A stretch of DNA of 48,178 nt from assembly GCA_023663345.1 (NCBI GenBank), contig JAMPHR010000002.1, positions 179,986 to 228,163 of the forward strand, read 5' to 3'. Source of the DNA: Paenibacillus sp. GTDB lineage: Bacteria; Bacteroidota; Bacteroidia; Bacteroidales; Muribaculaceae. The translations under genes and the position numbers were made by a program. The notes below the pieces were generated by a model. That model saw only the letters and a program-made list of their open reading frames with translations, searched no databases and was not told the origin of the DNA. Shown piece by piece: positions 1 through 48,178 of the stretch. Each line of letters starts with the position of its first letter. The first letter of the stretch is position 1.

Positions 1-2
1 AC

Positions 3-209
3 TACCGTCCTCAGTTCTACATCCGTACACTTGACGTAACCGGTGAGATCACTCTCCCCGAGGGTGTAGAGATGGTAATGCCCGGTGACCACGTTGAGAT
101 CAACGTAGAGCTCATCAACCCGGTAGCTTGCGACGCAGGTCTTCGCTTCGCTATCCGTGAGGGTGGCCGCACCGTAGGTTCGGGTCAGATCACCGAGATC
201 CTCGAATAA
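3..209 (+). CDS. tuf: Elongation factor Tu, C-terminal fragment (window edge)
   Basis: The first 68 codons visible encode the last part of EF-Tu domain 3, ending in [14 protein letters not shown]. The preceding stretch ([18 protein letters not shown] and the [15 protein letters not shown] segment) is the conserved beta-barrel that contacts aminoacyl-tRNA. EF-Tu is the GTPase that delivers aminoacyl-tRNA to the ribosome; the GTPase domain lies outside the window. The gene runs off the left edge, so start and length are unknown. It is followed by a hairpin and then tRNA-Trp and secE, the usual order in Bacteroidales. Identification is near certain from sequence. Confidence 0.97.
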
Positions 210-251
210 TACCGCTCTTCGTCCAAGAAGAAGAAGACGATATATCCCCAT

Positions 252-313
252 AAGAAACCGGCCTCTTTGAGAGGCGTGCCATAATTGACTTCCCCGAGCG
301 GCCGGTTTCTTTC
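252..313 (+). terminator. Long hairpin between tuf and tRNA-Trp
   Basis: AAGAAACCGGCC (252-263) pairs perfectly with GGCCGGTTTCTT (300-311), enclosing a smaller CCTCTTTGAGAGG hairpin. The tail is only a short T-rich piece (TTTCTTTCAT), so this could be a terminator for tuf or a processing structure before the tRNA. I see no consensus TTTG/TAnnTTTG promoter between it and the tRNA, so some read-through from tuf into the tRNA and secE is likely. Confidence 0.6.
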
Positions 314-317
314 ATAC

Positions 318-390
318 ACGGGACTAGCTCAGTTGGTAGAGCACCGGTCTCCAAAACCGGGTGTCGGGAGTTCGAGTCTCTCGTCCCGTG
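318..390 (+). tRNA. tRNA-Trp (anticodon CCA)
   Basis: The acceptor stem ACGGGAC pairs with GTCCCGT (383-389), with discriminator G at 390. The D arm contains AGCTCAGTTGGTAGAGC. The anticodon stem CCGGT/ACCGG closes the loop CTCCAAA, giving anticodon CCA. The T arm GGGAG-TTCGAGT-CTCTC is intact. CCA is not encoded. It lies 16 nt upstream of secE, a common bacterial linkage. Confidence 0.97.
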
Positions 391-406
391 CTAAAAAACA
401 CGACAA

Positions 407-607
407 ATGAGTAAACTTAAACTACTTACAGATATCGAGGAGTCTTATACCGAACTTCGGTATAAGACTACTTGGCCTACAAGAACCCAACTGGTCAAGA
501 GCGCAGTCATCGTGCTGATAGCTTCCATCATTATAGCCGCGATTGTGTTCGTGATGGATCAGGTGGTCAACACAATAATGCACTTCATTTACAGCCTCGG
601 TCAGTAA
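407..607 (+). CDS. secE: Preprotein translocase subunit SecE
   Basis: This 66-residue inner-membrane protein is the small essential subunit of the SecYEG channel and clamps the two halves of SecY. Residues 13-33 (ESYTELRYKTTWPTRTQLVK) form the conserved amphipathic helix with the SecE TWPT-type motif. They are followed by one transmembrane segment (about residues 32-52, SAVIVLIASIIIAAIVFVMD). The length is normal for single-span SecE. The gene sits directly after tRNA-Trp and 21 nt before nusG, the classic secE-nusG pair. Confidence 0.95.
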   Translation: MSKLKLLTDIEESYTELRYKTTWPTRTQLVKSAVIVLIASIIIAAIVFVMDQVVNTIMHFIYSLGQ

Positions 608-628
608 TCTCATAAAGGAAGAAAATCA

Positions 629-1180
629 ATGGCGGAAGAATTGAAAAAAGCCTGGTATGTGCTGCGTGCCATCTCAGGAAAAGAAGCTAAGGTCAAAGAA
701 GTACTGGATGGAGCCATCCGTAATACCGGCCTCGGCAATTACGTCTTTCAGGTCTTGATTCCTACTGAGAAAGTGATGTCAGTCCGCAATGGCAAGAAGG
801 TGGTGAAGGAGAAAAACCTTTACTCCGGCTATGTCTTTGTGGAGTGCATTCTTACCGGTGAGGTGCTTTATGAGCTCCGCAACACTACTAATGTGATTGA
901 TTTCCTTCGTGGACGTGGCAAGAATGCTGCCCCTGAGGCACTTCGTGAGAGCGAGGTGCTCCGCATGATGGGTACGGCTGACGATATGATCGATGCCGCC
1001 GAGGAGGGAAATGACTACATGGTGGGCGAGACTGTGAAGGTCACGTTCGGTCCCTTCAGTGGATTCTCCGGAACCATTGAGGAGGTCAACCGTGAACGGA
1101 AGAAACTTAAAGTGATGGTCAAGATCTTCGGGCGTAAAACCCCTCTTGAACTCGAAAATTCTCAAGTAGAGCGTGAATAA
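629..1180 (+). CDS. nusG: Transcription termination/antitermination factor NusG
   Basis: NusG binds the RNA polymerase clamp and couples transcription to translation or Rho. The 183 residues contain the N-terminal NGN domain ([18 protein letters not shown] near the start; [27 protein letters not shown]). The C-terminal KOW domain ([22 protein letters not shown], about residues 131-152) ends in [16 protein letters not shown]. Length and domain order are normal for the general NusG, not for the specialised UpxY paralogues of Bacteroides capsule loci. The secE-nusG-rplK context supports this. Confidence 0.95.
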
Positions 1181-1190
1181 TCATCGCGCG

Positions 1191-1219
1191 GTGGCAGGAT
1201 CTCAGTGTCCTGACACCAC
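1191..1219 (+). promoter_or_regulatory. Hairpin in the nusG-rplK leader
   Basis: In the 180-nt gap before rplK, GTGG-CAGGA (1191-1199) pairs with TCCTG-ACA-CCAC (1208-1219). The gap is unusually long for this tightly packed cluster. An autoregulatory or processing role for the rplKA mRNA is inference from the known L1 control of this operon in other bacteria; no L1 site was verified. Confidence 0.35.
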
Positions 1220-1360
1220 GGGAGATGTCACAGTTCCCTCCACAATCTGAGGTTGAAACTCCATCGGCACTTGGTTACGAAAGCTGTCGGCGGAGAAATC
1301 TTGGTGAAAGGACAGATGGCATCGTTTTAACCGAATCATTAACAAAAATTTAGATTTATC

Positions 1361-1804
1361 ATGGCTAAAGAAATTGCTGGACAGATCAAATTGCAAATCA
1401 AGGGAGGCGCAGCTAACCCCTCCCCTCCAGTTGGTCCTGCCCTCGGTTCGAAGGGTATCAACATCATGGAGTTTTGCAAGCAATTCAATGCCCGCACCCA
1501 GGACAAGGCCGGCAAGGTACTCCCTGTAGTAATCACTTATTACACCGACAAGAGCTTTGACTTCGTAGTCAAGACTCCGCCGGTTGCCATCCAGCTCCTC
1601 GAGGCTTCCAAGATCAAGAGCGGTTCGGCCCAGCCTAACCGTAAGAAGGTAGCCGAGATCACCTGGGACCAGGTAAAGGCAATTGCTGAGGACAAAATGC
1701 CCGATTTGAACTGTTTCAACGTTGCATCGGCAATGCGTATGGTTGCCGGTACTGCCAGAAGCATGGGTATCACCGTGAAAGGAACATTCCCCGAAAACAT
1801 TTAA
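1361..1804 (+). CDS. rplK: 50S ribosomal protein L11
   Basis: L11 forms the GTPase-associated stalk base on 23S rRNA. The 147 residues match the family length. The N-terminal domain has the proline-rich hinge motif ([22 protein letters not shown], about residues 22-43). The C-terminal RNA-binding domain includes [13 protein letters not shown] and ends [19 protein letters not shown]. It is the first gene of the rplKAJL block, with 12 nt to rplA. Confidence 0.97.
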
Positions 1805-1816
1805 TCTTCAATTGAC

Positions 1817-2512
1817 ATGACAAAGCTGACCAAAAATCAAAAGATTGCCCAGGAGAAGGTTGAAGCAGGGAAAGCCTACACGCTTGCCGAAGCTGTAGAT
1901 CTCGTAAAGGAGATTACCTTCACCAAGTTTGACGCTTCGCTTGACGTAGACGTTCGTCTTGGCGTTGATCCCCGTAAGGCCAACCAGATGGTACGTGGCG
2001 TGGTTACACTCCCCAACGGAACCGGCAAGCAGGTGCGCGTGCTCGTGCTCTGCAACTCGGATGCCGAAGCTGCCGCCAAGGCTGCCGGAGCTGACTACGT
2101 AGGCCTCGATGAGTATATTGAGAAGATCAAGGGTGGATGGACCGACATCGACGTTATCATCACCCAGCCCGCCATCATGGGTAAGATCGGTGCCCTGGGC
2201 CGTGTGCTCGGACCCCGCGGACTCATGCCTAACCCCAAGAGCGGTACAGTGACCGTAGACGTTGCCAAGGCTGTCGAGGAGGTTAAGAAGGGTAAGATCG
2301 ACTTCAAGGTTGACAAGAACGGTATCGTTCACTCTTCGGTAGGCAAGGTGTCGTTTGACGCCAAGGCTGCCCGCGAGAATGTGCGTGAGTTCATCAACAC
2401 TCTCATCAAGCTCAAGCCCGCTACCGCCAAGGGTACTTACATCAAGAGCATTTATCTTTCGAGCACCATGAGTCCGGGCATCAAGATCGACCCCAAGTCG
2501 ATTGATGAGTAA
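1817..2512 (+). CDS. rplA: 50S ribosomal protein L1
   Basis: L1 forms the mobile L1 stalk near the E site and, in well-studied bacteria, represses its own operon. The 231-residue protein has the normal length and family motifs: [26 protein letters not shown]-type strand [12 protein letters not shown], and the signature [18 protein letters not shown] (about residues 128-145). It overlaps nothing; the rplJ start follows 24 nt after its stop. Confidence 0.97.
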
Positions 2513-2536
2513 TCCATCTAAAGCTGACTGAACAAA

Positions 2537-3067
2537 ATGAAAAAGGAAGATAAAATCATAGCTATCCAGAACATAGCCAAGACTATCCAGGAGTATGGCT
2601 GCTTCTATCTCGTGGAGACCGCCGGTCTCGATGCCGAGAAGACCACCGCACTCCGTCGCGCCTGCAACAAGGCCGAGATCAAGCTCATGGTAGTCAAGAA
2701 CACCCTTCTCCACAAGGCTCTCGAGAGCCTGGAGGGTGACTACAGCGAGCTCTACGGCGTGCTGCACGGATCCACCTCCCTTATGCTCAGCAACACAGGC
2801 AACGCTCCTGCCAAGCTGATCAAGGATATCCTCAAGGCCGACAAGGATGCTAAGCTCCCCGCCTTCAAGGCTGCTTTCGTAGAAGAGACCGTATATGTCG
2901 GAGCCGACCAGCTCGATACCCTCGTGGCTATCAAGAGCAAGAACGAGCTTATCGCCGACGTCATCGCTCTTCTCCAGTCACCCGCCAAGAACGTTATCTC
3001 CGGTCTCCAGTCCGGTGGCAACAAGCTTCATGGCATTCTCGAGACCCTCTCCAAGAAGGAGGCTTAA
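2537..3067 (+). CDS. rplJ: 50S ribosomal protein L10
   Basis: L10 anchors the L7/L12 dimers to the ribosomal stalk. The 176 residues show the N-terminal rRNA-binding domain (GCFYLVETAGLDAEKTTALRRA, KLMVVKNTLLHKAL) and a C-terminal helix (GNKLHGILETLSKK) that holds the L12 N-termini. Only 24 nt separate rplA and rplJ, leaving no room for a separate L10-leader riboregulator, so rplJL control presumably depends on the upstream mRNA. Confidence 0.96.
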   Translation: MKKEDKIIAIQNIAKTIQEYGCFYLVETAGLDAEKTTALRRACNKAEIKLMVVKNTLLHKALESLEGDYSELYGVLHGSTSLMLSNTGNAPAKLIKDILKADKDAKLPAFKAAFVEETVYVGADQLDTLVAIKSKNELIADVIALLQSPAKNVISGLQSGGNKLHGILETLSKKEA

Positions 3068-3127
3068 TCTCGGGCACAAAACCAATCTTTCAACCCCATT
3101 CAAAAACAACAAAACATCTATACAATC

Positions 3128-3505
3128 ATGGCAGATCTCAAAGCTTTTGCAGAACAACTCGTTAACCTCACCGTAAAGGAAGTAAACGAACTCGCTCAGA
3201 TCCTCAAGGAGGAGTACGGTATCGAACCCGCAGCTGCAGCTGTAGCAGTAGCAGCCGGCCCCGTAGCCGGTGGCGCAGCCGCTGAGGAGGAGAAGACCTC
3301 ATTCGACGTAGTACTCAAGTCAGCTGGCGCAAGCAAGCTCGCCGTTGTTAAGCTCGTTAAGGAGCTCACCGGTCTCGGCCTCAAGGAGGCTAAGGAGATG
3401 GTTGACGGTGCTCCCTCTGTTATCAAGGAAGGTATCGCCAAGGCTGACGCCGAGGGTCTCAAGAAGCAGCTCGAAGAGGCTGGTGCTGAGGTTGAGCTTA
3501 AGTAA
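3128..3505 (+). CDS. rplL: 50S ribosomal protein L7/L12
   Basis: L7/L12 is the multicopy stalk protein that recruits translation factors. The 125-residue protein has an N-terminal dimerisation helix, an Ala/Val/Gly-rich hinge (about residues 35-52), and the globular domain with [20 protein letters not shown] and [20 protein letters not shown]. Length is normal. It precedes a 286-nt spacer before rpoB that holds an attenuator-like hairpin. Confidence 0.97.
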
Positions 3506-3587
3506 GCAAGCTACCCTTACCGGTAATACAGAGTCGCGTCGCCCGGAGCCTCCGAGGCAGTGGCGTGCGTGACTATCGCAAGAAAAA

Positions 3588-3619
3588 GGTTAAGATTCTC
3601 CCCCGGGAGTATCTTAACC
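3588..3619 (+). terminator. Attenuator-like hairpin between rplL and rpoB
   Basis: GGTTAAGAT (3588-3596) pairs with ATCTTAACC (3611-3619), and inside it CTCCC (3598-3602) pairs with GGGAG (3605-3609). There is no T-run afterwards, so full termination is not expected. In other bacteria the same junction carries a partial attenuator and an RNase processing site that lowers rpoBC relative to rplJL. Assigning that role here is inference. Confidence 0.55.
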
Positions 3620-3643
3620 TATTCTGCGTTAAAACACTCTCTC

Positions 3644-3675
3644 TTTGATTAAAAAATCATAAATAATTATATTTA
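3644..3675 (+). promoter_or_regulatory. Possible internal promoter for rpoBC
   Basis: TTTG (3644-3647) lies 20 nt upstream of TATATTTA (3668-3675), one base off the Bacteroidota -7 consensus TAnnTTTG. The surrounding sequence is A/T-rich. It could give rpoBC transcription independent of the ribosomal genes. Weak, pattern-based call. Confidence 0.3.
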
Positions 3676-3698
3676 TAAATAAAAGTTAAGCGCCGAGA

Positions 3699-3744
3699 CC
3701 TCAAAAACGACTGAAAAACAGCTTTTGTAGCTGAAATATTGAGG
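3699..3744 (+). promoter_or_regulatory. Structured rpoB leader
   Basis: CCTCAA (3699-3704) pairs with TTGAGG (3739-3744), enclosing a CAGCT-N5-AGCTG hairpin (3719-3733). It ends 47 nt before the rpoB start. A regulatory or processing role is inference; no known riboswitch motif is recognised. Confidence 0.3.
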
Positions 3745-3791
3745 ATTAAGCCTGACAGTGTTGTTAAATATAGTTAAATCGATAATTTTAG

Positions 3792-6700
3792 ATGTCAGAC
3801 ACCCAAGCCATCAAGCCGCGCGTAAACTTTACGACGGTAAAAAATCCTTTCCCTTACCCCGACTTCCTCGAGGTGCAGCTGAAGTCCTTCCAGGATTTCC
3901 TTCAGCTCGACACTCCTCCCGAGAAGCGTAACAACGAGGGACTCTATAAGGTTTTTGCCGAGAACTTCCCCATCGCCGACACGCGCAACAACTTTGTACT
4001 CGAATTTCTCGATTACTACATTGACCCGCCCCGCTACACTATCGACGAGTGTCTGGAGCGCGGCCTGACCTACAGTGTGCCTCTCAAGGCCAAGCTAAAG
4101 CTATACTGCACCGACCCCGACCATGAGGATTTCGCCACAGTGATACAGGATGTGTATCTGGGCGCCATCCCCTACATGACCGACAAGGGCACCTTTGTGA
4201 TCAACGGTGCCGAGCGCGTGGTCGTGTCGCAGCTTCACCGTTCGCCGGGCGTGTTCTTCGGACAGAGCACCCATGCCAACGGTACCAAACTCTACAGCGC
4301 GCGTATCATCCCGTTCCGTGGCAGCTGGATTGAGTTTGCGACTGACATCAACAACGTGATGTACGCTTACATCGACCGTAAGAAGAAACTTCCCGTGACC
4401 ACCCTGCTCCGTGCCATCGGCCTCGAGAGTGACAAGGACATCATCGAGATCTTCGGACTGGCCGAGGAGGTAAGGGTCAACAAGACCAACCTCAAGAAAG
4501 CCCTGGGCCGCAAGCTCGCCGCCCGTGTGCTCAAGACATGGGCCGAGGACTTCGTGGACGAGGATACCGGCGAGGTTGCTTCGATCGAGCGTAACGAGGT
4601 GATACTCGACCGTGAGAGCGTGATCGAGGAGAGCGACATCGAGAACATACTCAACTCGGGCGTGCAGACCATCCTGCTCCACAAGGAGGATGTCAACACC
4701 ACCGACTATAAGATAATCTTCAACACCCTCCAGAAGGACGCCACCAACTCGGAGAAGGAGGCAATCCAGTACATCTACAGGCAGCTGCGCAACGCGGAGC
4801 CACCGGATGACGCGAGCGCCCGCGAGGTGATCACCAACCTCTTCTTCTCGGAGAAGCGCTACGACCTCGGCGAGGTAGGCCGTTACAGGATCAACAAGAA
4901 ACTGGGCCTCACCACCTCGATGGACGTGAAGGTGCTCACCAAGGAGGACATCATCGCTATCATCAAGTACCTCATCGAGCTTATCAACTCCAAGACCGAT
5001 GTGGATGATATCGACCACCTGAGCAACCGCCGCGTGCGTACAGTAGGCGAGCAGCTCTACAACCAGTTTGGCGTGGGCCTCGCCCGTATGTCGCGTACCA
5101 TCCGCGAGAGGATGAACGTGCGTGACAACGAGGTGTTCACCCCGATCGACCTGATCAACGCCAAGACCATCTCGAGCGTTATCAACTCGTTCTTCGGCAC
5201 CAATGCACTGTCGCAGTTCATGGACCAGACCAACCCTCTGGCCGAGATCACCCACAAGCGCCGTCTGTCGGCCCTCGGCCCCGGCGGTCTGTCGCGTGAG
5301 CGTGCAGGCTTCGAGGTGCGAGACGTACACTATACCCACTATGGCCGTCTGTGCCCGATCGAGACCCCTGAGGGTCCTAACATCGGTCTGATCTCGTCAC
5401 TGTGTGTGTATGCCAAGATCAACGACCTCGGCTTCATCGAGACCCCCTACCGCGAGGTTAAGGATGGCAAGGTGAACCTGAGCAACGACGAGGTGGTGTA
5501 TCTCACCGCCGAGATCGAGGAGGGCAAGATCATAGCCCAGGGCAATGCTCCGGTCAACGACGAGGGCGTGTTCCTCAACGACCGCGTGAAGGCCCGCATG
5601 GACGCCGACTTCCCCATCGTGGCTCCCGACCAGGTGGAGCTGATGGACGTTTCTCCCTCCCAGATCGCGTCGATCGCCGCATCGCTCATCCCGTTCCTCG
5701 AGCATGACGACGCCAACCGTGCCCTCATGGGATCTAACATGATGCGCCAGGCCGTGCCTCTGCTCCGCAGCGAGAGCCCCATCGTGGGTACAGGTATCGA
5801 GGGTCAGCTGATCCGCGACTCCCGCACCCAGATCATGGCCGAGGGAGCCGGTGTGATCGAGTTTGTCGACGCCACCGTTATCCGCATCCGCTATGACCGC
5901 ACCGAGGAGGAGGAATTCGTGGCATTTGAGGACAGCGTGAAGGAATATCGCCTGCCCAAGTTCCGCAAGACCAACCAGAGCACCACCATCGACCTACGCC
6001 CCATCTGCAACAAGGGCCAGCGCGTGGTGAGAGGCGACATCCTCACCGAGGGCTACTCCACCGAGAAGGGCGAGCTCGCACTGGGCCGCAACCTCAAGGT
6101 AGCGTTCATGCCCTGGAAGGGATACAACTATGAGGACGCCATCGTGCTCAACGAGCGCATGGTGCGCGAGGATATCCTCACCTCGGTACACGTCGATGAC
6201 TTCACCCTCGAGGTGCGCGAGACCAAGCGCGGTATGGAGGAGCTGACTTCCGACATCCCCAACGTGAGCGAGGACGCCACCAAGGACCTCGACGAGCGTG
6301 GTATCGTGCGCGTGGGTGCCCACATCATCCCCGGCGACATCATGATCGGTAAGATCACCCCGAAGGGCGAGAGCGACCCCACTCCCGAGGAGAAGCTGCT
6401 CCGCGCCATCTTCGGCGACAAGGCCGGCGACGTGAAGGATGCCTCACTCAAGGCTTCACCCTCGCTCAAGGGCGTGGTGATCGGAACCCATCTGTATCAG
6501 AAGGCCGAGAAGAAGAAGACCAAGAAGGCATCGAGCGCCGTGCTCCCCAAACTCGACGAGGAGTACGAAGAACGCCAGAACGACCTCAAGGATCTCCTGG
6601 TGAAGAAACTCATGGTCCTGACCGACGGCAAGACCTCGCAGGGCGTGAAGGACTTCCTGGGCAGCGACGTTATCCCCAAGGGAGCGAAGTTTGCCGCCGG

Positions 6701-7607
6701 AACCCTCAAGGAGATCGACTATGATACAATCAACCTGTCCAAGTGGACAGCTGACGCCCACAAGAACGACCTGATCCGCTCCTGCATCGTGAACTACCTG
6801 CGCAAGAGCAAGGAGATCGAGGCCGCCCACCGCCGCAAGAAGTATGACATCTCGATAGGCGACGATCTGCCTTCGGGAATCATGAAGCTCGCCAAGGTGT
6901 ATGTGGCCAAGAAGCGTAAGATCAGCGTGGGTGACAAGATGGCCGGCCGTCACGGTAACAAAGGTATCGTGTCGCGTATCGTTCGCCAGGAGGATATGCC
7001 CTTCCTCGCCGACGGTACTCCGGTCGACATCGTGCTGAACCCTCTGGGTGTGCCTTCGCGTATGAACCTCGGCCAGATCTTCGAGACAGTGCTCGGATGG
7101 GCCGGCCGCGAGCTCGACGTGAAGTTTGCCACCCCCATCTTCGATGGCGCGACACTCGAGAATCTCAACGAGTGGACCGACAAGGCCGGCCTGCCCCGCT
7201 ACGGTAAGACCTACCTCTACGACGGCGGCACCGGCGAGCAGTTTGACCAGCCTGCCACCGTGGGTGTGATCTACATGCTTAAGCTCGGCCACATGGTTGA
7301 GGACAAGATGCACGCACGCTCGATCGGTCCGTACTCACTCATCACCCAGCAGCCTCTCGGCGGTAAGGCCCAGTTCGGTGGCCAGCGCTTCGGAGAGATG
7401 GAGGTGTGGGCGCTCGAGGCATTCGGCGCATCCCACATCCTTCAGGAGATCATCACTGTGAAGAGTGACGACGTGACAGGCCGCTCGAAGACCTACGAGG
7501 CCATCGTCAAGGGCGAGCCCATGCCGCCGGCCGGTATCCCCGAGTCGCTCAACGTGCTCCTGCACGAGCTGCGCGGTCTGGGTCTCAGCATCAACCTCGA
7601 GCCGTAA
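3792..7607 (+). CDS. rpoB: DNA-directed RNA polymerase subunit beta
   Basis: This catalytic subunit forms the active site cleft with RpoC. The 1,271 residues fit Bacteroidota RpoB. Recognisable are the N-terminal [40 protein letters not shown], the rifampicin pocket ([19 protein letters not shown], then [19 protein letters not shown]), [12 protein letters not shown], and [12 protein letters not shown]. Further on are [27 protein letters not shown], and the C-terminal [18 protein letters not shown]. The rifampicin-pocket residues look wild type. The start ATG follows a long AT-rich leader; rpoC starts 64 nt after the stop. Confidence 0.98.
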
Positions 7608-7671
7608 ACTGTGCTCTCCTCGATCTCTCCTCAATCACCCTTTTTTATAATTGCATATCCATAACATATAT

Positions 7672-11994
<4,323 letters not shown>

Positions 11995-12021
11995 TAACTG
12001 AGTTCCAGTAGACAACTGATA

Positions 12022-12075
12022 CATAATAAGCAACGCCCGGTTGACCATGAGGTCGACCGGGCGTTGCTTATTATG
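12022..12075. terminator. Bidirectional terminator-like hairpin after rpoC
   Basis: CATAATAAGCAACGCCCGGT (12022-12041), then T and GACC, pairs with GGTC, G and an ACCGGGCGTTGCTTATTATG arm, about 24 paired bases around an ATGA loop. It lies between convergent rpoC and the minus-strand methyltransferase operon. There is no separate T-run, but the arms carry A/T ends on both strands, so it could stop transcription from both sides. Confidence 0.75.
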
Positions 12076-12158
12076 TGGTGGGGGGAAGCGTCAATCGGAG
12101 CGTGTGACAAGCTCCGGCTTACCGTAAGAGGACCATTATAATGGGGGCTGGCTGTGGC

Positions 12159-12794
12159 TTAATCGACGCGGATGAGGGTGAGGCCGTCGCGCAGCGGGAG
12201 TATCACCGACGAGAGGTGCGGATGGGCGGCCACATAGCTGTTGAACGCGTCAAGCGCCATAGTCTGGGCATCGTGATTCTTCACGGTGTCGTAGACCTTG
12301 CCGTCCCACAGGGTGTTGTCGGCTATGATGAACGAGCCGGGACGGAGAGATGGCATCAGGAGGTCGAGATATGCGATGTAATCGCGTTTATTGGCATCGA
12401 TGTACACCAGGTCCCAGTTCTCGCTGAGAGTGGGTATAACCTCGCAGGCATCGCCTATGTGGAGGGTGATGCGGTTACCTCCGGGCGAGGTGGCAAACAG
12501 TTGGGTGAGTTCCTCCTCCATCTCGTCGTCCACCTCGATGGTGTGTACCTCGCCTCCCGTGGGGAGAGTCTCGGCAAGGCACAGGGCTGAATAGCCGGTG
12601 AATGTGCCGAGCTCGAGCACGCGCAAGGGCTTGATCATCGACACAAGCATGGCCAGCAGCCGGCCCTGAAGGTGGCCTGAGCACATGCGCGGGTAGAGAT
12701 GGTTGAGATGGGTGCGACGGTAGAGCCGGGCCAGATGGTCGGGCTCGGGCGATATGTGGCTTAGGATATAGTCTTCTTCCAGAGTGTCGGACAT
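12159..12794 (-). CDS. Class I SAM-dependent O-methyltransferase (family 3)
   Basis: The 211-residue protein resembles the caffeoyl-CoA/catechol O-methyltransferase type. Motif I is VLELGTFTGYSALCLAE (about residues 58-74), with the acidic SAM ribose contact in VHTIEVDDEME. The metal/substrate region is DLVYIDANKRDYIAYLDLLM, and a further metal-binding segment is FIIADNTLWDGKV. Length is normal. The substrate cannot be told from sequence. It starts 12 nt after aroQ on the same strand, so the two are probably co-transcribed, although no shared pathway is evident. It is the last gene of the minus-strand cluster, converging on rpoC. Confidence 0.85.
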   Translation of the reverse strand: MSDTLEEDYILSHISPEPDHLARLYRRTHLNHLYPRMCSGHLQGRLLAMLVSMIKPLRVLELGTFTGYSALCLAETLPTGGEVHTIEVDDEMEEELTQLFATSPGGNRITLHIGDACEVIPTLSENWDLVYIDANKRDYIAYLDLLMPSLRPGSFIIADNTLWDGKVYDTVKNHDAQTMALDAFNSYVAAHPHLSSVILPLRDGLTLIRVD

Positions 12795-12806
12795 AGTGGG
12801 ACAGAA

Positions 12807-13229
12807 TCAGTGTTCAGGGCTCATTATGATGGCCTGGGCCGCGAGGAAGTAGGAGTTGAGGCCGAATCCTGCGATTGTGCCCTGACATACGGGGGCTATG
12901 AGCGATGTGTGGCGTATGGGCTCGCGCGAGGCCACGTTGGAGATGTGTACCTCGATCACGGGGATCTGTATTGCCTTGATGGCGTCGGCGATGGCGAGCG
13001 AGGTATGGGTGTAGGCTCCGGCGTTGAGGATGATGCCGTCGCAGTTGGCGCCGTGGAGGGCATCGATGATGTCGCCTTCATGGTTGCTCTGCATGTATTC
13101 CACTTCGTCTCCGTCGAGCATTTCGCGGAGCTCCACAAGATAGGATTCAAATGAGCGCGAGCCGTAGATGTCGGGTTCGCGTGTGCCCAGCAGATTGAGG
13201 TTGGGGCCGTTTATTATCAGGATCTTCAA
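12807..13229 (-). CDS. aroQ: 3-dehydroquinate dehydratase, type II
   Basis: Converts 3-dehydroquinate to 3-dehydroshikimate in the shikimate pathway. The type II fold is clear: MKILIINGPNLNLLGTREP followed by DIYGS, which places the catalytic Tyr at residue 22. Also visible are QSNHEGDIIDALH, NAGAYTHTSLAIADA (active-site Asn and His), and IEVHISNV. I chose a TTG start at 13229 because it gives exactly the family N-terminus and a normal 140 residues; the open frame upstream encodes unrelated sequence from another gene's shadow. It lies 23 nt after a small membrane-protein gene and 12 nt before the O-methyltransferase. Confidence 0.93.
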   Translation of the reverse strand: MKILIINGPNLNLLGTREPDIYGSRSFESYLVELREMLDGDEVEYMQSNHEGDIIDALHGANCDGIILNAGAYTHTSLAIADAIKAIQIPVIEVHISNVASREPIRHTSLIAPVCQGTIAGFGLNSYFLAAQAIIMSPEH

Positions 13230-13252
13230 TTTATTAGAGATTTTAATTAATA

Positions 13253-13507
13253 TCAGATGGTGACGAGGGCGTAGATGGCGATGGAGGAGAGGATCATCAC
13301 AGCGAGGAGGAGCCAGCTCACATAGGGGCGCTGTGGATAGGCTTTCCATGCCAGCCAGCCCGAGAGGAGCATGTAGAAGGGGTAGATCCACACGAGGGTG
13401 CGGGCCGCTTCGGCATTTTCGGGACACCGGCCCAGGAGGGCGGGAAACGAGAACAGGGGGAGGGAGATGAGTATGATGACGAGGGTCATCCATTTGGGCG
13501 TTTTCAT
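13253..13507 (-). CDS. Small membrane protein of unknown function
   Basis: An 84-residue hydrophobic protein starting MKTPKWMTLVIILISLPLF. Three likely transmembrane segments are seen: about residues 8-26, 40-55 (LVWIYPFYMLLSGWLAW) and 63-82 (VSWLLLAVMILSSIAIYALV). I do not recognise a family. It is tightly placed between the epimerase (42 nt upstream) and aroQ (23 nt downstream), which supports a real gene in an operon. No catalytic motifs are visible. Confidence 0.65.
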   Translation of the reverse strand: MKTPKWMTLVIILISLPLFSFPALLGRCPENAEAARTLVWIYPFYMLLSGWLAWKAYPQRPYVSWLLLAVMILSSIAIYALVTI

Positions 13508-13549
13508 CGGCGTGTGGGGGAGGAGAGGAGGTGAGAAATGAGGGTGGGA

Positions 13550-14575
13550 TTATTTCTTGCGGTCCGATGCTTTGGCCTCGGCTTGCTCTTTACGGTAGGC
13601 GTCGACGGTGAGGCGTATGCCTTCGGCAAGGTCTACCTTGGGGGCGAAGCCGAAGTCGCGGACGGCGGGGGTGACATCGCACGCCCAGTTGCGCTGGGCC
13701 ATGATGTTGTACTTGTCGGAGTTGAGGGTGACGGCCTGCATCTTGGCCGCGCCCCATTTCTCGCTCACCTTGCAGGCCACTGACAGCGCCCACAGGGGGA
13801 GACGCACGGGGATGACGAGCTTGCGGCCGAGCGCCTTGGAGACAATGCGCCGGAATTCCTTCTGGGTGTAGGCCCGGGGCTCAGAGATGATGTATTTGCG
13901 ATGGAGCGGGGCGCGCTCGAGGGCATCGAAGATGGCGCGGGCGAGATCCTCGACGTAGATGAAGGTGAGCAGCTGACGGCGCATACCCACTCCGAAGTCG
14001 AAATGGGCGTCGATGGTCTTTATCATCATCAGGTAGTCCTGCTCGTGGGGGCCATACACGCCGGTGGGGCGGAGTATGATCCAGGGGAAATCCTTGGGGA
14101 GCGACTGGAGGTAGGTCTCGGCCTTGATCTTGGAGAGTCCGTAGCGGGTGTTGGGGGCGGGGATGCTGTCGCCGTCGAGGGGGGTGTAGCCTTTCTCATC
14201 GCCGGGTCCGATGGCTGAGAGGGATGACATGTACACCATGCGCGAGGGGACGGCGTCGACTTCGCGCAGAGTGTCGACGAAATCGCGCAGATAGGTGTAG
14301 TTGATGCGGTTGAAGTCCATGAAGTTGACGCACTTGGTGGCGCCGAGATTGTACACGATATAGTCCCAGCGGTGCCCCTTGAGCTGCTCGGCCAGACGGT
14401 CGGGGTCGTCATAGTCGAGTGTTATGAAGTGGAGGGAGCTGTCGGTGAGATAGCGGCGGGAGGTGGATTCCCTGACTCCGCACCATGTCTCGTAGCCACG
14501 GCGGAGCGACTCGGCGGCTATGAATCCGCCGATGAAGCCTCCGGCTCCCACGATCAGTACTTTCTTTTGTCCCAT
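13550..14575 (-). CDS. NAD-dependent epimerase/dehydratase family protein
   Basis: An extended short-chain dehydrogenase of 341 residues. The nucleotide-binding motif GAGGFIG is at residues 10-16 (MGQKKVLIVGAGGFIGGFIA). The acidic region YDDPDRL follows, then the catalytic Ser in MVYMSSLSAIG (about 117-118) and the YxxxK pair Tyr145/Lys149 in NTRYGLSKIKAE. RPTGVYGPHEQDYLMM matches the substrate-domain loop of the family. Such enzymes act on nucleotide sugars or steroid-like substrates; the substrate here is unknown. The glycosyltransferase immediately upstream makes a sugar substrate plausible. The C-terminal end is rich in Lys/Glu/Ala. Confidence 0.85.
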   Translation of the reverse strand: MGQKKVLIVGAGGFIGGFIAAESLRRGYETWCGVRESTSRRYLTDSSLHFITLDYDDPDRLAEQLKGHRWDYIVYNLGATKCVNFMDFNRINYTYLRDFVDTLREVDAVPSRMVYMSSLSAIGPGDEKGYTPLDGDSIPAPNTRYGLSKIKAETYLQSLPKDFPWIILRPTGVYGPHEQDYLMMIKTIDAHFDFGVGMRRQLLTFIYVEDLARAIFDALERAPLHRKYIISEPRAYTQKEFRRIVSKALGRKLVIPVRLPLWALSVACKVSEKWGAAKMQAVTLNSDKYNIMAQRNWACDVTPAVRDFGFAPKVDLAEGIRLTVDAYRKEQAEAKASDRKK

Positions 14576-14655
14576 AGGCTTGTATATAAGGGAGATGATA
14601 AGTAAGTCTTAAAAACGATAGATAGAGGAGTGTAAACCGACACACAAAAGGGGTG

Positions 14656-15996
14656 TCATTTCAGTATCCGGGTGAAGAGGTCGATGTATTTCTTCACCAC
14701 GACTTCGGGGGCGTAGATGCTCCTTACGGTGTCGTGCTGTACCTGACGCGGGACATCGGTCTCGAGGGCCCACATTACTCCGGCTGCCAGGTCGCGCGAG
14801 TTCTTGTATTCGGCCAGGTATCCGTTGACCTTGTGGGTGATGAGCTCGTCGTGGCCCGGGGCGTGGAAAGCCACCGGGGTGGCTCCGCCGGCCATTCCCT
14901 CGATGAGAGTGACGGGGATGTTCTCCATGATGGCCGGAGAGAGAATCACCTTGGCCGACGCATAGAGGTAGCGGAGTATCTTGTTGTCGTTGATGCGTCC
15001 GATCCAGCGGCCCGACATGCGGAGATTGTCGAGTATTCCGGGATCGGTCATGTCGCCGAAGAGGTAGACTGCGGCCTTGCTGGCAATGTCGGGGAAGTTG
15101 TCGAATATATGGTTGAGGGCTTCGATGGCATATCCGAGTCCCTTGTCGGCTCTGTCGAGGCTGCTTGCCCCCACGAGGATGAGATAGGGCTTGGTGGTGG
15201 TGAGCATCGAGTCGATATGCTTGACCGGGGTTGTATAGAAGTAGTCGACGTGGATGGGGTTATGGATAGTCATCACCGGCTTGCTGTGCAGGAGGGTGGA
15301 TGAGCGGGCCTTGAGCTCGAGGTGCTTGCTCTCGGCCACGAATGTGATGGGCACCCGGTCGTAGAGTTGGTGTTTCTTGTCCCAGAATATGCGCGAGAGG
15401 TCGTCGGGGTGGCCGCCGCCACGCAGAAACATGCAGTTGCCGCAACGGTCGGTATAGTATTCGCACACGCGTGAGTTGTGGCACACACCGGTGAAGGGCC
15501 ACATGTCGTGGAGGGTCCACACGATTTTCTTGCCCATCTCGTGGAGCCGGCGTATGCCACCAAGGTTGAGCAGTCCCTGGTTGATCCAATGGAGGCAGAT
15601 GATGTCGGCCTTTCTGGCCCACGGATGGTGGTGGATGTTCATGGCGAACCGGCCGGTGGAGACTGAGAATACGTTGTCCTTGCTGAACCCTCCGTGCCAC
15701 AGGATGTCGATGCGCTCCATGCAGTATCTGATACCACGCGGGAGACGTCCGCCCACACAAGCCACGTTGGGTTCGGATGATCTTTTGGTGTATACGAGCA
15801 TACGCGCGTCAATGCCTGCCCGCCTCATTGCCTGCATGAGACGGAAGGTGGCGCTTGCGGCTTCGCCGAGCGTGTCGCTGTGGTTCACGAGCAACACTTT
15901 TTTCCCCTTGAGCGATGGGGGAAGGACGGTGTTATCGGGAAGCTCCTGCTTTTGGCTTGGGTTGAGATTGTTTTTCGGAATTATCGGGTATGGCAT
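14656..15996 (-). CDS. Glycosyltransferase, GT-B fold (family 4-like)
   Basis: A 446-residue protein with two Rossmann-like halves. The N-terminal half (KKVLLVNHSDTLGEAASATF, KADIICLHWINQGLLNLGG, WTLHDMWPFTGVCHNSRVC) is typical of Bacteroidota glycosyltransferases that act on glycan precursors. The C-terminal half (YLILVGASSLDRADKGLGYA, VILSPAIMENIPVTLIEGMA followed by GGATPVAF) carries the EX7E-like donor site. A Cys cluster (CEYYTDRCGNCMFLRGGG) may bind metal. The ATG at 15996 makes a 65-nt overlap with the upstream DUF389 gene; a GTG further in, just before the conserved core, is an alternative start. Donor and acceptor are unknown. Confidence 0.85.
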   Translation of the reverse strand: MPYPIIPKNNLNPSQKQELPDNTVLPPSLKGKKVLLVNHSDTLGEAASATFRLMQAMRRAGIDARMLVYTKRSSEPNVACVGGRLPRGIRYCMERIDILWHGGFSKDNVFSVSTGRFAMNIHHHPWARKADIICLHWINQGLLNLGGIRRLHEMGKKIVWTLHDMWPFTGVCHNSRVCEYYTDRCGNCMFLRGGGHPDDLSRIFWDKKHQLYDRVPITFVAESKHLELKARSSTLLHSKPVMTIHNPIHVDYFYTTPVKHIDSMLTTTKPYLILVGASSLDRADKGLGYAIEALNHIFDNFPDIASKAAVYLFGDMTDPGILDNLRMSGRWIGRINDNKILRYLYASAKVILSPAIMENIPVTLIEGMAGGATPVAFHAPGHDELITHKVNGYLAEYKNSRDLAAGVMWALETDVPRQVQHDTVRSIYAPEVVVKKYIDLFTRILK

Positions 15997-17347
15997 CGTG
16001 TGAGAATTTGAGGTTGCCCACATTGACTATCGACACCGGTCTGAGCTGCAGACGGGCTTCGAGGTACTTCTCAAGCTCTCTCTGCTTGGCCGCGGGGAGG
16101 GGTGAGGAGTATGACACGAGGGCGAGGTGCATGGTGTCGAGGGAGGCTGTGGCGATGTTGCCGAAGATGGCGCGTGTCACGGCGAGTTCCTTGACCTGAG
16201 GGAAGAGTACCCTGATTTCCGGGGCTATGCGTCCCGATATGGTGTCGTTGAGCCGATTGTAGTCAATGATGGCCCTGAGGGAGTCGATGGTCACCTGCCT
16301 GGATGCTATCGAGGCCTGGGCCATGTCGTAGATGTCGCGCACCGACGATGAGCTTGCCTCGAGGGCAGTCATGCCCTGTGAGTCACCCTGGATGATGTTG
16401 ATGCGGGTGCCGGCGAGGCCGTAGAATTGGAGTCGCGACGAGAGGGCGAGGGTGAGGGAGTCGGTGGGGAGAGTGCGTCCGATGAGGGTGATGGTGATGC
16501 TGCGGCCGTCCTTGTCCATGTCGGCCTCGCTGGAGAGCACTCGGGTGGCGGGAAACCGGCACTCGTCGGCCACGAAGGTGGCGGCATTGGCTTTGAACCG
16601 GCTTACGCGCAACATGTTGTAGGTGAGGTAGAGCGAGGGGAGCATGGTGAGGATGGCGAGGGTGTAGACGATGCGGCGCACCTTGTGGGCGCGGGCGGGA
16701 TTGTCGGTCTTTACGGGCTGGTATCTCATCAGTTTCACGCCGATGAATGTGGCGAGGGCGATGTAGATGGAGTTGATGAGGAAGAGATAGAATGCTCCGA
16801 AGAAGTAGGTGAGCTGGAATGTGGCGAGGCCGTAGCCGGCTGTACACAGCGGTGGCATGAGGGCGGTGGCGATGGCTACGCCGGGTATCACGTTGCCCTT
16901 GGATTTGGAGCCGATGGCGATGATGCCGGCTCCGCCACCGAAGAGGCCGATGAGGACATCGTAGATGGTGGGCGATGTGCGGGCCAGGAGCTCGCTGTGG
17001 CCTTCGCTGACGGGGGAGATGAGGAAGTAGAGGGTGGAGGTGAGGACGCTGAAGCCGGTGGCCATGATGAGGTTGCGCAACGACCGCTTGATGAGGTCGA
17101 AGTCCTGGACGCCTACTCCGAGCCCGATGCCGATGATGGGGCCCATGAGAGGGGAGATGAGCATGGCTCCGATGATGACGGCGGTGGAGTTGGTGTTGAG
17201 GCCGAGCGAGGCGATGAATATAGCCAGGACGAGGATGAGGATGTTGGTGCCACGGAATGTGACTCCGTCGCGTATTGTCTGCTCGGCTTCGGCCTGGCTT
17301 ATCAGGTAGTCGTTCAGACTGAAATATCTGGCTATGTAGTTTTTCAT
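15932..17347 (-). CDS. DUF389 (TIGR00341-type) membrane protein
   Basis: The 471 residues begin with a short cytoplasmic helix, followed by about six transmembrane segments. The family signature is NTNSTAVIIGAMLISPLMGP followed by IIGIGLGVG (about residues 52-80). Further membrane segments include VIPGVAIATALMPPLCTAGY. The C-terminal half (from about residue 240) is soluble and probably periplasmic. The molecular function of DUF389 proteins is not established. The start codon lies only 5 nt from a palindrome of the intergenic repeat that fills the gap to the Na/Pi gene. Its 3' end overlaps the glycosyltransferase by 65 nt. Confidence 0.85.
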   Translation of the reverse strand: MKNYIARYFSLNDYLISQAEAEQTIRDGVTFRGTNILILVLAIFIASLGLNTNSTAVIIGAMLISPLMGPIIGIGLGVGVQDFDLIKRSLRNLIMATGFSVLTSTLYFLISPVSEGHSELLARTSPTIYDVLIGLFGGGAGIIAIGSKSKGNVIPGVAIATALMPPLCTAGYGLATFQLTYFFGAFYLFLINSIYIALATFIGVKLMRYQPVKTDNPARAHKVRRIVYTLAILTMLPSLYLTYNMLRVSRFKANAATFVADECRFPATRVLSSEADMDKDGRSITITLIGRTLPTDSLTLALSSRLQFYGLAGTRINIIQGDSQGMTALEASSSSVRDIYDMAQASIASRQVTIDSLRAIIDYNRLNDTISGRIAPEIRVLFPQVKELAVTRAIFGNIATASLDTMHLALVSYSSPLPAAKQRELEKYLEARLQLRPVSIVNVGNLKFSHDAIPDNSEKQSQPKPKAGASR

Positions 17348-17621
17348 TATTATTCGGCTTACGCCGAAGTTTATGAGTTTATAAGTTTATGGGTTTATAT
17401 TCGGCGAAGCCGAAGGTTATAAGGTTATGGGGTTATATTCAGCGGAGCTGAAGGTTATGGGGTTATGAGGTTATATTCAGTTGGCGTTGAAGGGTATGAG
17501 GGTATAAGGTTATTAGTGGTGGAGGGGGGGAGTTTATAAACTTATAAACCAATAAACTACGGCATTGCCGAATATAAACCTATAAACTTATAACCCTATA
17601 ACCTTCGGCTTTAGCCGAATA
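17348..17621. repeat. Palindrome-octamer repeat block 1 (mirror-symmetric)
   Basis: The whole gap between the Na/Pi gene and DUF389 is repeat. From the left: TTCGGC-ttac-GCCGAA (17353-17368), four octamers GTTTATRR/T, TTCGGC-gaa-GCCGAA (17400-17414), three GGTTATRR/T octamers, TTCAGC-gga-GCTGAA, three more octamers, then a degenerate palindrome TTCAGTTGGCGTTGAA. The right half is the reverse orientation: octamers TTATAAAC/TATAAACC, ACGGC-att-GCCG, more octamers, and TTCGGC-ttta-GCCGAA (17604-17619). The last palindrome lies 2 nt from the stop codon of the Na/Pi gene. Confidence 0.9.
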
Positions 17622-19454
17622 TTATCTTACGTGGGTTGCTACGGAGGATCTCATGAGGCCCTTGATTTCGTCGACAACGTTGATGATGTAGTCGCCAATC
17701 TTCTCGAGCGAGCCTACGACATCCATGTAGTAGATGCCGGCCTGGTACTCGTAGTGGTGGGCGTTGATATTGTCGATGTTGGAGGTGCGGAGCTGGTTGC
17801 GCATGTTGTTGATCTCGCGCTCATAGTTGTAGGAGGATATTATGTCCTTCTCCTCGGCGTGCTCGATGTCGCGCAGAAGGAGTATCTGGTTGGTCATGGC
17901 GGCCTCGACGGCTATGAAGAGCGAGTCGATGTTGTGGTAGATCTCGTCGTTGAACTGGGCGTTGCTCTCGCGCTTGCGTATGAGCACCTTGCCGATGCCG
18001 TAGCAGCAGTCGGCTATGCTCTCGATCTCGCTGACGATGCGGAGCATGGCGGCGATGCGGTGCTTGCCTTCGTTGGAGAGTCGGCCCTCGGAACAGCGGT
18101 TGAGGTAGTCGGCTATCTCGATCTCCATGCGGTCGCTTATCTCCTCGTATTTCTCGAGGCGTGAGAATTGCTTGGTGAATTCCTCGCTGTCGGTCTTGAC
18201 GTGGACTATGTTCTGGGCCATTCCCACCATGCGTTGCACGCGCTGGGAGTAGACCACGATCTCCTTCTCGGCCTGGGAGATGTTGAGCTCGGAGGCGCTC
18301 ATCATACCGCCCTGGATAAATTTGAGCTGGAATTCCTCCTCCTGGTTGGGCTTGGAGGGCACGAGTTTTTCCACGATCTTGACATATAGGCCGGTGAGCC
18401 ATATCATGATGGCGAGGTTGATGAGGTTGAACACGGTGTGGAACACCGAGAGGCCTATCGAGACGCTCTGCTGCATGGCGGCTATCTGGGTCGACACGGG
18501 GTGGCCGGCGGGGAGTGAGCCGTCAAAGAGGTGATTGTAGGTGTCGGGGTCGGTGGCCTCGATGTGGTTGACGAAGGCCGAGAGTGCTCCGGGGTCGCCC
18601 TGGCCGAGCTCCTCGGTGAGCCATTGGGCGAAGTGGCAGAAGGGGAAGAAGATGGCGAGGGTCCACACGGTGCCGAGAAAGTTGAAGAGCAGGTGGCCCA
18701 TGGCTGTGCGCTTGGCGGCGATGTTACCGCCCATGGATGCCATGAGAGGGGTGATGGTGGTACCGATGTTGGAGCCGAGCACGAGGGCGCAGGAGAGGTC
18801 AAAGTCGATCCAGCCCTTGCTGCACATGATGAGGGTGATGGCAAAGGTGGCGGCGCTCGACTGGATCACCATGGTGACCAAGAGGCCTACGAGGGTGAAT
18901 ATCAGCACCGAGCCGAATCCGAGGGAGGTGTATTTCTGCAGGAAGGCAAACATCTCGGGGTTGCTCTGCAGGTCGGGGACATAGGTGCTGATCATGTCGA
19001 GGCCCATGAAGAGGAAGGAGAATCCGATGAAGAATTCGCCTATCGACTTGTTGCGGCTGCTCTTGCTGAACAGTAGCGGGATGGATAGGCCTATGACGGG
19101 TAGGACGAAGGCCGAGATGTTGACCTTAAAACCAAAAAGAGCGATGACCCAGGCGGTGAATGTGGTGCCCACATTCGCGCCCATGATCACCGCCATGGAT
19201 TGGCCGAGCGACATGAGACCTGCGTTTACGAAACTCACCACCATCACGGTGGAAGCCGAGGAGCTCTGTATGAGAGCGGTGATGAGTATGCCCGTGAGTA
19301 GTCCGGTGAAGCGGTTTCGGGTCATGGCCGAAAGGATGTTTCTGAGGCGGTCGCCTGCGGCTTTCTGCAGGCCTTCGCTCATTACTTTCATGCCATAGAG
19401 GAACAATGCTACCGAGCCTAACAGGCACAGCAGATCTAAAAAACTGTAGCTCAT
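17622..19454 (-). CDS. Na/Pi cotransporter family protein with PhoU-like C-terminus
   Basis: A 610-residue inner-membrane protein. The two inverted NaPi repeats are visible: TALIQSSSASTVMVVSFVNA (about residues 60-79) with GANVGTTFTAWV, and VIQSSAATFAITLIM with GSNIGTTITPLMASMGGN. The QSSSA/QSSAA motifs form the sodium/phosphate site in this family. The C-terminal 220 residues are helical and PhoU-like (ISQAEKEIVVYSQRVQRMVG, ADCCYGIGKVLIRKRESNAQ). Likely phosphate or phosphonate uptake or efflux. A good promoter lies 66 nt upstream; the stop codon is followed within 2 nt by the intergenic repeat. Confidence 0.9.
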   Translation of the reverse strand: MSYSFLDLLCLLGSVALFLYGMKVMSEGLQKAAGDRLRNILSAMTRNRFTGLLTGILITALIQSSSASTVMVVSFVNAGLMSLGQSMAVIMGANVGTTFTAWVIALFGFKVNISAFVLPVIGLSIPLLFSKSSRNKSIGEFFIGFSFLFMGLDMISTYVPDLQSNPEMFAFLQKYTSLGFGSVLIFTLVGLLVTMVIQSSAATFAITLIMCSKGWIDFDLSCALVLGSNIGTTITPLMASMGGNIAAKRTAMGHLLFNFLGTVWTLAIFFPFCHFAQWLTEELGQGDPGALSAFVNHIEATDPDTYNHLFDGSLPAGHPVSTQIAAMQQSVSIGLSVFHTVFNLINLAIMIWLTGLYVKIVEKLVPSKPNQEEEFQLKFIQGGMMSASELNISQAEKEIVVYSQRVQRMVGMAQNIVHVKTDSEEFTKQFSRLEKYEEISDRMEIEIADYLNRCSEGRLSNEGKHRIAAMLRIVSEIESIADCCYGIGKVLIRKRESNAQFNDEIYHNIDSLFIAVEAAMTNQILLLRDIEHAEEKDIISSYNYEREINNMRNQLRTSNIDNINAHHYEYQAGIYYMDVVGSLEKIGDYIINVVDEIKGLMRSSVATHVR

Positions 19455-19520
19455 TGCGTTACGCGGTGTTTATGTGATGTGTGCAGGGTAGCTGGCCATA
19501 AAGCAGCCACTTCCCTGATG

Positions 19521-19551
19521 CAAAGATATAACATTTTTTATCATTTTCAAA
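19521..19551 (-). promoter_or_regulatory. Promoter of the Na/Pi gene
   Basis: On the minus strand, TTTG (19551-19548), a 19-nt spacer and TATCTTTG (19528-19521) match the Bacteroidota promoter consensus. The expected start of transcription is near 19,514, giving a leader of about 60 nt. This may serve the whole minus-strand cluster down to 12,159. Confidence 0.7.
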
Positions 19552-19942
19552 TATGTGCAAGGGTTGATTTATGATTAATTTTGCCGACACAAAAGTACGA
19601 CACCCGCAGCGGCTGGGTGGGTATGCTGAAAAGACGTTTTTCGTTGTATAGGCCCCGTTTTAATTTCTAAACTTCGCACCTTTAAAAATTAACCACAGAG
19701 GGGACAATCGGGAATGCGTCCACTTGAGGCTATATGCTTTCTTCTCCACGCGAGTGGGGGGAATGTCTATGCATATATCTTCTCGTGGGATGCTGCGGTT
19801 GTCAGTGTTTCATCTGTGGTAAGGTAGTGCGAAGACCTTGAAATTACGGGAGCATTGACACGGGATGCATCCCACGTTCTTTTCAGGGTAAAATATAATC
19901 AGGCTGGGGATGCGGCCAGGCATACCAAAACACATATAGAGT
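19552..19942. other. Intergenic region with repeated GGGATGC motifs
   Basis: No gene is seen between the divergent Na/Pi gene and the HTH gene. GGGATGC occurs three times on the plus strand (19787-19793, 19862-19868, 19907-19913). The middle copy is part of a perfect 12-bp palindrome GGGATGCATCCC (19862-19873). Two single -7-like boxes face each other (TAATTTTG at 19576-19583, plus; TACTTTTG at 19597-19590, minus), without clear -33 elements. The motif array could be operator sites for the HTH protein starting at 19943; that is inference. Confidence 0.4.
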
Positions 19943-20170
19943 ATGGAACCGATCGGCACAATGATCAAGGAGGAACTGGAGCGACAGGAGCGTAGCGTGT
20001 CATGGCTCGCGCGCAAATTGAGTTGCGACCGTTCGAATGTGTATCGGCTATTTCAGAAACATTCTATAGACACGGCGCTGCTTCAGCGCCTGTCGGTGAT
20101 ACTGAACAGGGATTTCTTTTCGGAACTGAGCAATAATTTTCAGAACCGTAAGGGAAAGGAAGAAGCCTGA
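19943..20170 (+). CDS. Small HTH (Cro/C1-like) DNA-binding protein
   Basis: The 75 residues are almost only a helix-turn-helix: MIKEELERQERSVSWLARKL and SCDRSNVYRLFQKHSIDTAL, then LLQRLSVILNRDFFSEL. SVSWLARKLSCDRSNVYRLF is the HTH with the recognition helix around SNVYRLF. There is no sensor domain. Such short proteins often act as autoregulators or remain from mobile elements. It stands alone, divergent from the Na/Pi gene, with a candidate operator array 30-155 nt upstream. Its target genes are unknown. Confidence 0.7.
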   Translation: MEPIGTMIKEELERQERSVSWLARKLSCDRSNVYRLFQKHSIDTALLQRLSVILNRDFFSELSNNFQNRKGKEEA

Positions 20171-20482
20171 CTTGAAGCATCCGGTGCAGTGGCCCGGAGA
20201 TTGTAAGGTTAAAAAGGAGTTATGAGGTTAACAGTTAGCTTCACAGCTCCACTATGGCCATTTGCCGTGATGGTTGAAAAGATAGTGGGAAACGAGGGGG
20301 TGATATATGCTTAGATGTCAATGTGCGGGCGAGGGGAGATGAGATTTGATGTAACGCTAAAGTGGTGTGATTGTATAACACTTGCGCTTTAGTGTTAGTG
20401 TGCAAATATAATGATTGGTGCCCGTTTTAGGAACGGTGTTAAAGATAATTAACATAAAACGGGGTGTTTTTGGGGCAGAGGG
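20171..20482. other. Intergenic stretch with an 11-bp inverted repeat and a minus-strand -7 box
   Basis: No gene is seen. TAACGCTAAAG (20352-20362) and CTTTAGTGTTA (20387-20397) form an inverted repeat with one mismatch. Immediately to the right, TATATTTG on the minus strand (20410-20403) fits the -7 consensus and would read into the inverted repeat and then antisense to the HTH gene. The -33 region is weak. A small RNA is possible but unproven. Confidence 0.3.
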
Positions 20483-20590
20483 TCTTGGGTTTAGTATAGA
20501 GGATCTTGGTTTAGTATAGAGGGGGAAGTATAGGCAATAGTTTTTTAGACCATGGGGCCTGAGGGTATTTGGGTTTTGACCAAAGGGCTA
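20483..20590 (+). repeat. Core element C, copy 1 (diverged)
   Basis: It begins with two direct repeats of TTTAGTATAGAGG (20490-20502 and 20510-20522). It continues GGGGAAGTATAGGCAATAG, then TTTAGACCATGGGGCCTGAGG and TTTTGACCAAAGGGC. The same order of words (TTTAGTATAGAGG, GAAAGTATAGAGTATAGCGA, TTAG, GRCCA) is found in copies at 26477-26588 (reverse) and 29075-29182. This copy lacks the neighbouring octamer tracts and has lost part of the right end. Confidence 0.6.
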
Positions 20591-20634
20591 TTTTTTGGAG
20601 AGATTGGATGTGTTGAGGACGTAATTGTGAGACG

Positions 20635-20776
20635 GGGATTTATAGGACGTCTTCGACGCCCGTTTCTGATGTATTTTCGTTGACCCCGCGCCTCCCGGGC
20701 TGTGCAAATCAGCCCTGTCGGGCGATTTGCGTGCCCGTCCGTGGCGGGGCTTCAATTACATCGCCGTTTCACGGCT
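20635..20776 (+). repeat. 142-bp structured dispersed repeat, copy 1
   Basis: It starts GGGGATTTATAGGACGTC and ends in GCCGTTTCACGGCT. The centre is a strong nested hairpin: CGGGC-GCAAATC-GCCC (20696-20714) against GGGC-GATTTGC-GCCCG (20720-20737). A near-identical copy lies at 25661-25803. The sequence contains an open frame, but the two copies are better explained by structure than by coding: paired positions change by wobble-preserving substitutions. There is no transposase nearby. Confidence 0.8.
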
Positions 20777-20810
20777 CGGAGGGTGGTGGGCTTGTGGGGA
20801 ACCCTCTATA

Positions 20811-21125
20811 TCATCCGAGTGCGATCTGCATATTTCCACAAGTGAGGGAAACGGTCATGCCGAGGGCGTGAAATGCTCTTATTATGGTGTTGATGGTCGG
20901 GTTGGCGCCACGTTCGATGCGACTGACCTGCGCTTTTTTTACACCCATTAGTTCTGCTAACTGCTCTTGTGTCATGTTGCGCTCTTTCCGGGCGGCTTTG
21001 ATGGCTTCGCCTATATGGTAAGATTGGATAGCCGCTCTTACTTCTGCGTCATAAGCGTCCCGACGGGGTGTGCCGACTTTGCCGAATATTCTATCTTCAA
21101 GCTCCTCAAAGGTTGTAAGTTTCAT
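20811..21125 (-). CDS. Orphan HigA-type antitoxin / XRE regulator
   Basis: A 104-residue protein. The N-terminus MKLTTFEELEDRIFGKVGTP and following RRDAYDAEVRAA resemble the HigA antitoxins that pair with Gp49-like/RelE toxins in Bacteroidales. The HTH is IKAARKERNMTQEQLAELMG with the recognition part VKKAQVSRIERG (about residues 63-74). In typical loci the toxin gene lies directly upstream. Here the upstream 460 nt have no reading frame for a toxin, only a promoter and a palindromic AT/GC element. It may act as a stand-alone autoregulated repressor or be a remnant. Confidence 0.75.
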   Translation of the reverse strand: MKLTTFEELEDRIFGKVGTPRRDAYDAEVRAAIQSYHIGEAIKAARKERNMTQEQLAELMGVKKAQVSRIERGANPTINTIIRAFHALGMTVSLTCGNMQIALG

Positions 21126-21154
21126 ATGTGCGGTATTATAGCTTGCTAATATTG

Positions 21155-21184
21155 CAAAGATACAAACAAGTCTACATATATAGA
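21155..21184 (-). promoter_or_regulatory. Promoter and possible operator of the HigA-like gene
   Basis: TATCTTTG on the minus strand (21162-21155) fits the Bacteroidota -7 box and puts the transcript start about 23 nt before the ATG. Overlapping the expected -33 area is the palindrome TCTA-CATATA-TAGA (21171-21184), a plausible site for autorepression. The -33 TTTG is poor. Confidence 0.5.
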
Positions 21185-21236
21185 AACTTTTGGGTGCGTA
21201 TTTTGTTCAGAGGTCTGTTTTTTATTATTATGTGTG

Positions 21237-21320
21237 CACCATACCTATATTATACACCATACCTATATTATATATGTACGCGCGGGCGCGTGTGTGCGTG
21301 GAATACATATATAATATAGG
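21237..21320. repeat. Tandem 18-mer and 17-bp perfect inverted repeat with GC-rich loop
   Basis: CACCATACCTATATTATA occurs twice in direct tandem (21237-21254, 21255-21272). The second copy flows into CCTATATTATATATGTA (21262-21278), whose perfect reverse complement is at 21304-21320. The 25-nt loop is almost purely alternating purine-pyrimidine GC (CGCGCGGGCGCGTGTGTGCG). It could extrude a cruciform, form a hairpin on RNA from either strand, or favour Z-DNA in the loop. It lies between the divergent HigA-like and collagen-like genes. Confidence 0.8.
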
Positions 21321-21436
21321 TGTAGGGGGGTGGGGTGGGGCGTGGAGATGTTAAAATAGGGGGTGTGTGCTTAAGATGCAACATTATCGTGTCAATCCCG
21401 CTACATGAATTTTGGGATACTGAATTTTCTTTGGCC

Positions 21437-21444
21437 TAACTTTG
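21437..21444 (+). promoter_or_regulatory. -7 box of the collagen-like lipoprotein gene
   Basis: TAACTTTG fits TAnnTTTG. A TTTG further upstream (21411-21414) has a somewhat long spacer of 22 nt. Transcription would start near 21,451, giving a leader of about 140 nt before the ATG at 21593. Confidence 0.55.
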
Positions 21445-21592
21445 TAGAGCCGTAAGCACCCTTATGCGAAGTAGTGTACGCGGCCATCACTGAATGCCAC
21501 CTAAACACTTGTGCAATAGACCCATGAACCTAAGGTGGCCTAAGTAGCAAAACAAATCTTTAACCAAAAGTTATAACTTAATCAATTCACGT

Positions 21593-24500
21593 ATGAACAA
21601 AAAATTCATCAATGGATTTCTGCTTGCTTCTCTCGTAGCAGGTTCAAGCAGTTTCCTCTCCTCTTGCAAGGATTACGATGATGACATCGACCAGCTCCGC
21701 ACGGAGGTGGCAGCCAACAAGACTGCGATCGATGACATTAACAGCAAGATTGCTGCAGGCGCTATCCTTGAGAGCGTAACCAAGAATGCCAACGGCATCA
21801 CTGTTACCGTGTCGAAGAATGGTCAGTCGCAGACCTACGACATCACCAACGGTACTAACGCCGATGTGTGGACAATCGAGAACACAGCTAACGGATACTT
21901 CTGGGCTAAGAACGGCACCGTTACCCAGTATCCCGCTCAGGGTCCCAAGGGTGACAAGGGCGATCAGGGTGAGCAGGGCGTTCCCGGAACTCCCGGCGCT
22001 CCCGGTGAGGCTGGCGCTCCCGGCGCAGCAGGTCCTCAGGGCCCCCAGGGTGTTCAGGGTAACTACTGGGCTCCTAACCAGGAAGGCACCAAGCTCATCG
22101 AGCATGTATGGAATGCCGAGACCAAGAAGTATGAGCCTACTGCCAACACTGTTGACATCGCTATAACAGTTCCCGGAAGCGAGACTCCCGATATTACCGC
22201 TGTTGTTGACGGTAGCTATGTATATCTTACAGGTGTTCAGACCGGCACCGTTGACGGCAAGCCCGTTTATGGCAGTGTCGCTATCTCGCGTAGCGGTCTT
22301 ATCACCGGCCTCGGTTTCATCCCCGACCTCTATCTCGATGGTGTTGAGGGTACCCGCTTCGGCTATGTAAGCGAAAACTACCTCGCCGCTGTTGCCACCG
22401 GCGCTACCGGTACTGCAACTTTCAACAATGCATCTGTTGATTTTGAGATCCCCGCTTCATCCAAGTGGGCATTCAACGAAAGCACTACTGCTTATCAGCT
22501 CAGCGAAAATGCAGTTGCCAACTTTGATCTCAACCCCGACAATGCTAACATTGACGGCGTGAAGTTCTCATTCCTGCCCATCGCCAACATCGAGCAGGTA
22601 TCTTCTCGTGCAGCTGCTCCCTCGCTCGTAGTAAAGAGCGCTGTTGCTGAGAATGGTAACCTCGCTGTTACATACAATGTGCAGAATCCTGCCTCTATGG
22701 CTTACACCACCGATGGCAAGAACACTCTGCCCATCACTGCTCTTACCGCTAACCTCAAGGCTAATGCCGAGGGTGAGTCTGACGTAGTTACTTCCGACTA
22801 CTACAGCCTCGTAATGTCTCAGGTTCAGTTCACCGCTATCAGCTTTATCCCTGCTACCACAACTGAGGACAAGCACCTTGCTCTCACCGGTAAGGCAGCT
22901 ATCGATCAGTCAGAGGGTAAGCTCGTTAAGGTCGCTTATACCCAGGCTCCTGAGAAGTATGACCTTTCCAAGAATATCCGCATCTGCTACAAGCAGGCTG
23001 ATTTCGGCAAGGATCTTGACAATGCCACCGAGAAGCAGATGTCCCTCAAGGAGGCTGCTGACAAGTGGGGTCTCACTGTTACCTACTCGATGATGAACTA
23101 CTTCGCTGGTGAGTCCAAGACCAATGACTCTCAGTATGCATCAATCGACGCAAACGGTGTTCTTGATCTCAAGTATCGCGATGCCAACAACCAGTGGGTA
23201 TCTTGCGGTGACAACGACGCTTCCCGCTCGGCTATCGGCCGTCACCCCGTAGTGATGGTTAACGTATGCAACGGTAACAACGTTGTACTCGCCGGCTACG
23301 TTCTCTTTGAGATTACTGACGTTACTGTAACTCCCGAGATCTCCAATACCGGTATCGTACTTGCTCAGGGCGAGCCCATGCCTTACCTCTGCACTTCTGA
23401 CAAGAAGGTAGTAAGCACTTGGGAGACCACTACAAGCCAGGTACTTTCAGTTCTCGGTATGAGCGAGGCTCAGTTCAAGGAGCAGTACACACTCGCCGCT
23501 AACGAGACTTACGTTAAGGCTGCTAACTGGACTGCAGAGAAGCAGGCATTTACTCAGGTTGCCAACAACAAGTATGGTATCCTCAATTACAACCCCGATT
23601 CTCAGGCCGGTCCTACCAACGGCTTCCTTACCTGGAACTACACTCTTGCAGCTGCAACTGAAATTGCTAAGGATTATGGCAAGGCCGGTGAGTCCGCTAC
23701 TGTAGAGCTCTTCGTTAAGTTTGTTCGCACTAACAATCCTGACGATTGCCTCTTCCTCGGTGTTTCGATCACTATCCTCCCCGCTCCTTCCGTAACTTAC
23801 GGAACTATCAATCCCAACCTCCTCGTAGCCGGAACTACCAACCAGGTTGGTATGAGCACCCTTCAGGTGAGCAACGCTCTTGGTAAGGATGTTACCTACT
23901 TCGAGGCTCTTCTCGAGAGCTACTATAAGGACAACAAGATCACTCCTGCCTACATCGGTCAGACCGGAGCTAAGTATCCTGCTGTTGCTGACATCATCTG
24001 CCCCTTCGCTTACTCATTCGATGCCACCCAGATGGCCGGCCTCACTGTAAGCGTTGACAAGCTCACTCTTATGAAGGGTACCGCTACTGTTGCCACTGTA
24101 AATGCTACAACCGGTAATGTTAAGTTCGCTCACACAGCTGCCGCTCTCGAGCTCCTTAACAGCGCAAACGGTGTATATGCTAATGTACGTTTCGATGCCA
24201 AGTACTGCAATGAGACTGTAGATCCCGCTGAGGCAGAGCTCGAGTTCACCAAGCAGGAGAACAATGTGGTTCGCATCAACTTCCGCAAGCCTGTTACCGT
24301 AACCGGTGTTAACAACTACGTAGTAAGCCCCAACGGTCTCGATCCTAAGAAAGAGGAACTCGGTAACTTCTTCTCGATGGTTGACTACTTCGGTAATCCC
24401 CTTTTCATGAAGTCTGCCAATGGTTCTTATGTTGCCAACAAGACTCAGGCTGGTCAGGACGTATTCGAGTGGTATCAGATCTCCGAGATCAAGATCGATC

Positions 24501-24760
24501 TTACCGGTCTCTCTGAGAATGGTGTTACCTTCGATGTAGAGAATGCAACTTCTAAGGCTGGTGAGGTTTATACCGTTGCTCCTGCTACCACCAGTGGTGT
24601 ACTCGATGTTGATGTACTCAATGATGTCAAGATCGTATGCGACTACAAGACCACAATCCTTGAGCAGGCAATCACTGTTAAGGTTCCTGTAACTGTAACT
24701 TACTACTGGGGTACTCAGAAGGTTGAGGCTACGGTTACTGTAAAGCCTTTCAAGAAGTAA
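21593..24760 (+). CDS. Large surface lipoprotein with coiled coil and collagen-like segment
   Basis: A 1,055-residue protein. The signal peptide ends in a lipobox (SFLSSC, lipidated Cys25), followed by acidic KDYDDDID and a short coiled coil (about residues 30-53). A small beta-like domain (about 60-112) precedes 13 uninterrupted Gly-X-Y triplets (residues 117-155, GPKGDKGDQGEQGVPGTPGA and on). The remaining 900 residues look like repeated beta-sandwich modules with no known catalytic motif. The N-terminal part resembles what is often labelled a PL29-lyase N-terminal domain in Bacteroidales lipoproteins; there is no evidence of lyase activity. Inference: a trimeric, surface-exposed fibre. Its codons resemble those of the ribosomal genes, suggesting strong expression. 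Confidence 0.85.
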   Translation: MNKKFINGFLLASLVAGSSSFLSSCKDYDDDIDQLRTEVAANKTAIDDINSKIAAGAILESVTKNANGITVTVSKNGQSQTYDITNGTNADVWTIENTANGYFWAKNGTVTQYPAQGPKGDKGDQGEQGVPGTPGAPGEAGAPGAAGPQGPQGVQGNYWAPNQEGTKLIEHVWNAETKKYEPTANTVDIAITVPGSETPDITAVVDGSYVYLTGVQTGTVDGKPVYGSVAISRSGLITGLGFIPDLYLDGVEGTRFGYVSENYLAAVATGATGTATFNNASVDFEIPASSKWAFNESTTAYQLSENAVANFDLNPDNANIDGVKFSFLPIANIEQVSSRAAAPSLVVKSAVAENGNLAVTYNVQNPASMAYTTDGKNTLPITALTANLKANAEGESDVVTSDYYSLVMSQVQFTAISFIPATTTEDKHLALTGKAAIDQSEGKLVKVAYTQAPEKYDLSKNIRICYKQADFGKDLDNATEKQMSLKEAADKWGLTVTYSMMNYFAGESKTNDSQYASIDANGVLDLKYRDANNQWVSCGDNDASRSAIGRHPVVMVNVCNGNNVVLAGYVLFEITDVTVTPEISNTGIVLAQGEPMPYLCTSDKKVVSTWETTTSQVLSVLGMSEAQFKEQYTLAANETYVKAANWTAEKQAFTQVANNKYGILNYNPDSQAGPTNGFLTWNYTLAAATEIAKDYGKAGESATVELFVKFVRTNNPDDCLFLGVSITILPAPSVTYGTINPNLLVAGTTNQVGMSTLQVSNALGKDVTYFEALLESYYKDNKITPAYIGQTGAKYPAVADIICPFAYSFDATQMAGLTVSVDKLTLMKGTATVATVNATTGNVKFAHTAAALELLNSANGVYANVRFDAKYCNETVDPAEAELEFTKQENNVVRINFRKPVTVTGVNNYVVSPNGLDPKKEELGNFFSMVDYFGNPLFMKSANGSYVANKTQAGQDVFEWYQISEIKIDLTGLSENGVTFDVENATSKAGEVYTVAPATTSGVLDVDVLNDVKIVCDYKTTILEQAITVKVPVTVTYYWGTQKVEATVTVKPFKK

Positions 24761-24787
24761 ACTAACTTTAATTAGTTGATATCTGTG

Positions 24788-24820
24788 GAAGAGCACTGAT
24801 AGCTACAGTCAGTGCTCTTC
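24788..24820 (+). terminator. Hairpin after the collagen-like gene
   Basis: GAAGAGCACTGA (24788-24799) pairs perfectly with TCAGTGCTCTTC (24809-24820) around TAGCTACAG. The following sequence is TCTCAGTATATT, only weakly T-rich, so termination may be partial and the next lipoprotein gene, 23 nt further on, may be read through. Confidence 0.7.
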
Positions 24821-24843
24821 TCTCAGTATATTACAGTTAAGAT

Positions 24844-25368
24844 ATGAAAAAGTTATTCGCGATATTTGCCGTTGGACTGCTTGTGTGGTCCTGTGGAGGC
24901 AACTCGGAAAAACAAGTAAAGACATTCAGTGATGTAGAACAGGAATTTACGTCCACTCTGACGGAAGCAGACACCGCGATGGTGCTTGCCATGGGCAATC
25001 AGTTTCTGGACAGCATACGTTCGGGCAACGTAGCATGGTCGCTCGATCAGCTGAACGAGATTGATTCGGTGGGCGCGATTGTCCCGATAAACACGTCGAC
25101 GCGCGAGCGTCTGGAGGCGCGTTTCAGGAATTTCCCGGTCGTAGACTACGAGCTCGATTACTATGCGTTTTCGCTATCGGGGTTGAACGATCTGAAGTAC
25201 CGGACGTATTTCCAGCCGAGCGAATCCAGGGAGGCAGGAGCTCCCGGGATGTCGATGATGTTTAATCCGGTCAAGAAGGATGGAGAATGGTATCTGTGTC
25301 TGAAGGAGGCTGGACAGCCTGCAAAGGATGCGTCAAGTGCCATTGATCCAAGGACAATAGTTGAGTAA
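24844..25368 (+). CDS. Lipoprotein of unknown function
   Basis: The 174-residue protein starts MKKLFAIFAVGLLVWSC, a type II signal peptide with lipidated Cys17. The mature part has a helical acidic segment (EKQVKTFSDVEQEFTSTLTE) and ends with a compact domain containing YFQPSESREAGAPGMSMMFN followed by KDGEWYLCLKEA. I do not recognise a family. It follows the collagen-like gene after a hairpin and is closed by a clear terminator, so it may be co-transcribed at a lower level. It could be an accessory of that surface protein, but nothing beyond position suggests this. Confidence 0.8.
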   Translation: MKKLFAIFAVGLLVWSCGGNSEKQVKTFSDVEQEFTSTLTEADTAMVLAMGNQFLDSIRSGNVAWSLDQLNEIDSVGAIVPINTSTRERLEARFRNFPVVDYELDYYAFSLSGLNDLKYRTYFQPSESREAGAPGMSMMFNPVKKDGEWYLCLKEAGQPAKDASSAIDPRTIVE

Positions 25369-25402
25369 CAACCTATCTCCACACATTAAAATCCAATATG
25401 TC

Positions 25403-25440
25403 GTCCCGGACGTCGTTGAGAAACGATGCCGGGATTTTTT
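25403..25440 (+). terminator. Rho-independent terminator
   Basis: GTCCCGGACGTCGTT (25403-25417) pairs, with two mismatches, with AACGATGCCGGGAT (25422-25435), followed by TTTTTT. It ends the lipoprotein transcript and lies just before repeat block 2. Confidence 0.85.
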
Positions 25441-25445
25441 ATCTA

Positions 25446-25490
25446 TTCATCCCGGGGGGATGAAGGTTATGGGGTTATGAGGTTATGGGG
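25446..25490 (+). repeat. Palindrome-octamer repeat block 2
   Basis: The palindrome TTCATCCC (25446-25453) / GGGATGAA (25457-25464) differs in sequence from the usual TTCGGC type but keeps its pairing. It is followed by GGTTATGG, GGTTATGA, GGTTATGG octamers and then GTTAAGACCAGAG, which resembles the edge of core element C seen in block 4. Confidence 0.8.
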
Positions 25491-25660
25491 GTTAAGACCA
25501 GAGTTGTTGTGGCTCTTGGAGTGCCAACTTGCGGTAAAATAACACGATGTATTGACCAAGGAATCTACGCAATATACAATTGTTATATGATAGGGACAGA
25601 GGGGGATTATTAGGGGGACGGATGGGTGTGGGGATTAGGGTTGTTTGTACATGTGGGCAT
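25491..25660. other. Intergenic stretch, little recognised
   Basis: Between block 2 and the second 142-bp repeat I see only a fragment resembling core element C (GACCAGAG near 25496 and TTGACCAAGGAATC near 25553) and G-rich sequence. No gene, RNA or clear promoter. Confidence 0.4.
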
Positions 25661-25803
25661 GGGGAATTATAGGACGTCTTCGACGCCCGGATTGGTGCGC
25701 GTTTCGTTGACCCCATGCCTCCCGGGCTACGCAAATCTGCCCTGGCGGGCGATTTGTTTGCCCGGTCGTGATGGGGCTATAATTGCATCGCCCTTTCAGG
25801 GCT
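25661..25803 (+). repeat. 142-bp structured dispersed repeat, copy 2
   Basis: Begins GGGGAATTATAGGACGTC and ends GCCCTTTCAGGGCT. The central nested hairpin CGGGC-GCAAATC-GCCC / GGGC-GATTTGT-GCCCG is kept: the T for C change in the right arm leaves a G-T pair. The final small stem GCCC-TTTCA-GGGC differs from copy 1 (GCCG-TTTCA-CGGC) by a compensating pair change. Roughly 75-80% identical to 20635-20776 by eye. Confidence 0.8.
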
Positions 25804-25833
25804 TTGTGGGTGTGAAGTCTAAACATAAACTTT

Positions 25834-25992
25834 AAAACCCTCATAAACCAATAAACTTGTAAACCAAATAAACCTGTAAACTCATAAACCCATAAACCTA
25901 TAAACTTTTTCCTATACCATAACCTTATAACCATATAACCTTCGGCTCTGCCGAAGATAACTAACCTTTGGCGTATGCCAAATAAGTTTAAA
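25834..25992 (-). repeat. Palindrome-octamer repeat block 3
   Basis: Octamers in the reverse sense (ATAAACCC, ATAAACCT, ATAAACTT and similar, then AACCTTAT, AACCATAT) lead to TTCGGC-tct-GCCGAA (25941-25955). After GATAACTAACC comes a second, different palindrome, TTTGGC-gtat-GCCAAA (25977-25992). This ends 9 nt before the -7 box of the first DUF1573 gene. Confidence 0.85.
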
Positions 25993-26001
25993 ATATTTTT
26001 G

Positions 26002-26009
26002 TATCTTTG
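26002..26009 (+). promoter_or_regulatory. -7 box of the first DUF1573 gene
   Basis: TATCTTTG matches TAnnTTTG. Transcription would begin near 26,016, only about 9-15 nt before the start codon, a nearly leaderless message. No good -33 TTTG is present at the right distance; the repeat palindrome TTTGGCGTATGCCAAA lies in that area instead. Confidence 0.55.
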
Positions 26010-26024
26010 TGAGTTATTCAAAAT

Positions 26025-26405
26025 ATGAGTATGAAACGAATAATCCTGATATTGCTTGTGGCTATGGTTTCGATAGGGGCTTGGGCCAAGGGGGACGCGC
26101 AGTTTGCGTCGCGGGAGCATGATTTCGGTACCATCAAGGCTAAAGGTGGTGCCGTGACCGCTACTTACGAGTTCACTAACACGGGCGATGAGCCTATCAG
26201 CATCGTGACGGTGACCAACGGCGGGTGTGGTTGCACTAAGCCGTCGTTTCCGCTCGAACCGATAGCTCCGGGCAAGACGGGCAAGATTAAGGTGTCGTTC
26301 AACCCGGCGACGTTCAAGGGGGAGTTTCACCGTAGCGTGAAGGTGCAGTTCAGCTACAGCCGTAAACGCACGGTGCTGAAATTCAATGGCGTAGTAGTGC
26401 CTTAA
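26025..26405 (+). CDS. DUF1573 domain protein (exported)
   Basis: The 126-residue protein has a signal peptide (MKRIILILLVAMVSIGAWA; the ATG at 26031 is an equally good start) and one immunoglobulin-like DUF1573 domain. Typical words are HDFGTIKAKGGAVTATYEFT, the Cys motif GGCGCTKPSFPLEPIAPGKT, and KVSFNPATFKGEFHRSVKV. These proteins are common in Bacteroidota envelopes; their function is not established. A larger DUF1573 protein follows 190 nt downstream, so the two probably work together or derive from duplication. The stop codon is followed with no gap by a repeat palindrome. Confidence 0.88.
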   Translation: MSMKRIILILLVAMVSIGAWAKGDAQFASREHDFGTIKAKGGAVTATYEFTNTGDEPISIVTVTNGGCGCTKPSFPLEPIAPGKTGKIKVSFNPATFKGEFHRSVKVQFSYSRKRTVLKFNGVVVP

Positions 26406-26475
26406 TTCGGCGGAGCCGAGGTTTATGGGTTTATAGGTTTATAGGTTTATAAGTTTATGGGTTTATAAGTTTATG
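26406..26475 (+). repeat. Palindrome-octamer repeat block 4
   Basis: TTCGGC-gga-GCCGAG starts at the base after the DUF1573 stop codon. Seven perfect-phase octamers follow (GTTTATGG, GTTTATAG twice, GTTTATAA, GTTTATGG, GTTTATAA, GTTTATGT). The block then joins core element C in reverse orientation. Confidence 0.9.
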
Positions 26476-26476
26476 T

Positions 26477-26588
26477 TTAGACCATAGAACCAAAGATCAA
26501 TAATAATTAAGCCAATATAGTCCTATGGCTCTTTGGTCAAGAAATCTAATCGCTATACTCTATACTTTCCCCTCTATACTTAAAAGTA
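26477..26588 (-). repeat. Core element C, copy 2 (reverse orientation)
   Basis: Read on the minus strand it runs TTTTAAGTATAGAGGGGAAA, GTATAGAGTATAGCGATTAG, GACCAAAGAGCCATAGGACT, and ends TTGATCTTTGGTTCTATGG. This aligns over its whole length, with a few gaps, to 29075-29182 on the plus strand. Its end abuts the start of the second DUF1573 gene, so it must contribute to that gene's leader. Confidence 0.8.
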
Positions 26589-26595
26589 ATAAAAG

Positions 26596-27672
26596 ATGAA
26601 TAGAAGAATATTGGCGCCGTTGGTGGCTTTTGTGGCTTGGGTGGGTGCCGTGGGTCAGAATGTGTGGCTCGAGAAGGTGCATGATTTCGGTGCCTTTGAT
26701 GAGGATATGGGCACGGTGTATTGCGAGTTTAAGCTCGTGAACAACGGCTCGGAGCCTCTGGCCATCACCGGGGCGCGGGCCAATTGCGGTTGCACCCGTC
26801 CCGAGTTCTCGACCGCGCCTGTGGCTCCGGGTGATACTGCCGTGATCAGGGTGGGTTTTGACCCCAAGGGGAGGCCGGGACGCTTCAAGAAGCGCATCAA
26901 CGTGGATTGCAGCGCCGAGCCTACGCGCACGTCGCTCACGATCACTGGCACGGTGATAGGGTCGTCCAACACGCTCAAGAGCCGTTATCCGGTGGCTGTG
27001 GGGCCTGTGAGGCTGAGGTCGAATGTGATAGCCTACGGCAAGGTGCTCAAGGGGGAGACCATGGGGCAGTATGTGGATGCCTACAATGCGTCGGGCGATA
27101 CGCTGAGACCGCGAGTGGAGGGTGCGCCCAAGTATATCCACACTATAGTCCAGCCCAAGGTGGTGCCTCCGGGCGAGCAGTTTATCGTGTCGACGGTGCT
27201 TCACAGCAATGAGACTCCGAGCTGGGGCATAACCACTGATTCGCTGACGTTCTATCCCGACGCGCGGTCGACGGAGAGCAAGACCATAGAGACTGTGGTG
27301 ATACTGGAGGAGAATTTCTCGAAGCTCACGGCCGAGCAACTGACCAAGGCTCCGGTGCTGGATACCGACGTGACGGCCATAGACCTGAAACAGCTGTCGA
27401 AGAGCGCGAAACCGTTTACCGAGCATTTCACCATCACCAACCGTGGCAAGAGCCCGCTTGTGATACGTGCGATATCGTGTCCCGATCCGGCGGTGGAGGT
27501 GACTATGAAGGATAAGACCATCAAGCCGGGCAAGAGTGCGCGGGTGGATGTGACCATCACGCCGGCTAAGATAAAGAGCAATGAGCTGCTCAACGCGCGC
27601 ATAAATATCATAGCCAACGATCCAGCGCATCCATCGACAATGGTACGAGTGGTAGGAGAGATAATCGGCTGA
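26596..27672 (+). CDS. DUF1573 domain protein, multi-domain (exported)
   Basis: A 358-residue protein with signal peptide MNRRILAPLVAFVAWVGAVG. The first DUF1573 domain is clear: HDFGAFDEDMGTVYCEFKLV, then NCGCTRPEFSTAPVAPGDTA and RVGFDPKGRPGRFKKRINV. A middle beta domain and a C-terminal Ig-like domain (FTITNRGKSPLVIRAISC, IKPGKSARVDVTITPAK) follow. The C-terminal domain lacks the double-Cys motif. Likely periplasmic; function unknown. The last three codons plus stop form a palindrome of the repeat system (27661-27681), so the gene's 3' end appears to be made by the repeat. Confidence 0.85.
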   Translation: MNRRILAPLVAFVAWVGAVGQNVWLEKVHDFGAFDEDMGTVYCEFKLVNNGSEPLAITGARANCGCTRPEFSTAPVAPGDTAVIRVGFDPKGRPGRFKKRINVDCSAEPTRTSLTITGTVIGSSNTLKSRYPVAVGPVRLRSNVIAYGKVLKGETMGQYVDAYNASGDTLRPRVEGAPKYIHTIVQPKVVPPGEQFIVSTVLHSNETPSWGITTDSLTFYPDARSTESKTIETVVILEENFSKLTAEQLTKAPVLDTDVTAIDLKQLSKSAKPFTEHFTITNRGKSPLVIRAISCPDPAVEVTMKDKTIKPGKSARVDVTITPAKIKSNELLNARINIIANDPAHPSTMVRVVGEIIG

Positions 27673-27870
27673 GCCGATTATATTCGGCGGAGCCGAAGGT
27701 TATAAGTTTATAAGGTTATAGGTTTATAAGTTTATGGCTTCGCTCCCACCGATTGACCCTGTAATCATCAGCAACCCTGAATATTTTTCAACTCATAAAC
27801 CCTTCAACCCATAAACTTATAAACTTCGGCTCTGCCGAATATAACCTCATAAACTTCGGCGTAAGCCGAA
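27661..27870. repeat. Palindrome-octamer repeat block 5 (mirror-symmetric)
   Basis: Left arm: ATAATCGGC-TGA-GCCGATTAT (27661-27681), whose loop is the stop codon; TTCGGC-gga-GCCGAA (27683-27697); then octamers GGTTATAA, GTTTATAA, GGTTATAG, GTTTATAA, GTTTATGG. A 50-nt unrelated centre follows. Right arm: reverse octamers (ATAAACCC, ATAAACTT), TTCGGC-tct-GCCGAA (27825-27839), more octamers, and TTCGGC-gtaa-GCCGAA (27855-27870), 8 nt before the meaB ATG. Confidence 0.9.
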
Positions 27871-27878
27871 TAAAAGCC

Positions 27879-28976
27879 ATGGAACATATAGAGAACGACG
27901 AGAAGTATAACGGCCTGACCGTGAATCAGGGGGTGGCCCAGCCTCCCGTAGTGAATCCTTATCTGCAACGCCGCCGTCCACGGCGTATGCCCTCGGCGGG
28001 CGATATGGTGGAGGGGATATTGAAGGGCGACGTGACCATGCTTTCGAGGGCTGTGACGCTCGTCGAGAGTCTGTCGCCCGACCATCAGACTCTGGCCCAG
28101 GAGGTGATAGAGAAGTGTCTGCCCCACTCGGGCAACTCGCGCCGTATAGGCATCACCGGTGTGCCGGGGGCGGGCAAGAGTACGTCGATCGACGTGTTTG
28201 GCCTCCATGTGCTCAAGCAGGGTGGCAAACTTGCTGTGCTCGCCATCGACCCGTCGAGCGAGCGCACCAAGGGGAGTATCCTTGGCGATAAGACGAGGAT
28301 GGAGAAGCTGTCGGTGCATCCGTCGGCGTTCATCCGCCCCAGCCCGTCGGCGGGATCGCTCGGCGGGGTGGCCCGCAAGACCCGCGAGACCATAGTGCTG
28401 TGTGAGGCGGCGGGATATGACAATATTTTTGTGGAGACCGTGGGTGTGGGACAGAGCGAGACTGCCGTTCACTCGATGGTGGATTTCTTCCTGCTGATAC
28501 AGCTTGCCGGCACGGGCGATGAGCTTCAGGGCATAAAGCGTGGTATCATGGAGATGGCCGACGGCATAGTGATCAATAAGGCCGACGGCGACAATGTGCA
28601 ACGCGCCCAGCTTGCGGCGGCACAGTTCCGCAGTGCGTTGCATCTGTTTCCCACGCCGGCGTCGGGGTGGACACCCGAGGTGCTGACCTATTCGGGCTAT
28701 TATGAGCTTGGCATCGATAAGGTGTGGGATATGATAGACCGCTATTTCGCGTTTGTGAAGGAGAACGGATATTTCGACCGCAAGCGCAGCGAGCAGGCTC
28801 GCTACTGGATGTATGAGACGATAGACTCGCAGTTGCGCTCGCATTTCTATAACAACCCCGAGATAGAGCGTATGCTTGCCGAGAAGGAGGTAAAGGTGCT
28901 GAACAATCAGCTCAGCTCGTTCATTGCCGCCCGCGACGTCCTCGATCGGTATTATTCAGCTCTTTTCAAGAGCTGA
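27879..28976 (+). CDS. meaB: Methylmalonyl-CoA mutase-associated GTPase MeaB
   Basis: A G3E-family GTPase that guards cobalamin loading of methylmalonyl-CoA mutase. The 365 residues show Walker A GVPGAGKST (94-102), then VLAIDPSSERTKGSILGDKT and RMEKLSVHPSAFIRPSPSAG. Switch/Walker B FVETVGVGQSE and the guanine-specificity NKAD (IVINKADGDN) follow. The C-terminal helical dimerisation arm ends the protein. Length is normal (320-370). The mutase genes are not in the window. Start ATG follows a repeat palindrome by 8 nt; the stop TGA (28974-28976) lies inside the arm of another palindrome. Confidence 0.93.
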   Translation: MEHIENDEKYNGLTVNQGVAQPPVVNPYLQRRRPRRMPSAGDMVEGILKGDVTMLSRAVTLVESLSPDHQTLAQEVIEKCLPHSGNSRRIGITGVPGAGKSTSIDVFGLHVLKQGGKLAVLAIDPSSERTKGSILGDKTRMEKLSVHPSAFIRPSPSAGSLGGVARKTRETIVLCEAAGYDNIFVETVGVGQSETAVHSMVDFFLLIQLAGTGDELQGIKRGIMEMADGIVINKADGDNVQRAQLAAAQFRSALHLFPTPASGWTPEVLTYSGYYELGIDKVWDMIDRYFAFVKENGYFDRKRSEQARYWMYETIDSQLRSHFYNNPEIERMLAEKEVKVLNNQLSSFIAARDVLDRYYSALFKS

Positions 28977-29281
28977 AGGTTATAAGGTTATATTCGGCGG
29001 AGCCGAAGGTTAGGAGGTTATGGGTTTATAGGTTTAGGAGTTTATAGGTTTAGGGGTTGACCAGAGATCCAAAGTTTTAGTATAGAGGCGAAAGTATAGA
29101 GTATAGCGATTAGTTATTTAGTCCAACTGGCCTAAGGCTATATCGGATGAATTATATTGATCTCTGGTTCTATGGTCAATCTATAAACCCATAAACCTAT
29201 AAACTCCTAACCCCTTAACCTTATAACCTTCGGCTCTGCCGAATATAACCCCATAACCTTCGGTGCTCGAAGAGCGCCGAA
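28955..29281. repeat. Palindrome-octamer repeat block 6 (complete mirror element with core C)
   Basis: The most complete copy. Order: TTCAGCTCTT-ttc-AAGAGCTGAA (28955-28977, overlapping the meaB stop), two octamers, TTCGGC-gga-GCCGAA (28993-29007), about six octamers, core element C (29056-29182). Then reverse octamers, TTCGGC-tct-GCCGAA (29230-29244), two reverse octamers, and TTCGGTGCTC-gaa-GAGCGCCGAA (29259-29281). The gldE promoter starts 7 nt further on. Confidence 0.9.
29056..29182 (+). repeat. Core element C, copy 3
   Basis: GTTGACCAGAGATCCAAAG at the left and GATCTCTGGTTCTATGGTCA at the right are imperfect inverted ends. Between them lie TTTTAGTATAGAGGCGAAAG, TATAGAGTATAGCGATTAG and CTATATCGGATGAATTATAT. 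It matches copy 2 (26477-26588, reversed) throughout. No coding capacity. Confidence 0.8.
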
Positions 29282-29287
29282 TAAAAA

Positions 29288-29318
29288 TTTGCTATGTCGA
29301 ATAAAAGTGTTAACTTTG
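29288..29318 (+). promoter_or_regulatory. Promoter of the gldE operon
   Basis: TTTG (29288-29291), a 19-nt spacer, and TAACTTTG (29311-29318) match the Bacteroidota consensus exactly. Start of transcription is expected near 29,325, about 45 nt before the gldE start codon. Confidence 0.8.
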
Positions 29319-29370
29319 CAGTGTCGGAGCAATATGCCCGGCACTTTTTGTTTAACTCATTTACTTAGAC

Positions 29371-30744
29371 TTGGATACAGACCCCCTGCCGGCCATAGAT
29401 GCCGTAACGACATTAATTCCCGGATTGATCGATCATCCTTTGCTCGCAGTGCCCTCGATGGGGGCCGCCCAGATAGTGGCTCTTGTGCTTGCGGTGCTCG
29501 CGCTGTTTATTTCCGGTTTTGTATCGGGTAGCGAAATCGCCTTTTTTTCGCTGTCGCCCGCCCAGTGTGACGAACTCGAGGAGGAGGGAAAGCGCGGAGA
29601 GCGCATCCTCTCGATGCTTGCCAAGCCCGAGCGTCTACTCGCCACTATTCTCATTGCCAACAATCTGGTCAACGTCACTATCGTAGTGCTTTGTAACTTT
29701 GCCCTCGGCCCGGTGTTTGAGGGGATGAGCGAGGTATGGAGCTTTGTGCTGCAGACCGTGCTTCTCACATTCCTGATACTGCTTTTCGGCGAGATCCTGC
29801 CCAAGCTCTATGCTAATTCCAACAATCTTGGCTGGGCGCGCATGGCTTCAGGACCGCTCGGGATGATGGTCAAGGCGTTTTACCCGCTGTCGTCGGTGCT
29901 CGTTAAGAGCTCGGTGATAGTCAACAAGGTGGTGCCTAAGCACAACGACTCGGTGACTGCCGACGATCTCACCCAGGCCCTTGAGATAGCCGAGGTGGAT
30001 TCCAAGCAGGATAAGGATATCCTGGAGGGGATCCTGAAGTTTGGCGACACCACAGCCTCGGAGGTCATGACCCCGCGCGTGGATGTGACCGGCCTGGATG
30101 TGGAGCTCACGTTCCCCGAGGTGATGAAGGTAGTGATCGAGAGTGGATTTGCCCGCCTGCCGGTGTATGAGGAGTCGATGGACGATATAAAGGGTGTGCT
30201 ATATTCGCGCGACCTGTTGCCCTACGTGGGCAAGACCGAGTCGGCCGACTTCAAGTGGCAGTCGCTTATGCGCGAGCCTTATTATGTGCCCGAGTCGAGA
30301 ATGATCGACGACCTGCTCGAGGATTTCCGCACCCGGCGTGTGCATCTTGCCATCGTGATCGATGAGTTTGGCGGTACGCAGGGCATAGTCACTCTGGAGG
30401 ATGTGCTCGAGGAGATAGTGGGCGATATCGACGATGAGTATGATGAGGAGGAGAAGACCTACCGCCGTCTGCCCGACGGATCATACGTGTTTGAGGGTAA
30501 GACCCTGCTTAATGACTTCTTCCGCGTCACCGGACTCGATGAGGAAGAGTATGCCCAGGTCACCGAGGACTGCGAGACGCTTGCCGGAATGCTCCTTGGC
30601 CTAAAGGGCGATTTCCCCAAGGAGAAGGAGTCGATAGTGTATGGCCGTTGCCGTTTTCTGGTCCTGTCAGTGCGCCAGCACCGCATAGTGAATGTGCGCG
30701 TGAAGGTGATGAACGAGGTCCAGCCCGACCAGGTGAAGCAATGA
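29371..30744 (+). CDS. gldE: GldE, CNNM/CorC-family membrane protein
   Basis: The 457-residue protein has an N-terminal CNNM (DUF21) transmembrane domain (SGFVSGSEIAFFSLSPAQCD, LATILIANNLVNVTIVVLCN). Two CBS domains follow (TASEVMTPRVDVTGLDVELT; VIDEFGGTQGIVTLEDVLEE), then a C-terminal CorC/HlyC transporter-associated domain. In gliding Bacteroidota, GldE supports GldD and the type IX/gliding apparatus. I take the TTG at 29371, since the resulting N-terminus (MDTDPLPAIDAV) resembles GldE; an ATG at 29458 would cut part of the first helix region. The stop overlaps the start of the gldD-like gene (ATGA). Confidence 0.88.
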   Translation: MDTDPLPAIDAVTTLIPGLIDHPLLAVPSMGAAQIVALVLAVLALFISGFVSGSEIAFFSLSPAQCDELEEEGKRGERILSMLAKPERLLATILIANNLVNVTIVVLCNFALGPVFEGMSEVWSFVLQTVLLTFLILLFGEILPKLYANSNNLGWARMASGPLGMMVKAFYPLSSVLVKSSVIVNKVVPKHNDSVTADDLTQALEIAEVDSKQDKDILEGILKFGDTTASEVMTPRVDVTGLDVELTFPEVMKVVIESGFARLPVYEESMDDIKGVLYSRDLLPYVGKTESADFKWQSLMREPYYVPESRMIDDLLEDFRTRRVHLAIVIDEFGGTQGIVTLEDVLEEIVGDIDDEYDEEEKTYRRLPDGSYVFEGKTLLNDFFRVTGLDEEEYAQVTEDCETLAGMLLGLKGDFPKEKESIVYGRCRFLVLSVRQHRIVNVRVKVMNEVQPDQVKQ

Positions 30745-31397
30745 CACACTCCGGCCTGACACGTCACGTGCGTCGTATTATAAGCTTTATACGCTCTCTG
30801 AGAATATCGGCTGTCACCGCTATGGTGGCGGCCGTTGTTGTGCCGTCGCTTCCGGGATGCACTGCCTGTGGCGGTGACGGGAGGGGCGGAAGCGTACCGC
30901 GCCCGGTGGCCTATCCGCGCCTCACCGTACCCGACAGCAGTTATGTGGACGTAGCTGTGGCGGGCGGGGTGACGCTGAGGGTGAATGAGGGCACCGGTGT
31001 CAACGTGTCGTCGCGCGATGGCGCGGAGTGGGTGGATATCCGCTATAAAGGCGTGTGGGGTGATCCCGGGGTGTATCTCACCGTCACCCAGGCCAGGGAT
31101 GGCGAGGTGGAGGATGTGATGGCCAACCGCCGAGAGAGAATGGCCATGAACTTAGGCCCGCATCGCTATGAACTCACCGAGCTGACCTCGGCCGGCGGAT
31201 GGGAGTGCATGATGGCTGTGGCCCGCGGATCGCTCACTACTCCGGTGCAGATACTGGCCCGCAAGGAGGGATGCGTGATAAGCGGAGCCTTGGTGCTCAC
31301 TATGCCGACCGACAGCGTGGCTCCCGACCCCGTGGCGTTTGCCCCCGTGGTGGATGCTGTGGAGCGCGACATGATGGTGCTTATGAAATCACTTTGA
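30741..31397 (+). CDS. gldD: GldD-like lipoprotein
   Basis: 218 residues with lipobox SLPGC (Cys40) after a basic N-terminus and one hydrophobic stretch. The mature protein begins with the PRPVAYPRLTVPDSSYV segment and ends TTPVQILARKEGCVISGALV, then LAPV-type sequence (FAPVVDAVERDMMVLMKSL). Both ends agree with GldD, the lipoprotein encoded next to gldE. Start chosen at the ATG overlapping the gldE stop (ATGA), giving translational coupling. Assignment rests on those segments plus position; similarity in the middle is weak. Confidence 0.75.
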   Translation: MTHSGLTRHVRRIISFIRSLRISAVTAMVAAVVVPSLPGCTACGGDGRGGSVPRPVAYPRLTVPDSSYVDVAVAGGVTLRVNEGTGVNVSSRDGAEWVDIRYKGVWGDPGVYLTVTQARDGEVEDVMANRRERMAMNLGPHRYELTELTSAGGWECMMAVARGSLTTPVQILARKEGCVISGALVLTMPTDSVAPDPVAFAPVVDAVERDMMVLMKSL

Positions 31398-31413
31398 ACA
31401 AAGATTGTGACCC

Positions 31414-31956
31414 ATGATTGAGATTGATATATACAGGAGGGAGATCCCGGCCTCGGAGCGGGGTGCGAGGCGTGACTGCGAGCGTGAGGCTGTGGCGGCG
31501 CTTGTGGCCCGTGCGTTCGGCGACGGGACAGTATTGGATCATACTCCCGAGGGTGCGCCTTACATCGCCTCGCGTCCCGGCGTGCATGTGTCGGTGTCGC
31601 ATAGCCGGGGGGAGTGTGTGCTCGCCGTGTCGGCTGTCGAGGTCGGCGTGGATCTCGAGGAGCCCCGCGAGCAGTTGGCGAGGGTGGCCGGAAAGTTTCT
31701 CACTCCCGAGGAAAAGGGGAGGGGAGAGCTGTCGGTGGAGGATCTTGCCCGATATTGGTCGGCAAAAGAGGCGGTGTTCAAGTGTGCCGGAATTTCCGAT
31801 CTTGTGATCTCCGAGATAAAAATTGACGGGTCGATGAAAAAAGCGACTGCGAGGGGTGAAATTTTCTCGATTTTTTTCGCTGAAAATTTTGCGCCCGCTG
31901 TGCTCGCGATTGCCGTAAAAGGGGCTGAAAATGGCGTGAAAATTGGTTTGAAATAG
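31414..31956 (+). CDS. 4'-phosphopantetheinyl transferase
   Basis: Transfers phosphopantetheine from CoA to a carrier protein Ser. The 180 residues carry the Sfp-type motifs: HVSVSHSRGECVLAVS, VGVDLEEPRE (Mg-binding Asp/Glu), and RYWSAKEAVFK (Trp-x-x-Lys-Glu-Ala). The protein is short for Sfp (about 220-240), with a reduced N-terminal half, but such compact forms are usual in Bacteroidales. It follows the gldD-like gene by 16 nt and precedes a tRNA gene, so it probably belongs to the gldE operon. Whether it serves fatty-acid ACP or another carrier is not visible. Confidence 0.9.
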   Translation: MIEIDIYRREIPASERGARRDCEREAVAALVARAFGDGTVLDHTPEGAPYIASRPGVHVSVSHSRGECVLAVSAVEVGVDLEEPREQLARVAGKFLTPEEKGRGELSVEDLARYWSAKEAVFKCAGISDLVISEIKIDGSMKKATARGEIFSIFFAENFAPAVLAIAVKGAENGVKIGLK

Positions 31957-32016
31957 AGCTGAAATTATTCTGAAACACGGAAAATGCTATATTTTTTGAA
32001 AAAAGTTGTTGAAATA

Positions 32017-32048
32017 TTTGGTCAGAAGTAAATTTGGCTATAACTTTG
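32017..32048 (+). promoter_or_regulatory. Promoter of tRNA-Asp
   Basis: TTTG (32017-32020), a 20-nt spacer and TAACTTTG (32041-32048) match the Bacteroidota consensus. The transcript should start near 32,055, 36 nt before the mature tRNA. Confidence 0.8.
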
Positions 32049-32090
32049 CACTCGCTAAAGGGAACTAACCTAAAGCACCTCAAAAACCTT

Positions 32091-32164
32091 GGTGTGGTAG
32101 TTCAGCTGGTTAGAATACCTGCCTGTCACGCAGGGGGTCGCGGGTTCGAGTCCCGTCCATACCG
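32091..32164 (+). tRNA. tRNA-Asp (anticodon GTC)
   Basis: Acceptor GGTGTGG pairs with CCATACC (one G-U). The D arm is AGTTCAGCTGGTTAGAAT; the anticodon stem CCTGC/GCAGG closes CTGTCAC, anticodon GTC; the T arm is CGGGTTCGAGTCCCG. Discriminator G, no encoded CCA. Confidence 0.97.
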
Positions 32165-32177
32165 CTGAGGAGAGAGG

Positions 32178-32226
32178 AGAATGTGTAATTGTCAAACTTT
32201 ATGTTTGCGTTACACATTCTTTTTTT
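32178..32226 (+). terminator. Terminator after tRNA-Asp
   Basis: AGAATGTGTAA (32178-32188) pairs perfectly with TTACACATTCT (32210-32220), followed by TTTTTT. The loop contains a second small stem (CAAAC/GTTTG). Confidence 0.88.
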
Positions 32227-32262
32227 ATATCCGTTTCTTCCGATTACAATTTTGGAGCGCGT

Positions 32263-35175
32263 GTGCGCGTTATACGTGAAGTGAGAACCCATGGAGTCAT
32301 CTCGAGATCGCGCGTGCTCAGATGGTGCGCGTCGTTGTTGCCGGTCATGGCGGTTGCTGTGGCCTTAGGGGCTTGTTCCACTAAGAAAAACACCGCAGCC
32401 TCGCGCAACTATCAAGCCTTCATCACCCGCTACAACGTATATTTCAACGGCGATGAGCATTACAAGGAGACTCTTCACGACATGGAGGCCTCCTACGAGG
32501 ATGATTTCACCGGGCCGTTGCTCATGCACCCGGCAGAGGCCTACGCCGTGCCGTCGGCTCCACAGCCCTCCGGCTCTTTCACCCGCTCCATCGAGAAAGC
32601 CCAGAAAGCTATACAGCTTCACAGCATCAAGAAGCGTCCGCGCCGCACCCCCGGCAAGAGCGGAGATCCCGAATACCGCAAATGGCTCAAGCGTGAGGAA
32701 TACAATCCTTTCCTGCATAACGCATGGCTTATGATGGGGCGGTCGCAGTATATGAACGGCGATTTCCTCGGAGCCGCATCCACATTCCACTACATCAGCC
32801 GTCATTTCTCATGGTTGCCCGCCACGGTCACCGAGGCCCGCCTGTGGGAAGCGCGCTGTTATTGCGCCCTCGGCTGGCTCTACGAGGCCGAGGTGATAAT
32901 CTCGCGCGTGAAGGACAGTCAGCTCGTCAACCGTCAGCTCAGGGAGCTGTATGCCTTTACGTCGGCCGACTTCTATATCCGATCCAAGGGGTATGACCGG
33001 GCCATTCCATATCTGCGCGAGGCAGTGAGACTGTCGTCGCGCTCACAGAAGTCCAGGTTGTATTTCGTGTTGGGGCGGGTGTGTGCCCTTGCCGGACGCA
33101 ACAGCGAGGCTTACGAGGCTTACGGGAAGGCCGCCGGGGCAGGGGGAGCCTCATCCCGCGCCCGGTTCAATGCCCGCATAAAGCAGAGCGAGGTGTACAC
33201 AGGCTCCGATATATCCCGCGAGGTGAAAGCCCTGCGCCGCATGGCCCGCTACGGAAGCAACCGCGAGTACCTCGATCAGATCCACTATGCCATAGGAAAT
33301 CTTTACCTCTCGCGCCGTGACACGCTCAGTGTTGTCAAGGCCTACCGTGAGGCCATAGCACGTTCCACACGTGACGGTATCGACAAGGCCATAGCCCAGG
33401 TGTCGCTCGGCGATCTTTACTACCGCATGGGGCGTTACGATGAGGCCCAGCCATTGTATGCCGAGGGGGTGCCTGTGTTGCCAGAGACCTATCCGGGATA
33501 TGCCGCGATGAGGCGACGGTCGGATGTGCTCGACGAGCTTTCCGTCTACACCCGCAACGTTGCCCTGAACGATTCACTGCTACGGCTTGCAGAAATGCCC
33601 GAGAATGCCCGATTGAAGGTGATTGATGGAATTATATCCCGGCTGAGGAAACAGGAGCAGGAGGAGGCTGAAAATGCGCGCAGGGAGGAATATCTGTCCA
33701 GGCAGGAGGCTGCCGCGCCGATTCTCAACACTTCGTCGGCCGGAGCTCCGCAGGAATTCAAGCTGAACACCGACAAATCGTGGTATTTCTACAACACCGC
33801 CACCCGCAATGCCGGACGCACCGATTTCCAGCGCCGGTGGGGAGCCCGAAAGCTCGAGGACGACTGGAGAAGGCGCGACAAGTCATCGTTCTCATTTTCA
33901 TCGGGAGATGATACGCCCGATGACACCGATTCGGGCGAGGAGATCTCCGCAGGCGATAATGTCGCATCCGCTGCCGATACCGGCCATACATCCTCGGCCG
34001 ACCCGCATGCACGGGAATATTATTTAAGCCAACTGCCGTTTACCGATATCGAGAAGGTAACGGCCAATGATGTCATACAGGAGGGGCTATACAATGCCGG
34101 ACTCATACTCAAGGACCGCATGGAGGATTTCCCCGCCGCCCGCCGGGAGTGGGACAGGCTCATGGCGCGGTACCCCGACAATGTGTACCGCCTGGACGTG
34201 TACCACAATCTTTACCTCATGTACATGCGACTGGGGCAGGATGCCGAGGCTGAGATCTACCGTAAACTGATACTCGGAGAGTTCCCCGAATCCCGTCAGG
34301 CCGTGGCCATGAAGGATCCCGCCTATATCGACCGCCTGCGGGCAATGGAGGCCGGCCAGGAGGCGCTCTATGAGCAGGCTTACGCCGACTATATGGCCGA
34401 CCGTAACGAGGCCGTACATGAGGCCAGGAAGAAAGCCGGGTGTGAATATCCCATGTCGCCCCTGATGCCCAAGTTCATGTTTCTTGACGCGCTCGCTTAC
34501 GTCACCGAGAACAAACCTGCCGAGTTCAATGCCGTGCTGACCGAGATCCTCGAGCGTTATCCCGATGCCGATGTGGTTCCTCTCGCTGCCTCGTGGCACA
34601 AGGGACTCAGGGAAGGGCGCAAGCTCCACTCCGCCGGCTCCAATGTGCGAGGCATGTTGTGGGAGACGCGCCTCACCAACGATTCAATCACGGGCGAGGA
34701 CGGGGACGTGATGCTCAACTTCACCCTCGCGCCCGACGAGCCTCATTACATGGTGCTTCTCTTTCCGGCCGATGAGGTGTCGTCCAACCGCTTGCTTTAC
34801 GATGTGGCCCGGCATAACTTCTCGACCTACGTGATCAAGGATTTTGACCTCGAGGTGATGAATTTCGGTCCGCTCGGACTTGTCATTGTGAAAGGATTTG
34901 ACAACCGGGCCGAGGTAGACCGTTACCGGACCATGCTGTCGCGCGACGGCGATTTTGTGATGCCTGCCGGAGTGAGACCTGTCGAGATAAGCAAGCGGAA
35001 TTTTGAGGAGCTGATGAGGGGGCACGGATCGTTTGAGGACTATTTCCGGTTCATCGACGATACCACTATTCTCGACACCCACCGCTCGGTGCTCCCGCCC
35101 GACACCTATCCGCCCCCGTCGGAGATGTATCCGCCTCCCGATGATGCCGACGGCGGGAATGATGGCCGGGAATGA
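32263..35175 (+). CDS. porW: PorW/SprE-like TPR lipoprotein of the type IX secretion system
   Basis: A 970-residue lipoprotein (lipidated Cys38 in VALGACSTKKNT). The opening mature segment NYQAFITRYNVYFNGDEHYK is the hallmark of SprE/PorW, an outer-membrane TPR lipoprotein required for type IX secretion. TPR-like helices follow (RAIPYLREAVRLSSRSQKSR, YYRMGRYDEAQPLYAEGVPV, LMARYPDNVYRLDVYHNLYL). The C-terminal region has a beta-rich domain and ends in a Pro-rich tail (YPPPSEMYPPP). The GTG at 32263 is the first usable start; a second GTG at 32281 is possible. Immediately downstream is PorX. Confidence 0.85.
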   Translation: MRVIREVRTHGVISRSRVLRWCASLLPVMAVAVALGACSTKKNTAASRNYQAFITRYNVYFNGDEHYKETLHDMEASYEDDFTGPLLMHPAEAYAVPSAPQPSGSFTRSIEKAQKAIQLHSIKKRPRRTPGKSGDPEYRKWLKREEYNPFLHNAWLMMGRSQYMNGDFLGAASTFHYISRHFSWLPATVTEARLWEARCYCALGWLYEAEVIISRVKDSQLVNRQLRELYAFTSADFYIRSKGYDRAIPYLREAVRLSSRSQKSRLYFVLGRVCALAGRNSEAYEAYGKAAGAGGASSRARFNARIKQSEVYTGSDISREVKALRRMARYGSNREYLDQIHYAIGNLYLSRRDTLSVVKAYREAIARSTRDGIDKAIAQVSLGDLYYRMGRYDEAQPLYAEGVPVLPETYPGYAAMRRRSDVLDELSVYTRNVALNDSLLRLAEMPENARLKVIDGIISRLRKQEQEEAENARREEYLSRQEAAAPILNTSSAGAPQEFKLNTDKSWYFYNTATRNAGRTDFQRRWGARKLEDDWRRRDKSSFSFSSGDDTPDDTDSGEEISAGDNVASAADTGHTSSADPHAREYYLSQLPFTDIEKVTANDVIQEGLYNAGLILKDRMEDFPAARREWDRLMARYPDNVYRLDVYHNLYLMYMRLGQDAEAEIYRKLILGEFPESRQAVAMKDPAYIDRLRAMEAGQEALYEQAYADYMADRNEAVHEARKKAGCEYPMSPLMPKFMFLDALAYVTENKPAEFNAVLTEILERYPDADVVPLAASWHKGLREGRKLHSAGSNVRGMLWETRLTNDSITGEDGDVMLNFTLAPDEPHYMVLLFPADEVSSNRLLYDVARHNFSTYVIKDFDLEVMNFGPLGLVIVKGFDNRAEVDRYRTMLSRDGDFVMPAGVRPVEISKRNFEELMRGHGSFEDYFRFIDDTTILDTHRSVLPPDTYPPPSEMYPPPDDADGGNDGRE

Positions 35176-35229
35176 TGGGTATCCACCACCCGGTATTTTA
35201 CAGATTGTTTGATCGTAAATTTTTGCTAA

Positions 35230-36774
35230 TTGAAAAAGCTACTTTGGGCCGACGATGAGATAGATCTCCTGAAGCCCCATATAATGCTACTGAAAGCCAA
35301 GGGCTATGACGTCGCCACCTGCAACAGCGGTGACGATGCCCTGCAGCTCGTGACCGAGGAGACGTTTGACCTGATATTTCTCGACGAGAATATGCCCGGA
35401 CTCTCGGGGCTTGAGACGTTGAGGCGCATCAAGGCCATCCAGCCCCATATACCCGTGGTGATGGTCACCAAGAGCGAGGAGGAGGACATAATGGACCAGG
35501 CGGTGGGAAGCAAGATAGCCGACTATCTGATAAAGCCTGTGAATCCAAAGCAGGTGCTGTCGTCCATAAAGAAGATACTACATGGCGGTGAGCTGGTGAG
35601 CGAGAAGACCGGTACGGATTACCGCCAGGACTTCACGCGCATATCGTCGATGATCAACAGCGCTTCGGATATCACCGACTGGATGGAGCTGTACCGTCAG
35701 CTTGCTCAATGGGATATCGAACTGGCCGCCACCGACAGCCCTATGGGAGAACTCCTGGCCATGCAGCGTGCCGAGGCCGAGTCGGCGTTCGCGAAGTATG
35801 TGAGCCGCAACTACGAGTCATGGATTACGCGCCCTGACAGTGCCGGGCGCCCCTTGCTCTCGCCGGAAGTGTTCAAGGAGCGGGTGTTCCCGTTGCTTGA
35901 TGCGGGTGAGAAGGTGTTTTTCATCCTCATCGATAATTTCCGCCTCGACCAATGGATGGCGATAAAACCGTTGCTTGCCGACACGTTCACTTTCTGCGAG
36001 GAGATGTACTGCTCGATACTCCCCACGGCCACCCAGTATGCCCGCAATGCCATATTCTCGGGGCTGATGCCGGCCGATATAGCCAGAATGTTTCCGGAGC
36101 TGTGGGTCGATGAGGACTCTCCCGAGGGGAAGAATGTAAATGAGTCCCCGCTCATTGCCACCCATTTCGAGCGTTATCGTCGCAAGTGCCGGTTCTCCTA
36201 CAACAAGATCAACGACTCCGCCGGGGCCGAGAAGCTCCTCAGGGAGTTCCCCAATCTCATGACCAACGATCTGAACGTGATCGTGCTTAACTTCATCGAC
36301 ATGCTCTCCCATGCCCGCACCGAGTCGCGCATGATACGCGAGCTGGCCTCGACCGATGCCGCTTACAGATCGCTCACAGAGTCATGGTTCCGCCACTCCC
36401 CCGCAATCGAGATATTCCGGGCCATCGCATCGCGCGGAGGCAGGATAATCCTCACCACCGATCACGGCACGGTCAAAGTGAACCGCCCCGTCAAGGTGGT
36501 GGGCGACCGCAACACCAATACCAATCTGCGCTACAAGGTGGGCAAAAATCTAGACTATAACCCCAGGGAGGTCTACGAGATACGTCAGCCGGCCCGTTTC
36601 GGTCTGCCCGCACCCAATGTGTCGTCGGCCTACATATTCGCCACCGCCCAGGATTTCCTGGCCTATCCCAACAATTACAACCATTACGCGCAGTACTATG
36701 ACGGCACCTTTCAGCACGGAGGCATATCGCTCCAGGAGATGCTGGTGCCCATAGTGACATTGACAGCCAAATAA
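35230..36774 (+). CDS. porX: PorX, response regulator with PglZ domain
   Basis: The 514-residue protein joins an N-terminal receiver domain (Asp8, Asp9, phosphoacceptor Asp52 in LIFLDENMPGLSG, Lys102 in LIKPVN) to a helical linker. The C-terminal PglZ/alkaline-phosphatase-like domain shows FFILIDNFRLDQWMAIKPLL, SGLMPADIARMFPELW and ILTTDHGTVKVNRPVKVVGD. This is the PorX architecture, a regulator of type IX secretion known from Porphyromonas. No HTH is present. The start is TTG at 35230, giving the family-typical MKKLLWADDE. It follows the porW-like gene by 54 nt. Confidence 0.93.
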   Translation: MKKLLWADDEIDLLKPHIMLLKAKGYDVATCNSGDDALQLVTEETFDLIFLDENMPGLSGLETLRRIKAIQPHIPVVMVTKSEEEDIMDQAVGSKIADYLIKPVNPKQVLSSIKKILHGGELVSEKTGTDYRQDFTRISSMINSASDITDWMELYRQLAQWDIELAATDSPMGELLAMQRAEAESAFAKYVSRNYESWITRPDSAGRPLLSPEVFKERVFPLLDAGEKVFFILIDNFRLDQWMAIKPLLADTFTFCEEMYCSILPTATQYARNAIFSGLMPADIARMFPELWVDEDSPEGKNVNESPLIATHFERYRRKCRFSYNKINDSAGAEKLLREFPNLMTNDLNVIVLNFIDMLSHARTESRMIRELASTDAAYRSLTESWFRHSPAIEIFRAIASRGGRIILTTDHGTVKVNRPVKVVGDRNTNTNLRYKVGKNLDYNPREVYEIRQPARFGLPAPNVSSAYIFATAQDFLAYPNNYNHYAQYYDGTFQHGGISLQEMLVPIVTLTAK

Positions 36775-36799
36775 TATCCAATACTGAATATATCGAATT

Positions 36800-37240
36800 A
36801 TGAAAAAAGAGATCATTATTCCCTCGGCCGAGGCCGTCGACCAGGCCGCCCAGGAGTTTCTCGCCCTCATGGGTGATGAGACCGTCTATGCCTTCACCGG
36901 CGAGATGGGAGCAGGTAAGACCACGTTCATCAACGCCCTGTGCCGTGCATTGGGTGTTGAGGAGGACCCGACAGGTTCCCCCACATTCGCCATCATCAAC
37001 GAGTACCGCTCCGACACCACTGCCGAACTGATATATCATTTCGACCTCTACCGCATCGAGAACCTCGAGCAGGCGTTTGACATAGGTGTCGAGGACTATC
37101 TCGACTCGGGCGCCCTCTGTCTCATAGAGTGGCCCGACCGTATCGACGACATCCTCCCCGACGACACCGTGAGGGTAAATATCGAGGTACTCCCCGACGG
37201 ATCGCGCCGTCTCACAGCCGAAGGTCTCAGCGAGGAGTGA
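36800..37240 (+). CDS. tsaE: tRNA threonylcarbamoyladenosine biosynthesis ATPase TsaE
   Basis: TsaE works with TsaB/TsaD to make t6A37 in tRNAs reading ANN codons. The 146 residues carry Walker [21 protein letters not shown] (G34-T42), the [17 protein letters not shown] segment, [20 protein letters not shown], and the Trp-rich [13 protein letters not shown]. Length is normal. The TGA stop overlaps the ATG of birA by one base. Confidence 0.95.
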
Positions 37241-37983
37241 TGGAGATAGTTCAGCTTGACTCCGTAGGCTCCACCAGTTCATGGCTTGCCTCGATGGGGG
37301 ATGAAGCCCCCCACGGGCTTGCCGTGATGGCGCGGGAGCAGACAGCAGGACGCGGACAGCGGGGCAATTCGTGGGAGGCCGAGCCGGGAATGAATATTAC
37401 CCTCTCGCTCATGTTGCGTCCCGATGGATTGCATCCGGCGCGCCAGTTCATAATCTCCCAGGCAGTGTCGCTTGCCATCGTCGATATGCTCGACACCCTC
37501 GTGCCTGGGCGTAAAGTCTCCATCAAATGGCCCAATGATATCTACATCGGCGACAGCAAGGTGTGTGGCATACTCATCGAGAACGCCATCACCGGCCTCT
37601 CCATCACCCGCTGTATTGTGGGGATAGGGCTGAACGTCAACCAGCTTCGGTTTCTATCCGATGCTCCCAATCCTGTGTCACTCGTACAGCTGACGGGGCA
37701 GACTTATGATGTAGGGGCGCTCGCGGAGCGGATGGTGAGCGGGATTCTCGACCGCGTGGCATATTCAATGGCTTCGGAGGAGAATGCCCGGGAGATTGCC
37801 CGAGAGTATTTCGGCCGTCTGTGGCGCAACGAAGGATGGTGGCCTTACCACGACAACAACCGCGACGTGGCGATGGAGGGTCGCATCGACTCGGTAGCGC
37901 CTACGGGGCATATCACCATCACTGACCGTGCCGACGGAAAGCCCTACGTGTACGCATTTAAAGAAATAACAGCCATAATTTGA
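37240..37983 (+). CDS. birA: Biotin--[acetyl-CoA-carboxylase] ligase
   Basis: Attaches biotin to carboxylase carrier domains. The 247-residue protein is a monofunctional BirA without a DNA-binding N-terminal domain. Motifs: STSSWLASM (substrate end), REQTAGRGQRGNSWEAEPGM (GRGRxG biotinyl-AMP loop), KWPNDIYIGDSKVCGILIEN, and GIGLNVNQ. The ATG at 37240 overlaps the tsaE stop; an in-frame upstream extension inside tsaE is not part of the protein. The small C-terminal domain (RIDSVAPTGHITITDRADG) is present. Confidence 0.94.
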   Translation: MEIVQLDSVGSTSSWLASMGDEAPHGLAVMAREQTAGRGQRGNSWEAEPGMNITLSLMLRPDGLHPARQFIISQAVSLAIVDMLDTLVPGRKVSIKWPNDIYIGDSKVCGILIENAITGLSITRCIVGIGLNVNQLRFLSDAPNPVSLVQLTGQTYDVGALAERMVSGILDRVAYSMASEENAREIAREYFGRLWRNEGWWPYHDNNRDVAMEGRIDSVAPTGHITITDRADGKPYVYAFKEITAII

Positions 37984-37989
37984 TAGGAA

Positions 37990-39282
37990 TTGAACGGAAT
38001 AACACTTGAGGAATTTACCTCCCGCATAGCCGGTGCCGTAAACGGTGCGCCCGGGCTTGCCGGGGTGTGGGTCATAGCCGAGACCTCGGATGTGAGGCGC
38101 AATGGCCATTGTTATCTCGAGCTTGTGCAGAAGCACCCAGTCACCGGTGATCCGGTGGCCAGGCTCCGTGCCACGGTGTGGCGCGGGACATTGGCCCGCA
38201 TCGACGCGAAATTCACCGGTGCCACGGGGCAGAGGCTCGAGAGCGGAATGAAGGTGATGGTGTGTGTCACCGCCTCGTTTCATCCGGCCTACGGACTCTC
38301 GGCCAATATCACCGATATAGACCCGTCATATACGCTTGGCGACTTGATGCGCCGTCGCCTGGAGATCATCAACCGCCTTAAAGCCGAGGGGGTGATAGAC
38401 CTCAACCGTCAGCTCGAATGGCCCGACGTGCCATTGCGCATAGCGGTGATCTCGGCCCGTGGAGCGGCGGGGTACGGCGATTTCATCCATCAGCTCTACA
38501 CTTCCCCCTCGAGGCTCGCATTCCGTGTGGCCCTTTTCCCGGCTCTCATGCAGGGGGCTTCGGCACCTGATTCGATCATCTGTGCGCTTGAGCAGATAGC
38601 CGCCGAGGAGGAGATGTGGGATTGCGTGGTGATAATACGTGGCGGAGGCGCCACGAGCGATCTCGCCGCCTTCGACAACTATGACCTCGCCGCGAATATC
38701 GCCCAGTTCCCTTTGCCGGTGATTATAGGCATAGGGCACGAGCGGGATGTGACGGTGCTCGACGCTGTGGCCAATATGAGGGTGAAGACCCCAACTGCTG
38801 CCGCCGAGTGGCTCATCGCGCGAGGCGAGGAAGCTCTGGCTACTCTCCACGACCTTGGAACCGAGATATATCGCCTGGCCTCCGACCTTCTTGCAGGCAG
38901 TAAGGAACAGCTTGCACGGCTCTCGGCAGTGTTGCCTCAGCTCCCCGCCATAGCCATGGACAATGCCCGCAAGCGCGTCGACAGGCTCAATGTGGCTCTC
39001 AGCGACGTGGCTATGGCTCGTCTGCGTCCCGAGGCCTCGCGACTTGATGTAATGGCCGAGCGCATAGCCTCGTCGTCGGCCACGGTGATAGAGCGTCAGC
39101 GTGCCATGCTCGACCGCATGGAGGGACTTGTGCAGGTGCTTTCGCCTCAGGCGACCCTTTCGCGCGGTTATTCCATCACCCGAGTCAACGGCCATGCCGT
39201 GACCGATGCCTCAGCCCTCGCTCCCGGCGACATTATCGAAACCACCCTTGCTTCCGGCACAATAGAATCTAAAGTATCATGA
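37990..39282 (+). CDS. xseA: Exodeoxyribonuclease VII large subunit
   Basis: The 430 residues start with an OB-fold (VWVIAETSDVRRNGHCYLEL, ATVWRGTLARIDAKFTG) followed by the catalytic core: IAVISARGAAGYGDFIHQL, IIRGGGATSDLAAFDNYDLA, PVIIGIGHERDVTVLDAVAN and RVKTPTAAAEWLI. A long coiled coil and the C-terminal LSRGYSITRVNG complete the family pattern. Start is TTG at 37990, 7 nt after the birA stop. The small subunit XseB, often next door, is not found downstream; the next gene is an SDR. Confidence 0.94.
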   Translation: MNGITLEEFTSRIAGAVNGAPGLAGVWVIAETSDVRRNGHCYLELVQKHPVTGDPVARLRATVWRGTLARIDAKFTGATGQRLESGMKVMVCVTASFHPAYGLSANITDIDPSYTLGDLMRRRLEIINRLKAEGVIDLNRQLEWPDVPLRIAVISARGAAGYGDFIHQLYTSPSRLAFRVALFPALMQGASAPDSIICALEQIAAEEEMWDCVVIIRGGGATSDLAAFDNYDLAANIAQFPLPVIIGIGHERDVTVLDAVANMRVKTPTAAAEWLIARGEEALATLHDLGTEIYRLASDLLAGSKEQLARLSAVLPQLPAIAMDNARKRVDRLNVALSDVAMARLRPEASRLDVMAERIASSSATVIERQRAMLDRMEGLVQVLSPQATLSRGYSITRVNGHAVTDASALAPGDIIETTLASGTIESKVS

Positions 39283-39337
39283 TTCTAAACTTCTGATATG
39301 GTGAACCAGACGGCTATATACCGCGTTGTGAGAGTAT

Positions 39338-40165
39338 ATGGAAAAACCGTTTGAAATGAAAAAAATCGTGATTATGGGAGCCACCTCGGGCATAGGTCTG
39401 CGGGTGGCCGAGAGGCTGGCCCAGATGGGCTGGCTCGTCGGTGCGGCAGGACGTAAGGAGGAAGCCCTGACCGACCTCAAGAACCGCTTCCCCGACAATG
39501 TGATAACAGCCCGCATAGACGTGACCCGTGCAGGTGCCCCCAAGGAGCTGCTTAAGCTCATCGGCGAGATGGAAGGGATGGACGTGTATTTCCATATAGC
39601 AGGTATAGGTTACGAGAACACCGGCCTGAACCTGCGCGACGAGCTCACCACCATGGAGACCAATGTGGTGGGATTCACCCGCATGATGGTGACAGCCTAC
39701 AGGTATTTCCGCGACACCGGCACGAGCGGTCAGATCGCGGCCATTACCTCGGTGGCCGGTACCAACGGCATCGGTCGCCTGGCGTCCTACTCCTCATCCA
39801 AGAAATTCCAGCAGACCTATATGCGCGCTCTCAACCAGCTCGCCACCATCGACGGCGTGAACGTTCGCTTCACCGACATACGTCCCGGATGGATACGCAC
39901 TCCGTTGCTCGACCCCATGGAGGAGTACCCCATGACGATGCGTCTGCCTTATGCCGTGCCCAAGGTGCTCAAGGCCCTACGCAGTCGCAAGCGCGTGGCT
40001 GTGATCGACTGGAGGTGGAATCTCCTTGTGGGCCTGTGGAGGCTTATCCCCAATGCCTTGTGGGTGAAGATGCCTGTTCAGGTATCCACCAAGACCGCAT
40101 CGCCGGTTCAGGAGGAGACCAATGCCATCGAGGCTGTGGCCGATCCCGCGGTCGCTACTAAATAG
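39338..40165 (+). CDS. Short-chain dehydrogenase/reductase
   Basis: A classical SDR. The NAD(P) motif GATSGIG is at residues 14-20 (counting from the ATG at 39338; the ATG at 39356, giving MKKIVIMGATSGIG, is equally plausible). NAG-type motif appears as IAGIGYENTG; the active site is ITSVAGTNGIGRLASYSSSK (Ser, Tyr, Lys). After the core a C-terminal extension (RWNLLVGLWRLIPNALWVKM) is hydrophobic and may associate with membrane. Substrate unknown. It is followed by a duplicated 22-bp sequence and a terminator. Confidence 0.85.
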   Translation: MEKPFEMKKIVIMGATSGIGLRVAERLAQMGWLVGAAGRKEEALTDLKNRFPDNVITARIDVTRAGAPKELLKLIGEMEGMDVYFHIAGIGYENTGLNLRDELTTMETNVVGFTRMMVTAYRYFRDTGTSGQIAAITSVAGTNGIGRLASYSSSKKFQQTYMRALNQLATIDGVNVRFTDIRPGWIRTPLLDPMEEYPMTMRLPYAVPKVLKALRSRKRVAVIDWRWNLLVGLWRLIPNALWVKMPVQVSTKTASPVQEETNAIEAVADPAVATK

Positions 40166-40214
40166 ACCATTACACACGATATTCCGAAATATACACACGA
40201 TATTCTGAAGATAT

Positions 40215-40248
40215 ACTCCTGCCGGTAACGTTCCGGCGGGAGTTTTTA
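40215..40248 (+). terminator. Rho-independent terminator after the SDR gene
   Basis: ACTCCTGCCGG (40215-40225) pairs with CCGGCGGGAGT (40233-40243), one G-T pair, followed by TTTT. Just before it the sequence ACACACGATATTCYGAARATAT occurs twice (about 40172-40213), a short tandem duplication. Confidence 0.88.
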
Positions 40249-40281
40249 TGCGCTTTCGTTAGTTATACGGTTATTTTTCAT

Positions 40282-40289
40282 TACTTTTG
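40282..40289 (+). promoter_or_regulatory. -7 box of the lipoprotein-yfhO operon
   Basis: TACTTTTG matches TAnnTTTG; predicted start near 40,296, 13 nt before the ATG. No clear TTTG at -33. Confidence 0.55.
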
Positions 40290-40308
40290 CAGTAAAATAT
40301 ACTTCACG

Positions 40309-40863
40309 ATGAAACATATCCTCCCGTTAATACTCCTGGCGGTTGCATTGACCGCCGTGACCGCCTGCGGATCCAAAGGCGACACCGCCCCCGCACCCAA
40401 CGCCGAAGAGGTGCAGGAGCAGAACACCCAGTTGGCCGAGGCTCTCAATGTGGGTGACCTGAAAAATGCCTCGGCGATGGCCGACAGCATGTCGCTATTT
40501 GTCGATGATTTCACCCCCGAGCAGACTGTCCAGGTGCTCATGGCATTCCTTTCGGTTCACAATGACGCTGTGGCCAAGGGGGAGCGCCGTCGCGACCTGG
40601 AGACCCTGCGCAAGTATGTGGACGTATATGATATAGCCCTCAGTGTCAACTCCAAGGCCACACGCGAGGCGTTTGCCAAGGCCAAGAAGATCAACCCCTC
40701 GGTGGATTTCGACTCGGTGGCTGTGGCTTTCCGTGAGAAGCTGACCCAGTACGATGCCATACAGGATGGATCGCTCGTGGCCACAGCGCCTGCTCCGGCC
40801 GATACCGTGGTCAAGGATACTGTGGCCGAGGAGATACCTCTGGAACTGCGTCCCGCTGAATAA
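40309..40863 (+). CDS. Lipoprotein of unknown function
   Basis: 184 residues with lipobox TAVTAC (Cys20). The mature part is largely helical and charged (EEVQEQNTQLAEALNVGDLK, KGERRRDLETLRKYVDVYD), followed by an Ala/Pro/Thr tail (ATAPAPADTVVKDTVAEEIP). I do not recognise a family. It has its own promoter-like box and lies 29 nt before the YfhO-like gene, probably one operon. Likely inner-leaflet of the outer membrane or periplasmic; function unknown. Confidence 0.8.
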   Translation: MKHILPLILLAVALTAVTACGSKGDTAPAPNAEEVQEQNTQLAEALNVGDLKNASAMADSMSLFVDDFTPEQTVQVLMAFLSVHNDAVAKGERRRDLETLRKYVDVYDIALSVNSKATREAFAKAKKINPSVDFDSVAVAFREKLTQYDAIQDGSLVATAPAPADTVVKDTVAEEIPLELRPAE

Positions 40864-40892
40864 TGAACCGATAGCAATAGTGCGATAAAGCA

Positions 40893-43421
40893 ATGAAGAA
40901 TTACCGACATATAATCACATTTCTGATAGGGCTCGTGGCGATTGCCGCGATAGCTTTTGCATTTTTCTATCCCGATGCCGTGCAGGGCAATGAGCTGCGC
41001 CAGCACGATATGCAGCAGGGTGTAGCAAACTCCCACGAAATACTCTCCTACATGGAGCAGACCGGAGCCGATACTCCCCGATGGACCAACTCGCTTTTCT
41101 CCGGTATGCCCACATTCCAGATCAAGCCTACATACGGATCATCGGCGCTCTACAGCTGGGTCAACGGTGTGATGGGGCTCGGGCTTCCGTCCCCCTCCTC
41201 GCTCATAGCCATGATGATGGTGGGATTCTTTATCCTGCTCATAGCCATGGACATGAAGTGGTATGTGGCGCTGATAGGAGCCGTGGCCTACGGATTCTCA
41301 ACCTATTTCGTCATAATCATCGGAGCCGGACATATATGGAAATTCGTCACGCTGGCCTATGTGCCCCCCACTGTAGCAGGTGTTATCCTGTGTTACCGTG
41401 GCCGGTATATGCTCGGCGGTGCGATGGCCGCGTTCTTTGCCATGATGCAGATTGCCAACAATCACGTGCAGATGTCCTACTATTTCCTGTATGTGATACT
41501 CGGCATAGCCGTGGCTTTTCTGGTGTCGGCTTATAAGAATAAGGCTCTTGCCATGTGGGGCAAGGCCACAGGAGTGCTCGCCGTGGCCGCCGTGCTCGCC
41601 GTAGCCGCCAATATGCCCAATCTTTACAACACCTACGAATACTCCAAGGAAACCATGCGTGGCCGTCATTCCGAGCTCACCGTTCCCGGTGATCAGGCCT
41701 CGGGCTCATCGGCCGGTCTCGACAAGGATTATATCACCCAGTACAGCTATCAGCCCTCCGAGACATTCTCGTTTCTGATCCCCAACATCAAGGGCGGAGC
41801 CTCGGCGCGTCCCGAAAAGGGGGAGTTCAAGGCCATGAACCTCGCGGAGCTCGACGATGCCAAGGGGTATGGACAGATGGAGCAGCAGTATCTCTCCTAC
41901 ATGAGCCAGTATTTCGGTGATCCCGAGGGCACCAACGGCCCCGTATATGTGGGCGCTTTGATATTTGCCCTCTTCTTGGTGGGATGCGTGATAGTGAAAG
42001 GCCCGTTGAAATGGGCGTTGGTCGTTCTCACGGTGTTCTCGATAGTGCTCGCCTGGGGACGTCATGCCATGTCGTTTACCGATCTGATGCTCTCCGTGGC
42101 GCCGATGTACAGCAAGTTCCGCACCGTGGAAAGCATACTTGTGATAGCCGAGTTCACCATGCCGTTGCTTGCCGTGATGGCTCTCCAGCAGATTGTCACC
42201 ACGCCCGATCCGATGGCCCGTTACCGCAAGCCGGTGCTATGGTGCTTCGGTATCACTTTGGGACTCTGTCTGATAGGTTGGCTGGCTCCGGGTCTGTTTG
42301 GCTCGGTGATCACCGACAATGACCGCTCGATCGACGGCTACATCACCTCGGCACTCATGCAGCAGGGTTATGACAGCGCCACCGCCCGCCAGTTCTCGTT
42401 GAGTAATCCTGATATATATGCTGCTGTCGAGTCGTTGCGTGGCGGTCTTGTGTCGGCCGATGCTCTCCGCAGCCTTATTGTGGCCGGTTTGGGCGGGGTG
42501 TTCCTCATGCTTTTCATGATGGGAAGGCTCAAGGCCGTCCCTGCCGTTACCGCAATAGGCGTGATAGTGCTTCTGGACCTCTATACTGTCAACAAGCGCT
42601 ACCTGAGCCACGACAGCTTCGCTCTCAAACAGCTCACTGTTGGCGCTCCCATCGCCAAGACTCCGGCTGATGAGGCTATACTACGTGACTCTACGCTGAA
42701 CTACAGGGTGATGGATATTCCACGCTTCTACAGCGCCGATCCGTCCTATTACCACAAGACCATAGGCGGGTATCATGCCGCCAAGCTCACCCGTTATCAG
42801 GATCTCATCGACCGTCACCTCGCCAATTTCACACGCGGACAGCAGAACGATGCCGACTGGAATGTGCTTAATATGCTCAATGCCCGCTATGTGGTGGGGA
42901 TGGACGGACAGCCTCTCTATAACCCCGAGGCTCTCGGCAATGCCTGGTGGGTGGAGAATGTGGCCTACGTCGATGGCGCCGACCGTGAGATGGAGGGCCT
43001 GTCGAAGATTGATCCGGCCCGTAACGCCGTAGCCGACAGCCGTTTCCGCTCCGCGCTCGGCGATGGCGGAACTGTAACCCCCGGCGATACCATCTACGAG
43101 ACCACCTATGCCCCTGACCGTCTCACCTACAAGGCTCGCTCGGCCAAGGGTGGAGTGGCAGTGTTCTCCGAGGTGTTCTTCCCGTGGGGATGGACTGCTA
43201 CAATCGACGGAAATCCCGCCGAGATAGGCCGTGTCAACTATCTGCTCCGTGCCCTCAAGGTGCCCGCCGGCGAGCATGAGATAGTGATGACTTTCGATCC
43301 GCAATCCACTCACACCGCCTCCACCGTGGCAAGCGTGTCGATCATTCTGATATACATTCTGCTTGCCGGTGCGCTGGTGCTGACCTTCCGTCCGGCACTG
43401 CTTTCCGTAAGAAAGAAATGA
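40893..43421 (+). CDS. YfhO-family polytopic membrane protein
   Basis: An 842-residue protein with about 12-14 transmembrane segments. The N-terminal periplasmic loop has DMQQGVANSHEILSYMEQTG and PRWTNSLFSGMPTFQI, the usual start of Bacteroidota YfhO proteins. Further family-like segments are SSYSYQPSETFSFLIPNIKGG-type (QYSYQPSETFSFLIPN) and a soluble C-terminal domain (PWGWTATIDGNPAEIGRVNY) before the last helix. YfhO proteins resemble GT-C glycosyltransferases and act on teichoic or other surface glycans in Gram-positives; the role in Bacteroidota is unknown. The stop overlaps the next gene start (ATGA). Confidence 0.85.
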   Translation: MKNYRHIITFLIGLVAIAAIAFAFFYPDAVQGNELRQHDMQQGVANSHEILSYMEQTGADTPRWTNSLFSGMPTFQIKPTYGSSALYSWVNGVMGLGLPSPSSLIAMMMVGFFILLIAMDMKWYVALIGAVAYGFSTYFVIIIGAGHIWKFVTLAYVPPTVAGVILCYRGRYMLGGAMAAFFAMMQIANNHVQMSYYFLYVILGIAVAFLVSAYKNKALAMWGKATGVLAVAAVLAVAANMPNLYNTYEYSKETMRGRHSELTVPGDQASGSSAGLDKDYITQYSYQPSETFSFLIPNIKGGASARPEKGEFKAMNLAELDDAKGYGQMEQQYLSYMSQYFGDPEGTNGPVYVGALIFALFLVGCVIVKGPLKWALVVLTVFSIVLAWGRHAMSFTDLMLSVAPMYSKFRTVESILVIAEFTMPLLAVMALQQIVTTPDPMARYRKPVLWCFGITLGLCLIGWLAPGLFGSVITDNDRSIDGYITSALMQQGYDSATARQFSLSNPDIYAAVESLRGGLVSADALRSLIVAGLGGVFLMLFMMGRLKAVPAVTAIGVIVLLDLYTVNKRYLSHDSFALKQLTVGAPIAKTPADEAILRDSTLNYRVMDIPRFYSADPSYYHKTIGGYHAAKLTRYQDLIDRHLANFTRGQQNDADWNVLNMLNARYVVGMDGQPLYNPEALGNAWWVENVAYVDGADREMEGLSKIDPARNAVADSRFRSALGDGGTVTPGDTIYETTYAPDRLTYKARSAKGGVAVFSEVFFPWGWTATIDGNPAEIGRVNYLLRALKVPAGEHEIVMTFDPQSTHTASTVASVSIILIYILLAGALVLTFRPALLSVRKK

Positions 43422-43903
43422 TCCCCTGTCCCCGCATTATCAAGCGTTGGTGGCGGAGCCGTGGCCACGGGGTGCATTCGCCGTTTGCTTTCCGCTTTAT
43501 ACGCAATGTGCTGTGCGACAACGGTGATTATTATGCCTACTCGCTCATCGACGGGTTGCATGACGACTCGGCGTGGCTGAAACTCCTGTTCCGCCTGGTG
43601 TGCGAGTTTGAGCCGGCTGTGGTCGAGGCCTCAGGGCTTTCGGCCAATGAGCGGTCGGCCATATCGCTTGCCGACAGCCGTGTCAGTGTAGTTGAATCAC
43701 GCCGTGGCCTCCCCGGATCTCTTACACTTGTAGGCCGTGACGGCATGAGGGTGACAGTGGTGCGTGATGTCCGTGTCAGAGCATCGGCATGGAGCGATGC
43801 TGTGGGCCGGATGGCCTCGGGCATGACATTTTCCAATGGCCGGGTAGGGGTGGCTGTCCCAAGGTCCGATCTGCCACGACAGGATTTTGATGTGAGATTC
43901 TAA
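43418..43903 (+). CDS. HGVHSPF-motif protein, possible reduced methyltransferase
   Basis: 161 residues starting IKRWWRSRGHGVHSPFAFRF, a motif seen at the N-terminus of Bacteroidota proteins related to class I methyltransferases. The rest (VVEASGLSANERSAISLADS; SLTLVGRDGMRVTVVRDVRV) follows the alternating pattern of a Rossmann core, but the protein is shorter than usual and lacks a clear glycine-rich SAM loop. So it may be non-catalytic. The ATG overlaps the YfhO stop (ATGA), implying coupled translation; xerD starts 12 nt after it. Confidence 0.7.
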   Translation: MIPCPRIIKRWWRSRGHGVHSPFAFRFIRNVLCDNGDYYAYSLIDGLHDDSAWLKLLFRLVCEFEPAVVEASGLSANERSAISLADSRVSVVESRRGLPGSLTLVGRDGMRVTVVRDVRVRASAWSDAVGRMASGMTFSNGRVGVAVPRSDLPRQDFDVRF

Positions 43904-43914
43904 TAGGTTGTCTG

Positions 43915-44892
43915 ATGCGTTCCATTCTTGACATTGACCGTCTGCTCGACGGATACACGGCCTATCTGCTCCTTGAGCAAGGCCTGTCGGACAACACCCG
44001 CGAGTGTTACCGGCGCGATGTGTCGCGTCTGCTCGCATGGCTTGCCGCCGGTGGCACCATTGCTGTGCCGGTCAAGTCGGACGATGGTGATGGAGTGGAC
44101 CTCCCACCTGTTTCGCCTATTCCGCTCAGGAATGTCACCCTCGACACTCTGCGCCTTTATCTCGGCGATCTCAACGACGTGGGTATTGCCGTGAGGAGCC
44201 GGGCCAGGATCGTGGCCTCTCTGCGGTCGTTTTTCAACTATCTTTTCATCGAGGAATACCTGCCTCTCAACCCCGCCGAATTGCTCGAAACCCCTAAGAT
44301 AGGACTGCATCTCCCCGAGGTGCTGACGGTTGAGGAGATCGACGACATGATAGCCTCGATCGACTACAGCAAGGAGGAGTGCAAGCGCGACAGGGCCATG
44401 ATGGAGGTGCTGTATGGTTGCGGATTGCGTGTGAGCGAGCTCATCACGCTCGAGATCTCCAAGATATATCCTTCCGAGGGTTTCCTGGTGGTGCGTGGCA
44501 AGGGTGACAAGGAGAGGGTAGTGCCCATGTCGGAAACCTCCATTGAGGAGATCGCCTCGTGGCTCGAGGACCGTGCCCGCATGAAAGTGAAGCCCGGCGA
44601 CGAGAATATCCTGTTTCTCAACCGCCGTGGAGGCCGGCTCACACGTCAGCGCGCATTCCAGATAGTCAAGGGGTTGGCCGAGGCCGCCGGAATACGCAAG
44701 ACCATCTCGCCACATACACTCCGTCACTCATTCGCCACCCATCTTCTCGAGGGCGGAGCCAACCTCCGTGCCATCCAGCAGATGTTGGGCCACGAATCCA
44801 TCGCCACCACCCAGATCTACATTCACCTCGACGCCACCGCCCTCCGCTCCGACATCCTCAAATATCATCCCCGCAACCGCGGAGGTCGCTGA
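43915..44892 (+). CDS. xerD: Tyrosine recombinase XerD/XerC type
   Basis: The 325-residue protein has a SAM-like N-terminal core-binding domain and a full catalytic domain. Catalytic residues: Arg172 (GCGLRVSELITL), Lys196 (VVRGKGDKERVV), His267 and Arg270 (SPHTLRHSFATHLLEGGANL), His293 (QQMLGHESIATTQ) and Tyr302 (IYIHLD). Most XerD proteins are near 300 residues; here about 20-25 extra residues (GGTIAVPVKSDDGDGVDLPP) are inserted in the N-terminal domain. No integrase-associated genes or dif-like site were identified nearby, so chromosome dimer resolution is the likeliest role. XerD versus XerC is not certain. Confidence 0.88.
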   Translation: MRSILDIDRLLDGYTAYLLLEQGLSDNTRECYRRDVSRLLAWLAAGGTIAVPVKSDDGDGVDLPPVSPIPLRNVTLDTLRLYLGDLNDVGIAVRSRARIVASLRSFFNYLFIEEYLPLNPAELLETPKIGLHLPEVLTVEEIDDMIASIDYSKEECKRDRAMMEVLYGCGLRVSELITLEISKIYPSEGFLVVRGKGDKERVVPMSETSIEEIASWLEDRARMKVKPGDENILFLNRRGGRLTRQRAFQIVKGLAEAAGIRKTISPHTLRHSFATHLLEGGANLRAIQQMLGHESIATTQIYIHLDATALRSDILKYHPRNRGGR

Positions 44893-44937
44893 ACTGACAC
44901 AATTAACGCGCTATAAATAAAATATTTTGCAGATATT

Positions 44938-44968
44938 TTTGAAAATCAAAAGATTTTCGATAACTTTG
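44938..44968 (+). promoter_or_regulatory. Promoter of the DUF177-rpmF-fabH operon, with palindrome in the spacer
   Basis: TTTG (44938-44941), a 19-nt spacer and TAACTTTG (44961-44968) match the Bacteroidota promoter. The spacer holds the perfect inverted repeat GAAAATC-aaaa-GATTTTC (44941-44958), so a dimeric regulator could bind between the two promoter elements. Transcription should start near 44,975, about 19 nt before the GTG start. Confidence 0.75.
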
Positions 44969-44993
44969 CACAGTTTTTTCAACCGATATTGTC

Positions 44994-45611
44994 GTGGGAA
45001 AGTTATCAGCATTCAGCGTCCCGCTTAAGACGATGCCCGAGGGCACTCAGGAATTTGCCTATCATCTCGATAAGCAATTCTTTGTCACAATGGAAAGTAC
45101 CGATGTGCATGACGCCAATCTTGAAGTCAAGCTCACCGTGGTACACAAGCATGATCTTTATGATCTTGCGTTCCATATCACAGGTACGGTCACACTCATC
45201 TGCGACCGTTGTCTTGACGACCTGATACTTCCGATCGACACTACCTACGACATAGCAGTGAAGTATGGTGACGACTACGACGAGACCGATGAGCTTCTGA
45301 TCATACCTCAGAGCGACAACTCTCTCAACGTGTCCTACATGATATACGACACTGTGTCGCTGGCCATCCCACTGAAGCATGTCCACCCGATGGGGAAATG
45401 CAACAGGGCGATGAGCGCGCTTCTGCGCAAGCACCGGGCCCTCAAGGATGATGAGGACTCCGAGCTGGCCGAAACGCTCATCGACGAGATGGAGACGATG
45501 GACGACACGGCTTCGGCCGATGACGCCACCGATGCCGGAAACAGCGCCACCGATCCGCGATGGGACGGGCTGAAGAAACTCTCGGGGAAACTTCCCGAAA
45601 CCGATGATTGA
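44994..45611 (+). CDS. DUF177 (YceD) family protein
   Basis: 205 residues; YceD is linked to 23S rRNA/L32 function and nearly always lies before rpmF. Seen: LEVKLTVVHKHDLYDLAFHI and TGTVTLICDRCLDDL (Cys pair), YGDDYDETDELLIIPQSDNS, and a downstream Cys (VHPMGKCNRAMSALLRKHR). The C-terminal tail is acidic with a WDGLKKLSGK end, a frequent DUF177 feature. The start is GTG at 44994, directly after the promoter. Followed by rpmF after 42 nt. Confidence 0.88.
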   Translation: MGKLSAFSVPLKTMPEGTQEFAYHLDKQFFVTMESTDVHDANLEVKLTVVHKHDLYDLAFHITGTVTLICDRCLDDLILPIDTTYDIAVKYGDDYDETDELLIIPQSDNSLNVSYMIYDTVSLAIPLKHVHPMGKCNRAMSALLRKHRALKDDEDSELAETLIDEMETMDDTASADDATDAGNSATDPRWDGLKKLSGKLPETDD

Positions 45612-45653
45612 TATACAATAATAGTAACAAATATATAAAAACATAAATAAGTC

Positions 45654-45839
45654 ATGGCACATCCTAAACGCAAGCAATCCAAGACCCGTACCGCCAAGCG
45701 TCGTACTCACGACAAGGCCGTAGTCCCCACTTTGGCACTCTGCCCCAACTGCGGTTCATGGCATCTCTATCACACCGTGTGCGGTGAGTGCGGTTACTAC
45801 CGCGGACGCATCGCCATCGAGAAGACTGCCGCAGTCTAA
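45654..45839 (+). CDS. rpmF: 50S ribosomal protein L32
   Basis: The 61-residue protein starts MAHPKRKQSKTRTAKRRTHD and has a zinc ribbon: CPNCGSWH...CGECGYYRG (two CxxC pairs). This is the zinc-binding form of L32. It precedes fabH by 110 nt, the conserved DUF177-rpmF-fab order. Confidence 0.96.
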   Translation: MAHPKRKQSKTRTAKRRTHDKAVVPTLALCPNCGSWHLYHTVCGECGYYRGRIAIEKTAAV

Positions 45840-45949
45840 AGCGCGGATCCCTCGCTCACCGAGTGAAGCGAGAAAAAAAGACAGCCTGGTGCCCTGAGCG
45901 GTACTCAGGCTTAGTTTTATTATAAACCAGCCTATTCATAATATCTATA
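45840..45949 (+). promoter_or_regulatory. rpmF-fabH spacer with two hairpins
   Basis: CTCGCTCAC (45851-45859) pairs with GTGAAGCGAG (45863-45872) with one bulge. Further on, CTGAG-CGGTA-CTCAG (45894-45908) is a second hairpin, followed by a T-rich TTAGTTTTATT. The second could act as a weak terminator setting the fabH level; that is inference. Confidence 0.4.
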
Positions 45950-46933
45950 ATGGTACACGCCCGTATCTCAGGCATCGCCTCCTACGCCCCCGACGACATT
46001 CTCGACAACGAGATGCTGTCCAAGATGGTGGACACCAACGATGAGTGGATCACCACACGCGTGGGTATCAAGGAGCGCCGAATACTCAAAGATCCCTCGA
46101 AGGGTTCATCCTTCATGGGCATAAAATGTGTGGAGCGTCTGCTCGAATCCACCGGAACAAAACCCGAAGAAGTGGATCTGCTCATCTGCGCTACATCCAA
46201 CCCCGACTATCGTTTCCCCTCCACCGGCTCTATCATAGCCCACGGTTGCGGTCTCTCAAACGCATACGCTTACGACGTCCAGGCCGCTTGTGCCGGATTC
46301 CTCGTGGCTCTTCAGGATGGTGCCGCCTATGTGCGCTCCGGTCTCCGTAAGAAAGTAGTGGTTGTGGCTGCCGAGAAGATGTCCTCTATGACCGACTATA
46401 CCGACCGTGCCACATGTCCCCTCTTCGGCGACGGTGCAGGAGCAATGCTCCTTGAACCCTCCGATGAGAATGTAGGTGTGATCGACGGTGTGTTCCATAT
46501 CGACGGCGAGGGCCTCGAGCACCTGTGGATGCCTGCCGGCGGTTCAGCGCTTCCCGCATCTCACGAGACAGTCGACGCTCACCAGCATTATGTGATCCAG
46601 GACGGACGTAATGTCTACAAGAACGCCGTGACCGACATGCTCGAGTCTTCACTCGAGGTAATGGAGAAGAACGGCCTCACCATCGACAATATTGACTGGT
46701 TCTGCTCTCACCAGGCCAACCTCCGCATCATCGAGGCTGTAGGCGGACGCCTCGGCATTGATCCCGCCAAGGTTCTTGTCAACATCGAGAAGTATGGCAA
46801 CACCTCGGCTGCCTCGATCCCCTTGTGTCTCGACGAGTACAAGGACCGTCTCAAGAAGGGCGACAAGCTTATCCTTACCGCCTTTGGTGCCGGCTTCACA
46901 TGGGGCGCTCTCTATGTGATCTGGGACATCTGA
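45950..46933 (+). CDS. fabH: 3-oxoacyl-[ACP] synthase III
   Basis: Starts type II fatty-acid synthesis by condensing an acyl-CoA with malonyl-ACP. The 327 residues carry the catalytic triad: Cys114 (YDVQAACAGFLVAL), His254 (WFCSHQANLRIIEAVG) and Asn284 (VNIEKYGNTSAAS). Other motifs are DTNDEWITTRVGIKERRI and PLFGDGAGAMLLEP. Length is normal. plsX, often between rpmF and fabH in other phyla, is absent here. A hairpin separates it from era. Confidence 0.96.
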   Translation: MVHARISGIASYAPDDILDNEMLSKMVDTNDEWITTRVGIKERRILKDPSKGSSFMGIKCVERLLESTGTKPEEVDLLICATSNPDYRFPSTGSIIAHGCGLSNAYAYDVQAACAGFLVALQDGAAYVRSGLRKKVVVVAAEKMSSMTDYTDRATCPLFGDGAGAMLLEPSDENVGVIDGVFHIDGEGLEHLWMPAGGSALPASHETVDAHQHYVIQDGRNVYKNAVTDMLESSLEVMEKNGLTIDNIDWFCSHQANLRIIEAVGGRLGIDPAKVLVNIEKYGNTSAASIPLCLDEYKDRLKKGDKLILTAFGAGFTWGALYVIWDI

Positions 46934-46991
46934 TAACGTCACTTTTTCATCCGCGCGTATGCCCGGCATACGCGAAGGGAAAAAATATTTT

Positions 46992-47027
46992 CAAAAATAG
47001 CATCTTTTACGGTGCTATTTTTGTTTT
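46992..47027 (+). terminator. Terminator-like hairpin between fabH and era
   Basis: CAAAAATAGCATC (46992-47004) pairs with GGTGCTATTTTTG (47011-47023), 13 pairs with one G-T, followed by TTTT. The stem is A/T-rich, so it may terminate only partly and let some transcription reach era 57 nt later. Confidence 0.75.
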
Positions 47028-47083
47028 AATAGCAGTCATCAACTTGTGGTGGCTCCGATTATAGTCATCAATACATAATATAT

Positions 47084-47968
47084 ATGGAACATAAAGCCGG
47101 ATTCGTAAACATCGTAGGCAATCCTAATGTGGGCAAATCCACCCTCATGAACCTCATGGTGGGTGAACGCATAAGCATTATCACCTCCAAGGCCCAGACC
47201 ACGCGCCACCGCATCATGGGCATAGTAAATACACCCGAATATCAGATAGTATTCTCCGATACCCCCGGAGTGCTCGCGCCGAAATATAAGCTCCAGGAGA
47301 GTATGCTCAATTTCAGCGAGGGTGCGCTCGTGGATGCCGACGTGCTGATATATGTGACCGACGTGGTGGAGGATCCCTCCAAGAACGCCGATTATCTTGC
47401 CAAGGTGGCCAAGGAAAGTGTGCCTGTCCTGCTTGTGATCAATAAGATTGATCTGGTCAAGGAACAGTCCCAGCTCGAGGAACTCACCAAGAAATGGCAG
47501 GAGATGCTCCCCAAGGCCGAGATTTTCCCCGTATCGGCCAAGGAGAATTTCAATGTCGCCAACCTAATGAACCATATCGTGGAGCTTCTGCCCGTTTCGC
47601 CTCCATTCTTCGGCAAGGATGCGCTTACCGATAAGCCGGCCCGATTCTTCGTCACCGAGATTATCCGCGAGAAAATCCTCCTCAATTATGAGAAGGAGAT
47701 TCCTTACTCGGTGGAAGTGATCGTGGAGAAATTCGAGGAGAAGGAGAACGCCATCCACATTATGGCCGTGATCTACGTGGAGCGTGATTCCCAGAAGGGC
47801 ATCATCATCGGCCACAAGGGCTCGATGATCAAGAAGGTGGGCATGGAAGCCCGCAAGGATATCGAGAAATTCTTCGGCAAGAGCGTATACCTTGAGCTCT
47901 TTGTCAAGGTTGAGCCCAATTGGCGTAATCGCGAGAACAAACTGAAATCATTCGGCTATCTTGAATAA
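47084..47968 (+). CDS. era: GTPase Era
   Basis: Era matures the 16S rRNA 3' end and 30S subunit. The 294 residues have the GTPase domain: G1 GNPNVGKSTLMN (residues 12-23), G2 AQTTRHRIMG, G3 SDTPGVLAPKYKLQ, G4 VINKIDLV, G5 FPVSAKE. The C-terminal KH domain has IIIGHKGSMIKKVGMEARKD. Length is normal. A strong terminator follows. Confidence 0.97.
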   Translation: MEHKAGFVNIVGNPNVGKSTLMNLMVGERISIITSKAQTTRHRIMGIVNTPEYQIVFSDTPGVLAPKYKLQESMLNFSEGALVDADVLIYVTDVVEDPSKNADYLAKVAKESVPVLLVINKIDLVKEQSQLEELTKKWQEMLPKAEIFPVSAKENFNVANLMNHIVELLPVSPPFFGKDALTDKPARFFVTEIIREKILLNYEKEIPYSVEVIVEKFEEKENAIHIMAVIYVERDSQKGIIIGHKGSMIKKVGMEARKDIEKFFGKSVYLELFVKVEPNWRNRENKLKSFGYLE

Positions 47969-48010
47969 TCAACAGTTGCTTCTGAAGCATTAATCACTTT
48001 ATAGACCAAA

Positions 48011-48057
48011 GACCCACAGGGCAATCGGGAATCCCCCCGCCTTGTGGGCCTTTTTTT
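48011..48057 (+). terminator. Rho-independent terminator after era
   Basis: CCCACAGGGC (48013-48022) pairs with GCCTTGTGGG (48039-48048) with one mismatch, followed by CCTTTTTTT. The loop holds CGGGAATCCCCCCG-like paired sequence. Very clear. Confidence 0.9.
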
Positions 48058-48075
48058 GTCGCACCACCAAGAATT

Positions 48076-48128
48076 GACCATAGACCCAAAGATCTGTAGT
48101 CTCTCAAAATATAGCTCTCTGGTTCTCG
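48076..48128 (-). repeat. Partial core element C at the right edge
   Basis: TTGACCATAGACCCAAAGAT (48076-48095) is nearly identical to the end of core C (GACCATAGAACCAAAGATC at 26480). The following AATATAGCTCTCTGGTTCTC corresponds to AATATAGTCC and CTCTTTGGTC in copy 2. The middle is shortened, and no octamers are attached. Confidence 0.5.
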
Positions 48129-48132
48129 TATA

Positions 48133-48162
48133 TTTGCAGTCGAAAACAAATCGCTATATTTG
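48133..48162 (+). promoter_or_regulatory. Promoter for the gene beyond the right edge
   Basis: TTTG (48133-48136), an 18-nt spacer, and TATATTTG (48155-48162) fit the Bacteroidota consensus. The TTTG is itself part of a second TATATTTG (48129-48136). The downstream gene is outside the window; in related genomes it is often der, but this cannot be seen. Confidence 0.6.
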
Positions 48163-48178
48163 TAGAGTCGAAGGGAAG

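Follow-up and report, generated by a model that had tools for sequence, protein, structure and literature searches.

Intergenic octamer blocks in a bacterial genome resemble the word arrays around intervening-sequence protein genes

Six octamer blocks between protein genes

The window, by which we mean the whole 48,178-nucleotide stretch of DNA that was analysed, contains six blocks of tandem octamers and hairpins that sit between protein genes, not in a 23S rRNA helix. All six lie where a preliminary description of this DNA had placed them; its account of the repeat words captured the octamers but overlooked two more families (GACCAGAGATC... and AGTATAGAG...) at about 26,477-26,580 and 29,056-29,178. 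The features are listed here, with '>' and '<' marking the two octamer orientations.

17353..17619, no single strand: block 1; on the left '>' arrays headed by hairpins TTCGGCTTACGCCGAA, TTCGGCGAAGCCGAA, TTCAGCGGAGCTGAA and one imperfect hairpin, on the right '<' arrays with hairpins; a DUF389 gene start lies on one side and a Na/Pi cotransporter gene end on the other
25446..25488, plus strand: block 2; hairpin TTCATCCCGGGGGGATGAA, then three GGTTATRR octamers
25834..25982, minus strand: block 3; '<' octamers, GTTTAT and then GGTTAT closest to the hairpin, closed off by hairpins TTCGGCAGAGCCGAA (25941-25955) and TTTGGCATACGCCAAA (25967-25982)
26406..26476, plus strand: block 4; TAA of a DUF1573 gene, directly followed by hairpin TCGGCGGAGCCGA and seven GTTTATRR-type octamers
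26477..26580, no single strand: words adjoining block 4; GACCATAGAACCAAAGATC ... CTCTTTGGTC arms and an inverted AGTATAGAG word (CTCTATACT)
27661..27870, no single strand: block 5; hairpin with the second DUF1573 stop codon, hairpin TTCGGCGGAGCCGAA, '>' octamers, '<' octamers and two final hairpins, which end 8 nt upstream of the MeaB start
28955..29281, no single strand: block 6; hairpin with the MeaB stop codon, '>' octamers and a second hairpin, nested inner words, '<' octamers and hairpins
29056..29178, no single strand: words nested in block 6; GACCAGAGATC ... GATCTCTGGTTCTATGGTC arms around AGTATAGAG words

The tandem octamers, of consensus GKTTATRR, are far from random. Scanning the window with pattern GKTTATRRGKTTATRR and allowing up to 2 mismatches gave 52 matches, against a mean of 0.36 in shuffled sequence, and the six blocks, 1,085 bp in total, contain 46 of the window's 53 exact single octamers. 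A single weak match of the same scan (15,250) precedes block 1, and the last ends by 29,258, in keeping with the earlier observation that octamers cease past 29.3 kb. Across the genome containing the window (G000, 86.6% complete), the octamer-pair pattern with up to 1 mismatch occurs 303 times and its reversed control once.

We then examined the grammar of the arrays in 448,178 bases, made up of the window and 20 further stretches, each 20 kb long and picked partly where octamer-pair matches were known. This set holds 54 arrays of at least 3 units, compared with 0 in a single Markov draw and 1 in reversed sequence. A perfect hairpin immediately precedes 39 of them; the other 15, nearly all GTTTAT-type, have no adjacent hairpin, so that the rule of a palindrome directly before the octamers applies to most arrays but not all. 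The palindromes themselves, said to read usually TTCGGC...GCCGAA, are real but are not one sequence: the 39 hairpins comprise 35 distinct strings, a few with a common core, the full form appearing in 10/39 and TT...AA in 30/39. The proposed rule of direction and mirror order holds. When arrays less than 400 bp apart are merged into clusters, a procedure that makes blocks 2 and 3 a single cluster, 10 of the 11 two-orientation clusters run strictly '>' then '<', and the exception (L046:4009) has an additional 2-unit match within a called ORF.

Several of these properties bear on what the blocks might be. Stem-loops right behind some stop codons recall intrinsic transcription terminators, here with a species-specific tail. 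However, the 10 terminator-like sites found between 17,300 and 29,400 equal the 10.0 expected, though 2 of the 10 are block hairpins, and most hairpins read TT-stem-AA and then an octamer instead of a GC-rich stem with a T run; the terminator modules suggested earlier are therefore highly improbable. Clustered intergenic palindromes and mirror pairs are likewise common to the blocks and to REP/BIME elements, which are spread by a RAYT (Y1) transposase, and the RAYT profile PF01797 has matches in six other octamer-bearing genomes (G117, G046, G030, G100, G096 and G101). Yet REPs share a single palindrome and are not known to contain tandem 8-mers, whereas the blocks have tandem words and no common palindrome, and PF01797 has 0 matches in G000, the genome richest in octamers, at its 86.6% completeness. 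We give almost no credence to a REP-like origin, and the RAYT-like helper that had been proposed is not supported.

A selected, non-mobile binding array or gene-border module, serving a nucleoid or RNA-binding protein or protecting mRNA ends, has more in its favour: 16 of 38 hairpin-bearing arrays lie within 15 nt of a gene end, and 15 of the 25 genes whose stop codon has an array nearby also have a stop-proximal hairpin, compared with 17 of 300 genes lacking such an array. Against such a module, gene orientation does not set array orientation, 16/38 arrays have a gene start as their closest outer gene end, the octamer pair is absent from 12 of 16 sampled genus relatives, and several relatives, viewed by eye, carry other words after the MeaB stop. 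We regard it as quite unlikely.

Word arrays around IVP genes

A profile search of G000 returned a sole match to PF05635 (23S-rRNA intervening-sequence protein, S23p/IVP), at C16:89007-89324, whose product also matches TIGR02436. Inverted GTTTAT octamers lie on either side of this gene (C16 about 88,955-89,406), so the octamer of the blocks is also the word around the genome's own IVP gene. Because this one match lies outside the window, the blocks hold no S23p/IVP ORF at the E 0.001 cut-off. No detected IVP of G000 carries the nested AGTATAGAG word of block 6, and that word also flanks an IVP gene of the relative G034. An Rfam scan of the window returned only two tRNAs above gathering score, and the blocks match no family. 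RNA folding predicts a single long stem for each of blocks 1, 5 and 6 (z -9.84, -11.62 and -15.47), closed in all three by inverted repeats, a trait of intervening sequences (IVSs). In the predicted fold of the G000 IVP copy, its arrays pair and enclose the ORF within the loop (z -3.99).

The same arrangement recurs among relatives. Inward-pointing octamer arrays stand on both sides of IVP genes in G099, G117 and G046, and on the 3' side in G030, where the other side is lost to a contig end. The 7-of-8 match used to call octamer flanks at IVP loci of the host family was also triggered by L130, L240, L242 and L244, whose flanking words differ from the octamer when viewed by eye. Among 198 host-family genomes, octamer counts are highest in G000 (143), G117 (60), G046 (37) and G030 (15). 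Other words behave similarly. AAGGTTTAAAGTTTA, which surrounds the IVP genes of G204 and G207, is present 58 times in G204, 35 times in G207, 11 times in G117 and no more than 4 times in any of the remaining 24 genomes of the genus (the control reaches at most 3). AAAGTATAGAGTATAG, the word of the G034 IVP, occurs 88 times in that genome, where its control occurs 0 times. The three words examined are concentrated in genomes whose IVP gene bears them, with exceptions. In G204 and G207, hairpin and word modules with the grammar of the window stand beside the IVP gene itself, and several genus genomes have hairpins at the outer ends of the element or between word runs. Outer hairpins are not general at other IVP loci (2 of 86 edges, versus 4 and 4 in controls).

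To measure this association more widely, we compared the upstream flank of each IVP gene with its reverse-complemented downstream flank, taking percentiles from 3,000 mismatched pairs. In a cross-phylum set of 80 named loci, 78 of them usable, 57 exceed the 95th percentile and 38 the 99th, while 21 fail the 95% line; for control ORFs of the same loci the corresponding passes are 26/166 and 11/166. The passing loci span about ten phyla, judged by sequence-record titles, and their words differ between loci. In the host family, 30 PF05635 matches lie above the cut-off, of which 2 at contig edges are unusable, and 19 of the 28 scored exceed the 95% line. Three of the 28 (L120, L121 and L247) are borderline matches in longer frames that were initially omitted and fail the test with scores of 10, 9 and 8; before they were added, 19/25 exceeded the 95% line and 7/25 the 99% line. 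By the same score, IVP loci of cyanobacterial plasmids have inverted word arms in 5 of 10 cases and fall below in the other 5; a Rhodanobacter IVP gene has short GGGAATC-type arms. These data indicate that IVP genes tend to sit between inverted arrays of locus-specific 7-8 nt words, a link for which our literature search found no paper. Certain IVP copies in other genomes likewise occupy gaps between protein genes. Of the 10 cyanobacterial plasmid IVP genes examined, 3 lie between cas genes.

Probable gene-less relatives of an intervening-sequence element

We consider the blocks probably to be gene-less, non-autonomous relatives of a putatively mobile 'intervening-sequence' element. Its gene-bearing form would consist of inward-pointing tandem 7-8 nt words, a small gene for a four-helix bundle (IVP/S23p, PF05635/TIGR02436) and the same words inverted. 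If the gap is transcribed, the inverted arms would pair into a long stem whose loop holds the gene or is empty, as in 23S rRNA IVSs, so that the insertion could be tolerated beside genes and perhaps be cleaved by RNase III. An IVP oligomer may recognise either the arms or the hairpins and lead host replication or repair enzymes to copy the element into gaps at gene ends, and gene-less copies with the right word could be moved in trans. The analysis establishes the anatomy of the blocks, the association of gene and array over loci and phyla, the uneven copy numbers of three words, which follow IVP genes with exceptions, and the predicted stems; mobility, the helper role of IVP and cleavage by RNase III are what we infer.

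Of the three possibilities raised at the outset, a mobile or amplifying element fits best, since the word and mirror layout of the blocks match those of the arrays around IVP genes and copy number is sharply uneven among relatives; the movement itself would be an extrapolation from these patterns. The blocks might also form a binding array for a DNA- or RNA-binding protein, with IVP as a candidate binder.

The arrays could instead be an independent repeat into which IVP elements prefer to insert, a landing site and not a part of the element. Block 6 does show nesting, with other words inside octamers, and there are arrays for which no IVP with their word was detected: G130 (99% complete) has word arrays visible by eye and no PF05635 match, and G000 has 48 copies of AGTATAGA and no detected IVP with AGTATAGA. 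These cases also count against gene-less relatives. An IVP bearing AGTATAGA was expected in the three AGTATAGA-rich genomes and found in one, G201; the IVP of G199 has another word, and G196 (87% complete) has no IVP match. Further, G100, G101 and G096 have 6-9 octamer pairs each and no octamer-flanked IVP above the cut-off, and C. burnetii is reported to be unlikely to produce its S23p in vivo (PMC4990558). A landing site is nevertheless unlikely: G099 has four exact octamer pairs in its entire genome and all of them flank its IVP gene, so that gene and array can arrive together, and the matched-flank test is passed in about ten phyla with differing words.

A further alternative is that a reverse transcriptase writes the repeats, in the manner of diversity-generating retroelements (DGRs) or telomerase, with IVP as an Avd-like partner. 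The tandem words have a templated look, and IVP is remotely related to the DGR protein Avd, a likeness also stated in PMC10053308, with NF033474 and bAvd PF22296 both scoring below their own curated cut-offs. RVT_1 (PF00078) is present in G117 and G034. By contrast, it was not found in G000 (86.6% complete) or in G046 and G030 (99% complete each), the latter two having octamer-flanked IVP genes, which makes this mechanism very unlikely.

Known repeats and a possible wider class

The preliminary description knew of no described family with this layout. We likewise found no paper that links the cases, but tandem heptamers and convergent arrays have been published for single ones (PMC4692102, PMC2670836, PMC4990558). 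In the 23S IVS of C. burnetii, heptamers precede the S23p ORF, the ends are inverted repeats and RNase III performs the excision (PMC4990558). 23S rRNA IVSs share with the blocks and their gene-bearing copies the S23p/PF05635 ORF, stem-closing terminal inverted repeats and short tandem words beside the ORF; the blocks differ in lying between protein genes and in their 8-nt word, extra hairpins, high copy number and mostly missing ORF. The GGGAATC heptamer arrays of Xanthomonas and GGGGA(C/T)T arrays of Nostoc, studied as G-quadruplex repeats (Rehm et al. 2015; PMC4692102), resemble the blocks as intergenic tandem words of high copy number, with convergent pairs in Xanthomonas. Their word has 7 nt instead of 8, they are reported as generally without mobile-element association, and IVP is not mentioned in the available part of that paper. 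The short tandemly repeated repetitive (STRR) sequences of filamentous cyanobacteria are hairpin-capable tandem heptamers in gaps, with function given as unknown (PMC2670836); they differ in their 7-bp unit, words and host, since the blocks have an 8-bp unit and a host judged non-cyanobacterial from its genes.

Published work has treated IVS elements and S23p as selfish or as lacking a known role (PMC4990558), and the accessible accounts of the cyanobacterial and xanthomonad arrays state no origin (PMC2670836, PMC4692102). We tentatively propose, at a little under even odds, that these belong to an unrecognised class of mobile element spanning phyla, whose sole protein would be the S23p/IVP four-helix bundle and which would be bounded by inverted arrays of a 7-8 nt word particular to each lineage. 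Its gene-less copies would account for a large share of the bacterial intergenic tandem repeats that still lack an explanation (cyanobacterial STRRs, xanthomonad GGGAATC arrays and the octamer blocks), with 23S rRNA IVSs as the special case in which such an element landed in an rRNA helix. It would move although it would encode no known transposase, recombinase or reverse transcriptase. If one small protein does link IVSs and word arrays, a single gene and a single word per species would suffice to test both questions, and the link may also explain the IVP protein among the CRISPR associations of a large survey (PMC10910872). It would add a further kind of mobile DNA without a recognisable enzyme.

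Octamer arrays and their hairpins

All six hairpin-plus-octamer blocks of the preliminary description are present in the window, where 52 matches to the tandem octamer pair GKTTATRRGKTTATRR (at most 2 mismatches) compare with 0.36 in shuffles. By its genes, the host looks like a member of Bacteroidales (Muribaculaceae-like), though the Muribaculaceae locus L188 matched none of the loci of the relatives. Across the window's own genome, G000 (2.64 Mb in 22 contigs, 86.6% complete), the pair matches 303 times at no more than one mismatch, versus once for the reversed pattern. A sample of 448,178 bases, comprising the window and 20 stretches of 20 kb picked partly around known pair matches, holds 54 arrays of at least three units; two controls gave 0 and 1. 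These arrays form 31 clusters, 30 of which have no overlap of more than 20 bases with any gene called by a simple ORF caller, which missed the gene for a 23S rRNA intervening-sequence protein (IVP) at locus L055. Where both orientations occur (11 clusters), all '>' arrays precede all '<' arrays in 10; the 20 single-orientation clusters of this sample, drawn from contigs C11, C15 and C16, comprise 18 '>' and 2 '<'. Single-orientation clusters lie mostly where the + strand is G-rich, contig orientation being uncontrolled, and a link of this skew to replication direction is possible, as a lead only.

A perfect hairpin of at least 5 bp stands immediately ahead of 39 of the 54 arrays, compared with 3 to 10 of 54 at shifted positions. 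Because the 39 hairpins comprise 35 distinct strings, 30 of the 39 having the TT...AA form, the stem is maintained as the sequence varies. Almost all hairpin-free arrays are of the GTTTAT type. At L008 (G000:C15:575,370-575,490), a 41-bp unit of hairpin TTCGGCTTCGCCGAA and three octamers is repeated three times head to tail, which suggests that entire hairpin-plus-word modules duplicate. A longer repeat enclosing an octamer block, from ATAATGGCTCCTGCCC to CATGTTCTTTTTTACCATGAACAC, recurs at G000 loci L010, L024, L025, L028, L030 and L057, some of them at contig ends, and may be a mobile or compound unit. At window positions 20490-20560, in the gap at 19.5-21.6 kb, AGTATAGAG and GACCA words in decayed form resemble those beside block 4 and within block 6.

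Hairpins of at least six pairs are also found near gene ends: close to the stop in 15 of 25 genes with an array nearby versus 17 of 300 without one, and close to the start in 6 of 15 versus 10 of 310. Some hairpins contain the stop codon itself.

Hairpins containing a stop codon
window, 28,955-28,977: stop codon of MeaB
window, 27,661-27,681: stop codon of the DUF1573 gene
L045, near 17,310: a further stop codon

Pre-existing stop-codon hairpins as an insertion target were rejected, being rare at array-free stops (17/300); the 26 MeaB orthologues include 9 with a hairpin of 5-7 bp close to the stop, the 10-bp hairpin of G000 being absent from all. The palindromes might alternatively derive from the flanks, by snap-back copying of the gene end.

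In a comparison of one genome per species, in which the gene 3' of MeaB differs among relatives, differing word arrays can be seen by eye downstream of the MeaB stop in several of 26 relatives and none in the others. In block 6 of G000, which borders MeaB, two further word families are nested within the octamers. The pattern looks like repeated landing beside gene ends and within earlier copies. Gaps next to MeaB in G130, G054 and G034 (L062, L063 and L067) carry long inverted word arms, such as GGGGACATAGGGACAAAAGAAGCAGAAGGGACGG and its complement in G054.

Words following the MeaB stop in four relatives, by eye
G054: GGGGACATAGGGACAAAAG
G184: AGTCAAGAGTCGAGAGTCG
G142: AATTTAAAAATTTAAAATGG
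G204: GTTTAAAGTTTAGGGC

Several candidate explanations were set aside. A RAYT-like helper (PF01797), raised in the preliminary description, was found in 8 of 16 genomes searched and not in the 86.6% complete G000; the terminator modules proposed there likewise found no support, terminator-like sites not being enriched. A reverse transcriptase helper (RVT_1) was found in 10 of 20 genomes searched, with one match each in G117 and G034 and none in G000, G046 or G030, the last two both 99% complete. Rho (rut) sites were considered as the octamer's C-rich strand has no G, and rejected because array strand is independent of gene strand. The only Rfam matches in the window are two tRNAs.

An IVP gene between inverted word arrays

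When arrays were read in relatives, G046 and G099, like G000, proved to have the same small ORF flanked on both sides by octamer arrays in inverted orientation. It encodes an IVP (S23p; PF05635/TIGR02436), a four-helix bundle with relatives of solved structure (2rld, 2gsc), and is the one PF05635 match in G000. Most other PF05635 genes above cut-off are flanked, by eye, by inverted arrays of different 7-8 nt words, among them GTATAGAG, GGGTTAA, AGTGGCAA, AATTGAAA, AATTTAAA, GTTTTTA and AAGGTTTAAAGTTTA.

At 80 named-genome loci, the 300-base upstream flank of the IVP gene was aligned to the reverse complement of its 300-base downstream flank. By this scoring, a local alignment of low-complexity DNA, matched flanks exceeded the 95th percentile of 3,000 mismatched pairs at 57 of 78 usable loci and the 99th at 38, with mean scores of 23.8 for matched and 12.1 for mismatched flanks; against shuffles of their own flanks, 50 of 78 loci had z >3. 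Control ORFs at the same loci passed the two lines in 26 and 11 of 166 cases, some perhaps because of a gap shared with the IVP gene, and control MeaB loci passed the 95% line in 2 of 24. The loci that passed come from about ten phyla, going by their record titles. The strongest flank period among the 57 is 7 in 24, 8 in 6, another value in 4 and none clear in 23.

Within the family, with L116 and L118 dropped as contig edges and 574 cross-genome pairs as background, the 95% line was passed at 19 of 25 loci and the 99% line at 7. Three further PF05635 matches, just above cut-off and in longer frames, all failed, giving 19/28 overall and slightly lowering confidence in the proposed reading. At these three loci (L120, L121 and L247, in G161, G090 and G206), the PF05635-like proteins are longer (186 and 249 aa) and word arrays lie upstream only, of CTCCCAAAA type at L120 and L121; the layout there is of another kind.

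Hairpin-plus-word modules (such as GGCCTTGCGGCC + AAGGTTTAAAGTTTA), spaced by ~29 bp, make up the arms of the IVP gene in G204 and G207, a grammar shared with the window blocks. In G117, hairpin TTTAATTTTCTGCGAAAATTAAA lies directly ahead of the octamers at the IVP gene. At the 80 named-genome loci, outer hairpins are no commoner than in controls (2 of 86 edges, versus 4 and 4), and the idea that a hairpin belongs to IVP elements in general was rejected outside the window's family. The hairpin seems to belong to the version of the IVP element in the window's lineage.

Word copy number and IVP genes across genomes

Three words only were counted across genomes: the octamer, AAAGTATAGAGTATAG and the IVP-flank word of G204 and G207. 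The octamer pair is present in 40 of 198 family genomes, once or twice in 27 of the 40, and peaks in G000 (143), G117 (60), G046 (37) and G030 (15); each of these four has an octamer-flanked IVP gene, that of G030 visible on one side only. Among 27 genus genomes, AAAGTATAGAGTATAG is concentrated in G034 (88), G201 (52), G000 (48), G196 (20) and G199 (13). It flanks the IVP gene of G034, and the prediction of the same in G201, G199 and G196 held in one of three: G201 has such a gene, the IVP gene of G199 has another word, and G196 gave no IVP match in a profile search. No IVP gene was detected in G000 for its own AAAGTATAGAGTATAG copies. The predicted abundance of the G204/G207 word in those genomes held (58 and 35 copies), with 11 copies in G117 and at most 4 in each of the other 24 genus genomes. 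Two observations count against tying arrays to IVP genes: G130 has word arrays by eye, yet no PF05635 match, and G096, G100 and G101 have 6-9 octamer pairs and no octamer-flanked IVP gene.

Ten of 28 cyanobacterial plasmid records have an IVP gene match, and the flanks of these genes score >17 in five, show short arms by eye in four more and none at L233. Neighbours of four of the ten are cas6/cas4 (two), cmr2/cmr3, and two ribonucleotide reductase genes (one); at L231, L235 and L236, the IVP gene lies inside a CRISPR operon (cas6/cas4, cmr2/cmr3). Such a placement of IVP genes may account for the CRISPR association that PMC10910872 lists for 23S rRNA IVP.

Likeness to intervening sequences and a proposed mechanism

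Among open-licence PMC full texts, judged mostly by title and abstract opening, we found no paper that links inverted word arrays in gaps with IVP genes, which, given that scope, is no proof of novelty; the available parts of PMC4692102, PMC2670836, PMC10053308, PMC4990558 and PMC10910872 make no such link. The terms 'helix' and 'S23' are absent from the main text of Rehm et al. (2015; PMC4692102), who describe GGGAATC arrays. Short GGGAATC-type arms flank a Rhodanobacter IVP gene on both sides (L219, score 18). According to PMC2670836, STRRs are repeats, usually of 7 bp, whose function is unknown; PMC10053308 notes that IVP resembles Avd.

As RNA, blocks 1, 5 and 6 are each predicted to fold into one long stem (z -9.84, -11.62 and -15.47), and the octamers flanking the G000 IVP gene to pair into a stem whose loop holds the ORF (z -3.99). 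This architecture matches that of a 23S intervening sequence (IVS). The C. burnetii IVS (PMC4990558) carries an S23p ORF, terminal inverted repeats that form a 28-bp stem and, ahead of the ORF on its upstream side, two or three tandem heptamers plus one degenerate copy; RNase III excises this IVS. Like a 23S IVS, blocks 1, 5 and 6 have inverted repeats predicted to close one stem; unlike it, they lie between protein genes and are gene-less. Taking the C. burnetii anatomy together with the predicted stems, we read the blocks as putative gene-less relatives of IVS-type elements residing between genes. The stem would make such an element tolerable if it is transcribed; recognition of the arms, and help in copying them, would probably come from an IVP oligomer.
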